Positions 1-64,000 of a DNA stretch of 64,000 bases are shown one piece after another. The stretch is from Senegalimassilia faecalis (GTDB taxonomy: Bacteria > Actinomycetota > Coriobacteriia > Coriobacteriales > Eggerthellaceae). The translations under genes and the position numbers were made by a program. Under the pieces are notes generated by a model. That model was not told where the DNA came from, did no database searches, and was given only the letters and a program-made list of their open reading frames with translations. The DNA lies in contig NZ_SDPW01000001.1 in NCBI RefSeq assembly GCF_004135645.1, positions 992,001-1,056,000 on the forward strand, given 5' to 3'. Position 1 is the stretch's first letter. The number at the start of each line of letters is the position of its first letter.

Positions 1-286
1 AGTCGATGACGTCCTGCTGCGTGTACGGGATGATAACCGGCGTGCCCGTAGTGCCCGACGAGCTGTGGATGCGCACAACCTCTTCGTCGGGAACGGCCTG
101 CAGTCCCAGCGGATACGCCTCGCGCAGGTCGGCCTTTTCCGAAAACGGCAGCTTCTCGAAATCTTCCTGCGTCTGCACGTCGGACAGGTCGATTCCCTTG
201 AATTTCCGCGCGTAGAACGGCGAGCGGTCCTTCAGCGTTTTGAACTGGTTCTTGATGAGCTCAAGCTGCTCCGGCTTCATATCCAT
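1..286 (-). CDS. paaK: Phenylacetate-CoA ligase family protein (5' end only)
   Basis: N-terminal 95 residues of an adenylate-forming CoA ligase; the rest lies beyond the window edge. The ATP/phosphate-binding loop HSSSGTTGTPV is visible at about residues 73-83, the hallmark of PaaK-type arylacetate-CoA ligases that activate phenylacetate or related aryl acids with ATP and CoA. The start is the ATG at 286-284, preceded by an AGGGAG ribosome site. It lies 480 bases downstream of iorB on the same strand. Indolepyruvate oxidoreductase makes arylacetyl-CoA from aryl-pyruvates, and a PaaK-type enzyme can interconvert arylacetate and arylacetyl-CoA, so a joint role in anaerobic aromatic amino acid breakdown is likely (inference). 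Exact substrate is unknown. Confidence 0.88.
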   Translation of the reverse strand, partial: MDMKPEQLELIKNQFKTLKDRSPFYARKFKGIDLSDVQTQEDFEKLPFSEKADLREAYPLGLQAVPDEEVVRIHSSSGTTGTPVIIPYTQQDVID

Positions 287-766
287 AGTAATCTCCCTTG
301 GTAGGTGACGAATGATTCGATTGAATAGCAGGAAAAGTGCGAAAGGCGCTTCAAGCCCGTAAGCGAAGGGCAAGCGTGAACATCCAAGCCCCAAGCCTTG
401 CAGGTCTTGAAGCTAAAGCCATCGACCAGCCAACGCGGTGCGCGCGGCTATGCGGGAAGATATGTCGGCTGCGAAAGTCATATCGCCATTGTAGGGCAAA
501 CTGCAGAGCGCTCAATCCCCAAATAGCGAAGACGGGGCCGAAATAGGCCCCATCGGTGAAAAGTTTTGCATACTCGAGAGATGGTGCGCTCACGATGCGC
601 GCCACAGTTTTGCGAAGACACTGCGTCGGCGGCGAACCGCACGCATGGCAACCCTCGTTAACGCGCACGCAGCGGCAAGTCGCAATGTTTCATACGCGAG
701 ACCGCCATCGCGCGCAAACCGCGCGCCACGTTTCTCAACTAGCAATCGCCCGCAATAGCCTGTCAG
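287..766. other. Gene-free stretch between iorB and paaK
   Basis: 480 bases without a convincing gene. The open frames here match no family I recognise and lack good ribosome sites. Small hairpins are visible (GGGGCC...GGCCCC at about 537-552 and GATATG...CATATC at about 469-485), but none has a T-run on either side. It may hold the promoter of the ligase gene; I cannot point to clear -35/-10 boxes. Confidence 0.5.
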
Positions 767-1363
767 CTACTCCGCCACAGCAATATCCACGGCACGCAGA
801 TTCATGTCCACCAGCTTCGGCTTCACGCACGCGGCGATGGCGCTGCGCAGGTCAACCAAGCTGATAGGAATGCAACCCGTTTGCAGGGCTTTCGCCAGAA
901 GCAGGTTGTTCAGCACCTTGCGGCTTCCCGCGGCCTCCACCAGCGCCTGGTCGTCCACGGGAATGAACGTTGCCTTCGTGCCCTCAAGCGCGCGCTGGAT
1001 GTTCGCCACCACGTCGATTGCACGGTACGGGTCGGTGGACAGCGCCGCCGTGACGGGCTGCACCGCCGTGGTTGCCGTGACCAGCGTGCCCGCCGGCGCC
1101 AAGTACGGAAGCACGCGCGCAGCCTCGGCCGGCTCGAACGCGATGACCAGGTCGGCCATGCCGCGGCTTACCAGCGATGCGTGCACCGTTTCGCCCTTGT
1201 CGCCGATGCGCACGTGCGACACCACGTTGCCGCCGCGCTGCGCCATGCCGATGGTTTCGGCCGTGCGCACCTGCCAGCCCTTTTCAAGCGCCGCCTGGGC
1301 CAACAACTTCGCCGCCAAAACGGTGCCCTGCCCGCCTACGCCTGCAAGTAAAACGTTAAGCAT
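767..1363 (-). CDS. iorB: Indolepyruvate ferredoxin oxidoreductase, beta subunit
   Basis: 198-residue gamma/beta-type subunit of a 2-oxoacid:ferredoxin oxidoreductase. The N-terminal glycine-rich motif LLAGVGGQGTVLAAKLL, followed by ETIGMAQRGGNVVSHVRIG, is typical of the IorB/PorG family. With IorA it oxidatively decarboxylates aryl-pyruvates (from Trp, Tyr, Phe) to arylacetyl-CoA, reducing ferredoxin. The ATG at 1363 overlaps the end of iorA by 8 bases, so the two are translationally coupled. The frame stays open upstream of the ATG, but that is overlap with iorA and not real coding. Confidence 0.93.
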   Translation of the reverse strand: MLNVLLAGVGGQGTVLAAKLLAQAALEKGWQVRTAETIGMAQRGGNVVSHVRIGDKGETVHASLVSRGMADLVIAFEPAEAARVLPYLAPAGTLVTATTAVQPVTAALSTDPYRAIDVVANIQRALEGTKATFIPVDDQALVEAAGSRKVLNNLLLAKALQTGCIPISLVDLRSAIAACVKPKLVDMNLRAVDIAVAE

Positions 1364-3296
1364 TGTCGGCCCCTTCCCTCTTCGCAACCTGAATGCAATC
1401 GAACGGGCACACCTGCGTGCACAGCCCGCAACCGTTGCACTGGCTGGGGTCGATGAACGCCTGGCCGCGCTGGCCGCTTTTCGGGCCGCGCGCGTCGGCA
1501 TCGAATCCGATGCCCGGGCAGCCGATCTCGGTGATGCACTTCTTGCAGCCGGTGCAGCGCTGCGCGTCAAGCACCACGGGGACTTCGGGCTTGAACAGCT
1601 GCACGCACGGGCTTTCGAACAGAATGGCCGATGGACCCTCGAAATCGATGGCTTTCTTCGCCGCATCGATGGATTGTTGCAGGTCAAGCGGGTTTGCGTG
1701 CACGATACACTCCATGCCAAGCGCCTCAAGCACGCGCTCAATGGAGATGGGCTTGCGCTTCGGGCCCATCAGCGTCACGCCCGTGCCCGGATGCGGCTGG
1801 CTGCCCGTCATGGCCGTGGTAGCGTTGTCAAGCACGCACAGCGTGAAGTCGTGGCCGTTGTACACCGCGTTGGCCACACCGGTCATGCCGCTGGCGAAGA
1901 ACGTGGAGTCGCCGATGAACGCCAGCGCCTTCTTGCCGGGGTCGGCCACCGAAAAGCCCTGCGCCATGGTCACGCCGGCGCCCATGCAAAGGCACGTGTC
2001 CACCGCGTCAAGCGGCATGGCGTTGCCCAGCGTGTAGCACCCGATGTCGCCGCAGTACACAGCCGGCGTTTTGCCGAGCGCGCGCTTCACCGCGTAGAAG
2101 CTGCCGCGATGCGGGCAGCCCGGGCACAGCACCGGCGGGCGCACGGGCAGCGGGAACTCGGGTTCGGCCGATTCGTACGTTACGGGCGATTCCACCTGTG
2201 CAAGCTCGGGAACACCCAGGAACTTCGCCAAGCGCTCGACGATGTCGTCGACGTCGTTCTCGCCGCGGTCGCGCGCCTCGCCCGTCAACTTGCCGTGCAC
2301 GTTATATGCCGCGTGCGTTTTGCCGGCGTACGCCAGCAGCTCGTCTTCGATGACGTGGTCAAGCTCTTCGAACACGATGACGTCCGAAAGCCCGGCCGCG
2401 AACTTCTCACACGTGCGCTCGGGGAACGGGAACGGCGTGCCCACCTGCCAGAAGCGGTAGGCCGGCATATGGATGCCGCGCTCGTCGGCGCGCTGCTCTA
2501 AGATGCGCAGCGCCTCAAGCGCATACGCTGCCGACACGCCGCCGGCCGCAATGCCGAAACGCGTGGATTCGCCCGCGATGCGACGTTCGTCCATGGGGTT
2601 GAAGCGCGCGAAACGTTCGTCGGCGGCGTACGTCACCGCAATCTTGCGCAGGCGCTCGTTGATTTCGCCATGGCCTTCGAAGGCGCGCTTCGGGAAGATG
2701 ACCCAGCGCGAGTCACGCTGAAAGCCCTCTTCCGGCACCGGCTTGGCTTGCGTGCTTTCCGCAACGTCGAAGAACGTGGACGCATGGCAAACGCGCGTGG
2801 TGGGGCGCATGATGACCGGCGTTTTGTACTGCTCGGAAAGTTCGAACGCCGCCTGCATCATGGCGAAGCCCTGGTCGGGCGTGGCCGGATCGAGTACCGG
2901 CACCTTCGAGAAGTTGCCGAAGCGACGCGTGTCCTGCTCGGTTTGCGACGAGATGGGGCCCGGATCGTCTGCCACGAACAGCACCGTGCCGCCCTTGACG
3001 CCCACGTAGTTCAGGCTCATAAGCGCGTCGCTTGCCACGTTCAGGCCCACCTGCTTGCACGTGAACAGCGTACGCGCGCCGCAATACGCCGCGCCGGCCA
3101 GCAGCTCAAGCGCGCTTTTCTCGTTCGTTGACCACTCGACGTGCACGCCCTGGGCGGACCCGTCCGCATGCAGCTTCGCGATTGTTTCGATTACCTCCGA
3201 TGACGGCGTGCCCGGATAGCCGGCGACCACGCGGACGCCCGCCTCCAAGGCGGCATGGGCGAATGCCTCGTTGCCCATCAGCAATTGTTTCGTCAT
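1356..3296 (-). CDS. iorA: Indolepyruvate ferredoxin oxidoreductase, alpha subunit
   Basis: 646-residue catalytic subunit. The N-terminal half has the pyrimidine-binding domain of thiamine-diphosphate oxidoreductases (GYPGTPSSEVIETIAKLH near residues 25-42). The middle has CPGCPHRG and the thiamine-diphosphate motif GDIGCYTLGNA, and the C-terminus carries two ferredoxin-like cysteine clusters, CTGCKKCITEIGCPG and CNGCGLCTQVCPFDC, for two [4Fe-4S] centres. Length fits IorA (about 600-650). I chose the ATG at 3296 (MTKQLLMGNEAF), which has a GAGGTGGGG-like ribosome site, over an in-frame codon 11 residues upstream. It forms an operon with iorB and reduces ferredoxin during anaerobic aromatic amino acid fermentation. 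Confidence 0.95.
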   Translation of the reverse strand: MTKQLLMGNEAFAHAALEAGVRVVAGYPGTPSSEVIETIAKLHADGSAQGVHVEWSTNEKSALELLAGAAYCGARTLFTCKQVGLNVASDALMSLNYVGVKGGTVLFVADDPGPISSQTEQDTRRFGNFSKVPVLDPATPDQGFAMMQAAFELSEQYKTPVIMRPTTRVCHASTFFDVAESTQAKPVPEEGFQRDSRWVIFPKRAFEGHGEINERLRKIAVTYAADERFARFNPMDERRIAGESTRFGIAAGGVSAAYALEALRILEQRADERGIHMPAYRFWQVGTPFPFPERTCEKFAAGLSDVIVFEELDHVIEDELLAYAGKTHAAYNVHGKLTGEARDRGENDVDDIVERLAKFLGVPELAQVESPVTYESAEPEFPLPVRPPVLCPGCPHRGSFYAVKRALGKTPAVYCGDIGCYTLGNAMPLDAVDTCLCMGAGVTMAQGFSVADPGKKALAFIGDSTFFASGMTGVANAVYNGHDFTLCVLDNATTAMTGSQPHPGTGVTLMGPKRKPISIERVLEALGMECIVHANPLDLQQSIDAAKKAIDFEGPSAILFESPCVQLFKPEVPVVLDAQRCTGCKKCITEIGCPGIGFDADARGPKSGQRGQAFIDPSQCNGCGLCTQVCPFDCIQVAKREGADNA

Positions 3297-3343
3297 ACGC
3301 TTCCCCACCTCAAAGCTGTGTTCTCTCAAGCAAAACGTAAGGC

Positions 3344-3359
3344 TGTTTCACGTGAAACA
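3344..3359. promoter_or_regulatory. parS centromere site (1)
   Basis: TGTTTCACGTGAAACA, an exact match to the universal bacterial ParB-binding consensus, extended by GGC/GCC into a 22-bp perfect palindrome (3341-3362). It sits about 48 bases upstream of iorA and some 31 kb left of the origin. It is a loading site for the ParB encoded at 40.2 kb. Confidence 0.95.
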
Positions 3360-3630
3360 GCCGCTTTGTCGTCTGACTATGCACTCCATGATAGCAAAAC
3401 GAAAGCGCCCCTCAGCTGCGCTTTCGATGCAAGGGCTGAATAGGTCGATGAAGCAAGATGAGGATTGGAATCGATTTCCTTGCTGCGAGGGGGATCTTCA
3501 ATCTGCCGATGGTTTTCGCTTCAGCCTGCCTTCGCCGCAAGTGAAACCAGGGCTTTTGGCGAATCCGCCGATGACCTCTTTCTCGCTTGCCCGAAGCCCA
3601 CCTTGCCCATTGACGCCCATAACAGCAAAG

Positions 3631-3656
3631 AAGGCGACGGACCGTCCCGTCGCCTT
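3631..3656 (-). terminator. Rho-independent terminator of purE
   Basis: 10-bp stem AAGGCGACGG / CCGTCGCCTT with a 6-base loop, 15 bases downstream of the purE stop. The 3' tail on the minus strand (CTTTGCTGTT) is only moderately T-rich. Confidence 0.75.
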
Positions 3657-3671
3657 CTCGAAAACGCGCTG

Positions 3672-4142
3672 TTACGCCTCGGCCATAGCCTTCTTCATGT
3701 CGATGATCTTCTGGCGTGCGCCGTCGCAACCCGTGCCCAGCATCTGCACCGCCAGGATGGCCGCATTCTTGGCACCGTTGATGGCAACGGTGGCCACCGG
3801 CACGCCGGAGGGCATCTGCACCATGGAAAGCAGCGAATCCAGGCCACCCAGGTCGCTGGTTTTCATAGGCACGGCGATAACGGGATCGGGCGTGTAAGCC
3901 GCAACCACGCCACCCAAATGCGCAGCCTTGCCGGCAGCGGCAATGATGACCTTGATGCCGCGCTCATGCGCTGTGGACGCCCATTCGTGCACCTCGGCGG
4001 GCTTGCGGTGCGCGCTGGCAACCTTCACCTCATACGGAACGCCGAACTCGTCGAGCTGTTTCATGCACGGCTCCATGTTGGGCATGTCGCTTTCCGAGCC
4101 CATGATGATGCCGACAACCGGATTCTTATGATCGCAAGACAT
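3672..4142 (-). CDS. purE: N5-carboxyaminoimidazole ribonucleotide mutase
   Basis: 156-residue PurE, converting N5-CAIR to CAIR in de novo purine synthesis. The family motifs are intact: [13 protein letters not shown] near the N-terminus, [13 protein letters not shown], then [17 protein letters not shown]. The start is the ATG at 4142 ([12 protein letters not shown]) with a GGAAGGG ribosome site; the frame stays open upstream but that part is non-homologous. No purK is next to it; other purine genes in the window are purD and purA at 6.2-9.0 kb on the same strand. Its own terminator follows. Confidence 0.95.
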
Positions 4143-4454
4143 TGTGCAACCCTTCCTTCGCGCGATTCTTTCCACAAGCAGTGTAGCGCGCAAGAAGAGG
4201 CCAACACGAAACCGCACGAAAGCCGAATAAAGCCGCAGGGGTAGGAAGAGAGAACGCACGGAATGCCGAAGTGCCTGGCATACGTCAAATCGTGGGGTTG
4301 AGCGAAAGCTCAGCCGTTTTAATGTAGCGCCAAAGGGCGCGCCACTACTTTCCAAACGCGCGTGCAATAAGTTAGTGATGCGCCTTCGGCGCTTTTGGAT
4401 GGGTCGAGCTTGCGCTCGACGCTACGAGGTCCGTCCCTGAGGTAACCTCAACAG
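4143..4454. other. Gene-free stretch upstream of purE
   Basis: About 310 bases between purE and the tRNA-Phe terminator without a believable gene. It contains several short GC hairpins (at about 4327-4341 GCGCCAAAGGGCGC, 4381-4393 GCGCCTTCGGCGC, and GTCGAGC...GCTCGAC near 4405-4421). Their role is not clear; they could be degenerate terminators or small repeats. Confidence 0.45.
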
Positions 4455-4483
4455 CAAAAAAGTAGGAGCCCGAAGGCTCCTAC
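4455..4483 (-). terminator. Rho-independent terminator of tRNA-Phe
   Basis: 9-bp stem GTAGGAGCC / GGCTCCTAC closed by a CGAA/TTCG tetraloop, followed on the minus strand by TTTTTT. It lies 8 bases beyond the tRNA 3' end. Confidence 0.92.
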
Positions 4484-4491
4484 GGTGTTTA

Positions 4492-4567
4492 TGGTGGTCG
4501 GAGGGGGACTTGAACCCTCGGCACGGGGATTTTCAGTCCCCTGCTCTACCAACTGAGCTACCCGACC
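4492..4567 (-). tRNA. tRNA-Phe (GAA)
   Basis: 76-base cloverleaf: acceptor GGTCGGG / TCCGACC, anticodon stem GGGGA / TCCCC with loop CTGAAAA (anticodon GAA), T-arm with GGTTCAAGTCC, and an encoded CCA end. It is the only tRNA-Phe seen here, flanked by its own promoter and terminator, so it is monocistronic. Confidence 0.97.
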
Positions 4568-4597
4568 AGAAGTCGTTCGTTTCGAACGCGAGTTAGT

Positions 4598-4626
4598 ATA
4601 ATACGGGAAGCATCCCGGTCCGTCAA
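4598..4626 (-). promoter_or_regulatory. Promoter of tRNA-Phe
   Basis: -35 box TTGACG (4626-4621), 17-base spacer, -10 box TATTAT (4603-4598), giving a transcription start about 24 bases before the mature tRNA. An A/T-rich palindrome directly upstream (4629-4655) may act as an UP element. Confidence 0.85.
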
Positions 4627-4628
4627 GC

Positions 4629-4655
4629 GGTTTGAGAAAAATCTTTTCTCAAACC
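4629..4655. repeat. A/T-rich inverted repeat upstream of the tRNA-Phe promoter
   Basis: 12-bp perfect arms GGTTTGAGAAAA / TTTTCTCAAACC around ATC, ending 3 bases before the -35 box. It could be a weak terminator for the HemN-like gene (no T-run follows) or a promoter-stimulating element. A similar TTTGAGAAAAAT-TTTTCT motif lies upstream of the tRNA-Ile promoter. Confidence 0.7.
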
Positions 4656-4767
4656 TCCCGCACGCCCATAACATCCCGATTATGCACGAGCAGCGCACCG
4701 TTTCCGGCTGCACAGCGCTCGTCGCCTTCACGCACAAAACCGAAGAACGCCCAGCAACCGCAAACCG

Positions 4768-6096
4768 CTACTTGCACTCGGCGCAGCCGCTGCCAAACAG
4801 CAGTTCCTTCTCTTCGCCGGGAAGCACCGCACGAGCCTGGTCGCGCAGGTTGTTCACGCCAATGAAGAACTGGCGCATCATCACCACCAGCAGGTAGCGG
4901 CCCTTCGGTGTAAGCGTCAGTTCGTCGGCGTTGTCGGTGGCGAACGCCCCCGACGCCTTCATGAACGCCATCTCCGCAGGCAGACCGCGCTCGACCGAGC
5001 AGCCGAAATCCTTCTTGAACTGGCGCTTGTCCAGACGCAGGCCGAACAGCTGCATCATGAAGCGATAGCGCATGCGGTCGCGCTTGCTGAACGTGGTCTT
5101 GCCCATGATGGACATGTGACCAGCCTCGATGCACTTGTTGTAATCCTTCACGCTAAACGTGTTCACGTACAGGTTGCTGCCCAGATACGTGATGCCGCCG
5201 CTGCCGATGGCCGGATACTCCTCGTAGTCCACCACGTACTCGTCGATCATGGCGTCCTCGCCTGCGGCCGACGTGTTGCGCTTGTTGAACGTCCACGCGC
5301 TGCCGTGCTCGAACAAATGCAGCGGGCCGCCCGTCAGAAGTTCGCAAATAATCTCGTAGTACTTCTGCTCGCGCGCGTAATCCACCTTGCCAACGGTGCG
5401 CGCCAGGCTGCGCTCAACCGACGGCGACGCCATCAGCGGGTAGAACGTCGTCTGCGTGCAACCGCTTTCGATGACGCGCTCGATGTCGCTGATAAGGATA
5501 TCCTCGGTCTGCGCAGGGAAGTTGAAGATCATGTCCGCGTTCATGGACGTGAAGTACGGGCTGGCGTCCTGAATGCGCGCGATAATCTCCTGGCCGCTGC
5601 CATACTTGTCGTAGCGGTCCATCTGCTTGAGCAGGTCGTCGTCGAAGCTTTGAACGCCAACGGACAGGCGCTGCACGCGCCCCTGCAGCTTGTCAAGGTA
5701 GCGGGGAATCAGATGGTTCGGGTTCGTTTCGCTGGAAACTTCCTTGATGCTGAACAGCTCACGCGCCTGATCGATGGTGTCGCACAGTTCATCGATCATG
5801 ATGGTGGGCGTGCCGCCGCCAATGTAGACGCTGTCGAAGTCGTAGCCCAAGTCCTTCAGCATGCGCATTTCCTTGCGCATGTTCTCGAAGTACGGGCGTG
5901 CGCGCTCCTCGGAGAACGGGAAGCGGTTGAAGCTGCAATACGGGCACAAGCGCTCGCAAAACGGCACGTGCATGTACAGCATATAGCGCTGACCAGGCAC
6001 GGGAGCCGGCATCGTCACTTCATCGGTCGGTTTCAGTTTCAGGTATTGGTTCGTGCACTGGCGAACCACCGTGGTAAGCAAACGCTCGGACAGCAT
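4768..6096 (-). CDS. HemN/HemW-like radical SAM protein
   Basis: 442 residues with the radical SAM cluster motif CERLCPYC (CX3CX2C) after HVPF, then the HemN-family SAM-binding stretch VYIGGGTPT and ETNP. The C-terminal half has the HemN-type winged region (MRYRFMMQLFGLRLDKRQF). Family members are oxygen-independent coproporphyrinogen III oxidases or heme chaperones (HemW); family alone does not settle which. The protein ends in an extra CAEC pair, possibly metal-binding. Start is the ATG at 6096 with an AGAAGGAG ribosome site. The promoter carries a strong inverted repeat around a TATAAT box (6127-6154), so expression is probably controlled by a dedicated repressor. Confidence 0.85.
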   Translation of the reverse strand: MLSERLLTTVVRQCTNQYLKLKPTDEVTMPAPVPGQRYMLYMHVPFCERLCPYCSFNRFPFSEERARPYFENMRKEMRMLKDLGYDFDSVYIGGGTPTIMIDELCDTIDQARELFSIKEVSSETNPNHLIPRYLDKLQGRVQRLSVGVQSFDDDLLKQMDRYDKYGSGQEIIARIQDASPYFTSMNADMIFNFPAQTEDILISDIERVIESGCTQTTFYPLMASPSVERSLARTVGKVDYAREQKYYEIICELLTGGPLHLFEHGSAWTFNKRNTSAAGEDAMIDEYVVDYEEYPAIGSGGITYLGSNLYVNTFSVKDYNKCIEAGHMSIMGKTTFSKRDRMRYRFMMQLFGLRLDKRQFKKDFGCSVERGLPAEMAFMKASGAFATDNADELTLTPKGRYLLVVMMRQFFIGVNNLRDQARAVLPGEEKELLFGSGCAECK

Positions 6097-6126
6097 GTTT
6101 CGCGTGCTCCTTCTCTCGTCATAAGT

Positions 6127-6154
6127 AAACGGTAGGAATTATATCCTACCGTTT
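6127..6154 (-). promoter_or_regulatory. Inverted-repeat operator around the -10 box of the HemN-like gene
   Basis: Perfect 11-bp arms AAACGGTAGGA / TCCTACCGTTT flank a 6-base centre that, on the minus strand, is exactly TATAAT. This places a dimeric repressor site over the -10 element, about 35 bases upstream of the start codon. No clear -35 is visible (TATATG at the expected spacing). Confidence 0.75.
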
Positions 6155-6249
6155 AAGTCTCATATAATCTTGACGAAGCCTTCAAGCAGTCAGCTCGAGT
6201 TCTTCACCGTCCAAGCGCGCCGCGCGGACAGACGCGCCAAGCGTGCCGT

Positions 6250-7542
6250 TTACGCCCAGGCACCGCGACCGGCGGCCGCCTTCGCACCGATGTCGGTGCG
6301 AAGCTGCTTGCCCTCGAAATTGATGACGTCGCAAGCCTCGTAGGCCTTTTCGCGCGCCTCGTCGAACGTCTTGCCAAGCGCAACCACGTTCAACACGCGC
6401 CCGCCGGCCGTAACCAGCTCGCCATCGGCGTTGCGGGCGGTGCCGGCATGGAACACCGTCACGCCGTCCATGGCCTCGGCGTCCTCGACGCCGAGGATGA
6501 CCTTGCCCTTCTCGTACTTGCCCGGGTAGCCCGCCGAAGCAAGTACCACGCACACGGCCCATTGGTCGTCCCACGTCAGGTCGATGTCGTCGGGACGGCC
6601 TTCGGCCACGGCCATCATCACGTCCACCAGATCGTTCTGCAAACGCGGCAGCACCACCTGCGTTTCCGGATCGCCGAAGCGGGCGTTGTACTCAAGCACC
6701 TTCGGGCCTTCGGGCGTCAGCATGAAGCCGCCGTACAGCACGCCGCGGTAGTCGTGCTCAAACGGCGCGCGGGCCGTTGCAGCCGCGGCCGTCTGCATGA
6801 CCTGCTGCATGGCCTCAAGCTCTTCGGGCGTCACAATCGGCACCGGCGAGTACACGCCCATGCCGCCGGTGTTCGGACCCTTGTCGCCATCGAAAGCGCG
6901 CTTGTGGTCCTGCGCCGTTGCCATGCAATGCGCCTTGCCGCCGGAAACGAACGCCAGAAGCGAGCACTCGGGGCCGGTCAGGCACTCCTCCACCAGCACC
7001 TTCGAGCCTGCGTCGCCGAACGCACCGTCGAAGCAGCTGCGAACGGCTTCTTCGGCCTCTTCGATGGTTTGCGCAACCACAACGCCCTTGCCAGCGGCCA
7101 GGCCGTCGGCCTTCACCACAACGGGGGCACCCAGCTCGCGCACGTAGGCCAGCGCCGGCTCAAGCTCGGTGAAGCTGCCGTAGCGCGCCGTGGGGATGCC
7201 GTTGGCCTCCATGAATTCCTTGCTGTAGGTTTTGCTACCCTCAAGCTGCGCACCCTGCGCGTCGGGGCCGAACACGGCCACGCCAGCCGCGCGCAGCACG
7301 TCGGCCACGCCGGCAACCAGCGGGGCTTCCGGGCCGATGACCACCAGGTCGATGGAGTGCTGCTGCACAAAGGCCAGCACCGCTTCGCCATCTTCGGCAT
7401 TCAAGCCCGCAACGTTTTGCGCGATGTCGGACGTGCCGCCGTTGCCGGGAGCAACGAAAAGCTCGTCAGTGCGCGCAGATTTAGCCAACGCCCATGTGAT
7501 GGCATGCTCGCGACCGCCGCCGCCCAAGACCAGGATGTTCAT
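6250..7542 (-). CDS. purD: Phosphoribosylamine-glycine ligase (GAR synthetase)
   Basis: 430-residue ATP-grasp enzyme joining glycine to phosphoribosylamine in purine synthesis. It opens with [14 protein letters not shown] and contains [16 protein letters not shown] and [12 protein letters not shown], all characteristic of PurD, plus the metal-binding [10 protein letters not shown] chose the ATG at 7542 because GGGAGG lies 9 bases upstream; a TTG three codons earlier is directly against the ribosome site. It lies downstream of purA on the same strand (124-base gap) and upstream of the HemN-like gene. Confidence 0.96.
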
Positions 7543-7665
7543 GAATGACAACCTCCCAAGTGTCCGAATGTCGTTTTCCGAGGTAATACGCGCGTGCGGG
7601 CCTGCAGCTTAGCAGCCCCGCACGATAATGCACTTCTATTTCACGCTGATGCCGACAAGCAAGGT

Positions 7666-8982
7666 TTAGCCCTGCCAGCCGCGCATGATGGTTTGGTCGC
7701 GATCGGGGCCAACGGCCACGATGCTGATCGGCACGCCAATGGTGCGCTCGAGGTATTCCACGTAGGACTTGGCGTTTTCCGGCAGCTCGTCGAACGTGCG
7801 GCACCCGGTGATGTCCTCGCCCTTCCAGCCCGGCAGCTCCTCGTAGATGGGCTTGGCGTGGAACAGCACGCTTTGCTGCATGGGGAAATAATCGTAGCGC
7901 TCGCCGTTGCACTCATAGGCAACGCACACCTTGATGGTATCGAACGCGGAAAGCACGTCGAGCTTCGTGAGCGCCACGTCCGTCAGGCCGTTCACGTCAG
8001 CCGCATAGCGCGCGATGACCGCGTCGAACCAGCCACAACGGCGCTTGCGGCCGGTGGTCACGCCGTATTCGTGGCCCACCTGGCACAGTGTTTCGCCCTC
8101 TTCGGCCTCGATGCCTTCGCCACCGTCTTCAGCGTACTTGAGCTCGGTAGGGAAAGGACCGCCGCCGACGCGCGTGATGTAGGCCTTCTGAATGCCCAGC
8201 ACGCGGTCGATGTTGACCGGGCCCACGCCCGAACCCGTGGCTGCGCCGCCGGCGCAGCACGAAGAGGACGTGACGTAGGGGTACGTGCCATGGTCGATGT
8301 CGAGCAGCGTGCCTTGCGCGCCCTCGAACAGGATGGACTTGCCGGCGCGCACGGCGTCGTTGAGCATCTGGCTGGTTTCGGCCATGTATTGCTTGAGGAT
8401 GCGGGCGTACGGCAGGTACTCTTCGCAAATCTCCTCCACCGTGTAGGTGTGCAGGCCATAGATCTTCTCGAGGATGGCGTTTTTCTGCACCAGCGCCGTT
8501 TCAACCTTCAGGCGGAAAATCTTCTCGTCCATAAGGTCTTGGATGCGGATGCCTTTGCGGGCAACCTTGTCCTGGTAGCACGGGCCGATGCCGCGCTTCG
8601 TGGTGCCGATTTTGTGCTCGCCCAGGCTTTTCTCGTCCGCGCCGTCAAGGTCTTTGTGGTACGGCATGATCACATGCGCGTCGCAGCTGATCTTGAGGTT
8701 CTTGCAGGAGATGCCCTCGGCTTCCAACATGGCCATTTCCTTGACCAGCACGCCGGGGTCGACCACAACGCCGTTGCCGATGACCGGGATGGCGTTCTCG
8801 TACATGACGCCGGACGGCATCAGGTGCAGCGCCAGCTTCTTGTCGCCGTGAATCACGGTGTGGCCGGCGTTGTTGCCGCCCTGATAACGAACGACGTAGT
8901 CGTATTTGCTTGCGATAAGATCGGTAATCTTGCCTTTACCTTCGTCGCCCCACTGGGCGCCAACCAGAACGGTGTTCGGCAT
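7666..8982 (-). CDS. purA: Adenylosuccinate synthetase
   Basis: 438 residues, normal length. It converts IMP, aspartate and GTP to adenylosuccinate. The N-terminal GTP-binding P-loop [23 protein letters not shown], the [13 protein letters not shown] segment and the C-terminal [11 protein letters not shown] are all intact. ATG at 8982 with a GAAAGGATG-type ribosome site. Co-oriented with purD downstream, forming a purine pair near the replication genes. Confidence 0.97.
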
Positions 8983-9027
8983 GTGTGCGCATCCTTTCAG
9001 TTACTGTGTCGCAACCCTCACAGTTTA

Positions 9028-11208
9028 CTACAGAACCACTTCATTCAACGACGAATCGGCCAGGCGCATCGTATCGACGATTTCTTCATGGCACGTCAAC
9101 ATGATCACCTGGCGATGACAGGCCAGCTCCGCCAGCGCGCGAGCGGCGGCCACGCGGCGCTTGGAGTCGAAATTCACCAGAATGTCGTCGGCGATGATGG
9201 GGATGTTGCGCCCCACGTTGTCGGCCGTGATAAGCAACGCGATGCGCAGCGCCAGGTACAGCTGCTGGCACGTACCCAGCGAAAGGTGCACCGGTTCGCG
9301 CGTGGTCAGCATGTCGTTGGAAACCTGCAGGCGGCCTTCCCTGCTCATGGAGACGCTTGTCCATTTGCCGTCGGTCATGTCGGCAAGCAGCTTGCTGGCG
9401 CGCGCATACACCTCGGGCTGGCTTTTGCTCTCCCATGCCGCGATGGCTGTTTCCAGCATGCGGCGCGCAAGCAGCAGCTTGGCGAATTCCATGGCGCTCC
9501 GATCGCGGCGCGTTTGCAGCTCTTGGTAGCGCAGCTTGAGCTCGTCGAACGCGCGCTCCGATCTGCCGTACGCCAGAATTTGGCTAAGCTCGCCATAACG
9601 CCTGTTCAGATGCTCGCTGTTTTCCATTAAGCCCTCGCGCTGCCGCGTTTTGCGCGCGACGAACGCGTCCACGGCCTCGATGGTGCCGCGCTCGGGGCGG
9701 AAACCCATGTCCCCGTACAGCGCGTTGCGGGTGTTTGTGGACGCATCCAGCGTTTCCTCAAGCGCCGTGCGTCGCGACACCAGCGCTTGCCGGCGCTGCA
9801 GGTACAGCGCGTTGTTGGCGCGCATGTCGTGCGCCTCGTCCAGAAGCGTGCGCGCGTGGCGCAGCGAGTCTTTCGCTTCCGAAAGGCCCATCTCCGCCAG
9901 CTCGTTTTCCACGCGCACACGGTGTTGCTCCTGCTCAGCGCAACAAGTTTCAAGCTTTTTCTTGTCCTGCAACATCACCCAGCGCGCATCTTGCACGCGC
10001 GCATCTGCCGCTTCGGCCTTCTTGTTCGGCTTGAACAGCAGCGCCAGGGAAGCCGCCGCCAGAATGACCGCCACCAACACCAGGCAGAAGCCCAGCGCCG
10101 TGAACGACAGGCTGGTGATTTCGCGGCCGTGCATGAACAGAGGAATGCCCGCGGACATGAACGCCACCGGCAGCGCGATGGACAGCGCTACCTGCACGTA
10201 TTGCTGCCGACGCGCCGCCTGGGCAATTGCCTGCTCGTCATCGGCCTCAAGCAGCGCCTCATACGACGCCTTCGAGGTGGCGAAATTGTCGCGTGCCAGG
10301 TCAACGGCGTGTTCGAACTTGGCGTTTTCGGCCGCCAGCACCTCGATGCGGTCGCGCAGGTGCCGCTCTTCGGTGGCCGTGATGCCCGCAAGCTGCACCG
10401 CGTGCTCTTTCTGGGCCGAACGGTGCTCGCGACGCAGGTCGTCTTCCTGCTCGCGCAGATCCGCAATCTTCGCCTGCAGATCGCCCGTTTCAGCTTCCAG
10501 CTTCTCAAGCGTCTTGCGGTTTGCCGTCAGCATCTCGATTGATGCGTTCAGCTCGCTGATTTTCGTCAGCAGGTCCTCGCGCTGAGGGGCAAGCTCGGCG
10601 AACTCTTCGCTTTCGCGCTTGAGCTTCTCGACGCGCTCCGTCTCCTGCGCAATCTGCTCGCGAACAGCATTCTGCTCGCGCTCGATGTTCACCAGAGAGT
10701 TTTCCGCCGCCTGGGCACGCGACGTGAACGAGGCCAAACGCTGCTGCAGCTCCGCCAGCGCATGCGCCGGCGACGCGCCCGTGCCCGAACCCGCCGTCAG
10801 CAGCTTCGCCGCCACATCGGACGTGTTCTTCAAGCGGCGCAGCTCATCGCTTGAAAGGCTGAACATGGTGCGATACGTTTCGCGGTCGATGTCGGCCGCC
10901 ACGGAAACGTCCCCCTGTAGCCCATCGGCGTTGCGCACGCGCGTGACCTGCGCCGTTTCGCCCGTTTGTTCATCGGCGAACACCAGCGTGCCTGAGCGCT
11001 CCGCGTTTGCCGGCTTGTACGTGTTGCGCAGGCCGCGCGCCTCTTCCCAACCGAACAGCACGCCGCCCACAAACTGCGACAACGTGGTTTTGCCCGCCTC
11101 GTTTTGACCGAACACCACATTCAGATGCGGCCCGAATGGCCCCACCACGCGGTTCGAGAACGCGCCGAACACATCGATTTTCGCATGCTTCAAATACTTG
11201 CCGCTCAT
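9028..11208 (-). CDS. SMC/RecN-like AAA ATPase (YhaN/SbcC-like) with membrane segments
   Basis: 726 residues. The N-terminal Walker A is GQNEAGKTT (near 34-42), followed by long coiled-coil arms (about 170-330 and 415-560), interrupted by two hydrophobic segments at about 345-405. The C-terminus has the ABC-type signature HLSLGTCQQL, then Walker B IPIIADDILVNFD and TCHEE. This layout resembles B. subtilis YhaN, the ATPase partner of the YhaO metallophosphoesterase, rather than full-length SbcC. Its start overlaps the upstream nuclease gene by 4 bases (ATGA), so the two form a complex-encoding operon, probably for DNA end processing. The membrane segments suggest the arms reach or anchor in the membrane. 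Confidence 0.85.
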   Translation of the reverse strand: MSGKYLKHAKIDVFGAFSNRVVGPFGPHLNVVFGQNEAGKTTLSQFVGGVLFGWEEARGLRNTYKPANAERSGTLVFADEQTGETAQVTRVRNADGLQGDVSVAADIDRETYRTMFSLSSDELRRLKNTSDVAAKLLTAGSGTGASPAHALAELQQRLASFTSRAQAAENSLVNIEREQNAVREQIAQETERVEKLKRESEEFAELAPQREDLLTKISELNASIEMLTANRKTLEKLEAETGDLQAKIADLREQEDDLRREHRSAQKEHAVQLAGITATEERHLRDRIEVLAAENAKFEHAVDLARDNFATSKASYEALLEADDEQAIAQAARRQQYVQVALSIALPVAFMSAGIPLFMHGREITSLSFTALGFCLVLVAVILAAASLALLFKPNKKAEAADARVQDARWVMLQDKKKLETCCAEQEQHRVRVENELAEMGLSEAKDSLRHARTLLDEAHDMRANNALYLQRRQALVSRRTALEETLDASTNTRNALYGDMGFRPERGTIEAVDAFVARKTRQREGLMENSEHLNRRYGELSQILAYGRSERAFDELKLRYQELQTRRDRSAMEFAKLLLARRMLETAIAAWESKSQPEVYARASKLLADMTDGKWTSVSMSREGRLQVSNDMLTTREPVHLSLGTCQQLYLALRIALLITADNVGRNIPIIADDILVNFDSKRRVAAARALAELACHRQVIMLTCHEEIVDTMRLADSSLNEVVL

Positions 11209-12491
11209 TGGTCGTCACCCCAAGACAGCAGGTCAAGCACCAAATTCTCGGCCTCTTTCGTCAGCTTGTCCACTTTACCAGCGCACGCAGCGGGCATCTG
11301 CAGGTTGCGGTCGATGAACTCGGCCTGCAAAAACGCCACTGCATCTTCCTTGTTCTCGATTTGATCGTCGGCCACGCGCATCAACACCGCCGGGAACAGC
11401 CCTTCAGAGCGAAGCGCCTGCTCATCGCGCGGTTCGACCGTCGCGTCCACCAGCGTGTCGCAGAAAAACGACGAGTACGAGTCATTCACGTGCTTGCGCA
11501 AGTCCTCGATGACGTCCGGACGGCTCAGCACCTCGTGCAGCTTCGTTTTGCCCACCAGCGTGATGCGGGAGATCATCTCCTCGCAATGCGCTTTGCCGTT
11601 GGCGCGGAACTGCTCGCGCATAATCTTGTCGCCCACCTCGGGCAACGTTGCGCATTCCTCGACGTTCACGTCAAGGCGCTGCCACACCACGCTTGCCGTG
11701 GGGATATATTCCAGCTGCGGCGCGGCGCCTTCCGCAAGCGTCACGGCCATCACACCGCGCGTGCCCGTCTCCTTGATGTCGCGCCCCTGGATGCACCCCG
11801 AGAACGCTATGCGCGGATTTTCCTTGCTGGGATAGAGGTAACGCATATGAATATGCCCGCACGCCCAGTAATCCATGCCGGCGTTCATAAGCACCGAAGG
11901 GTTCACCGGCGCCTTGATGGGGTCAAGGTTCAGCCCCGTGTGCAGAACGCCGATGGAAAACGGTGCCTCGGCCACACGCGGACGAGCAGGCGAAAGCGCC
12001 TGGATGGCCGCTTGGCGCGTCAGGCCATCGGCGATGCACTCGTCCATGGGCCACGTTTGGTTATAGTAGCCGCGCCCCGCGATGATGCACGCAGGCTGGC
12101 CGTCTTTCTCGAACAGCTCGAACCCGGGGTGGTCGGCCGCAAGCATGCGCACGTTGTCCGGCAGCGCGAACATACTTTGCTGCCACGACGTGAACGGATC
12201 GTGGTTGCCCGTGATCATGTACACGGGAATGCCCGCGGCGCCAAGCGTGCGCATTCCCTCGAAAAAGTGCAGGTAGTCGCCATACGACGCGCGCGAAGCA
12301 TCGAAGATGTCGCCCGCAATCACCACAAAGTCCACCTGCCGCTTCACCGCCGCATCGATCATACGGTCGAACGATTCGGCGATAGCCTGAATCAGCCGCG
12401 CGGCCCACAACTCGGAAACCTGCGCAAGCCCGCGAAAAGGCGCGCCAAGGTGAAGGTCGGCGGAATGAAGGAATGTCAGGCTCTTCGTCAT
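11205..12491 (-). CDS. Metallophosphoesterase, SbcD/YhaO-like DNA repair exonuclease subunit
   Basis: 428 residues. All calcineurin-type motifs are present in order: DLHLG (about residue 12), GDIFD, GNHDP and GHIHM, so the dimetal site is intact. The C-terminal region has no close parallel I recognise and probably contacts the ATPase, as in SbcD/Mre11-type complexes. ATG at 12491; the gene overlaps the following ATPase gene by 4 bases. It lies 35 bases downstream of dnaB on the same strand, so it may be cotranscribed with the replicative helicase. Confidence 0.88.
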   Translation of the reverse strand: MTKSLTFLHSADLHLGAPFRGLAQVSELWAARLIQAIAESFDRMIDAAVKRQVDFVVIAGDIFDASRASYGDYLHFFEGMRTLGAAGIPVYMITGNHDPFTSWQQSMFALPDNVRMLAADHPGFELFEKDGQPACIIAGRGYYNQTWPMDECIADGLTRQAAIQALSPARPRVAEAPFSIGVLHTGLNLDPIKAPVNPSVLMNAGMDYWACGHIHMRYLYPSKENPRIAFSGCIQGRDIKETGTRGVMAVTLAEGAAPQLEYIPTASVVWQRLDVNVEECATLPEVGDKIMREQFRANGKAHCEEMISRITLVGKTKLHEVLSRPDVIEDLRKHVNDSYSSFFCDTLVDATVEPRDEQALRSEGLFPAVLMRVADDQIENKEDAVAFLQAEFIDRNLQMPAACAGKVDKLTKEAENLVLDLLSWGDDQ

Positions 12492-12526
12492 GCAGCAGGC
12501 ACGGCTCCTATCTTTTGCGTTGCTTC

Positions 12527-13939
12527 TTACATATACCCGGGCACGCGAGAATCGTCAACGAAGTCCATGAAGCGCGTGTACTCGGCGTTGAACGCCAGCG
12601 TGATGTCGCGCGTGGGGCCGTTGCGGTGCTTCGCCACGATCAGCTCGGCCGTTCCCAGGTCGGGGCGATCTTCGCTTTCAGCCTCCATCTCGTCCATGCT
12701 TCGGTCGATGAACATAACGATGTCGGCGTCTTGCTCGATAGCGCCGGATTCACGCAGGTCGGAAAGCATGGGGCGCTTCTTGCCGCGCATCTCAACGGCA
12801 CGGGACAGCTGCGACAGAGCAATAACGGGCATGTCCATCTCCTTGGCAAGCACCTTCAAGCCACGCGAGATTTCTGCGACCTCAACGGCGCGGTTGCCGT
12901 CGCGGCGAGCCTGCGGAGGCTGCATAAGCTGCAAGTAGTCAACGATGATGAGGCCTTTTTCCGCGTCGCGCAGTTCGCGGCGGGCCTTTGCGCGCAGCTC
13001 CAAGATGGAAAGCGCCGGCGTGTCGTCGAACTCGATTTTCAACTTCGAAAGGTTACTCGAAGCCTCGATGATGGCCGCCCAGTCGGCGTCTTGCACCTGA
13101 CCTGCGCGCAGCTTCGACAAGCTGACGCGCGCTTCCGAGGCCAAAACACGTTGTACCAGCTGAGAGGCGCTCATTTCCAGCGACAGGAACGCCACGGTTG
13201 CGCCCAGCTTCGCTGCGCTGGTTGCAAGGTTCAACGCGAACGCCGTCTTGCCGACACCAGGACGCGCCGCAAGAATAACCAGGTCGCCGCCGCGGAAACC
13301 GTGAAACAGGTCATCAACGTCTTTGAAACCAGATGCCACGCCGGAAATCTTGTTCTCCTGCGCCGCCATTTCCTGCAATTCTTCGAAGGCGTCGACCAGC
13401 AACGTGTCGATGCCCGTGAACGCCGACGAAACGCGCTGCTCGGTAACGCGGAACAGCGTTTTCTCCGCCGACTCCACCACCACGCCTAAATCGTCGGGAG
13501 CATCGTAGGCCATGGCCTTGATTTCCTCGGACGCTCGGATAAGGTCGCGCAAAATAGCGGTGCGCTTAACGATTTCAACGTGGTTTTGCCAGTTCGTCAG
13601 AGCGAACGTGTTCGAGGAAAGCTCAAGCAGGTACGACCTGCCACCCACAGCTTCAAGCTGGCCGGCAGCATTGAGGTTGTCTGCCACCGAGATCTGATCG
13701 ATGGGGATATGGCGCACGTACAGGTCCACCATCGACTCGAAAATGCGCTGATGGGAAGCGCGGTAGAAGTTCTCGGGGACCAGCTTCGCCGCCACGTCCT
13801 CAATGGCCGCAGGGGTCAACATGCACGCTGCCAACACCGATTTCTCAGCTTCAATGTTCTGAGGCTCCACTTTTCGGTTTGGCTGCGTACCGGCAACCTC
13901 AGGCGCGAAATCGGGATTGTAGGGAACGTCAACGGGCAT
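12527..13939 (-). CDS. dnaB: Replicative DNA helicase DnaB
   Basis: 470 residues, typical length. The N-terminal domain (PQNIEAEKSVLAACM) is followed by the RecA-like core: Walker A ARPGVGKTAFALN, Walker B-type GLIIVDYLQLM, and the arginine-finger region VIALSQLSRAVE. It unwinds DNA at the fork and is loaded by DnaA at the origin. No intein or other insertion is seen. It lies next to rpsF-ssb-rpsR-rplI, a widely conserved arrangement, but a strong terminator after rplI separates it from that operon. Confidence 0.98.
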   Translation of the reverse strand: MPVDVPYNPDFAPEVAGTQPNRKVEPQNIEAEKSVLAACMLTPAAIEDVAAKLVPENFYRASHQRIFESMVDLYVRHIPIDQISVADNLNAAGQLEAVGGRSYLLELSSNTFALTNWQNHVEIVKRTAILRDLIRASEEIKAMAYDAPDDLGVVVESAEKTLFRVTEQRVSSAFTGIDTLLVDAFEELQEMAAQENKISGVASGFKDVDDLFHGFRGGDLVILAARPGVGKTAFALNLATSAAKLGATVAFLSLEMSASQLVQRVLASEARVSLSKLRAGQVQDADWAAIIEASSNLSKLKIEFDDTPALSILELRAKARRELRDAEKGLIIVDYLQLMQPPQARRDGNRAVEVAEISRGLKVLAKEMDMPVIALSQLSRAVEMRGKKRPMLSDLRESGAIEQDADIVMFIDRSMDEMEAESEDRPDLGTAELIVAKHRNGPTRDITLAFNAEYTRFMDFVDDSRVPGYM

Positions 13940-14219
13940 GTGTCATCCTTTCTTTGCTTCGGCTATTTTACCGCAGCCTACACCGCGCGCCGATTTTCCA
14001 TCGCCCCTTTACGGTGCATGGCGTGCTCTACGCTCGCGCAAGATGCAACCTTTGGCAAGACGAAACCACCAAGCAGCAATACAGCATCAAGGCGAAGGTA
14101 ACGAACAGCTGTTGACCCGTTATTCGATGGTGTCAACCCAGCCTAGCGGCATGCGCGCGCCCCACACCACCCACGCCGCGCCGCCTCACGTCATCACAAG
14201 CAGACCCGCACCATGGGCG
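13940..14219. other. Gene-free stretch between rplI terminator and dnaB
   Basis: About 280 bases. The dnaB start has a GAAAGGATGACAC ribosome site. The dnaB promoter should be here because the rplI operon ends in a strong terminator. I see no other gene or clear promoter boxes. Confidence 0.45.
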
Positions 14220-14252
14220 AAAAAAATCCCCGCACCGAAACGATGCGGGGAT
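14220..14252 (-). terminator. Terminator of the rpsF-ssb-rpsR-rplI operon
   Basis: 12-bp GC-rich stem (ATCCCCGCA.CG / CG.TGCGGGGAT) with a short A/T loop, followed on the minus strand by seven Ts. It lies 28 bases after the rplI stop. Confidence 0.93.
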
Positions 14253-14279
14253 GCAAAAGTCTTCAAAAAAGACGCTGCG

Positions 14280-14801
14280 TTATTCAGCAGCCTCTTCCGT
14301 TGCGACTTCCTCAGCCTCGGGAGCAGCCTCTTCGGCCTCTTCCTCAGCCTCAACCTCGTCGATGCCGACGAGCAGGGTCACCGTGGCCTTGATGTCACGG
14401 TAGATGGAGATGACAACCTCGTGCTGACCAGCCGTCTTGATGGCCTTGCCAGCCTCAATGCGACGACGGTCGATCTCGACGCCCAGGGACTCCTTGATGG
14501 CCTCGGCGATCTGAGCGGCGGTAACGGAGCCGAACAGCTGGCCCTCTTCGCCGACCTTCGCGTCAACCTTCACGGAAGCACCGTCAAGCGCAGCCTGCAG
14601 CTTGGCAGCGTCGGCCAGGCGAGCCTCTTCGCGCTTAGCGATGTTCTTCTTGCGCATCTCCAGCTGCTTCAGGTTGCCCTTCGTAGCCAGGATGGCGATG
14701 CCCTGCGGCATCAGGTAGTTGTTGGCAAAACCGGGGGCCACGTCCACGACGTCGCCTTCGCCGCCCTTGCCCTTAAGCTCTTGGAGCAGGATGACTTTCA
14801 T
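14280..14801 (-). CDS. rplI: 50S ribosomal protein L9
   Basis: 173 residues. MKVILLQELKGKGGEGDVV and GFANNYLMPQGIAILAT are the L9 N-domain that binds 23S rRNA. After the C-domain there is an additional acidic Glu/Ala-rich tail of about 25 residues (VEAEEEAEEAAPEAEE region) absent from shorter L9 proteins. Last gene of the rpsF operon; its terminator follows. Confidence 0.96.
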   Translation of the reverse strand: MKVILLQELKGKGGEGDVVDVAPGFANNYLMPQGIAILATKGNLKQLEMRKKNIAKREEARLADAAKLQAALDGASVKVDAKVGEEGQLFGSVTAAQIAEAIKESLGVEIDRRRIEAGKAIKTAGQHEVVISIYRDIKATVTLLVGIDEVEAEEEAEEAAPEAEEVATEEAAE

Positions 14802-14816
14802 GGTTCCTCCTTGCGC

Positions 14817-15077
14817 CTAGCGATTGCGGCGGTCGCCGCGGCCGCTGATGGCGGGAACCGCGTAGGGCATCAGAGCCATCTCGCGAGCGCGCTTCACGGC
14901 GTTCGCGATGTCACGCTGGTGCTGGGTGCAGGCACCCGTCACGCGGCGCGGCTTGATCTTCCCGCGGTCGGTAACATACTTGCGCAGCATCTGAGTATCT
15001 TTGTAGTCGATGTACTCCGCGTCCTCTTTGCAGAACTGGCAGTACTTGCGACGAGGCTGCTTCGCGTAATCGGACAT
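14817..15077 (-). CDS. rpsR: 30S ribosomal protein S18
   Basis: 86 residues. The zinc-binding type CQFC near the N-terminus is visible, with the conserved [12 protein letters not shown] and the [13 protein letters not shown] helix. It binds S6 on the small-subunit platform, and the S6 gene is in the same operon. 15 bases separate it from rplI. Confidence 0.96.
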
Positions 15078-15095
15078 TTCGTAAACCTCTTTCGC

Positions 15096-15563
15096 TTAAA
15101 ACGGGATATCTTCGTCGTAAACCGAAGCAGAGGCATTCATAATCGGTGCCGGAGCAGGCTGAGCAGCCATCATAGGCTGAGGCTGCGGGGCGTAGCCAGC
15201 GGACATGCCGTTGTCGTAGCCCTGGTTCGCGCTGTTGCGGCTCGACATGAACTCCAACTCGTCAACGATCACTTCAAGCTTGCTGCGGCGCTGACCGTCA
15301 CGCTCCCAGGAGCTGTAACGAAGCTTGCCTTCGATGGCCACTTTCGTGCCCTTCGTGAGGTACTGCTGAAGCTTTTCCCCGCGGGTTCCGAACATGGTGC
15401 AATCGACGAAGTTCGGGTAATCCTCCCAATCGCCGGTCTGGGGGTTCTTGCGACGGTCGTTGACCGCCACGCCAAAGCCCAGTATTGCCATACCGGATTG
15501 CGTTGAGCGAAGCTCTGCGTCGCGCGTAAGATTTCCGCTGATCATTACTCGGTTGATGCTCAT
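15096..15563 (-). CDS. ssb: Single-stranded DNA-binding protein
   Basis: 155 residues: OB fold (MSINRVMISGNLTRDAELR ... FGTRGEKLQQYLTKGTKVAIEG) at 1-105, Gln/Pro/Ala-rich linker, and the C-terminal acidic tip DEDIPF that recruits replication and repair proteins. Located in rpsF-ssb-rpsR, as in most bacteria, so likely the essential housekeeping SSB. Confidence 0.97.
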   Translation of the reverse strand: MSINRVMISGNLTRDAELRSTQSGMAILGFGVAVNDRRKNPQTGDWEDYPNFVDCTMFGTRGEKLQQYLTKGTKVAIEGKLRYSSWERDGQRRSKLEVIVDELEFMSSRNSANQGYDNGMSAGYAPQPQPMMAAQPAPAPIMNASASVYDEDIPF

Positions 15564-15620
15564 GTGAATCTACCTCTTCTCATGCTGGGGCCTATGACGA
15601 GAAGGCCCCTACGTCAAATC

Positions 15621-15914
15621 CTAATCGCGGTCGGTGCGCTTCACGATCATGTGGCGAACAACAGCATCAGTGATGCGAAGCACGCGATCGAGTTCTGCAA
15701 CCTCGGCGGGATCAGCGTGGAAATCGATGAGGGTGTAGACACCATCGGTCAGACCATTGATCTCGTAAGCGAGTTTACGCTTGCCCCACTCGTCGACGTT
15801 GTCAACGGTACCCTGGGCAGCAGTGATCACGCCCTGGATACGGTTCAGCGTATTTGCGCGGGTTTCCTCGTCGGTAGACGGAGCGACAAAAAACAGCAGT
15901 TCGTAAGCCTTCAT
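15621..15914 (-). CDS. rpsF: 30S ribosomal protein S6
   Basis: 97 residues, MKAYELLFFVAPSTDEE start with VDEWGKRKLAYEI in the middle, as in S6. First gene of the rpsF-ssb-rpsR-rplI operon; AGGAGGTGAGCTG gives a near-ideal ribosome site 8 bases before ATG at 15914. Confidence 0.96.
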   Translation of the reverse strand: MKAYELLFFVAPSTDEETRANTLNRIQGVITAAQGTVDNVDEWGKRKLAYEINGLTDGVYTLIDFHADPAEVAELDRVLRITDAVVRHMIVKRTDRD

Positions 15915-16289
15915 CAGCTCACCTCCTTTGGACTTTACGGCCCCGGGCTGGTGAAGGCATACACCGGGGCAGGAATTAGCCCGTCTATATTAGCAAAAGG
16001 CCGCTTCCTGTTCCAGACAAACATCCATTACGAGCGCATCTGCATCTTTTCATCACATATCGCCTGTTCAGCACCTGCAAACGTAGTAGCGCATCCCGAC
16101 CGCAGCTGCCATGATGGCACACGAACCTTGCAGACCTTTTGCCAATATAGCGAACGAGGTTCGTCGAGACCTTGCCGACGAACCTCGTTTGTTTGTATGC
16201 GCATGTTGCGCCGATGCGCGCAAAACCTTGCAGATATCTTAACGGCTACAGCCTTCCCATACGCAATGCGGCTTTAGCCGAGAAACGTG
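15915..16289. other. Gene-free stretch upstream of rpsF
   Basis: 375 bases holding the rpsF leader (from 15915) and a strong hairpin at 16153-16189. No gene is supported. Positions 15980-16150 are plain sequence in which I recognise nothing. Confidence 0.5.
16153..16189 (-). terminator. Strong hairpin, probable terminator of the acidic hypothetical gene
   Basis: Perfect 14-bp arms AACGAGGTTCGTCG / CGACGAACCTCGTT with a 9-base loop, 100 bases after the stop of the gene at 16290. The tail on the minus strand is only partly T-rich; on the plus strand it reads TGTTTGT. Could be bidirectional, but there is no plus-strand gene upstream. Confidence 0.6.
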
Positions 16290-16820
16290 CTATTCCTCAG
16301 CCTCGTCTTCCCCTTCGGCTTCTTCCTCGGCGGTGTACTTCTCGTCGATCTCGTCGTCCGAGTACTCACCAGGGGCCTTCAGGGCAATCATGAAGTTCGG
16401 GGCGTGGCCGATGTAGGCAGGCTCCTCCTCAAACGTGATGCTACCGTCTTCATTCTGCTCGTAAAGGTACCCAACCGCAAAGCCTTGGTCAGCACCAGGG
16501 ACACCGCCTTCGGCTACCAACGCGTCTTTCGTGCCTTCGTCGATTTCGACGTAACCGTCGTAGCAGAACGAATACGCCTGCGCGCCCTGCGCGTGCTGCA
16601 CCGTATGCTGCGCCGTCGCAAAGCAAGCGTCAACGGTTTCGCCGGGGTGGCTTTCAATGAACAGGTTGTCCTTCACCACCAGCGACGTGAAGGGAACCAC
16701 TTCGTTGCTTTGCGTCAACTTTTCCTTCGCTTCGTCAAGCGAGAACAACAACACCTTTTCCAGTACTTCGGGAATTTCGGGAACCTGATCGTCAGAGCTT
16801 TCAACAACACGGTCTGCCAT
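16290..16820 (-). CDS. Acidic hypothetical protein
   Basis: 176 residues; no family recognised. No signal peptide or membrane segment. It has a compact middle (SLVVKDNLFIESHPGETVDACF to YVEIDEG region) and a Glu/Asp-rich tail of about 20 residues ending EAEGEDEAEE. I chose the ATG at 16820 (MADRVVESSDDQ) with an AAAGGATG ribosome site; an upstream in-frame ATG lacks one. The acidic tail resembles that of the neighbouring L9, but no homology is implied. It is monocistronic or follows the MarR gene at 129-base distance. Confidence 0.75.
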   Translation of the reverse strand: MADRVVESSDDQVPEIPEVLEKVLLFSLDEAKEKLTQSNEVVPFTSLVVKDNLFIESHPGETVDACFATAQHTVQHAQGAQAYSFCYDGYVEIDEGTKDALVAEGGVPGADQGFAVGYLYEQNEDGSITFEEEPAYIGHAPNFMIALKAPGEYSDDEIDEKYTAEEEAEGEDEAEE

Positions 16821-16948
16821 TGGTGCATCCTTTCTTCCTTGAACAAGGGAAGCCACGCTCCCGCATGCATCTACGATGCATCCAGTGTAGCGCGGCTTGC
16901 TGTGAGAGGTACCTATTTGATGTGGGAATCGTTGAAATCCCGCAACCT

Positions 16949-17422
16949 TTAGCGACGATGCTTCTTGCGGCGAACCTTGTAGCCCTTCTTCTTGCCGCTG
17001 ATGCCCTTTTCCTTCATGGCAACGATAAGCTTCTCGGTGATGGCGTCGAGCTGCTTGACCTCCTCGGCGGTCAAGCAGGACAAGATTTCATCGGCCGTGC
17101 GATCGTTCGCGGCGACGCGCTTTTCAGCAAGCTCGCGGCCAAGGTTGGTCAGCTTGACGGCGTAGGTGCGCGGCTCGTCAACGCTTTCGATGGTGACGTA
17201 CTCGTTGCGCTGCGCCTTCTTCACGACGTCCTTCAGGTTGCTGCGATTTATGCCGAGCGTCTTCACCAGCTCGCGCTGCGTGGCACCGTCGTTTTCCAGC
17301 AGGGCGCGCAGCAGGGCACCCTGACCACGCTTGTAGCTTTTCGGGCCGTTCTTATGGAACGCCAGGCGAACCAGCTTATTTGCTTTCTTCAGTTGCGCAA
17401 GAGACTTTGCGGCTTCGTTCAT
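16949..17422 (-). CDS. MarR-type winged-helix regulator with basic tail
   Basis: 157 residues. The central region ALLRALLENDGATQRELVKT followed by INRSNLKDVVKKAQRNEYV is a winged helix-turn-helix of MarR layout, with the recognition helix at about residues 60-75 and a wing up to about 95. The C-terminal 15 residues are very basic (KKKGYKVRRKKHRR). Start ATG at 17422 with AAAGGAC upstream; a start five codons earlier is less well placed. Target and ligand unknown. A parS site lies 55 bases upstream. Confidence 0.78.
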   Translation of the reverse strand: MNEAAKSLAQLKKANKLVRLAFHKNGPKSYKRGQGALLRALLENDGATQRELVKTLGINRSNLKDVVKKAQRNEYVTIESVDEPRTYAVKLTNLGRELAEKRVAANDRTADEILSCLTAEEVKQLDAITEKLIVAMKEKGISGKKKGYKVRRKKHRR

Positions 17423-17476
17423 GGTACGTCCTTTCATTTGGAGAGTGGCTAAAGTATAGGACGTGCCTTATGTCGA

Positions 17477-17492
17477 TGTTTCACGTGAAACG
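17477..17492. promoter_or_regulatory. parS centromere site (2)
   Basis: TGTTTCACGTGAAACG: one change (last base) from the 16-bp ParB consensus, core 12 bp perfect. Located in the upstream region of the MarR-type gene, with A/T-rich sequence to its right. Confidence 0.92.
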
Positions 17493-17716
17493 CTTTATAC
17501 ACAAACACTTCGCGGATTAATATTTTCGCAGGTTATTCTGCAGTTTAAATTATTCACGAATTACGAATATCAACCCGACAGCATTGCGGATTCGCATATC
17601 AGGACCACATCTTTAGACACCCCGCAAGATGCCCTACGCACTCGAAAGGCAAGTTCGAACCAGAGAGACCCTCGCCTCTCGGTCCGAATCCTCAGCAAGA
17701 CCCCTGGAAAAAGAAA

Positions 17717-17740
17717 AGGTTCCTGCAATTGCAGGAACCT
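17717..17740 (-). terminator. Terminator of tRNA-Ser(CGA)
   Basis: 24-bp perfect palindrome AGGTTCCTGCAATTGCAGGAACCT, followed on the minus strand by TTTTCTTTTT, 9 bases beyond the tRNA 3' end. Confidence 0.9.
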
Positions 17741-17749
17741 AAAATCGCG

Positions 17750-17842
17750 TGGCGGAGGAGGAGGGATTCGAACCCTCGTCACCGGGGTTTCCGGTGAAAC
17801 GGTTTTCGAGACCGCCGCATTCAACCACTCTGCCACCCCTCC
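17750..17842 (-). tRNA. tRNA-Ser (CGA)
   Basis: 93-base class II tRNA. Acceptor GGAGGGG / CTCCTCC, anticodon loop CTCGAAA (CGA), long variable arm with CACCGG...CCGGTG, T-loop TTCGAAT and encoded CCA. Decodes UCG. Paired with tRNA-Ser(GGA) 79 bases upstream on the same strand. Confidence 0.96.
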
Positions 17843-17921
17843 GCATGGGGTGCAGCCGACCGGTTTTCAAAGCCGACTGTATAAAAAAGGCGTTACCATA
17901 AAGGTTCCGCCGGGATAATTC

Positions 17922-18013
17922 TGGCGGAGAGATGGGGATTCGAACCCCAGATACGCTTTTGGCGTATACACGATTTCCAATCGTGCACCTTCGGCCAGCT
18001 CGGTCATCTCTCC
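17922..18013 (-). tRNA. tRNA-Ser (GGA)
   Basis: 92-base class II tRNA with anticodon loop TTGGAAA (GGA), long variable arm (TACGCCAAAAGCGTA), T-arm GGGGTTCGAATCCCC, encoded CCA. Reads UCC/UCU. Probably cotranscribed with tRNA-Ser(CGA). Confidence 0.96.
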
Positions 18014-18086
18014 GCTTGCTTACATTCTGCACAGCGTTCATGTTGTTTCTCATGTGCCCATGCAGCGGTTTAGTAGTTTACCTCAT

Positions 18087-18902
18087 TTAGCACGAACTCA
18101 CAAGGGAATAATACTCATTATTTTTGCCATTTTTTGCAACTTGAAGCGGAACGTCAAACAACGAGCTCATAACCTTGTCCGTAAGCATGTCCTCCTTCGC
18201 ACCATCGGCGAACAGCTTGCCTTCCTTGATCAGCACCAAACGGCTGATTTCGGGAATGATGTCCTCGGGATAATGCGTGATCAGCACAATGCCTTTGCCC
18301 GCGCGCGCCAAATCGCGCATGCTCGAGCGCACGTAGTACATGCCTTCCGGGTCAAGGCCCGTGCACGGCTCGTCAAGCAGCAGCGTGCTGGGGTCGTGTA
18401 CCAACGCGCGCGCAAACAGCACGCGGCGCGCCTGGCCGCTCGACATCGTCATGATGTCCTGGTCGGCCAGCTTCGCAACACCCAGCATCTCCATGGCCTC
18501 AAGCGCCTTGGCGTGCGAACGCTCGTCGGGGTGCACGTGGCGCGGCAAGCCCAACGTGCCGAACAAGCCGCCCTCCACAATGTCCACGGCAGGCAGATGC
18601 ACGTTGATTTGCGACTGCATCGTCGACGACACCACGCCAAGCGTCTTTTTCACCTCGTCAAGCGTGGCGCGGGGGTTCCCGTTGAACTTCACCGGAGGCT
18701 TCTCACGGTACAGCGGCATGACTTCACGCGTGATCAGCTTCACAAACGTAGACTTGCCGGCGCCATTCGGGCCGAGCAGCGCGATGTTCTCCCCTTTCGC
18801 CAGGCTGAACGAATCCACATGAAGGATCATCCTGCTTTGGCGCACCACCTCAGCGTTTTCGAGCTCGAAAAGCGGCTCGGCTGCTTGCATTTGTTCATTC
18901 AT
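18087..18902 (-). CDS. Orphan ABC transporter ATP-binding protein
   Basis: 271 residues forming one ABC ATPase domain: Walker A LLGPNGAGKST, signature MSSGQARRV, Walker B TLLLDEPCTGLD, H-loop ITHYPED. No permease or binding protein gene lies nearby, and it has no membrane segments. It is similar in type to cytoplasmic single-domain ABC ATPases whose partner is encoded elsewhere or that have non-transport roles. Start ATG at 18902 with CAGGATGG upstream; an ATG three codons earlier is within that site. Function cannot be assigned. Confidence 0.85.
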   Translation of the reverse strand: MNEQMQAAEPLFELENAEVVRQSRMILHVDSFSLAKGENIALLGPNGAGKSTFVKLITREVMPLYREKPPVKFNGNPRATLDEVKKTLGVVSSTMQSQINVHLPAVDIVEGGLFGTLGLPRHVHPDERSHAKALEAMEMLGVAKLADQDIMTMSSGQARRVLFARALVHDPSTLLLDEPCTGLDPEGMYYVRSSMRDLARAGKGIVLITHYPEDIIPEISRLVLIKEGKLFADGAKEDMLTDKVMSSLFDVPLQVAKNGKNNEYYSLVSSC

Positions 18903-18920
18903 AGTTACCATCCTGGCTTA

Positions 18921-18957
18921 AACAAAGAAGGGAACCCGGTGCTGCGGATTCCCTTCT
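18921..18957 (-). terminator. Terminator of the parvulin lipoprotein gene
   Basis: Stem AGAAGGGAA.CCG / CGG.TTCCCTTCT with a 6-base loop and the tail TTTGTTT on the minus strand, 27 bases after the stop of the gene at 18984. Confidence 0.85.
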
Positions 18958-18983
18958 GATGTACGTGTTTCTGCCGTTAACGG

Positions 18984-20195
18984 CTAGTTTGCGGAAGAAG
19001 TTTTCGTGGTGCTTGCATCGCCCTCGGTAGAGGCAGTCGACTCGTTATCGGCCGTATTCGCCGAATCGGTGGTAGCACCATCGCTGCCGGACTCATCGGA
19101 CGTCGAAGAGCTGTCGGACGTATCGGTCTGATACTTCGACATATCCACGTCGTAAGGCAGGCCGGAAGGCATGTCGTTGATCTGCAGGTCGGAGGAATCC
19201 TTCTTCTCGCTCAGCCAATTCTGGTAGTTCGTGGTCTGACCCCGAGACTGCAGCGACTCCTTGATAGATTCCTGCCACTCGGTAGGAATCTGGTCGATGC
19301 TGGTCACCTTCACCGTTTCGGTACCGTCATCGGCGGTTTCCTTCGGTGCGTTGAACACGTCAGTGCACTTGATGATATGAATGCCATATGTGCTGGTAAC
19401 AAGGCCGCTGACCTGGTCTTTCTCAAGGCCGTTCAGCGCATCGGTGTACTCCTGCACAAAGGAGTTGGTCTTATCCCAACCCACATCGCCGCCATTTTCG
19501 GCAGAACCCTTATCCTGGGAGTACTGCTTGGCAGCCTCGGCGAAATCAAGCTCGCCGGAGTTAATCTTGTCCAGAACCTCCTGAGCGGTTGCCTCGTCAT
19601 CGGAATTGAACAGGATGTGAGAGGAACGCTTCGCGCCATCGTACGCGCTTGCATACATCTGCGCATACTGCAGCATGTCCTCATCGGAAGGCTGCTCGTC
19701 GGACGTGAACGTGTTGTACAGCTCTTTTGCCTTGAGCTGCAGTTCAATTTCAGAACGATACTCGTCCTCGGTCATGCCCGCCTGCCCAAGCGCGGCCTGC
19801 CACTTGTCGTCGCTATCGTAGTTGGCCTTCATTTTGTCGACATAGCTGTCCACCTCGGAGCTGTCGACAGTGATGCCCTTCTCTTCGGCACCGGAGTTGA
19901 TAAGCTCGCGGGTGACGTACGTGTTGATGATCTGTTCGCGCACGCCTGCCGGGTCGGTACCCATCTGGGCCAGGTAGTTGCCCCAGGAATCTTCGTCAGT
20001 CAGACCCTGCTGCTCGCGCACGCTTTGGATGTAATCCGTCACCGTATCTTCGTAGATGTTGGTGCCGTTGATGGTTGCTGCCACCGCGCCGGAGCCGGAC
20101 GACTGGTTGTTGCTGGAGCAACCGGCAACGCCCATGATGCAGGCCGCCGACAAGCCCATCGCGCAAACCGTCGAGATAATGCGAGATGCCTTCAT
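18984..20195 (-). CDS. Parvulin-type peptidyl-prolyl isomerase lipoprotein (PrsA/SurA-like)
   Basis: 403 residues. An N-terminal lipoprotein signal with lipobox VAGC (Cys about 26) anchors it outside the membrane. A SurA-type N-domain (about 40-190) precedes one parvulin domain: SSHILFNSDDEATAQEVL, FAEAAKQYSQD, GGDVGW and STYGIHIIK at about 195-285. The last 50 residues are a Ser/Thr/Asp-rich disordered tail. It likely assists folding of exported proteins. Start ATG at 20195 with GAGGAAGGG 4 bases before. Confidence 0.9.
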   Translation of the reverse strand: MKASRIISTVCAMGLSAACIMGVAGCSSNNQSSGSGAVAATINGTNIYEDTVTDYIQSVREQQGLTDEDSWGNYLAQMGTDPAGVREQIINTYVTRELINSGAEEKGITVDSSEVDSYVDKMKANYDSDDKWQAALGQAGMTEDEYRSEIELQLKAKELYNTFTSDEQPSDEDMLQYAQMYASAYDGAKRSSHILFNSDDEATAQEVLDKINSGELDFAEAAKQYSQDKGSAENGGDVGWDKTNSFVQEYTDALNGLEKDQVSGLVTSTYGIHIIKCTDVFNAPKETADDGTETVKVTSIDQIPTEWQESIKESLQSRGQTTNYQNWLSEKKDSSDLQINDMPSGLPYDVDMSKYQTDTSDSSSTSDESGSDGATTDSANTADNESTASTEGDASTTKTSSAN

Positions 20196-20364
20196 AGAAC
20201 CCTTCCTCAGAATTGCCAAAACCGCTTTATACCAGGCGGTTTAATCTGAAATGCTTCGTGCGCATTTTCCCACAGCGCTCATCAGAGTTATCTTCACAGC
20301 ACAATATGCCCATGCAGGTTTCACAGTACCCAAGGGTTCCTACATCATTTGGCGTAATCTGACG

Positions 20365-20394
20365 AAAAAGACGGCCCCGAGGGGCCGTCTTTTT
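20365..20394. terminator. Bidirectional terminator after typA
   Basis: 14-bp stem AAAAAGACGGCCCC / GGGGCCGTCTTTTT around a GA loop. On the minus strand it ends the typA operon (67 bases past the stop); A and T runs on both sides make it work either way. Confidence 0.95.
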
Positions 20395-20460
20395 CGTGCG
20401 TTCTCTTAGCCGTGCGACAGTCGCTTTCACTGTTTCGCGGCGGCATAAGCAGTTGCAGTT

Positions 20461-22272
20461 TTATTTCTTCGCAGCCTTCTTACGCTCGATGGTGCTGAGG
20501 ATGCGCTTACGCAGGCGAATGGACTGCGGCGTGATCTCCACCAGCTCGTCGTCCTCGATGTACTCGAGCGCCTCTTCAAGCGTGAAGGTGATCGGCGGCG
20601 TCAGCTGGATGGCCTTGTCCGCGGTGGAGGAACGCTGATTGCCCAGGTTCTTCGTCTTGGACACGTTCACCACCATGTCGCCTTCCTTGGCGGACTCTCC
20701 CACGATCATGCCCTCGTAGCACTCGTCGCCCGGCTTGACGAACAGACGGCCGCGCTGCTGCAGCGTGTCGAGCGCGTATGCAACCGCCTTGTCGGTTGCC
20801 ATGGCGATCATGCCGCCGTTCTTGCGGCCTTCCATCTCGCCGGAGTAAGGGCCGTACTCGCGGAAGTGGTGGAACAGCACCGCTTCGCCATGCGTTGCGT
20901 TGAGGATGCGGGTTTTCAGGCCCATGGTGCCGCGCGACGGGATGCTGAACGTCAGGTGCGTCATGTTCTCATCAGACGCCATGTCCTCCATGATGCCGCC
21001 GGCGGTGCCCATGACCTCGATGGCCTTGCCGGAGTAATCGTTCGGCACGTCGACGGTGGCTTCCTCGATAGGCTCGAGTTTGTTGCCGTGCTCGTCGGTC
21101 TTGTACACAACCTGCGGGCGGCCGACCTGGAATTCGAAGCCTTCGCGGCGCATGGTTTCCATAAGCACGGACAGATGCAGCACACCACGGCCGGCAACGC
21201 GCACGCCAGACTTGTCCTCGGTCTCGTCGATGCGCATGGAAATGTTGCTTTCCTTCTCGCGCATCAGGCGCTCTTTGAGCTGGCGGGCACCGACGATATC
21301 GCCTTCGCGGCCCACAAGCGGGCTGGTGGAAGCTTCGAAGACAACGGCCATCGTAGGCTCTTCAACGGCGATGGGCTCCATTTCCACCGGATTTTCCGGA
21401 TCGGTGATGACATCTCCGATGTCGGCGGCCTCAACACCGATGACGGCCACGATGTCGCCCGCGTGGGCCTCGGGAACTTCCTGTTTGCCCAGGTTCTCGA
21501 ACGTGTACACCTTGCGAATCTGCGCTTTGTACTCGTTGCCGTCGGGCTGCACCACAAGCACCTGCTCCTTCTCGTGCAGCGTGCCGCTATGCAGACGTCC
21601 GACGCCGATGCGACCTTCGTAGCTGCTGTGGTCGACGGTGCACACCTGCAGGGCAACCGGGCCGTCCACGTCAACGTCGGGGCACGGAATCTCGTTGATG
21701 ATAGTGTCGAGCAACGGAACCATGTCCAGGTTGCCGTCCTCGGGGTCCATGCGCGCGTAGCCGTTCACGGCAGAGGCGTACACCACGGGGAAGTCAAGCT
21801 GCTCGTCGGATGCGCCCAGTTCAACCATCAGGTCGAACACCTTGTCAACGGCACCTTCGGGATCGGCGTTGGGGCGGTCGATCTTGTTCACCACCACCAC
21901 GATGCGCAGGCCGCGCTCAAGAGCGTGGGACAGCACGAAGCGCGTCTGGGGCTTCGGGCCCTCGTAGGCGTCGACGATCAGCAGCGCGCCGTCGGCCATG
22001 TTGAGCACGCGCTCCACCTCGCCGCCGAAGTCGGCGTGGCCAGGCGTGTCGATGACGTTAATCTTGATGCCCTTGTAGTGGATGGAGATGTTCTTGGAAA
22101 GAATGGTGATGCCGCGCTCGCGCTCCTGGTCGTTGGAGTCAAGAACGCGCTCTTGAACTTCCTGGTTCTCGCGGAACACGTGGGACGACCACAGCAGGCG
22201 GTCGACCAGCGTGGTCTTGCCGTGGTCAACGTGAGCGATGATAGCGACGTTGCGTAGACCTTCTTGCTTCAT
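20461..22272 (-). CDS. typA: Ribosome-associated GTPase TypA/BipA
   Basis: 603 residues, full length. G1 AHVDHGKTT, switch region [12 protein letters not shown]3 [13 protein letters not shown]4 NKIDRPNA, followed by EF-G-like domains and the BipA-specific C-terminal domain. It binds the ribosome and aids 50S assembly and stress responses. It begins 10 bases after the DnaJ-like gene, so the two form an operon. Confidence 0.97.
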
Positions 22273-22281
22273 ACGGTTGTG

Positions 22282-22842
22282 TTACTCCTCTTCCATTTCT
22301 TGCGCGATGCGGCGCTCTTCCTTATTCAGTTCGTCAATATGCTCGTTAAGCGTAGCGATAGAACGTTGAGATGATACCACCTGCACAATGCCCCAGATGG
22401 CCGCGGTAGACGCTATGGCCGCAACCACACCGAACAACCCGAAAGGGCGCCGGCCGCAGAACAGAGCCACCAGACCGCCCACAACCGCCATGCCGATGCC
22501 GTTGCGGCGCTCGTCGAGCACGGCGTCGCGCTGGCGAACTAGCTGCGTGCGGGCAGCGGCTATGCCGGCAAGGCGCGCATCGTCGGCATCATAGCCGGCA
22601 CGGGCCGATGAGGAAGCGCCTGAAGCGGCGCGCGAGCCCTTGCGCCCCTTCGACGACGTCAGGTAGTCGTAGGCTTCCTGCAGGTTCTTGAACTGTTCCG
22701 TAGCGCGTTCCTGCAGCTTTTTGTTCGTTGCGAAGCGATCGGGGTGCAGAATCTGGGCCGTCTCGCGGTAGGCGGTCTTGATATCCTCGTCCGTTGCGTC
22801 CTCGTCAAGGCCCAACGTACGCAGCGCTTCCAATCGGTTCAT
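22282..22842 (-). CDS. Membrane-anchored J-domain protein
   Basis: 186 residues. J domain at about 3-65: LRTLGLDEDATDEDIKTAYR, the HPD motif (HPDRF) and LQEAYDYL. Then a Ser/Ala-rich linker and two adjacent hydrophobic helices (about 118-132 and 135-158), and a charged C-terminal helix. The HPD triad should stimulate an Hsp70; the membrane anchor localises this activity. Start ATG at 22842 with GAGGTG upstream. Cotranscribed with typA. Confidence 0.85.
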   Translation of the reverse strand: MNRLEALRTLGLDEDATDEDIKTAYRETAQILHPDRFATNKKLQERATEQFKNLQEAYDYLTSSKGRKGSRAASGASSSARAGYDADDARLAGIAAARTQLVRQRDAVLDERRNGIGMAVVGGLVALFCGRRPFGLFGVVAAIASTAAIWGIVQVVSSQRSIATLNEHIDELNKEERRIAQEMEEE

Positions 22843-22885
22843 AGCACCTCGCTTGATAGAGCGGTTTTCTTCGCTTGCCATGGTA

Positions 22886-22915
22886 TAAAAAATCGCAGGC
22901 ACCATGCCTGCGATT
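22886..22915 (-). terminator. Second terminator after tRNA-Ala
   Basis: 10-bp stem AATCGCAGGC / GCCTGCGATT with a 5-base loop, then TTTTTT on the minus strand. It lies 44 bases upstream of the J-domain gene start and may attenuate readthrough from the tRNAs into that operon. Confidence 0.8.
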
Positions 22916-22960
22916 CAAAAATCACACCTGCAAAAAAAGAAGCTCCTCCGCAATGCAGGC

Positions 22961-22996
22961 AAAAAAAAATTGCAGGCCCGTTACCAGACCTGCAAT
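22961..22996 (-). terminator. Terminator of tRNA-Ala
   Basis: 8-bp stem ATTGCAGG / CCTGCAAT with a 12-base loop followed by nine Ts on the minus strand, 10 bases beyond the tRNA. Confidence 0.9.
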
Positions 22997-23006
22997 CAAA
23001 CTTCCA

Positions 23007-23082
23007 TGGTGGAGGTTAGGGGGATCGAACCCCTGACCTCAGGCTTGCAAAGCCCGCGCTCTCCCAGCTGAGCTAAACCCCC
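23007..23082 (-). tRNA. tRNA-Ala (TGC)
   Basis: 76 bases; acceptor GGGGGTT / AACCTCC, anticodon loop with TGC (CTTTGCAAG), T-arm GGGGTTCGATCCCC, encoded CCA. Second gene of the Ile-Ala pair. Confidence 0.97.
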
Positions 23083-23104
23083 ATCGGCTGCACTTAACAA
23101 TAAT

Positions 23105-23144
23105 AAACGCTCCACCGGCAAACTCGGCTCACGGTGGAGCGTTT
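23105..23144 (-). terminator. Hairpin between tRNA-Ile and tRNA-Ala
   Basis: 13-bp stem AAACGCTCCACCG / CGGTGGAGCGTTT, 14-base loop. The 3' tail (ATTATTG) is a weak T-run and no promoter is seen before tRNA-Ala, so partial readthrough or processing is likely. Confidence 0.7.
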
Positions 23145-23155
23145 ATCGCAAATAC

Positions 23156-23232
<77 letters not shown>

Positions 23233-23251
23233 TTTCGAAAAGTGCTCGTCT

Positions 23252-23281
23252 ATTATAACCACCTCTTCAACGGATGGTCAA
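23252..23281 (-). promoter_or_regulatory. Promoter of the tRNA-Ile/tRNA-Ala unit
   Basis: -35 TTGACC (23281-23276), 18-base spacer, -10 TATAAT (23257-23252), start about 15 bases before tRNA-Ile. An A/T-rich stretch with TTTTGAGAAAAATTTTTTCT (23296-23315) lies upstream, likely an UP element. Confidence 0.85.
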
Positions 23282-23343
23282 GAAGAATTTTCAACTTTTG
23301 AGAAAAATTTTTTCTGGCCAGTATTCATTGAAGAAAGCGCAGG

Positions 23344-23377
23344 TCAAGCGTGATTTTATGGCTATAATCACGCTTGA
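23344..23377 (+). promoter_or_regulatory. Operator palindrome over the promoter of the DUF151 gene
   Basis: 12-bp perfect arms TCAAGCGTGATT / AATCACGCTTGA separated by 10 bases. The right arm overlaps a TATAAT box (23363-23368); no good -35 is visible. Half-sites about two helical turns apart suggest a dimeric regulator. Confidence 0.65.
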
Positions 23378-23394
23378 AGGGTTGCAGGGGATAC

Positions 23395-23421
23395 GTTATA
23401 TGAGTTTTCAACTCATATAAC
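23395..23421 (+). promoter_or_regulatory. Leader hairpin touching the ribosome site of the DUF151 gene
   Basis: 12-bp perfect arms GTTATATGAGTT / AACTCATATAAC with a TTC loop, ending directly against AAGGAGGG (23422-23429). In RNA this stem ends where the ribosome site begins; it could alter translation or mRNA stability, or be a second DNA operator. Confidence 0.65.
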
Positions 23422-23436
23422 AAGGAGGGCTGTTTC

Positions 23437-23949
23437 GTGATACCGATTGTCGTTCAAACGCTTATCGTCACCAGCGCGCCTGGACCCTCTGCCCTTGTCT
23501 TGCGTCCGCTTGAAGACAGCGTCTCTGACGGCAAGTACCGCGTGGTTCCCATATGGGTTGGCGTTGCCGAGGCAACGCAGTTGAGCATCGCGCTTGAGCA
23601 CACGAAGATGACCCGGCCTATGACGCACGACCTATTCCTTGACGCGATTACGAATCTTGATGCCCGCATCGATCATGTCCTTATCAACGACGTTCAAGGC
23701 GCCATGTTCTTCTCCAAGCTTTTTCTCTCGCAGCATGGCAGGATCGTCGAGCTTGATGCCCGCCCAAGCGACGCCGTGTCTCTGGCGCTGCGGCAAGATG
23801 CTCCCCTGTTCATCGAAGAATCCGTTCTCGAACGCGCGTCCTATCCCTACATCGTTCGCAACAAAACGGGGCTGCCCGTAACTCAGCAGGAACTGGCAGA
23901 GTTCCACTCATTCATCTCGAACATCAGCCCCGACGACTTCTCCGCTTAG
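23437..23949 (+). CDS. Bifunctional nuclease family protein (DUF151)
   Basis: 170 residues; MIPIVVQTLIVTSAPGPSALVLRP, IWVGVAEATQLSIAL, RPMTHDLFLDAI and ARPSDAVSLALR match the BFN/DUF151 family, whose plant member has RNase/DNase activity; bacterial role is unsettled. GTG start at 23437 follows AAGGAGGG at 7 bases. It is the only plus-strand gene left of the origin, thus opposed to replication, placed between gyrA and the tRNA pair. Two inverted repeats in its promoter/leader suggest regulated expression, and its stop codon lies inside a parS-centred hairpin. Confidence 0.88.
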   Translation: MIPIVVQTLIVTSAPGPSALVLRPLEDSVSDGKYRVVPIWVGVAEATQLSIALEHTKMTRPMTHDLFLDAITNLDARIDHVLINDVQGAMFFSKLFLSQHGRIVELDARPSDAVSLALRQDAPLFIEESVLERASYPYIVRNKTGLPVTQQELAEFHSFISNISPDDFSA

Positions 23950-23978
23950 CAAATGTTTCACGTGAAACACTTGCTAAG
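23945..23978 (+). terminator. parS site (3) inside a terminator-like palindrome
   Basis: Perfect ParB site TGTTTCACGTGAAACA at 23954-23969, flanked by 9-bp arms GCTTAGCAA / TTGCTAAGC with one unmatched base on each side. The left arm includes the TAG stop of the DUF151 gene. It is a hairpin of about 17 bp in RNA with no T-run after it, so its main role may be ParB binding. Confidence 0.85.
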
Positions 23979-24050
23979 CGCAATTCCGGGCGCAGTCACT
24001 AGCCAACGTAGCTGATTAGCTCAATCCATCAATCAAGTGCTCAGAGCATA

Positions 24051-24078
24051 AAGAAAGCCGCCCGTAGGCGGCTTTCTT
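24051..24078. terminator. Bidirectional terminator between DUF151 gene and gyrA
   Basis: 12-bp stem AAGAAAGCCGCC / GGCGGCTTTCTT, CGTA loop. Serves the convergent gyrA (29 bases past its stop) and the DUF151 gene. Confidence 0.93.
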
Positions 24079-24106
24079 CGATTCGAGGGAAGCAATCGGC
24101 TTTCGT

Positions 24107-26842
24107 CTATTCTTCGGTCATCTCGTCGATTTGAGACTCGTCCATCTCGCCAGTGCCATCGTCGGCGGCAGCGCCCTGCGCCTTGCCGCGAGCCGAAATG
24201 GCAACCGCCGTGACGCGATCGTCCTCGGCAACGTTCATGACGCGAACGCCCTGGGTGGAACGGCCAAGCTCGGAAATGCCATCGACAGGCGTGCGCACAA
24301 CAACGCCCTCTTCGGACATGATCATAATCTCGTCATCGGCGCCGACGATCTTCATGGCTGCCAGCAGACCTTTTTTCTCCGTCATGGTGATGGTGAACAC
24401 ACCTTGGCCGCCGCGATGGTGCGAAGGATATTCGGAAATGGCCGTACGCTTGCCATAGCCCTTCTCCGTGATCACGAACAGGTCGGTGTCGGGGCGCGCG
24501 ATCTCCATGCCCAGCACCTTGGCAATCGGCGGCACCGTCATGCCGCGCACGCCCATGGTGCCGCGGCCCATGCCGCGCACTTCATCCTCGGGCCACATGA
24601 TGGCCTTGCCCGCAGACGACACCATGATGACGTTCTCGCCCTTCGCCACGCGCCGCACGCTGATGAGGTTATCGCCGTCCTTCAGGTTGATGGCGATAAG
24701 GCCGTCGCGGCGCGTGCGGTCGTACTGCTCCATGGACGTCTTCTTCACCATGCCGTGCTCGGTGGCGAACATAAGGTATTCGTCAGCCGGGAAGTCCTTC
24801 GTAGCGATGACGGCGCTGATGGTCTCGCCCTTCTCAAGCGGCAGCAGGTTCACGATGGCCGTGCCGCGCGCCTGGCGCGATGCCTCGGGCAGCTCGTAGA
24901 CCTTCAGGCGATACACTTTGCCCTTCGTGCTGAAGAACAGCATGTAGGAATGCGTGGACGCCACGAACAGGTGCTCGACATAGTCGTTGTCCTTGAGGTT
25001 CACGGCCTGCATGCCCTTGCCGCCGCGCTTCTGCTGGCGGTACGTGGCAACGGGCAGGCGCTTGACGTAGCCGGCCTTCGTGACCGTGACCACCATGTTC
25101 TCCTCGGCAATAAGGTCCTCGACGTCGAGGTCCTTCGCAGCCTCGGACAGCTGCGTCTTGCGCGGCGTGTCGAACTTCTTCTTGACCTCTTGAAGTTCCT
25201 CTTTGATGATGTCGTGCACCAGCTGAGGATCGGACAGCACGCGGTTGTAGTACGCGATTTTCTCGCGCAGTTCGGCCAGTTCGCCCTCGATCTTCTCGCG
25301 TTCCAAGCCGGTCAGGCGGCGCAAGCGCATCTCGAGGATGGCGGTGGTCTGCTTGTCGGTCAGACCGAATCGCTCGGTCAAACGAGCAGCGGCCTCTTTG
25401 TCGGTCTGCGACGAGCGGATGATGCTGATGACTTCGTCGATGTTGTCGAGCGCAACGACCAAGCCTTCCAGGATGTGCGCGCGTTCTTCGGCTTTCGCCA
25501 GCTCGTAGCGCGTACGACGCACGATGACGTCTTCCTGGTGCTTGATGTAGTAGTGCAGCGTCTCTTTCAGGGACAAAACGCGCGGCACGCCGTCCACCAG
25601 CGCAAGCATGATGACGCCGAAGCCCACCTGCAGCTGTGTGTGCTTGAACAGCTTGTTCAGCACCACCTGCGGGATGGCGTCTTTCTTCAGTTCGATGATG
25701 ATGTCGATGCCGTGGCGGTCGGCGCCGTCGTGGATGTTGGCGATCTCGGGGAGCTTCTTCTCGCGCACCAGCTCGCCAAGCTTCTCAAGCAGGCGCTGGC
25801 GATTCACCTGGTAAGGAATCTCCTTGACCACGATGGAGCTTTTGCCGTTCTTGCCTTCCTCGATTTCGCACTTGGCGCGCACGGTCAAGCTGCCGCGGCC
25901 GGTTTCGTACGCATCAAGGACGCCCTTTTTGCCCATGATGATGCCGCCGGTCGGGAAGTCCGGACCGGGCAGCACCTTCATCAGTTCGGCCGTGGTGACC
26001 TCGGGGTTGTCCAGCATCAGGCACGTGGCATCGATCGTCTCGCCCAGGTTGTGCGGCGGGATGTTCGTGGCCATGCCAACGGCGATGCCGTTCGAGCCGT
26101 TTACGAGCAGGTTCGGAAAACGCGCCGGCAAAACCGTGGGCTCTTCGAGGCTTTCGTCGTAGTTTGGCTGGAAATCGACCGTTTCCTTGTCCAAATCGCG
26201 CAACAGCTCCATAGCCGCCTTGTCCAGGCGCGCCTCGGTGTAACGCATTGCTGCGGCGGAGTCGCCGTCGATGGAGCCGAAGTTGCCGTGGCCGTCGATA
26301 AGCGGCACGCGCATGCTAAACGGCTGCGCCAAGCGCACCATCGTGTCGTACACGGCAAAGTCGCCATGCGGGTGATACTTACCGATAACGTCGCCGACGG
26401 TACGCGCCGACTTCATGTGCGGGCGGTTCGGCGTATAACCGGACTCGTTCATGGCGTACAGGATGCGGCGGTGAACCGGCTTCAGGCCGTCGCGCACGTC
26501 AGGCAGCGCGCGGCTGACGATAACGCTCATGGAATATTCCAGGAACGAAGCCGCCATTTCCTTGCCCAGATACGCTGCGCGCACCGTGGTGCCCTCGCCG
26601 CCGTTAGCATCCTCGATGATCGAGCCGTGCGGGTTCGCGATCGTGGACATGTCGATAAGCGAGCGCGCCTTGTCTTCCTCGGAAACCGGGCCCGAGGTGA
26701 CCGTGTGGCCAGGCGCCTCTCCCGCCGTTTCCTGGGCGTCGGTGCCTTCCGCGTCTTGCTGCGCGGCGTCCACCAGGTGCTTCAGGTCGTCGGGAAGCCC
26801 CTCGCCGCCTGTGCCCTCGCGATTGTCAGTGTTGTCTGCCAT
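24107..26842 (-). CDS. gyrA: DNA gyrase subunit A
   Basis: 911 residues. After an approximately 85-residue acidic, probably disordered N-terminal extension comes the breakage-reunion domain ([20 protein letters not shown]; catalytic Tyr in [11 protein letters not shown]) and six C-terminal GyrA repeats that wrap DNA, then an acidic tail. The quinolone-determining segment reads [11 protein letters not shown]: the residue matching E. coli Ser83 is Phe (codon at 26359-26357), while the Asp87 equivalent is kept. Starts 9 bases after gyrB on the same strand. Confidence 0.98.
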
Positions 26843-26851
26843 TCATTTCTC

Positions 26852-28858
<2,007 letters not shown>

Positions 28859-28954
28859 CTAGAACCTATAGATTTTATCATAGACACTTTTGATGAGAGT
28901 TGACTTCATAGCCTCTACAGGCCACCAGAAGCCGCTAGAGCCGTATTTTTTGTT

Positions 28955-29536
28955 TTAGAGGGCACTTTTGCCGTTTTTTGAAGTTGGCGGCTGCTCGCTT
29001 GCGTCTAAAGCGTTCAGAATCGATTCACGCAGGCGCTTGTTCTCCACCGTTTGCGCTTGCTGGCGCAAACGCTCGGCGGCATCGTGGTCGATAAGCGGCT
29101 TGGCTGCAGAGCGCGAGAACGCGGCCGTTGCACGCTGGGCATCTTCGCGAAACGGATGGCGCGCCTTCATGTCGAAACGAGCCGGCTTGATGGAAAATGC
29201 CTCCACGTGCTCGCCTTGGCGGTTCAAGTGCATCTTGAGCATCTCCTGGCGCGCATCAAGGTCCGAGCGAACCATCGCGTCGTCGCAATACACCACCAGA
29301 AGCGTCTTGCCCTGCGGTACGCGAGCGGCCGCCGGGTCGTTCGCTTTATCGGGGCGCATGATGTACACCGCGTTCGTGTGATCGAGGATAAGCGGCGCGG
29401 AAGGGCCGTACACCGCCTCGGTGGCCATACGCCAACGCACATGGACTTCCGCGACGCGGCGCGATTTGGCAGCCTGGGCACCCTGCTCCCCCAGGCTCTG
29501 CAAAAACTGCTGCAGCCCATCGCCCAATCGAGCCAT
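28955..29536 (-). CDS. DUF721/DciA-type helicase loader-like protein
   Basis: 193 residues. The core LQSLGEQG...VRWRMATEAVYG...VYC.DAMVRSDLDARQEMLKMHLN follows the DUF721 (DciA) pattern, with the typical WxxxxG and LL.V..D..W-like segments. The gene sits between recF and gyrB, exactly as in other actinobacteria. DciA assists loading or activity of DnaB. The C-terminal half (from about 120) is divergent and basic. Start ATG at 29536, 11 bases after recF. Confidence 0.85.
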   Translation of the reverse strand: MARLGDGLQQFLQSLGEQGAQAAKSRRVAEVHVRWRMATEAVYGPSAPLILDHTNAVYIMRPDKANDPAAARVPQGKTLLVVYCDDAMVRSDLDARQEMLKMHLNRQGEHVEAFSIKPARFDMKARHPFREDAQRATAAFSRSAAKPLIDHDAAERLRQQAQTVENKRLRESILNALDASEQPPTSKNGKSAL

Positions 29537-29547
29537 GCCGGGCCTCC

Positions 29548-30657
29548 TTACTCCATGGGCAGGCGCACCACGCGCGCCGCCGCCAACACGTCGTCGTCGA
29601 AATACGCCAGATTCGCCGTGGTGATGAACGTCTGAATGTCCCCGGACACGAACTTCACCAGCGATGCGCGGCGCTGCGCGTCAAGCTCGCTCATAACGTC
29701 GTCGAGCAAAAGCACCGGCTTTTGCCCCAGCAGATCGCAAATAAGCGTCACTTCCGCCAACTTGAACGCTAGCACCACCGAACGCTGCTGCCCTTGACTT
29801 CCATATATGCCAACGGGGCGGCCTTCTACGTAGAATTCGATGCGATCGGCGTGCGGGCCCACCAAGCTGCGCCGGCGCGCGCGTTCCGCTGCCGCTTGGC
29901 TTTTCAGGGCGGCAGCCATCTCCTCGCGCACCTTGTCGCGCTCAAGCTGCACGCCCGGCTCGATCCAGCGGCCCTCTTCGTACCACGAAGGCGCATAGCG
30001 CGCCGCAAGCTGCTCGCGGCCGCCCGTGATGTCGTGGTAGTGCGACGCCATAGCTCGCCCAAGCTTTTCGAACAGCGCCGCGCGATAGCACACAAGCTGC
30101 GCGCCGCACGTCACCATCATGTCGTTCAGACTTTCGATCAGAAGCGGGGACGCCTCGTCTTTCAGCAGCGCGTTTTTGTTCCGCAGCACCTTGTCCCAAT
30201 CGCGCCGGATAAGGTAGTGGTTCTTCGACAGCTGCGACCCCACGCCGTCAAGGGCGTTGCGCCGGCCCGTCATGGACCCCTTCGCCAGCTCAAGGTCGTC
30301 GGGCGTGAACGCCACCGACGGGATGATGCCTTTAAGGTCGACGGCGCGCTTGGGCTTTCCGTTCAGCGTGAAGCGCCGTTTGCCCGCCTCGATGGCCAGT
30401 CCAAGCGTCAGCTGGCGGTTGCCGTCGCTGGCCTCGGCGGAAAGCTGCGCCAGCGACGCCCCTTCGCGCACCAGCTGCACGCCCGTCGGATGGCGAAACG
30501 ACGATTGCGCGGTAAGCAGCTGGATACCCTCCACTACGTTCGTCTTCCCAATGGCGTTAGGGCCAACCAACACGGTAAGGGGCCCTATGCCGCCAAGGTG
30601 AAACGACTCGTAGCTGCGAAAATCCCGGAACGAGATATCGGTGATGCGAAGGTCCAT
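29548..30657 (-). CDS. recF: DNA replication and repair protein RecF
   Basis: 369 residues. Walker A GPNAIGKTN, ABC signature-like GSQGQQRSVVLAFKLA, Walker B PVLLLDDVMSELD. Loads RecA at single-strand gaps with RecOR. Follows dnaN by 16 bases in the dnaA-dnaN-recF order. Confidence 0.97.
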   Translation of the reverse strand: MDLRITDISFRDFRSYESFHLGGIGPLTVLVGPNAIGKTNVVEGIQLLTAQSSFRHPTGVQLVREGASLAQLSAEASDGNRQLTLGLAIEAGKRRFTLNGKPKRAVDLKGIIPSVAFTPDDLELAKGSMTGRRNALDGVGSQLSKNHYLIRRDWDKVLRNKNALLKDEASPLLIESLNDMMVTCGAQLVCYRAALFEKLGRAMASHYHDITGGREQLAARYAPSWYEEGRWIEPGVQLERDKVREEMAAALKSQAAAERARRRSLVGPHADRIEFYVEGRPVGIYGSQGQQRSVVLAFKLAEVTLICDLLGQKPVLLLDDVMSELDAQRRASLVKFVSGDIQTFITTANLAYFDDDVLAAARVVRLPME

Positions 30658-30673
30658 GCCGCGTTTTCAGCCT

Positions 30674-31774
30674 TTAGGAGATGCGAACCGGCATGACCAG
30701 GTACAGGAAGTTCTCGCCTTCCGCCGCCTTGAAGATGCCCGGCTTCATGCCCGTCTGAACCTCAAGATATACGTTGTCGGTGCCCACAGACCCCAGCCCG
30801 TCAAGCACGTAAGCGTAGTTGAACGCGATTTCGACGTTCTCGCCCTCTCCCTGGCACGTCAGGGTTTCCTGGGCGCTGCCCACGTCCTGTGCCGCGGCGG
30901 AAAGCTGCACCGTCTGGCTATCCACGTCGATGGCGAACTTCACCGGCGAGCTTTGCTGGCCCAAGATGGACGTGCGCTTCACGCCCGACACCAGATGAGA
31001 CACGTTCAGCTGCACGCGCGTGTTGTACGAATCGGGAAGCAGCTGGCGATAGTTCGGGAAGTTGCCCTCGATGCGGCGGTTGATGAACACGGTGTCGTGA
31101 TACGTCACCACGATCTGGTTCTCGGCCAGCGCGATGGTCAGCGGGTCGTCCGTGCGGTTCAGGGAAGCAAGCTCCTGCAAGAACGAGCCGGCGATGACGG
31201 CCTGGAAGCCCTCGGCGGCAGGCTCGTCAAGCTGCGCCTCGGTGATGGCAAGGCGGTACGAGTCGGTCGCGACCATCTTCAGCGTCGCGCCCTCAAGCGT
31301 GATAAGCACGCCGGTGAGGATGGCGCGGCTTTCATCTTTCGATACAACGCGGGCCACGCGCTTGACCATCGACGAGAACTGAGAGAACGGGATGGAAATG
31401 GCCTGCTGCGTATCAACGTGCGGGAAGCCGGGGAAATCCTCGGCGTCAAGCGTCTTGATGGAGAACGAGGACGCGTCGCACGTGATGACGGCGGCCTCAT
31501 CGAGCGTCTCAACATGCACGGCGGCATCGGGCAGGTTCTTCACGATGTCGAAGAACAGCTTGCCGGGGAACACCGAGCGCCCTTCTTCTTCGATGAGCGC
31601 GGGGATGGTGTATTGAATGGACAGCTCCAAGTCCGTGGCTTGCAGCGTCACGTGATCGTTTTGCGCATTGAGGTAAATGCCGGACAGGATAGGCAGCGTT
31701 GAACGGGTTGCTATGCCCTTGAGAACAACGGCTAAGGCGTCTTGCAGCTCTGCTTGGTTAATGCTGAATTTCAC
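30674..31774 (-). CDS. dnaN: DNA polymerase III sliding clamp, beta subunit
   Basis: 366 residues with the three clamp repeats. MKFSINQAELQDALAVVLKGI start, ATDLELSI, and the C-terminal YLVMPVRIS are typical. ATG at 31774 with AGAGAAAGAGAAG upstream. First gene after the dnaA-dnaN spacer. Confidence 0.98.
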   Translation of the reverse strand: MKFSINQAELQDALAVVLKGIATRSTLPILSGIYLNAQNDHVTLQATDLELSIQYTIPALIEEEGRSVFPGKLFFDIVKNLPDAAVHVETLDEAAVITCDASSFSIKTLDAEDFPGFPHVDTQQAISIPFSQFSSMVKRVARVVSKDESRAILTGVLITLEGATLKMVATDSYRLAITEAQLDEPAAEGFQAVIAGSFLQELASLNRTDDPLTIALAENQIVVTYHDTVFINRRIEGNFPNYRQLLPDSYNTRVQLNVSHLVSGVKRTSILGQQSSPVKFAIDVDSQTVQLSAAAQDVGSAQETLTCQGEGENVEIAFNYAYVLDGLGSVGTDNVYLEVQTGMKPGIFKAAEGENFLYLVMPVRIS

Positions 31775-32136
31775 AGGCTTCTCTTTCTCTCAGTTGATTG
31801 CTGTTCCCTGCGCTTGTTGAAGTGAGGTACTTATTATCTTCTAAAGGCTTGTTTTAAATAATAGGTTTTTGAATAGTAGTATTAATAAGGGCGGTGGAAT
31901 TGTTGAGAACTTTCAAAACCCCACTTCAGCCATCAAAAACTATTCGATTTTCGTTGTGGATGATGCGCTCCTTCGGTTAACCGCTTTTATTGACTTCGTT
32001 ATCTTTCCCCTGCACTGCACTACTTTTCTTCTGCTTTCCTCAACCTTTTCGGCATGTTTTCCTCAATGGTCGGAAAAGCGCAGGTCGGAAGCGATGTTTC
32101 ACGTGAAACAATTCGGAACGCGCCCGATGTTTCACG
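31775..32136. other. dnaA-dnaN intergenic region with A/T-rich segment
   Basis: 362 bases. The part at about 31831-31890 is strikingly A/T-rich (TTTTAAATAATAGG, then TAGTAGTATTAATA), a plausible unwinding element with TAG-trio-like repeats; only one weak DnaA-box-like motif (TTGTGGATG near 31960) is seen. It also contains the dnaN promoter region and parS site 4. In B. subtilis the dnaA-dnaN spacer forms part of a bipartite origin; whether the same holds here is open. Confidence 0.55.
32095..32110. promoter_or_regulatory. parS centromere site (4)
   Basis: TGTTTCACGTGAAACA, exact consensus, 27 bases downstream of the dnaA stop. A decayed second copy, TGTTTCACGTTATGCT (32128-32143), overlaps the dnaA stop codon 33 bp away. 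Confidence 0.96.
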
Positions 32137-33762
32137 TTATGCTTCGCGGATGATCTGCTGCAGTGCCTCGATTTCTTCTCTGAGCAATCGGTTTTCCTTC
32201 AGCTTCGTTTCGATCATGGTCACGGAATACAACGCGGTCGAGTGGTCGCGGTTGAATTTCTTCCCGATGCTCTCGTAAGGCATGTCAAGCAGCTGCCTGC
32301 ACAGATACATGGCAATCTGGCGGGCGTTCGTGATGCTGCGGCTGCGCCTTTTGCCGACGATTTCGGTGTGGCTGACTTTGTAGAAGCCTTCCACGGCTTT
32401 TTGGATGTCCTCGGCGTTCAGGCGTTTGCTCGGTCCGCCTGAGAAGTGGTTTTCCAGCAGCGCCCGCACATCGGCCAGCGTCATGTTCGGCTGGTTTCCG
32501 TACGTCATCTGAAAGATGACTTTCGTCACGGCGCTTTTCAGCTCGCGGATGTTCGAGCTGGAACTCTCGGCGATATACGTTTGTATGTCGGCGGGCATGG
32601 TGAACGCCATGGAGCCTTCTTGTTCCTGGTATTCGCGGATAAAGCTTTTCACGATGCCCAGTTTCGTTTCGATTTCAGGCGGTTGGATGTCGAACGTGCC
32701 GCCGGAATTGAAACGCGTTTTGTAACGTTCGTCGATGTCGATATTCTTCGGCGCGCGGTCGGCCGACAGGACAACCTGCCTTCCCTGGCTAGTCAGCTTG
32801 TTGAAGATCTGGAACATGATGTCGAGCGTTTGCTTTTTGCCTTGCAGGTACTGCACGTCGTCCACCAGCAGAACGTCGGCGTCTTCGTATGACGCCTTGA
32901 AGTTCTTGTAGCTGGATTTTTCGGTGTCGTGCGCCGCCGATGCCTCGGTGTAGTCGTCGAGCAACTCGGCCGAGTCCTTGTAGACCACCTGCAGCTGCGG
33001 CATGTTGCGGTTGATGTAATTCTGGATAGCGCGCAGCAAATGCGTTTTGCCCAGGCCCGATTTGCCGTAGATGAACAAAGGGTTCAAGTGCGGCTTGCCT
33101 GGCGCTTCAGCCACTGCCGTTGCCATGGAGTAGGCCAGGCGGTTCGAATCGCCGATGACGAAGTTCTCGAACGTGAGGGTGGAAAGCGGCGTGGAGTTGT
33201 CCGATTCCGGTGCTTCGGCGTGCTCTTCCGTGGCAGGTTGCTCCTGGGTTTGGTCGCTTGTTTCTTTTGGCTGCTCTGGTGTGCTGGCTGCTGCCGGCAT
33301 TGGTGCTGTTGGAACAGACGTGGCATCCGGCTGCCGTGAAGCCTGAGAGACGGGTGCCGGTGTCGGGGCCGCTTCCGCCGAGGGCGTCGGCGGTGCGGCA
33401 ACGGCGCGCGCGGGAGCGCTTTGCGGCGCCGGTGCTGTAGGCGGGGCAGGTGCCGCCGTCGGGACGGCAGGTGCTGCGGGGGCTGCGGGAGCTGCCGTTT
33501 GGGTGGGGTCGACTTCGATGATGACGGTGAACGGCACGCCGCGCAGCTCTTCAAGCGCGCGCTTGATGTAGTCGATGTAGTTGCGCTCGATCCACGTTTT
33601 GATGAAATCCGTGTTCGCCGTCAGCATGATGAAGCCGTCGCTGGCAGCTTGGGGATGCAACATGGAGAAGAACGCGTCGATCTGCGAGGGGACGATGCCC
33701 TCGTAACCCTTGACGCGGCTGCACACCTCCGCCCAGATCTGCTGAATTTCCTCGCTGTTCAT
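32137..33762 (-). CDS. dnaA: Chromosomal replication initiator DnaA
   Basis: 541 residues. Domain I at 1-85; domain II is a long Pro/Ala/Gln-rich linker (about 88-195). Domain III has Walker A YGKSGLGKTHLL, Walker B VLLVDDVQ and sensor motifs. Domain IV has SITNARQIAMYLCRQLLD and the DNA-binding signature KKFNRDHSTAL (Asn where most have Gly). Starts 56 bases after the GHKL-ATPase gene with no terminator between, so probably in one transcription unit with it. The matching boxes in the origin read TTTTCCACA. Confidence 0.98.
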   Translation of the reverse strand: MNSEEIQQIWAEVCSRVKGYEGIVPSQIDAFFSMLHPQAASDGFIMLTANTDFIKTWIERNYIDYIKRALEELRGVPFTVIIEVDPTQTAAPAAPAAPAVPTAAPAPPTAPAPQSAPARAVAAPPTPSAEAAPTPAPVSQASRQPDATSVPTAPMPAAASTPEQPKETSDQTQEQPATEEHAEAPESDNSTPLSTLTFENFVIGDSNRLAYSMATAVAEAPGKPHLNPLFIYGKSGLGKTHLLRAIQNYINRNMPQLQVVYKDSAELLDDYTEASAAHDTEKSSYKNFKASYEDADVLLVDDVQYLQGKKQTLDIMFQIFNKLTSQGRQVVLSADRAPKNIDIDERYKTRFNSGGTFDIQPPEIETKLGIVKSFIREYQEQEGSMAFTMPADIQTYIAESSSSNIRELKSAVTKVIFQMTYGNQPNMTLADVRALLENHFSGGPSKRLNAEDIQKAVEGFYKVSHTEIVGKRRSRSITNARQIAMYLCRQLLDMPYESIGKKFNRDHSTALYSVTMIETKLKENRLLREEIEALQQIIREA

Positions 33763-33818
33763 ATGGTGTTCCCTGTCGCTTTCGCTGTGTGAGCCTTCGT
33801 TCGTCTATGGCGCTGCGG

Positions 33819-34940
33819 TTACAGCTGCTGCGCCATTTGCCTGCCGACGGCGGTGAGCTGGCGGCGCTTATCGCGCGTCTTCTCCAAGACACCTTCGCCT
33901 TCAAGCTTCGTGAGCACGTTGTAAACGCTTGACTGCGCAACACCGGTCAGCGCCACCAAATCGGTCACGCGCAAGGCTCCCTCGTGGAGAAACACGTTGA
34001 GGAAATCCCGCTCGCGCTGGTTGAGGGCTGCCAGGCTAGGGCCGGCGTTGAACGTTGCAGGCTGCGCTTGCTGCGCGTTTTGCGCATAAGGATAAGGGGC
34101 TGCTTGCTGGTATGCGTTGCCATAGCCTGGCGCCGCCGCGCCGTAAGGTTGTTGCGGTGCGTAACCTTGTGTTGCGGGATAAGGCTGCTGCGGTTGGGCG
34201 ACGCCTTGAGCCGGATAGGCCGGCGCCTGCATGGGCGCTTGCTGCGCGTATGCAGGCTGCGGTATTTGGTTTGCTGGCGCATAGGGTTCCGGCGCGACGT
34301 TGTATCGCGGAGCTGCAATAGACTCTGGCGCCTCGTCGCCGCTTGCGATGTGGTATCGCGGCGCAGGCGCGGCTTCGGAGGCCTCGCTTTCGAGCTTCAG
34401 CTCTTCAGGAAGCTCCGGTTTGCTGCCGTTCGCGCTGATGGTGACCACCGAGCCGCTACCTAGGTTGTCTTCGATCGTTATGGTGCCGTGAGTGAAGTCG
34501 AGGTACTCCTTCACGATGGGCAACCCCGACCCTACTCCTCTGATGTAGCTTTTCATGGGCTCGATTGCCGAGGTGAATCCGGGAAGCTGCGCGCGGTCTT
34601 TGCACGCGATGCCCGGGCCCTGGTCGGCGAACCGGATGGTGCAGCCGTTGTCGAGAATGGATACGGTTGCTTCTTGGAAACGCGCGTGGATGAAGTTTTC
34701 CGACACCTCGCGGATGACGGTGTAAGGAATGGTTCCGCCTGCCGCTTTCGACTGTTGATAAACGCTTGTGGCAAGGTTCTCGATGAACTCTGCGGTGGGC
34801 GCCGGCTGGATCTCGGTTACGTGCGGCGCGCTGAGCAGGTCGTCGTATAGCGCGATGCGCGCGATCGAATTCACGTGCGTGAAATCAAAAGGCTCCTCGT
34901 TGTTCTCGGGTCCTTCGTGAGTCTGGTTTTGCTGGTCCAT
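33819..34940 (-). CDS. GHKL ATPase / winged-helix fusion protein next to dnaA
   Basis: 373 residues in three parts. At about 55-170 is a histidine-kinase-type ATP-binding fold with N-box REVSENFIHA, G1 box DQGPGIA and G2 box GVGSGLPIVKEYLD; no His-phosphorylation domain is present. At 180-305 there is a Pro/Gln/Ala/Tyr-rich linker. At about 310-373 is a winged helix (FLNVFLHEGALRVTDLVAL, SSVYNVLTKLEGEGVL). It resembles anti-sigma-type ATPases joined to a MarR/TrmB-like DNA-binding domain. The start is uncertain: ATG at 34940 lacks a good ribosome site; in-frame GTG/TTG codons at 34955 and 34964 overlap a DnaA box. Placed between the DnaA-box cluster and dnaA, it could regulate initiation (inference). 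Confidence 0.8.
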   Translation of the reverse strand: MDQQNQTHEGPENNEEPFDFTHVNSIARIALYDDLLSAPHVTEIQPAPTAEFIENLATSVYQQSKAAGGTIPYTVIREVSENFIHARFQEATVSILDNGCTIRFADQGPGIACKDRAQLPGFTSAIEPMKSYIRGVGSGLPIVKEYLDFTHGTITIEDNLGSGSVVTISANGSKPELPEELKLESEASEAAPAPRYHIASGDEAPESIAAPRYNVAPEPYAPANQIPQPAYAQQAPMQAPAYPAQGVAQPQQPYPATQGYAPQQPYGAAAPGYGNAYQQAAPYPYAQNAQQAQPATFNAGPSLAALNQRERDFLNVFLHEGALRVTDLVALTGVAQSSVYNVLTKLEGEGVLEKTRDKRRQLTAVGRQMAQQL

Positions 34941-35832
34941 CTGCGCTTTTACCACTTTCCACAACGTCGTTTTCCAAAGTTTTACACATTTTCGGGAAAA
35001 TTCTTTAAAAAGTGTACCTTCTTTCGTTTCAAGATTCTATTCATCTGGGGAAATTCCTGAATCCATTGTGGAAAAACCACGAATGCTTGAAAGTTTTTCA
35101 CTGTTAGCCACCTCGTGTTTTCGAAGTTTTCCACTTTTCATTCATCAATTGTGGAAAACAGCATTGAAAACCGTGAATTCCAGTGAATTCCTTTCGGTGG
35201 AATTCGATTCTTGTTGTTGAAAGATAGGGTGGAAAAGCCAGATTCCCCTTGATTTTTTCTCACCGCTTTCGGTTCGTCGTTTTCCTCCGTTGTTTCCACA
35301 AGAGGCGGATGGTTTCACGAACAGGAAAGGAGAAGAACTTCTGCAGTGTTTATAAAATGCCTGTTCAAATGGTTGCAAGACTTCTTTTACCTGATGACAA
35401 CGGCTGAACAAGGATGTGGCGAAAAGCGCTCTTCGGCTCTCCCTGACCACTTCTTCTCAGTGTTTTCCACACCGGTTTTCAGGCTGTTCCGAAGTTTTCA
35501 ACATTTTCCACAACGGATTCCGCTACCCACGCTTTCCTTCTTTGCGCGCGGAAACGCTTCGATGATGAAAAACCTCTCTTGTTGCTTGATTTCCCCTTCT
35601 TACCATCTTGGCAGGCACTTGCCTTGTGCGTTGCGGGATTGCTTTTCCACCGCTCTCTGCCCCTGGCGCAGAGACGAGGTTTTTCCGCCGCTTGGCCTTG
35701 GCACCGTTGTGCAGTTTTCCACTACGCTGCACCCTAGCGTTCTTCGGTTGTTGGAAAGCAACCTGTTTCCGCAGGTGGGCTTTCATGATATGGTCATCTT
35801 GTGCACACGTTGCCATATAGAGGTAAAAACCT
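34941..35832. other. Origin of replication (oriC) with DnaA-box cluster
   Basis: Gene-free region of about 0.9 kb between the GHKL gene and rpmH. TTTTCCACA or one-base variants occur at 34955-34963 (+), 35067-35075 (-), 35127-35135 (+), 35150-35158 (-), 35228-35236 (-), 35292-35300 (+), 35463-35471 (+), 35504-35512 (+), 35643-35651 (+) and 35715-35723 (+). Four are exact (35067, 35150, 35463, 35504). Gene orientation switches here, minus to the left and plus to the right. A 176-codon open frame at 35346-35876 overlaps the boxes and is not believable. Established for DnaA: the usual box is TTATCCACA; this organism seems to use T at position 3. Confidence 0.88.
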
Positions 35833-35860
35833 TTGACAGCTGGGCTCAGCGGGTTATACT
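35833..35860 (+). promoter_or_regulatory. Promoter of rpmH-rnpA operon
   Basis: -35 TTGACA (35833-35838), 16-base spacer, -10 TATACT (35855-35860); the start of transcription would be about 30 bases before the rpmH ATG, which has AAAGGGAAA as ribosome site. Confidence 0.88.
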
Positions 35861-35895
35861 CAGCAAGTTGCTCTAAACCATGAAAGGGAAACGAT

Positions 35896-36030
35896 ATGAA
35901 GCGCACCTATCAACCTAACACTCGTAAGCGTGCCAAGTGCCACGGCTTCCGTGCCCGCATGGCAACCAAGGGCGGCCGCAAGGTTCTGGCTGCTCGTCGT
36001 GCTAAGGGCCGTAAGCGTCTTTGCGTGTAA
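35896..36030 (+). CDS. rpmH: 50S ribosomal protein L34
   Basis: 44 residues, [18 protein letters not shown] start and [16 protein letters not shown] end: a standard L34. First gene of the rpmH-rnpA-yidD-yidC-jag-rsmG block that marks the right side of the origin. Confidence 0.98.
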
Positions 36031-36041
36031 AGAGCTCTAGA

Positions 36042-36368
36042 TTGGAGACGATCAAGTCCAAAGCGGACATCTCCGATCTGTTCTCTAGCGGAAAGCGCCT
36101 GCGTACACCGTACCTTACGCTCATAGTGTTACCAGCAAAGCAGCACGGCCCCAGTGGTCGTGTTGCTTTTGTTGCAGGTAAGAAATCGGGCAATGCGGTG
36201 TGGCGCAACAGCGCGAAGCGCAGGATGCGCGCCGTGTGCCGCGAACTGGGCGGCCCATGCCCTGGCTACGATGTAGTATTTCTCGCGAAGTCGGGTATTT
36301 GCCGTGCCAAGTATAGTAAAGTGCTCACAGCGTGCGACGAGGCACTGAAACGCGCAGGAATGCGGTAG
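36042..36368 (+). CDS. rnpA: Ribonuclease P protein component
   Basis: About 108 residues. The RNR-type motif appears as WRNSAKRRMRAVCREL, with the N-terminal KSKADISDLFSSGKR and C-terminal YDVVFLAKSG segments typical of the family. It binds the RNase P RNA for tRNA 5' processing. No ATG is available: TTG at 36042 gives the normal N-terminus (LETIKSK), while another TTG at 36021 would overlap rpmH. Ribosome sites for both are weak, suggesting coupling to rpmH translation. Confidence 0.92.
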   Translation: METIKSKADISDLFSSGKRLRTPYLTLIVLPAKQHGPSGRVAFVAGKKSGNAVWRNSAKRRMRAVCRELGGPCPGYDVVFLAKSGICRAKYSKVLTACDEALKRAGMR

Positions 36369-36380
36369 GAACTGATTGGA

Positions 36381-36614
36381 ATGAAAAAGGGGTCTGAAAG
36401 CATACCTTGTAAGGTAGCAATGCTTCTCATCACTTTTTACCGGGCTGCAATCTCGCCCATGTTCCCTTCTTGCTGCCGTTTTGTTCCAACATGCTCGGAA
36501 TACGGGCTCATTGCGTTTCGGCGCTACGGCTTCGCAAAAGGCTTAAGGCTGACGGTAAAACGTATTCTACGGTGTCGACCTGGAGGGCCGCACGGTTACG
36601 ATCCTGTCCCGTAA
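36381..36614 (+). CDS. yidD: Membrane protein insertion efficiency factor YidD
   Basis: 77 residues. FYRAAISPMFPSCCRFVPTCSEYGLIAFRRYGF and the CRPGG end are the YidD signature, with its conserved cysteines; a short amphipathic membrane-associated protein helping YidC. ATG at 36381, 12 bases after rnpA. Confidence 0.95.
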   Translation: MKKGSESIPCKVAMLLITFYRAAISPMFPSCCRFVPTCSEYGLIAFRRYGFAKGLRLTVKRILRCRPGGPHGYDPVP

Positions 36615-36670
36615 GGGGGTCGGGCGCGTAGTCGGCGGCTTTTGTCGACTAAAGGAAGGAAATCCATAGT

Positions 36671-37462
36671 ATGTGGGAAGTATTCAAGAACTGGATATTT
36701 GACATTATCCAATTCTTCTTCAGCTTCTGCCAAGACTGGGGCTTGGCCATCATCGTCGTGACCATCATCTTCCGACTGATAATTTCGCCCCTCATGCACA
36801 AGCAGACGAAGTCGTCGTATCAGATGCAGAAGGTTCAGCCTTTGATGCAGGAGATTCAGACGAAATTCGCCGACGATCCCACGCGCATGCAGGAGGAAAT
36901 GCAGAAGCTGTATGCTGAGGCGAAGTTCAACCCCTTGGCCGGCTGCCTGCCCATGCTGCTGCAGATGCCTATCTTCATTGCTTTGTTCCAGGTTCTGCGC
37001 GAAATGCCCAACTACATGGGTTCCGACGAAGGCTACCAGTTCTACAACCTGGTCCCCAACCTGGTTATGACGCCGTCCGGCGCGTTCGCTGAGGGCTTCG
37101 GCACGTTCGTTCCCTACCTTATCCTGATGGTGATCTTCGCCGGCGCTACGTTCCTGCCCATGATTTTGATGCAGATGGGTCAGAAGGACAATCCGCAGCG
37201 TAACCAGACGCTGATGATGGCCGGCATCATGAGCTTGTTCATGCTGTGGATCAGCTGGTCTTCCCCCGCCGGCGTTCTTCTGTTCTGGGGCGTGTCTTCC
37301 ATCATCGGTGTTTGCCAGCAGCAAATCTCGATGCGTATCATGAAGAAGCACGACGCCGAGAAGGAGGAGACCATCGAGGTCAAGCCGATCGAAGTGGACG
37401 TTACGCGCAAGGCCAAGAAGCCGCGCCCGAAGAAGAAAGACACTTCGAAGAAGCACGCTTAA
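36671..37462 (+). CDS. yidC: Membrane protein insertase YidC
   Basis: 263 residues, short Gram-positive-type YidC. Membrane segments at about 22-42, 92-110, 146-170, 183-200 and 203-222; the conserved Arg of the hydrophilic groove is in IIFRLIISPL. The cytoplasmic Gln/Met-rich coiled coil (YQMQKVQPLMQEIQ) follows. The basic tail (KPRPKKKDTSKKHA) probably binds ribosomes. No lipobox at the N-terminus. Confidence 0.96.
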   Translation: MWEVFKNWIFDIIQFFFSFCQDWGLAIIVVTIIFRLIISPLMHKQTKSSYQMQKVQPLMQEIQTKFADDPTRMQEEMQKLYAEAKFNPLAGCLPMLLQMPIFIALFQVLREMPNYMGSDEGYQFYNLVPNLVMTPSGAFAEGFGTFVPYLILMVIFAGATFLPMILMQMGQKDNPQRNQTLMMAGIMSLFMLWISWSSPAGVLLFWGVSSIIGVCQQQISMRIMKKHDAEKEETIEVKPIEVDVTRKAKKPRPKKKDTSKKHA

Positions 37463-37478
37463 TCCGATTTGCGTAATG

Positions 37479-37510
37479 ATGCGCTGTGTTTCACGTGAAA
37501 CACAGCGCAT
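37479..37510 (+). terminator. parS site (5) in a 32-bp perfect palindrome after yidC
   Basis: Exact ParB site at 37487-37502, extended on each side by 8 complementary bases (ATGCGCTG / CAGCGCAT). It lies 17 bases after the yidC stop and 28 before jag. RNA from it would form a strong stem, followed by TTGTAGTTTTTAG, so it may also act as a partial terminator. Confidence 0.88.
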
Positions 37511-37537
37511 TGTAGTTTTTAGTTCTAAGGAGCTGTT

Positions 37538-38074
37538 ATGGCAGAAGAGAACATGGAACAGGCCGCAGAAGAGGCTCTCGACGCCCAGGCCGAAGAGAAC
37601 GGTATCACCGATGAGGATCTTGATCGCATCGCCGATACCGCAATCGCCACGCTGCAGGACATCCTCAAACATTTCGATGTGGGCGAGGTGACCATCGACG
37701 AGTACGAAGGCGACGAAGGTGAGCTTATCCTCGACATCACCGGCGACGACCTGGCTGTGCTTATCGGCCGCCACGGCAAGACGCTGGATGCTTTGCAGTT
37801 CTTGGTGTCGGCCATCACGGTGCGGACGATGGGCTTCCGCTACCCCGTTATCGTCGATGTTGAGGGCTACAAGAACCGCCAGCGCGAGAAGCTTGAGTCC
37901 ATCGCCCGCAACGCCGCTTCCAAGGCGGCGAAGCAGCATCGCAGCGTGAAGCTGCGTCCCATGACGCCGTATGAGCGTCGCATCGTGCACATTGCCCTGC
38001 GCAATGATGATCGCGTTGAGACTGCTTCCGAGGGCGAGGGCGCTTCCCGCCACGTGGTGGTTTTGCCTCTGTAG
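37538..38074 (+). CDS. jag: KH-R3H RNA-binding protein Jag/KhpB
   Basis: 178 residues: acidic N-terminus (1-25), KH domain with DLAVLIGRHGKTLDALQFLVS (about 68-88), and R3H domain (RSVKLRPMTPYERRIVHIAL). It binds RNA, often with KhpA, and influences cell division in Firmicutes. AAGGAGCTGTT precedes the ATG. Confidence 0.95.
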   Translation: MAEENMEQAAEEALDAQAEENGITDEDLDRIADTAIATLQDILKHFDVGEVTIDEYEGDEGELILDITGDDLAVLIGRHGKTLDALQFLVSAITVRTMGFRYPVIVDVEGYKNRQREKLESIARNAASKAAKQHRSVKLRPMTPYERRIVHIALRNDDRVETASEGEGASRHVVVLPL

Positions 38075-38094
38075 CGTTTCCCTTGCGAAATGTT

Positions 38095-38125
38095 AAAAAG
38101 GCCGCGTTGATACGCGGCCTTTTTG
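38095..38125 (+). terminator. Terminator after jag
   Basis: 13-bp stem AAAAAGGCCGCGT / ACGCGGCCTTTTT with TGAT loop, ending the rpmH-jag operon; T-run GTTT follows. It lies 20 bases after the jag stop. Confidence 0.95.
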
Positions 38126-38348
38126 TTTACTCTTGTGGGATAGAGCGGATTTGTTTGGCGCCGTAATTTGAAAGCTCTGAGGTAGTTTTTAACGGTTGCG
38201 GACATGTGCGACGTGGGTCGACTAGAAGGCGTTCAAGCCAGACTACCCCTTCTTCTTAGGTAGCGGTTTTTCCTTGAGTTGCTCTTCTTCTTTTTCGCCG
38301 CGTTCCCTCGAGGCGTTGTTTCATTTATCTAGGCAAGCCGGTAAAGTA
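38126..38348. other. Gene-free stretch between jag and rsmG
   Basis: About 220 bases (with the flanking terminator and parS site, 313 bases without a gene). I see nothing else in it; the rsmG promoter must be here. Confidence 0.45.
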
Positions 38349-38364
38349 TGTTTCACGTGAAACG
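38349..38364. promoter_or_regulatory. parS centromere site (6)
   Basis: TGTTTCACGTGAAACG, one terminal base off consensus, ending 23 bases before the rsmG start, close to or overlapping its promoter. Confidence 0.93.
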
Positions 38365-38387
38365 ATAAGCGATAAGGAATATACGAT

Positions 38388-39029
38388 ATGCACGACGAGT
38401 TGCTTGAGAAGCACCTTTCTTTGGTTATCGAAGCAAACAAGACAACGAACATCACGCGCATCTCGTCTTGGGAAGACGGAATGCTGCTGCATGTGAAAGA
38501 TTCTCTGCTTGGCTTGGATGCTTTGAATGCCTGCCCTGCAGGACGCTATGCCGACATTGGCACGGGTGCGGGCTACCCGGGCATTCCGCTTGCCATCAAG
38601 TCGGGCCGTGAAACGCTTCTAGTTGATTCCGTAGCAAAGAAGGTTCAGATTCTCGACGGGTTTATCTCCGAACTGGGGCTCCAGAACGCTTCAACGTACG
38701 CTGGCCGCATCGAGGACTTGGGTCGCGAGCGCCCTGGGCAGTTCACGGCTATCACTGCGCGTGCTTTATCGAAGATTTCCATTCTGCTTGAGCTGGCTTC
38801 CCCCCTGCTTCAACGTGGCGGAAGGCTGATTTGCTACAAGGCGCGTGTTGAGCAGGAAGAGCTCGACCATGCACGTGTTGTGGCAAAGCAGGTTGGCATG
38901 GAACTGGTGGACGACAAGACGTTTGAGCTTGGCGAGAATTGTCGCAGGATTCTTTCTTACGAAAAGGTTGCCAAGCCGAAGCTTAAGCTGCCAAGGCGTA
39001 CGGGTTTGGCCCAGAAGAAGCCGCTGTAG
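38388..39029 (+). CDS. rsmG: 16S rRNA (guanine-N7) methyltransferase RsmG
   Basis: 213 residues. SAM-binding motif YADIGTGAGYPGIPLAI, then LLVDSVAKKVQIL and the ITARALSKIS segment of GidB proteins. Methylates G527 (E. coli numbering) of 16S rRNA; loss gives low-level streptomycin resistance in other bacteria. AAGGAATAT ribosome site. Precedes parA, as in many genomes. Confidence 0.96.
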   Translation: MHDELLEKHLSLVIEANKTTNITRISSWEDGMLLHVKDSLLGLDALNACPAGRYADIGTGAGYPGIPLAIKSGRETLLVDSVAKKVQILDGFISELGLQNASTYAGRIEDLGRERPGQFTAITARALSKISILLELASPLLQRGGRLICYKARVEQEELDHARVVAKQVGMELVDDKTFELGENCRRILSYEKVAKPKLKLPRRTGLAQKKPL

Positions 39030-39182
39030 CGCTTTCGATGCCGCTTTTGCTTGCAGAGGCGGCATCTTTGATTTTTGGTGATTTCGTTGGAATCGTTCAA
39101 AAGTGTTTATTGGGCACACCAGTTGTTCGCCACCATTTCGAAACACGGTATACTGGAATCGAAACCATGAAAGGGGGTTCCT

Positions 39183-40184
39183 GTGGGTTTTTTTGACGGC
39201 CTCAGGAGAGACAAAAAGCAGGCTGAGCCGGTTCAGCAGGAACAACGTGTCGAAGCGGATACCGTTGAAGATGAAATTGCCATCGAGCACATCGAGGTTG
39301 TCGAGCGCGCGCCGCACGAGACGCCTAGCGTCGAAGAAGAGCCGATTGAAGAGTGCCCGGTAATTGAGCCGACTCCTATCCGCTCGTATCGCGACAAGAA
39401 GCCCGTTACGCATGTGGTTGGCCAGACGAAGATCATGGCCATCATCAACCAAAAAGGCGGCGTCGGCAAATCTACCACGGCTATCAACCTTTCTGCGGCT
39501 TTGGGAGAGCTTGGCAAGCAGGTTCTGCTGGTCGACCTTGACCCCCAGGGCAATTCTTCCAGCGGTCTTGGCATCGAGAAAAGCCAAGTGAACAACTGCA
39601 TCTACGATGTGCTGCTCAACGACGTGCCTATCGAGGAAGTCATCATCCCCGATGTGTGCGAGGGCTTGGACCTGGTGCCTGCAACCATCAACCTTGCTGG
39701 CGCTGAGGTGGAGCTTGTGGCCGAAATGGCCCGTGAGAACCGCTTGAAGGACGCTGTTGGCAGCCTACGCGGCAAGTACGACTACGTGTTCATCGATTGC
39801 CCGCCTTCGCTGGGTTTGCTGACGGTCAACGCTCTTGTGGCGGCGGATAAGCTGCTTATCCCCATCCAGTGCGAGTTCTACGCGTTGGAAGGTGTGACAA
39901 AACTTCTTGATTCAATGAAACGTGTCAAAACTCGCCTGAATCCGACGCTTGATATCTACGGCGTTCTTATGACTATGTACGATGGTCGCACCACGCTTTC
40001 TCGTCAGGTTGTTGAAGAAGTTCGCGCGTATTTCGGCCGTTTGGTTTTCGAGACGCAAATCCCCCGTACCGTGAAACTTTCCGAGGCTCCTAGCTTCGGT
40101 CAACCGATAACCTTGTATGATCCCAGCGGCAAAGGCGCGCAGTCGTACATGAGTCTTGCTAAGGAAGTGATTGCACGTGGCTAA
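39183..40184 (+). CDS. parA: Chromosome-partitioning ATPase ParA (Soj)
   Basis: 333 residues. Deviant Walker A NQKGGVGKSTTAINLS at about 90-105, DLDPQGNSSSGL, and FIDCPPSLGLLT. Unlike the common 250-residue Soj, it carries an approximately 80-residue acidic Glu/Pro/Val-rich N-terminal extension. GTG start at 39183 with AAAGGGGG 5 bases before; an ATG 16 bases upstream is out of frame. Moves origins with ParB bound at the parS sites. Overlaps parB by 8 bases. Confidence 0.97.
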   Translation: MGFFDGLRRDKKQAEPVQQEQRVEADTVEDEIAIEHIEVVERAPHETPSVEEEPIEECPVIEPTPIRSYRDKKPVTHVVGQTKIMAIINQKGGVGKSTTAINLSAALGELGKQVLLVDLDPQGNSSSGLGIEKSQVNNCIYDVLLNDVPIEEVIIPDVCEGLDLVPATINLAGAEVELVAEMARENRLKDAVGSLRGKYDYVFIDCPPSLGLLTVNALVAADKLLIPIQCEFYALEGVTKLLDSMKRVKTRLNPTLDIYGVLMTMYDGRTTLSRQVVEEVRAYFGRLVFETQIPRTVKLSEAPSFGQPITLYDPSGKGAQSYMSLAKEVIARG

Positions 40185-41310
40185 AAACGGTCGCGGCGGC
40201 CTCGGCCGTGGTTTGAATTCGCTGCTCGGCGGTGCATATGAGGAGGCTATTCCGCAGGAAGGCGTTCCTCAAAGGGTTCGCGTTGAGGCCGATCCTCGTC
40301 GTGAAGTTATCCGTGAAAGCGTTCCGGCTCAGAAATCTCCCGAGCCGCGTCAAACGTATGAAGCTGCCCCTGCAGTTGCTTTCGAAGAGCAAGAGCCTGA
40401 GTCTATTGTGGACAACGGCGTTGAGGTTACCATCAAAGGCGTAGCTCAGCGTGAAGCGCGCCCGGCGCCGGCGCCTGTGCAGCAGGAGTCCGTTGCCACC
40501 GCTGCGCCTGCGGTAAACCAGGAGACCGATGAGGTTGCTATTGACAGCGTCTCCCCTAACCCGGAACAGCCGCGCACGAATTTCAAGCGGGAAGAACTCG
40601 AAGAATTGGCCGCTTCCATTCAGAAGGACGGCTTGCTGCAGCCTATTCTTGTCAGGCCGGTTGGAGAAGGCTCGTATCAGATTATCGCCGGCGAGCGCCG
40701 TTGGCAGGCTTCTAAGCTTGCTGGCCTTACCAAAGTGCCTATCCGCATCAAGGATGCCGATGATGACAAGGCGTTGGAACTTGCGCTTATCGAGAACATC
40801 CAGCGTTCCGATTTGAATCCTATCGAAGAGGCCTATGGCTATCGTCGCATGATGGAGCGTCTGAATATGACGCAGGCGGAGGTTGCCCAGGCTATGTCGA
40901 AGGGTCGCTCGACCGTTGCAAATGCGCTTCGTTTGCTTGAGCTGCCCGAGGAAGCGCAGCAGCTGCTGTTTGAGGAGAAGATCACGGCGGGCCATGCGCG
41001 CGCTATCTTGTCCATCCCCACGAAGGAGGGGCGCGAACGCCTGACGCGCAAGCTTGTTGAGGAAAAGCTCACCGTGCGTGAGGCCGAGGCTTTGGCGCGC
41101 TTGTTCTCTGGCAAGAAAAACGATAACGTTAAGCCGAAGGTTCCCGTGCCGAAGGAATATAAAAAGGTTGCCCGCACGCTAAAGGATGTGCTTGACACGC
41201 CCGTTAAGGTGAAGTCCGTCAACGGCAAGAACAAGATAGAAATCGAGTTCAAGGATGAAGAGGATTTGGAGCGTTTGTTCAAAGGCATTCTTGCTTCGAA
41301 CCTTGCGTAA
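40177..41310 (+). CDS. parB: Chromosome-partitioning protein ParB (Spo0J)
   Basis: 377 residues. N-terminal GRGGLGRGLNSLLGG (ParA-stimulating), a long linker (to about 120), the CTP-binding domain with PEQPRTNF and AGERRWQASKLAG, and the helix-turn-helix for parS (LNMTQAEVAQAMSKGRSTVANALRLL), then the C-terminal dimer domain. It binds TTTCACGTGAAA and slides as a CTP clamp. I chose GTG at 40177 (VAKNGRGG) because AAGGAAG lies 9 bases upstream. Confidence 0.97.
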   Translation: MAKNGRGGLGRGLNSLLGGAYEEAIPQEGVPQRVRVEADPRREVIRESVPAQKSPEPRQTYEAAPAVAFEEQEPESIVDNGVEVTIKGVAQREARPAPAPVQQESVATAAPAVNQETDEVAIDSVSPNPEQPRTNFKREELEELAASIQKDGLLQPILVRPVGEGSYQIIAGERRWQASKLAGLTKVPIRIKDADDDKALELALIENIQRSDLNPIEEAYGYRRMMERLNMTQAEVAQAMSKGRSTVANALRLLELPEEAQQLLFEEKITAGHARAILSIPTKEGRERLTRKLVEEKLTVREAEALARLFSGKKNDNVKPKVPVPKEYKKVARTLKDVLDTPVKVKSVNGKNKIEIEFKDEEDLERLFKGILASNLA

Positions 41311-41341
41311 CTCGATTTGCTTTCGTAAAACGATTGCTATC

Positions 41342-41370
41342 AAAAAGGGAGCCTTGCATGGCTCCCTTTT
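41342..41370 (+). terminator. Terminator of parAB
   Basis: Stem AAAAGGGAGCC / GGCTCCCTTTT, TTGCAT loop, T-rich tail, 31 bases past parB. rlmN is convergent, and the A-run makes it usable from the other side too. Confidence 0.93.
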
Positions 41371-41405
41371 CTTGTGCTGATAGATCTTCTATTGGGCTCG
41401 ATGCA

Positions 41406-42446
41406 TTAGGAATGCTGCTGAGTGAACGTGTTCTTAAGCTGCCCGCATGCACCCGCGATGTCAGATCCGCGTGAATCTCGCAAGGTAGTCTCGATTCCAT
41501 GTTTTGCGGTAACGTCAATCCATTTCTGGATAGTCTGCTGCTTGCTTGGTTTGAAAGGCGATTCCGGCACTGCGTTGATAGGAATCAGATTCACGTGGCA
41601 AAGAAGTCCTTTGCAGAACTGCAGAAGCTCCTGCAGGTTGGATTCCTTGTCGTTCACGTTATCTATCATGATGTACTCGAACGTGACGCGGCGATTCGTG
41701 ATTTCGATATAGCGGGCAAGGCTGCTCTTCAATTCGGGTAAGGGGAACGAATTCGTTTTCGGCATAAGCTGCAGTCGCGTTGCTTGACTTGCCGAATGGA
41801 GAGATACGGCAAGCGTGAATTGCTCGGGCTCGTGGGAAAAACGCTCGATTCCTGGGATGATGCCGCACGTGGAAATACAGATATGGCGCGCGCCGATGCC
41901 GAGGCCCTTGTCGCTGTTCATGATGCGTAACGCTGCCAGCACATTGTCGTAGTTGAGAAAAGGCTCTCCCTGCCCCATTCCCACAACGTTGCTTACGCGA
42001 CGGCCAAGAAGCCGTTGAACGGTTAGTACTTGGTCGACGATTTCTCCGGCAAAAAGATTGCGCGACAAGCCCTCTTTACCGGTGGCGCAGAAGGCGCAAG
42101 CCATGGGACATCCCGCCTGCGTTGAAAAGCACACGGTCAGGCGTTCACCGTTTCGCGAGGGAATTGCCACGGTTTCAACGCATACCCCATCGTGATACTG
42201 AAGGATCATCTTGTGCGTTCCGTCGCTTGAGATAGCGTGCTCAAGAACCTCTACGTTGTGTAGCGGATGTTCCTGGGCAAGTTGGGCGCGGAATTTTGCC
42301 GGAAGGTTTGTCATCTCCTCGTAGCTTTGTGCGCCTTTCCCGTACAGCCACTCGAAGAGCTGCTTCGAGCGGAACGACGGCTGGCCAAGCCCTTTAACGA
42401 GAGCATCGAATTCTGACGGCAGGATATTTTTGATTGGTGTATTCAT
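41406..42446 (-). CDS. rlmN: 23S rRNA/tRNA adenine-C2 methyltransferase RlmN
   Basis: 346 residues. Radical SAM CX3CX2C in CPMACAFCATG, NVVGMGQGEPFLNYDNV, the substrate-proximal Cys in GACGQL near the C-terminus. Methylates A2503 of 23S rRNA and A37 of some tRNAs. Start ATG at 42446 (MNTPIKNIL); a TATAAT box ends exactly 7 bases upstream, so the mRNA may be leaderless. ATG at 42455 is an alternative. It is transcribed against replication; a parS site lies in its promoter region. Confidence 0.93.
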   Translation of the reverse strand: MNTPIKNILPSEFDALVKGLGQPSFRSKQLFEWLYGKGAQSYEEMTNLPAKFRAQLAQEHPLHNVEVLEHAISSDGTHKMILQYHDGVCVETVAIPSRNGERLTVCFSTQAGCPMACAFCATGKEGLSRNLFAGEIVDQVLTVQRLLGRRVSNVVGMGQGEPFLNYDNVLAALRIMNSDKGLGIGARHICISTCGIIPGIERFSHEPEQFTLAVSLHSASQATRLQLMPKTNSFPLPELKSSLARYIEITNRRVTFEYIMIDNVNDKESNLQELLQFCKGLLCHVNLIPINAVPESPFKPSKQQTIQKWIDVTAKHGIETTLRDSRGSDIAGACGQLKNTFTQQHS

Positions 42447-42461
42447 GCGGGTCATTATACC

Positions 42462-42477
42462 TGTTTCACGTGAAACA
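42462..42477. promoter_or_regulatory. parS centromere site (7)
   Basis: TGTTTCACGTGAAACA, exact, between the divergent rlmN and ddl, directly upstream of the putative -10 box of rlmN (TATAAT, 42459-42454). Confidence 0.95.
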
Positions 42478-42562
42478 TTCGCTGATGCGCGGCCGGCAAC
42501 GAAGCGAACATATGGGTTTGCTATACTGCAGCAAACAGTTTTTGTAACGAAAGAAGGAGAGC

Positions 42563-43513
42563 ATGTCTTCAAACATTGATCCTCGTTCGTGTCGTGTCGC
42601 GCTGCTGTGTGGCGGCAAGAGCAACGAGCGTGAAATTTCCTTGGCATCTGGAGAGGGTGCCCGCGAAGCGCTTGAGACTGCTGGCTTTCCGGTCGAGATG
42701 ATTGACCCGGCTGATAAGGGCGATTTGAAGCGGCTTATCGATGAGCCGTTTGATGTGGCGTTCCTTTGCCTGCATGGTAAATATGGCGAAGACGGAACGA
42801 TGCAGGGCTTCCTTGACTTGATTGACCTTCCTTATACGTGCTCTGGCGTTTGGTCAAGCGCATTGGCTATGGACAAGGCGAAGGCGAAGGTGTTTTACGA
42901 ACGTGAGAACATCCCTACCCCACCTTCCATGACCGTGATGAAAGGCCAGCAGGTTGATGCCCAGGCGGTTATCGATGCCATGGGCGAAAAGGTGGTTGTA
43001 AAGCCCGGCACCGAGGGAAGCGCCATCGGTGTGTTCATTGTTGAAGGCGCCGAAGCTATTGAAGAGGCGCTTGCCAAGGCCTTCAAGATTGATAACGAAG
43101 TGTTGATTGAGCGGTATATCAAAGGCCGCGAATACACGATTGCCGTTGTTGGCAATCAGAATCCCGAAGCGCTGCCTATTATCGAGATTGTGCCGAAAAG
43201 CGATTTCTACGACTTCGAATCGAAGTATGCCGTTGGCGGGTCGCAACATATCTGCCCGGCCGATTTACCGGAGGATATTGCCGCGCGCATGCGCCAAGAG
43301 GCGGTTAAGGCTCATAAGGCCCTTTCTTGCAGCGGCACCTCCCGTTCCGACTTCATTCTGGAAGACAATGGAACGTGCTGGGTTCTGGAGACGAACACCA
43401 TCCCCGGCATGACGAAAACGTCGCTGCTCCCCGATGCTGCCCGTGCCGCGGGCATGTCGTTCCCTGAGTTGTGCACGAAGCTTATCGAGTGCGCGCTTGA
43501 GAAGAAGCTGTAG
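42563..43513 (+). CDS. ddl: D-alanine-D-alanine ligase
   Basis: 316 residues, ATP-grasp. N-terminal LLCGGKSNEREISLASG, CLHGKYGEDGTMQG, VVKPGTEGSAIGV, and GTSRSDFILEDNGTCWVLETNTIPGMT are all in place. Tyr in the YTCSG region and SGTSR loop fit D-Ala-D-Ala, not D-Lac, specificity (inference). It supplies the dipeptide for peptidoglycan. GAAGGAGAGC ribosome site; a TATACT -10 box is at 42522-42527. Monocistronic, with its own terminator. Confidence 0.96.
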   Translation: MSSNIDPRSCRVALLCGGKSNEREISLASGEGAREALETAGFPVEMIDPADKGDLKRLIDEPFDVAFLCLHGKYGEDGTMQGFLDLIDLPYTCSGVWSSALAMDKAKAKVFYERENIPTPPSMTVMKGQQVDAQAVIDAMGEKVVVKPGTEGSAIGVFIVEGAEAIEEALAKAFKIDNEVLIERYIKGREYTIAVVGNQNPEALPIIEIVPKSDFYDFESKYAVGGSQHICPADLPEDIAARMRQEAVKAHKALSCSGTSRSDFILEDNGTCWVLETNTIPGMTKTSLLPDAARAAGMSFPELCTKLIECALEKKL

Positions 43514-43538
43514 AAGGCAAGAACTTCATAGGTACTTG

Positions 43539-43580
43539 AAACGCCCTGTGCTTGCGATGAAATGAAGCGCAGGGCGTTTT
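43539..43580 (+). terminator. Terminator of ddl
   Basis: 15-bp stem with one G-T pair (AAACGCCCTGTGCTT / AAGCGCAGGGCGTTT), 11-base loop and TTTTGTT tail, 26 bases past the stop. Confidence 0.9.
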
Positions 43581-43707
43581 GTTGCGCTTAGCTCTATGGT
43601 CAAGAGTGTGGGGCGAAAATATTATGTAACGCTAGCCCTCAATGTCTTAAATATCGTTGAGATTTCTATTTTCAATCGCGTTTATGGATGATAAACAGTT
43701 TGTCGGA

Positions 43708-44352
43708 TTAAAAAACGCCGCAACCCTTCAAAGCGAAGACAACCAGTGCTACGAGCCCAAGAAGGAAGAGCCAACTCAGCACGTAGCAGCCTTTGTTCCC
43801 TTCCCTGCTTTTCTGAACAAGGAAATCAAGTGTTCCGCGCGACTTCTTGATAATGGCGGTGTTCTTGTTGGTGTCCGGAAACGGAACGCGTTGCTTTGGC
43901 TGCCAGGTTCCGTGAGACTGGATGATGGAAGCGATTCCCTGGGTTTCAAGGTCGACCTTCGGGCGAATGCCCTTTCCTATAAGCTTCGCGGTTTCCGTCA
44001 CGAACGTGTCGAAGTCGCTTTCATGCGAGCGATCGTAGCAAAGCAGGGCAACCTCTCCCCAATACATGCCCGGTTCGGGTTGGTCGGTGAAGGAAACGCA
44101 GGAAAGAATGGCGTGTAAAGTCCATTCGCGCGCGGCTAAAACATTGAGGCGGTGCGAAGTCTTCTCGTCTAAGAATCCGATGTCGGTGCCAAAGGCGTTA
44201 ACGATCCAGGCTCGCGTGGAGCCTTTGTATGGGCGGAACTGGATGTCGAAGGTATCGCCGACGATGCAGTCTGAACCGATAAGCACGGCAGCATCGCGTT
44301 TCGAGACGGTGTCGAAGCGCGCATACGCTCCGTAATAGCAATCAATAGACAT
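43708..44352 (-). CDS. Tail-anchored hypothetical protein
   Basis: 214 residues; family not recognised. A soluble region with Trp/Asp-rich segments (GDTFDIQFRPYKGSTRAWIVNAFGTD, then MYWGEVALLCYD) is followed by a basic stretch and a single C-terminal membrane helix (CYVLSWLFLLGLVALVVFAL), so it is likely inserted tail-first with the bulk in the cytoplasm. Start ATG at 44352 (MSIDCYYGAY) with an excellent AAGGAG site; the frame upstream is open but not coding. Transcribed divergently from the DinG-type gene, against replication. Confidence 0.8.
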   Translation of the reverse strand: MSIDCYYGAYARFDTVSKRDAAVLIGSDCIVGDTFDIQFRPYKGSTRAWIVNAFGTDIGFLDEKTSHRLNVLAAREWTLHAILSCVSFTDQPEPGMYWGEVALLCYDRSHESDFDTFVTETAKLIGKGIRPKVDLETQGIASIIQSHGTWQPKQRVPFPDTNKNTAIIKKSRGTLDFLVQKSREGNKGCYVLSWLFLLGLVALVVFALKGCGVF

Positions 44353-44484
44353 GAGACTCCTTTTAAACGTGTTGCAAGAAAAAGCGTAACACAAACGAAG
44401 AACCAGAAAGGCTAGCCAAAGGTGCTTCCAACTGGCATACAATATTAAGGTTGCAATAGAACAGAAGAACAGGCGGACTTTCGT

Positions 44485-47400
44485 ATGCAGAACAAAGAAC
44501 AAGCCATGCAAGGTGATTTGCTTGCCTATATCAGCGATGGCACGCCTCAATCAATCATTGATAGATATGCTCAGCTTTCAGAATATGCGCAACGCGCGGA
44601 TTTTGGTGAGTTCGACCGGGATATCGTTGTCATTGACACGGAAACCACGGGCTTTTCGTTTAATCATGATGAATTGACTCAAATTGCTGCTGCCCGCATG
44701 GATAAGGGCGAAATCGTTGGTTGGTTTGTGACGTTCGTAAACCCGGGGAAGCCGATTCCCGAAGAAGTGGCGCATTTGACCAATATTCACGACTCCGATG
44801 TTGCTGATGCCCCTACGCCGTCTGATGCGCTTGCGCAGCTTGTAGAGTTCGTTGGGTCGTCAAAGCTGGTTGCGCACAACGCGGCGTTCGATCGAACGTT
44901 CACTACGCGTCATCCAAGCGGCTATCCCCTGCTCCAAAATGTTTGGCTCGATTCTCTTGATTTGGCTCGAATCGCTCTGCCGCGTTTGAAGTCCCATCGT
45001 CTTATCGACTTGGTGCGTACGTTTGGTGCACCGGTATCGACGCATCGTGCCGATGATGATGTTGCGGCAACATGCGCGGTTTTCCGTATCTTGCTGGCCG
45101 CGGTCGACACGATGCCGAAGCCGCTTGTTGCGAAAATCGCATCTCTTGAAACTCCCGATCATTGGCCGACGCAAGCGGTGTTCAACTACTTCGCCGATCA
45201 TACCGGGATAAGCGAAGGAAATCCCGCCGCGGCTTCCGAGCTGCCAGCAGCTGAAGCGATCGATGTTTCACGTGAAACATCGTCTGGGCAGTTGTCTTGG
45301 ACAACAGGTCCTATCGATATGTTTTCGATTCAAGGTCTTCGACGCGACCGTTTGCGAAAGATTGAGAACAGGCCGAAGATTGATGCCGATGCGCTTGCGT
45401 CCGATCCGATGCGGGAAATCGTGTATCCAAGTAAAGAGGAAATCGAGCAAGCTTTCCGTTCCGATGGCTTGGTGGGCAAGCTGTATACATCGTATGAGCC
45501 GCGTAAGGAACAGCGCGAAATGAGCATGGCAGTTCGCGATGCGTTTGCGGCGTCCGAGAATCTTGTGGTTGAAGCAGGGACCGGTGTGGGTAAGTCGATG
45601 GCTTATCTGGTTCCTTTGGCGAAAACCGCTCAAAGGAACAACATCACCGTTGGCGTGGCGACGAAAACAAACGCTTTGCTTGATCAGCTGGTGTACAAAG
45701 AAGTGCCGGCGTTGGCAGCTGCTTTGGCAAAGGAGGACCCAAACGCGAAGCCGTTGACGTGTGCACCGTTGAAGGGCTTCTCGCACTATCCCTGCTTGCG
45801 TAAAATCAGGAGTGTTGTGGAAGACGGCGCGCAAGTCAAGGAAGTGCAGGGAAAAGAGCTCTCCCAAGCACCGGCTATGGCTGCGCTTCTCTCGTTTATC
45901 GAGCAAACTGAATATGACGACATCGATGGCTTGAAGCTTGATTACCGCTTGCTGCCAAGGAAAATCATCACCACGTCAAGTCAGGAATGTCTGCGCCGCA
46001 AGTGCCCCTTCTTTGGGAACTTGTGCTTCGTGCACGGAGCGCGCAAGCGTGCCGAGGCGGCAGATATCCTTGTTACGAACCACAGCTTGCTGTTCTGCGA
46101 TATGGCTGCAGATGGTGGGCTGCTGCCGCCGATTCGCTATTGGGCCATCGACGAGGCTCATGGTGCGGAAGCCGAGGCGCGTCGCGCGTTCTCGATTGAG
46201 CTTGATGCTGAAAGCATACTGCGTGATGCTCGCCGCCTGTCGGCTGAGGACCCTCGACGCAACGTGTTCGCTCACGCCGAGCGCCGTGTGGTGCTGAAGG
46301 ACACGAAAGAGGAAAGCGAAACGCTGTTCTTCGCGCTGACGCAAAAGGGAAAAATAGCTGGCGAAGCATATCGTCAGGCGGCTGAAGCGTTCTGCGCAAG
46401 CCTTAAGGGCTTGCTGTTCTTCGATACGAACAAGCGCGGCAAAGGATATGAAATCGTTGAGCTGTGGATCAACGACGATATCCGCAAATCCGCGACGTTT
46501 GGCGATGTGGCGGAAAAGGGTTCTGCGTTAAGGGAGACTGCAGAGAAGCTGATCGTTGCGTGCCAAAACCTTGTTGCCTACTTGGAGGACATCGAAGATG
46601 CAGCTGCGGTGCAACGTGAGATCGCCTCAATTGCAATTGATTTGAAGGAACAGGTAAGCGCTGTCGAGCTGATTCTGGAAAACCCTGGTGAGGCGTTTGC
46701 CTATTCTGCGACGCTATGCCGGAAGAGAGATCGAGTGGCGGAGAAGCTCGAAGGCTTGCCGGTCAACGTTGGCGCTAAGTTGAACGAAACGCTGTATGCA
46801 TCAACGCATTCAGTGGTGTTCGCGTCTGCGACGCTTTCCGTAAATGGGAAGTTCGACGGATTCACCAGTGCTATGGGCTTGGGCCAGTCGGAGTTCTCGC
46901 CGGTAAGAACGTGCCAGCTTGATTCAAGCTATGACTTCGATAAGAACATGACCGTATATGTGGTGTCCGACATTCCCGAGCCGAATGACGGTGGATACAT
47001 GGCTTCGCTGCAAAAGCTGCTGGTTGATGCGCATCGCGCACAGCAGGGGTCTATGTTGACGCTGTTCACAAATCGCCGCGAAATGGAAACGTGCTTCGAG
47101 TATGTTCAACCGCGCTTGAAGTCGGACGATTTGCGTCTGGTGTGCCAGAAATGGGGCGTATCGGTAAAAGGTTTGCGGGATGATTTCCTGGCTGATGAGC
47201 ACCTGTCGCTGTTCGCGCTTAAGAGCTTCTGGGAAGGTTTTGATGCCCCGGGCGCCACGCTGAAAGGCGTGGTCATTCCGAAGCTTCCGTTTGCAAAGCC
47301 GACCGATCCGCTATCTTGCGAACGCGCTGAACGCGACGATCAAGCTTGGCGTCATTACGTGCTGCCGGCTGCGGTTCTTGAAGTGAAGCAGGCGGCGGGA

Positions 47401-47568
47401 CGGTTGATTCGCCGCGCCGACGATACGGGTGCGTTGATTTTGGCTGACCATCGTTTGGTTTCGAAGGGCTATGGGAAAACGTTCCTAAATTCGCTGCCAA
47501 GCAAGAATATCAAAATCATGAAAGCAAGCGAGATAGTTGCCGAGCTTGAGGCTGCGCGCCGCGCATAA
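44485..47568 (+). CDS. dinG: DinG-type helicase with N-terminal DEDDh exonuclease
   Basis: 1027 residues. N-terminal exonuclease (about 40-215): VIDTETTGFSF, VAHNAAFDRTF, HRADDDVAA, i.e. the DEDDh motif set of DnaQ. Then an Ala/Pro linker of about 60 residues holding the parS-encoded DVSRET, and an XPD/DinG helicase from about 325: Walker A EAGTGVGKS, four cysteines likely binding [4Fe-4S] (PCLRK ... CLRRKCPFFGNLC), DEAH box, and motif VI QAAGRLIRRADD. The same fusion is known from B. subtilis DinG, where helicase activity is lacking; here the Fe-S cysteines seem present. ATG at 44485 has only a fair ribosome site. Confidence 0.92.
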   Translation: MQNKEQAMQGDLLAYISDGTPQSIIDRYAQLSEYAQRADFGEFDRDIVVIDTETTGFSFNHDELTQIAAARMDKGEIVGWFVTFVNPGKPIPEEVAHLTNIHDSDVADAPTPSDALAQLVEFVGSSKLVAHNAAFDRTFTTRHPSGYPLLQNVWLDSLDLARIALPRLKSHRLIDLVRTFGAPVSTHRADDDVAATCAVFRILLAAVDTMPKPLVAKIASLETPDHWPTQAVFNYFADHTGISEGNPAAASELPAAEAIDVSRETSSGQLSWTTGPIDMFSIQGLRRDRLRKIENRPKIDADALASDPMREIVYPSKEEIEQAFRSDGLVGKLYTSYEPRKEQREMSMAVRDAFAASENLVVEAGTGVGKSMAYLVPLAKTAQRNNITVGVATKTNALLDQLVYKEVPALAAALAKEDPNAKPLTCAPLKGFSHYPCLRKIRSVVEDGAQVKEVQGKELSQAPAMAALLSFIEQTEYDDIDGLKLDYRLLPRKIITTSSQECLRRKCPFFGNLCFVHGARKRAEAADILVTNHSLLFCDMAADGGLLPPIRYWAIDEAHGAEAEARRAFSIELDAESILRDARRLSAEDPRRNVFAHAERRVVLKDTKEESETLFFALTQKGKIAGEAYRQAAEAFCASLKGLLFFDTNKRGKGYEIVELWINDDIRKSATFGDVAEKGSALRETAEKLIVACQNLVAYLEDIEDAAAVQREIASIAIDLKEQVSAVELILENPGEAFAYSATLCRKRDRVAEKLEGLPVNVGAKLNETLYASTHSVVFASATLSVNGKFDGFTSAMGLGQSEFSPVRTCQLDSSYDFDKNMTVYVVSDIPEPNDGGYMASLQKLLVDAHRAQQGSMLTLFTNRREMETCFEYVQPRLKSDDLRLVCQKWGVSVKGLRDDFLADEHLSLFALKSFWEGFDAPGATLKGVVIPKLPFAKPTDPLSCERAERDDQAWRHYVLPAAVLEVKQAAGRLIRRADDTGALILADHRLVSKGYGKTFLNSLPSKNIKIMKASEIVAELEAARRA
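45264..45279. promoter_or_regulatory. parS centromere site (8), inside the DinG-type gene
   Basis: TGTTTCACGTGAAACA, extended to a 22-bp palindrome (CGA/TCG). Encodes Val-Ser-Arg-Glu-Thr in the linker between exonuclease and helicase domains. Confidence 0.95.
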
Positions 47569-47580
47569 GCGAATTCGCCT

Positions 47581-48891
47581 ATGAAGCACAGAGACGATAA
47601 GATTGCGCGCGCTGCTCATATCAAAGCGCGCACCGAGGGCACATCGAATGAGATTTCATTCAGTGTATTGGATGCAGCGAAATACGCCGTGGACAACAAG
47701 CGTCAAAGGTTTAGCTTTCACGAATTCGTGAGCAACCGCGCAGCTCGGCGTGAAACTCCTTCAGATGTTTCACGTGAAACATCTGAAGGTTCGCCAAGCA
47801 AGGCATCCCGCATTCGCCGAGCTCAAGAAGGTTCGAGAAAGCAAATGCGGGAAGCCAAGGTCGCGAGGGTTTTGAGAAAGCCCAGTCGACACAGCGCTCA
47901 GCACGCAGCAGCTAAACAAAAACAGCTTTCGACGAAACGCATATCGTTGGAAGAGGAGATCGCAAGAAGAAAAGCTCGCAGACGCTTGGGCCGCATCGCG
48001 GCTTTGTCGGCAGTTGCCGTGATAACGATGGTTTTCGTTGCTATTGGCGTATGGATCTGGCACGTTGATGTAACCGAACAGCAGGGCTATGAAGCAATGC
48101 TGATGGATTCGATTGAGCTGGTATCGCAGGTAGATGATGTGATTCTGCAAATCGACGACATTGTGAACGACCCGTTCTCGGACGACAGCAAAAAATCGAA
48201 GCAATCTACGCTGAGTGAAATACCTGGTTGTCTAGATGTTCTTGAGCAGGCGGATGTGAAAGCACGGGAAGCTTCGGACGGGTTGAACGACCCGACAGTG
48301 AAAGACATTGCGAATCAAACGGTTATATCGATTGCCGCAAGGCACGCCATGATGCAGCAGGCTTCGGAATTGCTGGACGCGTCACTGCAGGTTGATGAAG
48401 CCGCGCAACAGTGTCAGGACATTTGGTCAGTCGTTCTTGACGCTGACGATGTGACGCATGAAGCGTCGAAGCTTGTTGAAGCCGACGATCCAGCGGGTTC
48501 GAAGGAGAAAACGCAGCAGGCAAATAGATTGTTTACGGATAGCCTTGCGCAGCTGAAAACATTTCAAGCGGAGCATGTGGAAGTAGATTTATCTGTGGCG
48601 ACGGCGTATATCGAAAAGCGGATCGAAGCCGCAGGGTATGCCATAGCGGCAGACGATGCGCTGATAGACCGAAACAAAGAGGAAGCGCTTGTTCAGAATG
48701 ACTGGTACAACGAGGCCGAAACGGAAGCGGCAACGCTGGCAATGAAGCTCCCTTCGGATATGGACAAGCTGTTCCACGATGCGTATAGCGAGCAATACTC
48801 ATCGTTGATAAAGGCTTACACCGCTAAGCGTGCAGAGGCGGGCGCGAGTGATGCAGTTATACGTGATTATTTGGGGGCACAAGGCAAATAG
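47581..48891 (+). CDS. Single-pass membrane protein of unknown function
   Basis: 436 residues. A basic cytoplasmic N-terminus (about 1-140, Arg/Lys/Ser-rich) is followed by one membrane helix (IAALSAVAVITMVFVAIGVWIW, about 140-163) and a long, mostly helical extracytoplasmic part rich in Asp/Glu/Ala, predicted coiled coil. No family recognised. It starts 12 bases after the DinG-type gene without its own clear ribosome site, so probably cotranscribed. A parS site is written into codons 61-67. Confidence 0.78.
   Translation: MKHRDDKIARAAHIKARTEGTSNEISFSVLDAAKYAVDNKRQRFSFHEFVSNRAARRETPSDVSRETSEGSPSKASRIRRAQEGSRKQMREAKVARVLRKPSRHSAQHAAAKQKQLSTKRISLEEEIARRKARRRLGRIAALSAVAVITMVFVAIGVWIWHVDVTEQQGYEAMLMDSIELVSQVDDVILQIDDIVNDPFSDDSKKSKQSTLSEIPGCLDVLEQADVKAREASDGLNDPTVKDIANQTVISIAARHAMMQQASELLDASLQVDEAAQQCQDIWSVVLDADDVTHEASKLVEADDPAGSKEKTQQANRLFTDSLAQLKTFQAEHVEVDLSVATAYIEKRIEAAGYAIAADDALIDRNKEEALVQNDWYNEAETEAATLAMKLPSDMDKLFHDAYSEQYSSLIKAYTAKRAEAGASDAVIRDYLGAQGK
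47766..47781. promoter_or_regulatory. parS centromere site (9), inside a coding 32-bp palindrome
   Basis: TGTTTCACGTGAAACA at the centre of a perfect palindrome covering 47758-47789 (flank CCTTCAGA / TCTGAAGG). It encodes Asp-Val-Ser-Arg-Glu-Thr-Ser in the disordered cytoplasmic part of the membrane protein. Confidence 0.95.
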
Positions 48892-48946
48892 CGTATACTT
48901 CAACCCGTATATGCCTTGCTGAAGTTGAGGAATGAAAGGCAACATA

Positions 48947-51900
48947 ATGCCGGAGATTAAAGAGCATATCGCGTACTTGTCGCAGGAAATCGGCGCGCGC
49001 CCGGCGGGCACCGAGGAAGAGCAGCAGGCGGCGCTGTATATTACCGAGCAGTTCCAAAAGGATGCGGGGTTGCCTGCATCGATTGAGGGTTTCAATGGCG
49101 TTGGCGACGCAGATTTGCCGGTCATGATTTGCTGCGGCGCAGCGGTGGTGTTTGCACTGCTGTCGCTGATTGTGCCGGTACTTAGCATCGTGGGCGTGAT
49201 TGGGTCGCTTGTCGCGGCGGCGCTGTTTGCGACGGAGCTGTTCGGCAGGCCTGTTCTGTCGAAGTTTCTGGGTAAGGGTGTAAGCCAGAACGTGGTGGCG
49301 AAATACGAACCCGGTGTGCCCGAGGGAGAATCTTCGGCCCGCCGTCGCAAGGTGATTTTGGTGGCTCGCTACGATACTGGCAAGGTCCGTCCTGAACTTG
49401 CCTCCTCTGTTGCCTCGTTTATGCCGCTTATCAATAAGGTTTCGTTTGGTGCCTTGGTTGCACTTCCTGTGCTACTCCTTATTAAAGGTGTGGCGCTTGG
49501 CCAGGCGGAAGGTGCGCTTCCGGCGGTTTTCACGGTGCTGGTGGTTGTCGCGATGATCCTTGCAGCTATCCCGCTGGTGTTTGGCGTTCTGCACAAAACG
49601 GCTGCGTACAACGAAGGTGCCAACAACAACGCATCGGGCGTTGCGGCGCTGCTTGAAGTTGCGCATCGCATCGGAGTGGGTCGCGTGAGCGAAGCGGAAA
49701 TCGCTGAACGGGAAGACGCCATCATGCACGGCGAAGAGGCTGCGTATGACAATGGTTTGGTTCCCGAAGGCGCCGAGTTCGTGTATGCAGGTCACCCGCA
49801 TTCGTCGATGCCGGAAGAGGAAAGCCTGGTTGCCGCGAAGGCGGCCATAGCGGCGCTGTCCGGCAAGCCGGTAAGCGGTCTTTCCGCAGAGGATGTCGAG
49901 CGCAATCTCGAAAAAATCGAACGCCACGATCGCGAAGAGGCCGAAGAAGAGGCCCGCATGCAGCGCATGGAAGCGCGTGCAGTGGAAAGCGCACGCCGCG
50001 ATGCGGAGCGCGCCCGTGCCGAAGAGCAGGCAGCGGCCGAGCGCGCTGCTGTTGAAGCCGCGCTTGCTGCTCAGGTTGCAGACGAGCAGCCTGTTGAAGC
50101 AGCGCCGGAGCAGGTCGCTGCGCCTGAGCAAATGGAGCAGACGCCTGTTCAGGCGGAAATTCCTGAACCTGTGCAGGAGCCGGTTCGCCCGACAAACAGC
50201 GTGCCCGATTGGTTCGTGAAGGCCCAAGAGAAGGCTAAGAAGCCGCGTACGGCTGAAAAGCCGGTGCAGCGCTCTCGCTACGCAAGTGCGCTTGATGCTG
50301 CGGTTGCGGAAAGCGCCGGTCATTTTGCAAAAGCGAACAACATCGTCGAACACGAGCTTGAACGTGCTATCGACGTAGATCGCGACACGATTCATGAAGT
50401 GAAGGCTCCGCAGTGGGCAACGATCAAGCCCGTTCAACCTTTTGAAGCTTCTGCTGCAGATTCGGCGTCTCAGCCGGTTCAGCCTTCGCCGTTTGCCACC
50501 ATCGACCCGGTGCAGCCCGCACCGCTTGCCAACATTGAGCCTGTGCAACCCGCAGTTGCTCCTGTGGAGACGAAGCCTGTTGTCGTCGAGCAGGGCGCAG
50601 GCGCTTCCGACGTCGAGTTAGCGAACGCCGATCAGGTGCAGGAGATGTCGGAGCTTCAGGCCGTACCCGAAACCGCTGTGTCTGAGCAGGTTGCGGCTGA
50701 GCCTCAGCCTTCTCAAATCGCAGATGTTGCCGAAGATAAGCCCGTTCCCGCGTCGCGTGCGGTAAGCGTTGATCCATTTGCGACGGCCGCTACGCCGCCT
50801 ATCGACGTGACACAGCTTCATATCGACGATGTTCCCCCGGTAAGCGATATCCCCATGCCGGCATTTCTGGACCCGCGCAAGGTGCAGGCTGAAGCGCAGC
50901 AGCGTCAGTCCGATGCACCCCGTTCGGATAATCGCCTAGACGCTACGGATGCTGCTATCAGCGAAAACGGTCGCGTTGATTCATCGGCTATGGTGCAGAA
51001 GACCGCTGAGCAGCCCAATGCGCTTCCTGGTGAGTTGCAGGCTACGCCGCTGAACATCCCCACGGTTTCCGAAGAGCAGGCGCATGCGCCTATAACGCTG
51101 CCCGACATCGGCGCCACCGCGCCCGGTATGGCCCCCGTTGCCGCTGCCGCAAAGCAGCGCGCACCGCTGGCGGACGTTGAGTCAAAGGGAAAGAAGGCTG
51201 CTCGGAGCTTGCTGAGCTTGCTTCCCTCCATCGGCTCGGCTGATGTCGCATCGTCGCAGGCGCAGGAATCGCAAGATGACGGGCAGAAGGCCGACCATCC
51301 TTCCTTGCTTGCGTCCCTTCCCTCGTTGTCGGGCGCTATCAAAGCTGCTGATGTTGCCCAGGCGCAGCCGGGCATGGATGCTGCGCAGGCTTCGCTTGGC
51401 ACGGCAGGCGCAACGGGCTCGTTCGCTCCCGTGAGCGCTCAGCTGGTGCAATCCATGGACCCTGAGGACATGTACGTGCACGATGCCGATGATTCCGCTT
51501 ACGAGGACAATTTCACCGAGACGGGCGCTTTTGCAGGCCCGGGATATATGGAGATGCCGAAGTCGCGCTTCCGTCGCTTCCTTGATAAGTTCCATCGCAA
51601 CAAGGGAGAAGAGGAGGACACTCCTCAGGATTGGCTTGACGTTGACGAAGGGTTCGAGGCGCGTGCTGTAGGCAAGGCCCGCGGCGGCTGGGAAAGCTTC
51701 CAGGAAGAGCATTACGAGCAAGGCGAGTATCAGGGCGACTATGCAGTTGACGAGCAGGTGGCATACGAGGGATCTACGCAAATGATGCCTCCCCTGCAGC
51801 CGGAAAGCCAGCTGGATGCCACGCAGGCGTTTGTGCCGCAGCCGAGTGATGTGCAGCCGGAAAGTCAGCAGTCTGAGTACGGCTTCAACGACGATTTCGA

Positions 51901-52537
51901 TGCTGACGATATTGCCGAGGACGCGAACGATGGTCGACATTTCCGTCCGTGGCATGGCGGCGCGTTCTCGTCCCGCCGTGTGGAGAACGCGAACCTCAGC
52001 TCCGAGGAGCTTGCAGACGAAGCGGCTGCGGCCGCTTCTCCTGCCCCCGTTGAGGTGGACGAAGAGCTGAGCGAGGTCTATCAGTTCCGCAACCCCGACA
52101 TCAATACCGAGGTGTGGTTCGTGGCGCTGGGCTCCGAGCTTGCGCAGAACGCCGGCATGCGAGCGTTCTTGGAAGCCCACGAATTGGAGCTGCGCGGTGC
52201 GTTCATCATCGATCTGGATGCGCTGGGCGCGGGCGACTTGACCATGATTGAACGCGAGGGATACCTCAAGCCCGCGAATGCTTCTTCTCGCATGAAGCGC
52301 TATATTCGCAAGGCTTCGCAGGCTAGCGGTGTGAAAATTGCGAATGGTTCGATGATGTGGGAGGAAAGCGCTGCTTCGTTTGCAACGAAGCATGGGCAGC
52401 AAGCCATGCACCTTGTGGGCATGGATGGTGCGAAGCCGGCGCTGTATGGTCAAGTTGACGACACGATCGAGAACATCGACGACCGCAAACTTAACGATAA
52501 CGTGCAGTTCCTTATGGAGTTGTTGAAGAATATGTAG
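48947..52537 (+). CDS. M28-peptidase-like membrane protein with giant disordered insertion, probably catalytically inactive
   Basis: 1196 residues. N-terminal IGARPAGTEEEQQAALYI and ANNNASGVAALLEVAHRIG, and the C-terminal VWFVALGS...IIDLDALG...DDTIENID, trace the two halves of an M28 aminopeptidase fold. Metal ligands are mostly lost: usual His is Arg141 (RYD), usual bridging Asp is Asn227, the second Glu of the EE pair is Leu, and the last His is absent. Four membrane segments lie at about 60-95 and 165-215. Between the halves (about 245-1050) is an Ala/Pro/Gln/Glu-rich stretch with a repeated IxPVQP motif near 490-530. ATG at 48947 has AAAGGC upstream; 48932 is possible. Confidence 0.75.
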   Translation: MPEIKEHIAYLSQEIGARPAGTEEEQQAALYITEQFQKDAGLPASIEGFNGVGDADLPVMICCGAAVVFALLSLIVPVLSIVGVIGSLVAAALFATELFGRPVLSKFLGKGVSQNVVAKYEPGVPEGESSARRRKVILVARYDTGKVRPELASSVASFMPLINKVSFGALVALPVLLLIKGVALGQAEGALPAVFTVLVVVAMILAAIPLVFGVLHKTAAYNEGANNNASGVAALLEVAHRIGVGRVSEAEIAEREDAIMHGEEAAYDNGLVPEGAEFVYAGHPHSSMPEEESLVAAKAAIAALSGKPVSGLSAEDVERNLEKIERHDREEAEEEARMQRMEARAVESARRDAERARAEEQAAAERAAVEAALAAQVADEQPVEAAPEQVAAPEQMEQTPVQAEIPEPVQEPVRPTNSVPDWFVKAQEKAKKPRTAEKPVQRSRYASALDAAVAESAGHFAKANNIVEHELERAIDVDRDTIHEVKAPQWATIKPVQPFEASAADSASQPVQPSPFATIDPVQPAPLANIEPVQPAVAPVETKPVVVEQGAGASDVELANADQVQEMSELQAVPETAVSEQVAAEPQPSQIADVAEDKPVPASRAVSVDPFATAATPPIDVTQLHIDDVPPVSDIPMPAFLDPRKVQAEAQQRQSDAPRSDNRLDATDAAISENGRVDSSAMVQKTAEQPNALPGELQATPLNIPTVSEEQAHAPITLPDIGATAPGMAPVAAAAKQRAPLADVESKGKKAARSLLSLLPSIGSADVASSQAQESQDDGQKADHPSLLASLPSLSGAIKAADVAQAQPGMDAAQASLGTAGATGSFAPVSAQLVQSMDPEDMYVHDADDSAYEDNFTETGAFAGPGYMEMPKSRFRRFLDKFHRNKGEEEDTPQDWLDVDEGFEARAVGKARGGWESFQEEHYEQGEYQGDYAVDEQVAYEGSTQMMPPLQPESQLDATQAFVPQPSDVQPESQQSEYGFNDDFDADDIAEDANDGRHFRPWHGGAFSSRRVENANLSSEELADEAAAAASPAPVEVDEELSEVYQFRNPDINTEVWFVALGSELAQNAGMRAFLEAHELELRGAFIIDLDALGAGDLTMIEREGYLKPANASSRMKRYIRKASQASGVKIANGSMMWEESAASFATKHGQQAMHLVGMDGAKPALYGQVDDTIENIDDRKLNDNVQFLMELLKNM

Positions 52538-52669
52538 GTCGCGAAACGTGTCGGTAATGGACGGCAAAGGCAGTTACCCTATAATGCAGTCCGCCCACGT
52601 GAACATCGACGGAGTCGTTCGCCGATTGTCGGCACCACGACGCCGATATTGAAACTAGAGAGGTTTAAG

Positions 52670-52819
52670 ATGGCTATCGAGGCATACTGCGTTAAATGCA
52701 AGGCGAAGAAGATCATGAAAGATCCTGTGGAGGGCGTCACCAAGAACGGTAAGCCCATCACGAAGGGGAAATGCCCTGACTGCGGCACAACCATCTGCCG
52801 CATCGGCGCTGCAAAGTAA
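52670..52819 (+). CDS. DUF5679-type small zinc-ribbon protein
   Basis: 49 residues with two CxxC pairs (CVKC at 7-10 and CPDC at 35-38), separated by a basic stretch ITKGK and DPVEGVTKNG, plus one further Cys at 43. This agrees with the DUF5679 small zinc-ribbon family common in actinobacteria; function unknown. GAGGTTTAAG ribosome site, own terminator. Too short to be noticed in a normal ORF screen. Confidence 0.85.
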   Translation: MAIEAYCVKCKAKKIMKDPVEGVTKNGKPITKGKCPDCGTTICRIGAAK

Positions 52820-52835
52820 CATATCGTCTGAGCAA

Positions 52836-52875
52836 CCAGCAATGCCCGCATTCGTGCGGGCATTGCTGGTTTTTG
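52836..52875 (+). terminator. Terminator of the zinc-ribbon gene
   Basis: 15-bp perfect stem CCAGCAATGCCCGCA / TGCGGGCATTGCTGG with TTCG loop, then TTTTT, 16 bases past the stop. Confidence 0.96.
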
Positions 52876-52915
52876 AAGCGAGGGGAGCTGCGAAGCGCAG
52901 CGGGAAGGAAACAGT

Positions 52916-54262
52916 ATGGCTAACGATCAAAAGATCGACCTGTACGATCACTTCAGGGAAATCAACACCATTGACGCTAGCAAGTACAAGAAATACGATG
53001 TGAAGCGCGGCCTACGTAACGACGACGGTACGGGCGTTCTGGCGGGCCTGACTGGCATTTCCAACGTACATGGCTACGTTATGTCCGATGGCGAAAAAGT
53101 GGCCGATACCGGCGAGCTGCGCCTTCGTGGTTACGACCTGTACGACCTTCTTGGCGTGGATGCGAAAGATAGGCGCTTCAATTACGAAGAAGTGTCCTAT
53201 CTGCTGCTAATGGGCGAGTTGCCAACGCAACAGCAGCTTGACGACTACATTGCCGCCATCGATGCGCAGCGCGAGCTACCTGACGGCTTCACGGCTTCCA
53301 TGATCATGCGCGACACCCCCCCGGACATCATGAACGTGCTCGCACGTACGGTGATGCTGCTGTACGCCTACGACACGCATGCCGAGGACCGATCGGCCCA
53401 ACACGAGATTTCGACGGCTATTTCGCTGATTTCGCGTCTTCCGCGCATTATGGTGCTGACGTATTACGCCATGCGCGCGCGTTACAGCAACGATTCCATG
53501 ATCATGCATCGCTTCGTTCCTGGGCAATCGACGGCGGAAACCATTCTGTCCATGCTGCGTCCCGACCGTCAGTTCGGGCCGGAAGAGGCGCGCATGCTTG
53601 ATATTATGCTGTGCCTGCATGCCGAGCACGGCGGCGGCAATAACTCCACGTTCACCACGCATGTGCTGACTTCGGCGGATACCGACGCGTATTCGACGTA
53701 TGCGGCTGCCATTGGGTCGCTGAAGGGTCGCAAGCATGGCGGTGCGAATCATCAGGTCATCGCCATGCAGAAGGAAATCAAGGAGAACGTTGCCAACTGG
53801 GACAATGACGACGAGGTGGCGGCGTACCTTGCGAAAATCGTGAACAAGCAGGCGTACGACAAGAGCGGCTTGGTATATGGCATGGGACACGCGGTGTACA
53901 CGCTATCCGACCCCCGCGCGGTCATTTGCAAGCGCTTTGCAGAAAAGCTTGCCGTGGGTACCGAATACGAGGCTGAGTTCCGCCTGCTTGAGAAAATCGA
54001 GCGCCTGGCGCCCGAGGTTATCCTGAACGAAAAGGGCACGCACAAGGACATGTGCGCGAACGTGGACATGTATTCCGGCTTTGTGTACTCCATGCTCGGC
54101 ATTCCCGAGGATTTGTTCACTCCCCTGTTCGCCTGCGCGCGTATGTCGGGCTGGGCGGCTCATCGCTTTGAGGAAATCGTTTCCGGTAAGAGGATCATTC
54201 GTCCTGCTTATAAATCGATTTACAGCAAGAAGCGAGCGTACACGCCGATGGAAGAACGCTAA
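52916..54262 (+). CDS. gltA: Citrate synthase (citrate/2-methylcitrate synthase family)
   Basis: 448 residues. Catalytic landmarks HAEHGGGNNSTFTTHV, HGGANHQVIAM and GMGHAVYTLSDPRA are present; the last one has Ala where most have Arg (GHRVY), a variant seen in a branch of anaerobic citrate synthases. Condenses acetyl-CoA and oxaloacetate; 2-methylcitrate activity cannot be excluded. GGAAGGAAACAGT ribosome site 6 bases before ATG. Monocistronic, terminator follows. Confidence 0.92.
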   Translation: MANDQKIDLYDHFREINTIDASKYKKYDVKRGLRNDDGTGVLAGLTGISNVHGYVMSDGEKVADTGELRLRGYDLYDLLGVDAKDRRFNYEEVSYLLLMGELPTQQQLDDYIAAIDAQRELPDGFTASMIMRDTPPDIMNVLARTVMLLYAYDTHAEDRSAQHEISTAISLISRLPRIMVLTYYAMRARYSNDSMIMHRFVPGQSTAETILSMLRPDRQFGPEEARMLDIMLCLHAEHGGGNNSTFTTHVLTSADTDAYSTYAAAIGSLKGRKHGGANHQVIAMQKEIKENVANWDNDDEVAAYLAKIVNKQAYDKSGLVYGMGHAVYTLSDPRAVICKRFAEKLAVGTEYEAEFRLLEKIERLAPEVILNEKGTHKDMCANVDMYSGFVYSMLGIPEDLFTPLFACARMSGWAAHRFEEIVSGKRIIRPAYKSIYSKKRAYTPMEER

Positions 54263-54281
54263 AACGAAGCCAAGAAAACGA

Positions 54282-54310
54282 AAAAGCGCTCGGAGGTTCC
54301 GGGCGCTTTT
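54282..54310 (+). terminator. Terminator of citrate synthase gene
   Basis: 13-bp stem AAAAGCGCTCGGA / TCCGGGCGCTTTT (one G-T pair), 3-base loop, 19 bases after the stop. Confidence 0.93.
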
Positions 54311-54316
54311 GAGTTC

Positions 54317-54338
54317 CTGGCGGAGGAAGTAGGATTCG
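54317..54338 (-). repeat. Duplicated 3' end of tRNA-Ser(TGA) (att-like direct repeat)
   Basis: 22 bases identical to 54508-54529, which is the 3' end of tRNA-Ser(TGA) including the CCA and part of the T-arm. The copies are 191 bp apart in the same orientation. No tRNA structure continues here. A duplicated tRNA 3' end is the classic scar of integrase-mediated insertion at a tRNA gene. Confidence 0.85.
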
Positions 54339-54387
54339 CGTATTCGGTTCGCGAATCCGCACCCCTCCCTCGCAAGCTCGGTCGGGC

Positions 54388-54436
54388 GTTTCACGTTAAG
54401 AAAACGTGCCACTGGCACGTTTCCTTAACGTGAAAC
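54388..54436. repeat. Long inverted repeat between the tRNA-end duplicates
   Basis: 23-base arms with one mismatch (54388-54410 and 54414-54436), 3-base centre ACT. Each arm begins with GTTTCACGTTAAG, a parS half-site-like sequence. Unknown role; may be a remnant of the excised element or a regulatory stem. Confidence 0.75.
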
Positions 54437-54478
54437 CACCTTATCGGTTCGAATCCGTCCGATCTCTTTCGAAAATAA

Positions 54479-54500
54479 AAACGCCCGGAGGCCCGGGCGT
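54479..54500 (-). terminator. Terminator of tRNA-Ser(TGA)
   Basis: 8-bp GC-rich stem ACGCCCGG / CCGGGCGT, short loop, then TTTTTATTTT on the minus strand, 9 bases beyond the tRNA end. Confidence 0.9.
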
Positions 54501-54508
54501 GTGTAATC

Positions 54509-54596
54509 TGGCGGAGGAAGTAGGATTCGAACCCACGGAACCTTGCGGCTCAACAGTTTTCAAGACTGCCGCCTTCAACCACTCGGCCATTCCTCC
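54509..54596 (-). tRNA. tRNA-Ser (TGA)
   Basis: 88-base class II tRNA; acceptor GGAGGAA / TTCCTCC, anticodon loop CTTGAAA (TGA), variable arm, T-arm GGGTTCGAATCC, encoded CCA. Reads UCA and wobble UCN codons. Lies 33 bases from the divergent tadA. Its 3' 22 bases are duplicated at 54317-54338. Confidence 0.97.
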
Positions 54597-54629
54597 GTAA
54601 CGTTGGTAGGATACCATATAATGCTACCT

Positions 54630-55130
54630 ATGAATGACGAAGAATACATGCGCATGGCGCTAGAGGAAGCGCAACGGGCTGCCGATTTGGGCGAAGTGCC
54701 TATCGGTGCTGTTGTGGTGTACCAACCTATCGATAAGGGGACAAGGCGTCCGTTGGCGGAGCCGCGCGTGATTGCGCGGGCATGCAACGTGCGCGAAACC
54801 CAGCAAGACCCTGCAGGGCATGCGGAGTTCGTTGCCATGAAACAAGCGGCGGCAGAGCTTGGCGTTTGGCGCCTGACAGGCTGTACGGTGTACGTAACAC
54901 TGGAGCCGTGCATCATGTGCGCGGGGCTGATGCACCAAGCGCGCATCGACCGATGTGTGTATGGGGCGCCTGATCCGAAAGCCGGTGCGCTGGGAACACT
55001 GTACTCCATCAACAGCGACAAGCGGTTGAACCATACGTTTGAGGTGGTTCCCGGAGTCTTGGCAGATGAGTGCGCCGGCATTCTGAAACGGTTTTTCGCA
55101 GCTCGAAGGAAGAAACGAACGGAGCGATAA
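54630..55130 (+). CDS. tadA: tRNA-specific adenosine deaminase TadA
   Basis: 166 residues. Zinc-site motifs HAEFVAM and PCIMCAG (HAE + PCxxC) of the cytidine/adenosine deaminase fold; LGEVPIGAVVV and the C-terminal RRKKR agree with TadA, which makes inosine at A34 of tRNA-Arg(ACG). A loop with extra residues (YQPIDKGTRRPLAEPRV) follows the first strand. I prefer the ATG at 54630 (MNDEEYMRMAL), 7 bases after a TATAAT box; ATG at 54621 with AGGA upstream is the alternative. Confidence 0.92.
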   Translation: MNDEEYMRMALEEAQRAADLGEVPIGAVVVYQPIDKGTRRPLAEPRVIARACNVRETQQDPAGHAEFVAMKQAAAELGVWRLTGCTVYVTLEPCIMCAGLMHQARIDRCVYGAPDPKAGALGTLYSINSDKRLNHTFEVVPGVLADECAGILKRFFAARRKKRTER

Positions 55131-55132
55131 CG

Positions 55133-56155
55133 ATGCAGTGGAATGATGAACAACAAGATGTTTCACGTGAAACATTTCAAAACAAAGTGGACATGATGGA
55201 CATCGCCCGCATTGCGCAGAACGTTGAAGCGCGCGAGTTCGCGGGCATGGGATCGCTGAAACTGATTGCTCCAGCGAAAGTGAACCTCTATCTGAACGTG
55301 AAGGGTCTTCGCGAAGATGGCTATCACGAAGTGTCCACCATCATGCATACGTTGATGCTGCACGATGTGCTGCGCATGAAGCTTGTTCCGGGGACTGGCG
55401 AGCCCGTTCAGCTGACGTCGCGCAGCTACGAAGGCCTAGAACCGCTAGATGTGGACCCGCAGCACAACATTGTGACGAAGGCTATTGTGAAGCTTGCCGA
55501 AGCGTTTGGTCGCGAGCTTGGCGAAACGGAAACCGTGCGCGTGCATCTTGAGAAGCACATTCCGGCGCAAGCGGGTTTGGGTGGTGGCTCTTCCGATGCC
55601 GCAGCGGCTTTGCTGGGCGCTGCTATCTTGTGGCAAGAAAGCGTGTTGGATCCGCGCATCGAGCAAGTTGCCGCAACGCTGGGCGCTGATGTTGCGTTCT
55701 TCCTGAAGGGAGGATGCGCGCAGTACGACGGCATAGGCGAGCATTTCGTGCGTTCACTGAAAATCACGAACGACTTCGTGGTCATTGTGAAGCCCGAGGG
55801 CGGCGTATCTACGGCCGCGGCCTACAAGAAGCTGGATGAGAATCCGCAACCTTTGGACGCCGCATTGGTCAAAACAGCCGAAGAAGAGGCGTATGCCATG
55901 CATGTGCCGTTGCTGAACAACATGGCCGAGGCCGGCGAAGAGCTGAACACTGGCGTGAAGACGGTGCGCGAGTGGCTGCAGGAGCAGCCTGGGGTCTGCA
56001 ACGCGATGATGTCGGGCAGCGGTTCGGCGGTGTTTGCGGTGTGCGAGTCGTTTGATGCGGCGGCGCGCGTATCGTCGAGCGCGCAAGCGAAAGGCTGGTG
56101 GTCGCGCACGACTACCTTCGGCCCGTTCAAGGCAACAATGACAACCAACCGATAA
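55133..56155 (+). CDS. ispE: 4-diphosphocytidyl-2-C-methyl-D-erythritol kinase
   Basis: 340 residues, GHMP kinase of the MEP isoprenoid pathway. Core begins LKLIAPAKVNLYLNVKG (about residue 42), followed by PAQAGLGGGSSDAAAALL and the C-terminal MMSGSGSAVFAV. The first about 41 residues form an extra N-terminal segment containing the parS-encoded DVSRET and no homology I recognise. GGAG precedes the ATG at 55133; a start further in (near 55193) would remove the extension but has no ribosome site. Confidence 0.93.
   Translation: MQWNDEQQDVSRETFQNKVDMMDIARIAQNVEAREFAGMGSLKLIAPAKVNLYLNVKGLREDGYHEVSTIMHTLMLHDVLRMKLVPGTGEPVQLTSRSYEGLEPLDVDPQHNIVTKAIVKLAEAFGRELGETETVRVHLEKHIPAQAGLGGGSSDAAAALLGAAILWQESVLDPRIEQVAATLGADVAFFLKGGCAQYDGIGEHFVRSLKITNDFVVIVKPEGGVSTAAAYKKLDENPQPLDAALVKTAEEEAYAMHVPLLNNMAEAGEELNTGVKTVREWLQEQPGVCNAMMSGSGSAVFAVCESFDAAARVSSSAQAKGWWSRTTTFGPFKATMTTNR
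55159..55174. promoter_or_regulatory. parS centromere site (10), inside ispE
   Basis: TGTTTCACGTGAAACA, exact; encodes Val-Ser-Arg-Glu-Thr in the non-homologous N-terminal extension, in the same reading frame as sites 8 and 9. Confidence 0.95.
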
Positions 56156-56342
56156 TGCGGGCGGCTTCGAGTTCACTCAAGAATTCGGAGCCGCAGTTGT
56201 ATAGGGCGTGCTTGAGAGTCCGCACAAGCAGTAATGCGAAGGGTCCGTGTCGCTGGCGTGCGCGTTCGCAAGTGTTCTGCTTGCTTGATAGCCGGTGCAA
56301 ACATCGATGCTACAATAGCGAAAACCTCGGAAAGGGGAAATT

Positions 56343-56888
56343 ATGACGATTGCAATCATATTGCTCGTGATTGTTGTTGTTGTGCTGCTGGTGGCGCTTT
56401 ATAACAACCTGGTGAAGTTGCGGAACATGGTGGACAATGCATGGGCGCAGGTTGACGTGCAGCTGCAGCGTCGTCTTGACCTGATTCCGAACCTTGTGGA
56501 AACGGTTAAGGCCTACGCGAAGCACGAGAGTCAAACGCTTGAAGAAGTGACGCACGCGCGTGCGGCGGTGTCGAACGCAACCACGCCCGAAAGCCGTATG
56601 GGCGCGAACAGCCGCTTGAACAGCGCGCTGAAAAGCCTGTTCGCCGTGGCAGAATCGTACCCTGAACTGAAAGCGAATCAGAATTTTCAGCAGCTGCAGG
56701 CGGAGCTGTCTGAAACGGAAGACAAAATCAGCTACATGCGTCAAAGCTTCAACGACACGGTTATGAAGTACAACACGGCTATCCAAACGTTTCCTGCGGT
56801 GTTGATTGCGGGCGCCATGGGCTTTAAAGAACGTCCGAGCTTTGCGGCCGAGGCCCCCGCGCACAGCGTTCCCAAGGTGACGTTCTAG
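56343..56888 (+). CDS. lemA: LemA family protein
   Basis: 181 residues. One N-terminal membrane helix (IAIILLVIVVVVLLVALYNNL), then YNNLVKLRNMVDNAWAQVDVQLQRRLDLIPNLVETVKAYA, the LemA signature. Long helical bundle facing outside. Function unknown, but LemA genes usually accompany DUF2207 membrane proteins, as here. GGAAAGGGGAAATT ribosome site; TACAAT -10 box at about 56311. Confidence 0.93.
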   Translation: MTIAIILLVIVVVVLLVALYNNLVKLRNMVDNAWAQVDVQLQRRLDLIPNLVETVKAYAKHESQTLEEVTHARAAVSNATTPESRMGANSRLNSALKSLFAVAESYPELKANQNFQQLQAELSETEDKISYMRQSFNDTVMKYNTAIQTFPAVLIAGAMGFKERPSFAAEAPAHSVPKVTF

Positions 56889-57245
56889 ATGGTAGCCCGT
56901 CTGACAAGAATCATCCCTTTGCTGCTGGTGCTCGCGTTTGTGGCGGGCGTGGTGTACGTGGTGGCTTCGTGGCGCTATTCGCCAGCCCGTGCGAAGGAAA
57001 TCCTCATCAAAGCGTTCACCGTGCTGAACACGGTGCTGACGGCGTTTTTCGGATTAGCCAGCCTGTATGCGCTGTCGGAGTCGAACATGGCGGTGTTGGA
57101 CCTGACGCTCTCGTTTATGGTGACAGCGCTGGTTGCGCTGGCAATCACGCGCATTTGCCGTGCGGTGTTCCTTAAGCACAATCCGTCGTATCGCGCGAAG
57201 CCCATGAAGGCGAAGAAGTTGCGCCGCTGGCCCTGGAACAAGTAG
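56889..57245 (+). CDS. Small three-helix membrane protein
   Basis: 118 residues, three hydrophobic segments (about 8-26, 45-66, 70-95) and a basic tail (KPMKAKKLRRWPWNK). No family recognised. Its ATG directly abuts the lemA stop codon, so the two are translationally coupled and probably work together in the LemA/DUF2207 system. Confidence 0.8.
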   Translation: MVARLTRIIPLLLVLAFVAGVVYVVASWRYSPARAKEILIKAFTVLNTVLTAFFGLASLYALSESNMAVLDLTLSFMVTALVALAITRICRAVFLKHNPSYRAKPMKAKKLRRWPWNK

Positions 57246-57263
57246 CGCGAACGGCAAAAGAAA

Positions 57264-57285
57264 AGCCCCCGCTTGCGCGAGGGCT
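57264..57285. terminator. Hairpin terminator shared by lemA operon and tRNA-Ser(GCT)
   Basis: Stem AGCCC.CGC / GCG.GGGCT with TTGC loop. On the minus strand it is followed by TTTTCTTTT and serves the tRNA; on the plus strand it lies 19 bases after the membrane protein gene. Confidence 0.8.
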
Positions 57286-57294
57286 GGAAGTTCG

Positions 57295-57385
57295 TGGCGG
57301 AGAAGTAGGGATTCGAACCCTAGATGCCCTTGTGGGGCATACTCACTTAGCAGGCGAGCACCTTCGGCCTCTCGGTCACTTCTCC
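57295..57385 (-). tRNA. tRNA-Ser (GCT)
   Basis: 91-base class II tRNA, acceptor GGAGAAG / CTTCTCC, anticodon loop CTGCTAA (GCT), variable arm (TGCCCCACAAGGGCA), encoded CCA. Reads AGC/AGU. Lies inside the lemA-DUF2207 cluster on the opposite strand. Confidence 0.96.
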
Positions 57386-57450
57386 ACACTATAATAGGTG
57401 CGGTTTGCTATGATACCTTGACTGACCAAAACATGCAAGGAGCTTTCTCG

Positions 57451-59466
57451 ATGCAATACACGAGACCACCTCAATTTCGCCAAACCGCACAAAATGCGCT
57501 GCGCATCGATGCATCGCGCGCGCTTATGGCCGCATTCGTGCTGGCAGCTTGCTTGTTGCTAACGCTGGCCTTCCCTGCTCCGGCGCATGCGAAGTCCTAT
57601 ATCATGCCGGAGGTGGACATCCAGGCACAAATGGAAACGGACGGAACGCTGCACGTGGTTGAGCAGCGCACGTTCGATTTCGACGGCTCGTACTCTGCCG
57701 TGTGGTGGACGCTGAATTTGCTGCCGTCAAATGCGGAATTCACGGTGAACGGCGTGCGCATGATGACCGTCGACGGCGAAGGTGCCACCGAGTCGTCCAT
57801 GTCGCAGGTTTCAGAAGTGCCGTTCGAGCTGAAATGGCGCGAAGAAGGCGGCCCTGACAAGGACGCGTATTCCGTAGATGCGCCGAAGAATACCGTGTAC
57901 GTGTTCTTCGGGAACGAGCCAAGCAAAGTGGTGGTCGAACTCGATTACACCATCACGAACATGGCCCAGATGTACGACGATGTTGCCGAGGTGTACTGGC
58001 AGTACCTGGGTTCGCAGTGGTCGGCTCCATCGGAAAACGTGACGGCTACGCTGCAGCTGCCGGTGCCGCAAGGCGTGAGCATCGAGCCGGGCGAAAACGT
58101 GCGCGCATGGGGTCATGGACCGCTTGAGGGCATGGTGTCGGTGAACCAGGACGGGTCGGTCACCTGCACGGTGCCGCGCGTGGAATCGGGCGAATATGCG
58201 GAAATGCGCGTGCTGGTTCCCACGACGTGGCTGCCGAACGTCTCGCTGAAGTCCCTTCGCCTGCATGCGGGCGAGCAGCGCCTGGACACGGTGCTGAAAG
58301 AAGAGCAGACGTGGGCTGATCAGGCGAACACAAAGCGCATGATGTCGTTTGCGTACGTTGCGGGCTGCGCACTGGTGTGCCTACTGGTGCTTGCGTGGGC
58401 GCTGTGGGCGTTTTTCCGCCACGGCAAGGAATATACGCCGCGTTTCACCGACAAATATTGGCGTGACGTCCCCGGCAAGGGCGTTCATCCAGCCGTTATT
58501 GGGCGCTTGTGGCGTTGGAATCGGGAGAGCACCGATGATTTCACTGCCACGATTATGCATATGGCGCAGGCAGGTCTCGTGCGTATCGATGCCGGGTCGT
58601 ACGAAGCGCCGACGAAGCACGGCGGGACCAGGCTGGTGAACGACTTCTACATCACGAAGCTAGTGGACGAGAACAACATCGTCGACCCTGTTGACAAGGC
58701 CACATTTTCGTTGCTGTTCGATCATGTTGCGGGCAAGCAGAACGCCGTGTGGTTCGGCTCCATCAAGAAGTACGGCGAAGATCATCCGAACGCGTTCGTG
58801 AAGGCGCTTGAAAACTGGCAGGATACGCTGACGAAGGCGACGGACGCGCAAGAATTCTTCGAGGCGAAGGGTGCGAAGCTGCGCAAGGTCATGTGGGTCA
58901 TGGCGGCGCTGTTCGCGCTGGCCGGGCTGATGATTTGGCTGAACGACGGGAACATGCTCACGGTGTTCTTCACGCTGCCTACGGCTGTGGCTTTGGTGTT
59001 CATCGGCAACAACATGCCGCGTCGCAGCGTCGAAGGCAACGAGCTGGTGGCGCACTGCAAGGCGCTGCGCAATTGGCTGCGTGACTTCAGTTCGCTTGAA
59101 GAGCGGCCGCCTACCGACGTGAAGGTGTGGGGCGAATTCATGGTGTACGCGTATCTGTTCGGCGTGGCGGACAAGGCCATCGAGCAGCTTCGCATTACGC
59201 AGCCGCAGCTGTTCAGCGTCGATTCGTCGTATGGGGCGACGTATGTGCCCTGGTGGGCATGGTACACTGCCCCGGAATCGGGTGTGGGCGCTCAGATGCC
59301 CGATGTGGGCAGCTTCCTGTCAAGCTCGCTTGATGCAGCGGCGAAGACGGCGCACGAGGCGATTCAGGCTGCAAGCGGCGGGTCGTCGTCGGGCGGCGGC
59401 TTTGGCGGCGGGTTCTCCGGTGGTGGAGGCGGCGGCTTCGGCGGAGGCGGTGGTGGCGCTCGATAA
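57451..59466 (+). CDS. DUF2207 membrane protein with Gly-rich tail
   Basis: 671 residues. Signal peptide (cleavage near AHAKS, about residue 36), an extracytoplasmic DUF2207 domain (SYIMPEVDIQAQMETDGTLHVVE), membrane helices at about 295-318 and 480-520, and a C-terminal Gly/Ser repeat tail (SGGGFGGGFSGGGGGG). This agrees with YciQ-like proteins that accompany LemA; function unknown. ATG at 57451 with AAGGAG 8 bases before. Forms the LemA-DUF2207 cluster interrupted by tRNA-Ser. Confidence 0.88.
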   Translation: MQYTRPPQFRQTAQNALRIDASRALMAAFVLAACLLLTLAFPAPAHAKSYIMPEVDIQAQMETDGTLHVVEQRTFDFDGSYSAVWWTLNLLPSNAEFTVNGVRMMTVDGEGATESSMSQVSEVPFELKWREEGGPDKDAYSVDAPKNTVYVFFGNEPSKVVVELDYTITNMAQMYDDVAEVYWQYLGSQWSAPSENVTATLQLPVPQGVSIEPGENVRAWGHGPLEGMVSVNQDGSVTCTVPRVESGEYAEMRVLVPTTWLPNVSLKSLRLHAGEQRLDTVLKEEQTWADQANTKRMMSFAYVAGCALVCLLVLAWALWAFFRHGKEYTPRFTDKYWRDVPGKGVHPAVIGRLWRWNRESTDDFTATIMHMAQAGLVRIDAGSYEAPTKHGGTRLVNDFYITKLVDENNIVDPVDKATFSLLFDHVAGKQNAVWFGSIKKYGEDHPNAFVKALENWQDTLTKATDAQEFFEAKGAKLRKVMWVMAALFALAGLMIWLNDGNMLTVFFTLPTAVALVFIGNNMPRRSVEGNELVAHCKALRNWLRDFSSLEERPPTDVKVWGEFMVYAYLFGVADKAIEQLRITQPQLFSVDSSYGATYVPWWAWYTAPESGVGAQMPDVGSFLSSSLDAAAKTAHEAIQAASGGSSSGGGFGGGFSGGGGGGFGGGGGGAR

Positions 59467-59552
59467 GGGCGCACTGCAAAGGTTTGCGGTGATCCGCGCA
59501 TTCAGCTTAAGGTTGGCGACGGTTCCAAGCGTCGAATATTCGTAGGTTTAGC

Positions 59553-59595
59553 AAGGCGTTGTTTTCGCATGGCGACAAGGCGAAAACAACGCCTT
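59553..59595 (+). terminator. Terminator of the DUF2207 gene
   Basis: 16-bp perfect stem AAGGCGTTGTTTTCGC / GCGAAAACAACGCCTT, 11-base loop. T-run after it is short. It precedes the EamA gene, ruling out starts upstream of it for that gene. Confidence 0.85.
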
Positions 59596-59645
59596 TGACT
59601 TCGCGGGATGAGTGGATGCCTGGCGTTGACGGGGAAAGACAGGGA

Positions 59646-60569
59646 ATGGGAATGGGAAAAGGGAAAGCGATTCCTGCGTGGGTGTATAAGGCCGCCATTG
59701 TGGTGGCCACCATCATCTGGGGCTACAGCTTCGTGGCCATGAAAGACGTGGTGTCGGTGTTGCCGCCGGCCTGGCTTTTGGGCTTCCGCTTCACGTTTGC
59801 GGGCGTTTTGCTGACGGCGATCCTGTGGAAGCGCGTGCGCAAGGCGTTCTCGGGCCGCATGCTGCTGGCCGGCGCAGCGCTTGGCTTAGCGGATTTCATG
59901 GCGTTCTGGACACAGACCATCGGCCTTGAGCACACCACGCCCGGCATCAACGCGTTTTTGACAGCAACGTACTGCGTGATCGTCCCCTTCCTGTGGTGGA
60001 TCGTGGCGCACCGCCGCCCCACGGTGTTCAACATCGGTGCCGCGGTGCTGGCGCTGGTGGGCATTTGGCTGGTGTCCGTGCAAAGCGGCGGCATGACCAT
60101 GGGCTACGGCGAGGCTATGACGCTTCTGTGCGCGCTGCTGTTCGCCGTGCACATGGTGCTGGTGTCGAAACTGTCGCGCTTCCACGATGTGCTGGCGCTT
60201 ACGGCGGTGCAGTTCGTGGCGGAAGGCTGCCTGGGCTTCGTGTTCGGCACCGCATTCGAGACGTTCCCGGGATTCGGCGTGTTCACGCCGGGCATTATCG
60301 GCCAGCTGGTGTTTTTGGCGCTGTTTGCGTCCATCGTGGCGTTCGGTATCCAGAACGTGGCGCTGGCGCACATCCCGCCCGCGCAGGCTTCGCTGTTCCT
60401 AAGCCTGGAATCGGTGTTCGGCGTGTTGTTCAGCATCGCGCTGTACGGCGAGCAGATCACCTTGCGCCTGCTTGTCGGCTTCGTGCTGATCTTCGCGGCC
60501 ATCGTCATCAGCGAAACGTTCCCGCTCAAGAAGAAAACGGGCGCTCAGACTGGGGAAACAACCGATTAA
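59646..60569 (+). CDS. EamA/DMT family transporter
   Basis: About 307 residues, ten predicted membrane helices in two EamA repeats (WGYSFVAMKDVVSVLPPAWLLGFRF first repeat; LYGEQITLRLLVGFVLIFAAIVIS second). Drug/metabolite efflux superfamily; substrate cannot be predicted. The start is uncertain: ATG at 59646 (MGMGKGKAIPAW) follows GGGGAAAG; in-frame ATG at 59616 is possible. Stop TAA at 60567. Confidence 0.88.
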   Translation: MGMGKGKAIPAWVYKAAIVVATIIWGYSFVAMKDVVSVLPPAWLLGFRFTFAGVLLTAILWKRVRKAFSGRMLLAGAALGLADFMAFWTQTIGLEHTTPGINAFLTATYCVIVPFLWWIVAHRRPTVFNIGAAVLALVGIWLVSVQSGGMTMGYGEAMTLLCALLFAVHMVLVSKLSRFHDVLALTAVQFVAEGCLGFVFGTAFETFPGFGVFTPGIIGQLVFLALFASIVAFGIQNVALAHIPPAQASLFLSLESVFGVLFSIALYGEQITLRLLVGFVLIFAAIVISETFPLKKKTGAQTGETTD

Positions 60570-60651
60570 GAACAGCTTGTTACCGATGCGGGCGCACGGC
60601 GTTTCGCGTGATACAATGCGGGCGTATGTGACCGAACAAGGAGGATTCACC

Positions 60652-61176
60652 ATGGCTGAGAAGAACAACGTTGTTCTTATCGGTATGCCCGGTTCCGGTA
60701 AATCGACGTTGGGCATCGTGTTGGCGAAGATCATGACGAAGGACTTCATCGACGCCGATATCGTTATCCAAAACCAGTGCGATAAAACGCTGCAGAAGAT
60801 CATCGATGCATGCGGCCCCGAGGGCTTCATCGAGGTTGAGAACCAGATTCTCAGCAAGCTTGAAGCGGACAACAGCATCATTGCCACGGGCGGTTCTGCC
60901 GTGTATTCCGACGAGGCCATGAAGCACCTGGCGGAAATCGGCACGGTGGTGTACCTGAAAATCTCCTACGACCAGCTGGTGCATCGCTTGAGCGATCTGC
61001 AGGAGCGCGGCGTGGTGCTGAAAGGCGGCATCGGTATGAGCCTGCGCGAGCTGTACGACGAGCGCCTTCCGCTGTATGAGCAGTATGCCGGCATCACCGT
61101 CGACGTGAACGACCTGAGCATCACGGCCGCGGCCCGCAAAGTGGCCGACGCCCTCGCCCACGCCGGCGTGGAATAG
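60652..61176 (+). CDS. aroK: Shikimate kinase
   Basis: 174 residues. Walker A IGMPGSGKST; DFIDADIVIQ (shikimate-binding Asp), FIEVENQIL and ATGGSAVYSDE. It has the layout of shikimate kinase, though the usual FRxxE reads FIEVE, i.e. the shikimate-binding Arg is replaced by Ile, so another small substrate cannot be excluded. AAGGAGG ribosome site 7 bases before ATG; promoter box TACAAT at 60612-60617. No other aro genes nearby. Confidence 0.82.
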   Translation: MAEKNNVVLIGMPGSGKSTLGIVLAKIMTKDFIDADIVIQNQCDKTLQKIIDACGPEGFIEVENQILSKLEADNSIIATGGSAVYSDEAMKHLAEIGTVVYLKISYDQLVHRLSDLQERGVVLKGGIGMSLRELYDERLPLYEQYAGITVDVNDLSITAAARKVADALAHAGVE

Positions 61177-61207
61177 GATTCGTTTGCGAATACTTTGATT
61201 GCGCATC

Positions 61208-61241
61208 AAGGGGAGCTGCTGCAAAGCGGCTCCCCTTTTCT
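61208..61241 (+). terminator. Terminator of the shikimate kinase gene
   Basis: Stem AAGGGGAGC.GCT / AGC.GCTCCCCTT with a short loop and TTCTGTTT tail, 31 bases after the stop. Confidence 0.9.
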
Positions 61242-61348
61242 GTTTGATAGGGGTTGGGCGGTTTGAGTCTTCCCAACTCCTGCTTCTCCCCTCGTCGTCC
61301 CAGTTCAGCGATGCATGGCACATGAGCTGGCACCCTTTCGGCAAAAAG

Positions 61349-61386
61349 AAACGCCCCCGTGTTTCACGTGAAACACGGGGGCGTTT
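61349..61386 (-). terminator. parS site (11) at the core of the symporter gene terminator
   Basis: Exact ParB site at 61360-61375, extended by 11 perfectly complementary bases on each side (AAACGCCCCCG / CGGGGGCGTTT), a 38-bp perfect palindrome. On the minus strand it lies 20 bases after the symporter stop and is followed by CTTTTT, so it has all elements of a terminator too. Confidence 0.92.
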
Positions 61387-61406
61387 TCATGAGGGGCAGG
61401 CAGCTG

Positions 61407-62981
61407 CTATGCGGTGGCGAAACCTTGTGCAACTGCTGCGGTATCCTCCTGGGCGGTCTTGGCGCCCAGGCGATCGGTAAGGCTGTCGATGGGCGGCACG
61501 TTGTCGTAGTCGACATGCGGCTCCATCTTATCCTCGTTGCCGTCAGCATCCTTGAGGCGCTTGAAGAAGTCCTTTGTCTCGCGCGCCACAACGCCGGACA
61601 GAACGATAAGGGCGATCATATTCGGCACGGCCATGCAAGCATTGAAGATGTCGGCGATGGTCCACACCGCGGACACGGTCATGTAAGGGCCAATGAACAC
61701 GGCGGCAATGTAGAGCCAGCGGTACACCTTCACGGCTTTCAGGTTGCCGTTGCTCAGGTACTCAAGGCAACGCTCGCCGTAGTAGTCCCAGCCAAGGATG
61801 GTGGTGAAGCCGAAGAGCGCCAGGCATGCCATCAGCACGAATGCGACAACCTGCGACGGGATGAACGGCAGGCCGGCCTGGAACGCGGTGGTGGTGATGG
61901 CTGCGCCCTCAAGGCCGGGGATCTGGTACGCGCCGGTCATGACGATGGTCAAGCCGGTCATGGTGCACACGATGATGGTGTCAAGGAACGTGCCGGTCAT
62001 GGACACGAGGCCCTGGCGCACCGGCTCCTTCGTCTGCGCGGCGGCAGCGGCGATAGGCGCAGACCCCAGGCCGGCCTCATTGGAGAAGATGCCGCGAGCG
62101 ATGCCCTTCTGCATGGCGATGATGATGGCGCCCAGTGCACCGCCGGCAGCGGCGCGCAGGCCGAATGCGGACTCGAAGATCACCACGAACGCGCCGGGGA
62201 TTTTATCGAGGTTCGCCAGCAGCACGATGATGGAGAGGCCGACGTACAGCACGACCATGGCGGGAATGACGCGCTCGGAAACGCTGGCGATGCGCTTGAT
62301 GCCGCCGATGACCACCAGGCCGACCAGGATGGCAAGCACGATGCCGCCGATGACCGTGGCCCAGGAGTAGTTCATGCCCAGGATGGTCACGGACGCCGCC
62401 TTGTCAGGGTCGAAGAAGTTCGTGATGGCGCCGTTGATGGAGTTCACCTGCGTGAAAGTACCAATGCCGAACAGACCGACGCACATGCCGAAGAAGGCAA
62501 AGATCTTCGCCAGCCAACGCCAGCTGATCTGCGGCAGGCGCTTGCCCATGCCGCGCTCGATGTAGTAGAACGGGCCGCCAAGCACGTGGCCGGTGTTCTT
62601 GTCGATGCTGCGGTACTTCACGGCAAGCAGACCCTCGGAGTACTTCGTGGCCATGCCGAACAGCGCTGCCAACCACATCCAGAACATGGCGCCGGGACCG
62701 CCAGCCACAATAGCGGTGGCAACGCCGACGATGTTACCGGTACCGATGGTCGCTGACAGCGCGGTGCACAGCGCGCCGAAGCTGGAAACTTCGCCGGAGC
62801 CGCCCTTTTCGTTCTTCATCATGTAGCGCAGCGCGCGCGGCAGTTGGCGGAACTGCAGGCCAGCCAGGCGTGCAGTCAGCAGGATACCGCCTGCAAGGAT
62901 GAGCGTCATCAGCGGGACGCCCCACACAAAGTCGTCGATGGCGGTTAGCACGTCATTGACGACGTCGAAAAACCCTTCCAC
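61407..62981 (-). CDS. Sodium:alanine/glycine symporter (AGCS family)
   Basis: 524 residues with about ten membrane helices. GTGNIVGVATAIVAGGPGAMFWMW and NEAGLGSAPIAAAAA are hallmarks of AGCS/AlsT/DagA proteins that import alanine or glycine with Na+. GTG start at 62981, GGAG six bases before. The upstream glycine riboswitch argues that the physiological substrate is glycine. Transcribed against replication. Confidence 0.94.
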   Translation of the reverse strand: MEGFFDVVNDVLTAIDDFVWGVPLMTLILAGGILLTARLAGLQFRQLPRALRYMMKNEKGGSGEVSSFGALCTALSATIGTGNIVGVATAIVAGGPGAMFWMWLAALFGMATKYSEGLLAVKYRSIDKNTGHVLGGPFYYIERGMGKRLPQISWRWLAKIFAFFGMCVGLFGIGTFTQVNSINGAITNFFDPDKAASVTILGMNYSWATVIGGIVLAILVGLVVIGGIKRIASVSERVIPAMVVLYVGLSIIVLLANLDKIPGAFVVIFESAFGLRAAAGGALGAIIIAMQKGIARGIFSNEAGLGSAPIAAAAAQTKEPVRQGLVSMTGTFLDTIIVCTMTGLTIVMTGAYQIPGLEGAAITTTAFQAGLPFIPSQVVAFVLMACLALFGFTTILGWDYYGERCLEYLSNGNLKAVKVYRWLYIAAVFIGPYMTVSAVWTIADIFNACMAVPNMIALIVLSGVVARETKDFFKRLKDADGNEDKMEPHVDYDNVPPIDSLTDRLGAKTAQEDTAAVAQGFATA

Positions 62982-63171
62982 GTTTCACTCCTTCAATTGC
63001 TCGAATGCCAATACAACCTCTGCGAAACCCGAGGGCGCGTTGGCAACCGTACGCATTGCGAAGCGACCAGGCGGGGCTGCTGAAAACTATGTGGTTGTGG
63101 AGAGGGAAAAGCTGCGAGCGAACGTCCGAGTTTTGATTCACGTTCACGGTTGCGACAAGCGATATGCTTTT
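62982..63171 (-). other. Leader between glycine riboswitch and symporter gene
   Basis: 190 bases with no gene; presumably part of the 5' leader with the expression platform. No obvious terminator hairpin with T-run is seen, so control may be at translation. Further upstream, 63312-63509 is also gene-free and should contain the symporter promoter and, at the right end, that of rlmH. Confidence 0.5.
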
Positions 63172-63311
63172 CTCTGTCCTTTTGCCTGAGAGTTTCAACG
63201 ATGCGGTTCGCCGCTGCAGCTTCGTCAAGCTTATGCGGCTCGGCCTTGCGGCCTGCGCTCGTCTTGCCCCTTCGGCACCCACATGTGGGATTCTCCAGAG
63301 GCCCCTGCCTG
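63172..63311 (-). promoter_or_regulatory. Glycine riboswitch upstream of the AGCS symporter
   Basis: On the minus strand the sequence runs from CTCTGGAGAAT through GCCGAAGGGGCAA to AACTCTCAGGCAAAAGGACAGAG. These are the conserved parts of one glycine-riboswitch aptamer. Only one aptamer is complete; a truncated second (the GGACAG at about 63305-63312) could help it fold. It ends about 190 bases before the symporter start, leaving room for an expression platform, which I cannot fold by eye. Sensing glycine fits control of a glycine importer/exporter. Confidence 0.88.
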
Positions 63312-63509
63312 TCCTGTTTCTTTCGATCCAGAACATATCAACGGGGTGACGCTATGAAATTGTGGCATGAACGTTAACAGCCCGGTAACAACTTGTAAAC
63401 ACCCTACTTCCCTAGGGACACTACTTTTTCGGGCAAGCGGACAAAATTGGGTGGGAAAAAGGGTAAAGTAAAGTGAAATTGCGAAGTGATATATGCTCAG
63501 GGAGGATGC

Positions 63510-63989
63510 ATGAAGTTCACGGTTGTGGCGGTTGGGAAGCTGAAGGAACGCTTTTGGAGCGATGCGTGTGCGGAGTATCTCAAGCGCCTGCAGCCGTATG
63601 CGAAAACCCAGGTGCGCGAGATTGCCGACGTTGACCCGCGCAAGGCGGGCGGCGTTGACGGCGCGCGCGACAAGGAAGGCGCCGCCATTTGCGCTGAACT
63701 GGAGAAACTTGGTGCCGACACCCATGTGGTGCTGCTAGCAATCGATGGCAAGGAGCGCTCGAGCGAAGGGCTTTCGAAGCGCCTGGACAACCTGATGCTG
63801 CAAGGGAAAAGCAACTTCGCGTTCGTGATTGGCGGCTCGGATGGTGTGAGCACCGCCGTGCGCCAGCGCGCCGATGAACTGCTGTCGTTCGGCCCCATCA
63901 CGCTGCCCCACAACCTCGCGCGCGTCGTGCTGCTTGAGCAGCTCTACCGAACGCAGAAGATTTCCCACGGCGAGCCGTACCATAAATAA
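63510..63989 (+). CDS. rlmH: 23S rRNA (pseudouridine-N3) methyltransferase RlmH
   Basis: 159 residues, SPOUT fold. MKFTVVAVGKLKERFW start, VLLAIDGKERSSEGL, FVIGGSDGVS and the C-terminal RVVLLEQLYRTQKISHGEPYHK (knot and SAM site) are intact. Methylates pseudouridine 1915 of 23S rRNA. GGGAGGATGC ribosome site; ATG at 63510. Complete within the window. Confidence 0.97.
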   Translation: MKFTVVAVGKLKERFWSDACAEYLKRLQPYAKTQVREIADVDPRKAGGVDGARDKEGAAICAELEKLGADTHVVLLAIDGKERSSEGLSKRLDNLMLQGKSNFAFVIGGSDGVSTAVRQRADELLSFGPITLPHNLARVVLLEQLYRTQKISHGEPYHK

Positions 63990-64000
63990 CAGCCCAGTCC

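What the first reader, a model, noticed from the sequence alone, without database searches (positions are those of the whole stretch)
33819..34963. GHKL ATPase-winged helix protein between oriC and dnaA
A histidine-kinase-like ATP-binding fold without phosphorylation domain is linked by a Pro/Gln/Ala/Tyr-rich stretch to a winged helix and encoded directly upstream of dnaA, with 56 bases and no terminator in between. A DnaA box (34955-34963) overlaps its possible start codons. Position and architecture suggest a nucleotide-sensing regulator of initiation or of dnaA expression. I know no described role for such a protein at this locus.
Basis: partly seen in the sequence, partly recalled or inferred. 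Interest (0 to 1): 0.75.

Follow-up and report, generated by a model that had tools for sequence, protein, structure and literature searches.

The report
Putative ATP-sensing regulator beside oriC
Across a large, old part of the Actinomycetota, the gene for a protein that joins an ATP-binding domain to a DNA-binding domain is fixed between the replication origin and dnaA, the gene for the replication initiator; its function is unstudied, and it is a strong candidate for linking cell energy status to the start of chromosome replication.

Summary
Window 33819-34940 (minus; ATG at 34940) encodes a 373-aa protein with an intact GHKL (Bergerat) ATP site, a disordered Pro/Gln/Ala-rich linker and a C-terminal winged helix. 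It ends 56 bp before dnaA; all four perfect DnaA boxes of the 64-kb window lie just upstream. Relatives occur in 264 of 296 sampled genomes of the class and in at least 18 further families of the phylum. Every member with enough contig lies next to oriC/dnaA: about 136 of 138 directly upstream of dnaA on the same strand, two across oriC from it. The oriC-GHKL-dnaA block has inverted as a unit several times. The ATP-site residues (N-box Glu, unlike histidine kinases) are invariant, and the GHKL core is more conserved than DnaA domains III-IV. No described role was found in the literature searched. Most likely it is a nucleotide-switched DNA-binding regulator of the GHKL-dnaA operon and/or of initiation; that function is inferred, not shown. 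The DnaA box at 34955-34963 is not conserved.

The parts
33819..34940 (-). GHKL-winged helix gene, 373 aa (alternative TTG start at 34964 unlikely)
34422..34883 (-). GHKL (Bergerat) ATPase domain, residues ~20-173
   Evidence: Pfam HATPase_c; AF2; 3LMM Z 13.8-14.2
34683..34712 (-). N box REVSENFIHA (Glu78, Asn82, His85)
   Evidence: invariant in 54 aligned relatives; E, N, H 100% in 48 phylum-wide members
34608..34625 (-). G1 box DQGPGI
34518..34538 (-). G2 box GVGSGLP
34047..34421 (-). disordered Pro/Gln/Ala/Tyr-rich linker, variable between relatives (whole protein ~250-430 aa)
   Evidence: pLDDT <50; protein lengths
33822..34046 (-). winged helix, residues ~299-373
33763..33818 (.). 56-bp gap between the gene and dnaA, no terminator or promoter match
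32137..33762 (-). dnaA
   Evidence: Bac_DnaA 3e-50, Bac_DnaA_C, DnaA_N
35114..35167 (-). oriC core: ~50-bp dyad GTTTTCCACA...TGAAT...GTGGAAAAC, conserved upstream of the gene
   Evidence: EM motif in 66 of 69 dereplicated loci; window score 52 versus <=-3.8 in genic background
35067..35512 (.). span of the four perfect DnaA boxes TTTTCCACA (35067, 35150, 35463, 35504)
35011..35016 (-). putative -10 (TACACT; family consensus GAAAAAnGnTACAAT) of the GHKL-dnaA operon
   Evidence: EM motif in nearly all loci, score 236 versus 49 in shuffles; alignment
34955..34963 (+). DnaA-box-like CTTTCCACA about 15 bp upstream of the ATG; not conserved
35896..36030 (+). rpmH, divergent flank of oriC

Best explanation
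It is a vertically inherited, usually single-copy, nucleotide-binding DNA-binding regulator of chromosome initiation. Shown here: the gene is fixed between oriC and dnaA, probably in one transcript with dnaA, and has an intact GHKL ATP site and a winged helix. Inferred: ATP or ADP binding to the GHKL domain, whose N-box Glu is of the kind used by GyrB/MutL/Hsp90 and SpoIIAB, changes its dimer state or conformation. This positions two winged helices, on flexible linkers, on DNA in the adjacent oriC/promoter region. There it adjusts transcription of its own operon (and so DnaA supply) and may also help or hinder DnaA assembly at the oriC core about 170 bp upstream of its start. The outcome would be coupling of adenine-nucleotide status to initiation. 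Whether it represses or activates is not known.
For: Location: about 136 of 138 testable distinct members lie directly upstream of dnaA on the same strand, the other two across oriC from it, none elsewhere. Linkage survives rearrangement: the oriC-GHKL-dnaA block flips as a unit (up to 5 changes on the tree, at least 2 forced by supported branches); two further lineages separated GHKL from dnaA but kept it ~205 bp from the oriC core. Constraint: GHKL core mean identity 0.709 versus 0.648 for DnaA III-IV in the same 68 genomes; distances track DnaA (Mantel r 0.78, 0 of 999 permutations). ATP-site Glu, Asn, Asp and glycines 98-100% in 48 members across the phylum. Winged helix 300-373 resembles MarR, MntR and Csa3 (Z 12-13). 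Conserved -10-like element between oriC core and gene; no terminator match before dnaA. One match per genome in nearly all class genomes.
Against: No direct evidence for ATP binding, DNA binding or any effect on initiation. rpmH, rnpA and yidC are also conserved here without known initiation roles. No operator other than DnaA-box-like material and the -10 element was found in the gene's own upstream region. The gene is absent, with dnaA kept, in a few genomes (G217, G266, family f13, G123), so it is dispensable in some lineages. Winged-helix identity is only 0.435.
Confidence: 0.6

Rival explanations
1. It is a protein serine kinase of the SpoIIAB/RsbW type: the GHKL domain phosphorylates or sequesters a partner (DnaA itself, or a regulator), and the winged helix only tethers it near oriC.
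For: GHKL fold like SpoIIAB (Z ~10); invariant N-box Glu, the base used by SpoIIAB-type kinases (role from established knowledge).
Against: SpoIIAB/RsbW proteins have no winged helix and sit beside STAS or sigma genes; the neighbours identified in 40 wide loci are parAB, rsmG, yidC, rpmH, dnaA, dnaN, recF, gyrB.
Confidence: 0.15
2. A nucleotide-sensing transcription factor whose main targets lie elsewhere in the genome; it stays beside dnaA only because the origin region rarely rearranges or because high gene dosage near oriC suits it.
For: rpmH-rnpA-yidC-parAB are conserved around oriC without being initiation factors; no own operator found next to the gene.
Against: The gene stays with oriC (and nearly always dnaA) through inversions that broke the dnaA-dnaN and oriC-rpmH neighbourhoods; no unlinked copy among 143 members.
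Confidence: 0.2
3. A histidine kinase fragment or ordinary two-component kinase.
For: HATPase_c is the best Pfam hit, and histidine-kinase catalytic domains top Foldseek.
Against: No DHp/HisKA domain; N box carries Glu where histidine kinases carry Asn/His; no response regulator among the neighbours identified; fused to a winged helix.
Confidence: 0.03

Closest known systems
DIP2311 of Corynebacterium diphtheriae (PDB 3LMM), AlbA_2 / GHKL proteins, as I recall of the COG2865 type
   Same: Nearest solved structure to the GHKL domain by a clear margin (Z 13.8, 166 aligned, 4.0 A, next 10.2). From memory, that family also pairs a GHKL-like domain with a C-terminal winged helix.
   Different: No AlbA_2 domain here and no Pfam HATPase_c_4 hit; sequence identity 13-16%; no known link of DIP2311 to oriC, and its function is, to my knowledge, unstudied.
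NifL (nucleotide-sensing GHKL domain without phosphotransfer; PDB 9QQ6)
   Same: Works-like analogue: known (established knowledge) as a GHKL domain that senses ADP/ATP to control a regulator without phosphorylation; appears in the Foldseek list.
   Different: NifL has PAS domains and acts on NifA by protein contact; no winged helix; unrelated context.
SpoIIAB / RsbW anti-sigma serine kinases
   Same: GHKL fold (Z ~10) and Glu-type N box.
   Different: Stand-alone domain with partner sigma/STAS genes; none here.
MarR/TrmB/IclR/MntR winged-helix regulators
   Same: C-terminal winged helix by sequence (HTH_IclR above cut-off) and fold.
   Different: The effector/dimer domains of those families are absent; the GHKL domain takes their place.

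Membership tests
GHKL (Bergerat) ATPase superfamily | N box, G1 (DxGxG) and G2 (GxGxG) motifs on the Bergerat fold | tested here: met
   HATPase_c above cut-off; motifs invariant; fold
GHKL (Bergerat) ATPase superfamily | binds and/or hydrolyses ATP | not testable with these tools
   residues intact only
Two-component histidine kinase | DHp/HisKA domain with a phospho-accepting His | tested here: not met
   no such Pfam hit in the protein or among the families listed for the 54 relatives
Two-component histidine kinase | N box with Asn/His at the first position rather than Glu | tested here: not met
   Glu in all 48 phylum-wide members
SpoIIAB/RsbW anti-sigma kinases | stand-alone GHKL domain encoded with STAS and sigma-factor partners | tested here: not met
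   winged-helix fusion; genes identified around 40 wide loci are the oriC set
AlbA_2/HATPase_c_4 (DIP2311) proteins | AlbA_2 domain N-terminal to the GHKL domain | tested here: not met
   no Pfam AlbA_2 or HATPase_c_4 hit at E<=1
AlbA_2/HATPase_c_4 (DIP2311) proteins | GHKL fold of that subtype | tested here: met
   3LMM Z 13.8-14.2, above all other GHKL chains shown
MarR/IclR/TrmB winged helix | winged helix-turn-helix domain | tested here: met
   HTH_IclR 6e-6 above cut-off; Z 12-13
MarR/IclR/TrmB winged helix | sequence-specific DNA binding as a dimer | not testable with these tools
   no own operator identified; experiment needed
oriC-linked initiation regulator (works-like class) | gene fixed at oriC/dnaA across the clade | tested here: met
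oriC-linked initiation regulator (works-like class) | alters initiation or dnaA expression | not testable with these tools
   needs genetics or biochemistry

The most novel reading that the evidence does not exclude
An ancestral actinobacterial initiation regulator of a new class: an ATP/ADP-switched GHKL-winged helix protein that acts directly on the oriC core to license or restrain DnaA, fixed beside oriC since early in the phylum and later lost in some lineages.
Probability: 0.3. Interest if true: 0.92.

Novelty: new variant of a known kind. Interest (0 to 1): 0.74.

Why it matters
How initiation is controlled outside E. coli, Bacillus and Caulobacter is poorly known, and the link between energy status and initiation is an open question. 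A gene fixed between oriC and dnaA in an old part of a major phylum, whose ATPase core is more conserved than DnaA itself, with an intact nucleotide site and a DNA-binding domain, gives a directly testable candidate. Two members can be named because contig lengths equal genome lengths that I recall from memory: Eggerthella lenta DSM 2243 (3,632,260 bp, gene near base 88) and Rubrobacter xylanophilus DSM 9941 (3,225,748 bp, gene at the end of the sequence just before dnaA).

Tried and rejected
(1) GHKL's own operator: the strong dyad first looked like one, but outside Eggerthellales the same place carries three DnaA boxes, and G217, which lost most of the gene, keeps the dyad; it is read as the oriC core. 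(2) DnaA box at the start codon: not conserved. (3) Mobile origin: no full-length relative in plasmids, phages or viral contigs; only partial matches, several annotated as sensor kinases. (4) Absence in class genomes: 9 of 17 checked also lack a DnaA domain hit, so those look like assembly gaps. (5) Range outside Actinomycetota could not be tested: only G handles are accepted as a search centre, and the genome-contig scan used patterns specific to close relatives. (6) Literature: no paper found that links a GHKL protein to dnaA; open-access papers only.

Full report
OBSERVATION. The ORF lies at 33819-34964 on the minus strand. The ATG at 34940 is the likely start, giving 373 aa; the extra codons from the TTG at 34964 are not seen in relatives. 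Pfam finds HATPase_c (3.7e-9) at the N-terminal side and a winged helix (HTH_IclR 6e-6, TrmB, MarR) at the C-terminus. AlphaFold2 gives two confident domains, residues ~20-170 and 300-373, joined by a disordered linker. The gene ends 56 bp before dnaA, and the consensus scan finds no terminator or promoter there. oriC lies on its other side: all four perfect TTWTCCACA boxes of the 64-kb window are at 35067-35512.

CONSERVATION. Relatives were found by sequence alone, not by position: in 74 of 80 close genomes at E<=0.001 (the weakest of these are other kinases), 76 named loci, 264 of 296 genomes of the class at E<=1e-20 and 119 of 296 of the phylum sample at E<=1e-12, the latter including at least 18 families outside the class. 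Nine of 17 class genomes without a hit that were checked also lack a DnaA domain hit, so they look like assembly gaps. In 40 wide loci from the class and phylum sample the order parB-parA-rsmG-yidC-rnpA-rpmH / GHKL-dnaA-dnaN-recF-gyrB holds wherever the contig reaches and the gene is detectable. Of 143 distinct proteins, 133 are followed by dnaA on the same strand, 2 face away from dnaA across oriC, and 8 end near a contig end. Two of those eight (G501, G394) lie at the very end of single-contig chromosomes that begin with dnaA, and so does a further member, G360; they too are adjacent. That makes about 136 of 138 testable members. No member was found anywhere else.

REARRANGEMENTS. In Adlercreutzia, Enteroscipio, Raoultibacter and rumen relatives the block oriC-GHKL-dnaA is inverted between rpmH and dnaN. 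On a DnaA tree the arrangement changes 7 times; the inverted state takes up to 5 changes, at least 2 forced by supported branches. In two unrelated lineages (L064, L084/L029) GHKL and oriC have flipped away from dnaA, but GHKL keeps its ~205-bp spacing from the oriC core. So the tightest link is to oriC, the next to dnaA.

THE ORIGIN CORE. EM on the upstream DNA found, in 66 of 69 dereplicated Eggerthellales loci, a ~50-bp dyad: TTTTCAnnGTTTTCCAC[AT]TTTnnTGAATAAAATGTTGAAAACTnTGAAAA. It ends 60-195 bp (mode 156) from the gene start; in the window it is 35114-35167. Outside Eggerthellales the same position and orientation often carries three DnaA boxes, TTTTCCACAnnTGTGGAAAgTnnTGTGGATAACT. I therefore read it as the oriC core, not as an operator of this protein. 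Between core and gene a -10-like GAAAAAnGnTACAAT is conserved (EM score 236 versus 49 in shuffles), which fits a promoter for a GHKL-dnaA transcript.

THE PROTEIN. In 48 members spanning the phylum the N-box Glu and Asn, the following His, and the Asp and glycines of G1 and G2 are 98-100% conserved. A Glu at the first N-box position is the arrangement of GyrB/MutL/Hsp90 and SpoIIAB/PDK, not of histidine kinases (established knowledge). No DHp domain was found. The nearest solved structure to the GHKL domain is DIP2311 (3LMM), Z 13.8 against 10.2 for the next, at only 13% identity. The GHKL core (mean identity 0.709) is more conserved than DnaA domains III-IV (0.648) in the same genomes, the winged helix less (0.435); distances track DnaA (Mantel r 0.78, 0 of 999 permutations). 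This fits vertical inheritance under strong constraint.

LOSSES. A few genomes have dnaA and the flanks but no GHKL gene: G217, G266, four of family f13, G123, and several other actinobacterial families. G217 keeps an N-terminal remnant between oriC core and dnaA (57% over 81 codons, E 1e-23, of which about 50 lie within the gene), so that loss is secondary. The gene is therefore not indispensable everywhere.

MECHANISM. Shown: position, architecture, intact ATP site, constraint. Probable: shared transcript with dnaA. Inferred: nucleotide-dependent dimer or conformation change of the GHKL domain that sets winged-helix binding in the oriC/promoter region, adjusting dnaA expression and/or DnaA assembly. 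I put this at 0.6, split between operon control and direct origin action, which the data do not separate. Rivals are a SpoIIAB-like serine kinase acting on a partner (0.15) and a general regulator that merely stays near oriC (0.2); rpmH, rnpA and yidC show that conserved neighbourhood alone does not prove an initiation role.

NOVELTY. Both domains are known kinds; their combination as an oriC-dnaA fixture is not described in any paper found (open-access library only). Plasmid, phage and viral collections gave no full-length relative. Range beyond the phylum could not be tested.

Noticed in passing
35114-35167 and matching loci: In Eggerthellales the middle DnaA box of the actinobacterial oriC core is replaced by a nearly invariant TGAAT(AA) at the centre of a 50-bp dyad: a lineage-specific origin core worth its own study.
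   Followed up: partly
window 3345-61374 (11 sites, e.g. 32096, 37488, 38350): Eleven perfect parS-like sites GTTTCACGTGAAAC around oriC (0.01 expected by chance).
   Followed up: no
window about 35765-35780; many loci upstream of GHKL: Motif [CG]ACCTGCGGTTTT is enriched in oriC intergenic regions (ACCTGCG in 36 of 72 loci versus 2 expected), often ~80-105 bp before the GHKL gene near the putative promoter; binder unknown.
   Followed up: partly
L036-L042, L044, L047, L049-L052 and others versus window: The whole oriC-GHKL-dnaA block is inverted between rpmH and dnaN in several Eggerthellaceae lineages.
   Followed up: yes
28955-29536 (-): 193-aa ORF between recF and gyrB, the place where DciA-type (DUF721) proteins are often found (from memory), but with no Pfam hit.
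   Followed up: no
L225 5858-6100 (genome G217): Remnant of the GHKL gene N-terminus between oriC core and dnaA: gene loss in one genome of a genus where others keep it.
   Followed up: partly
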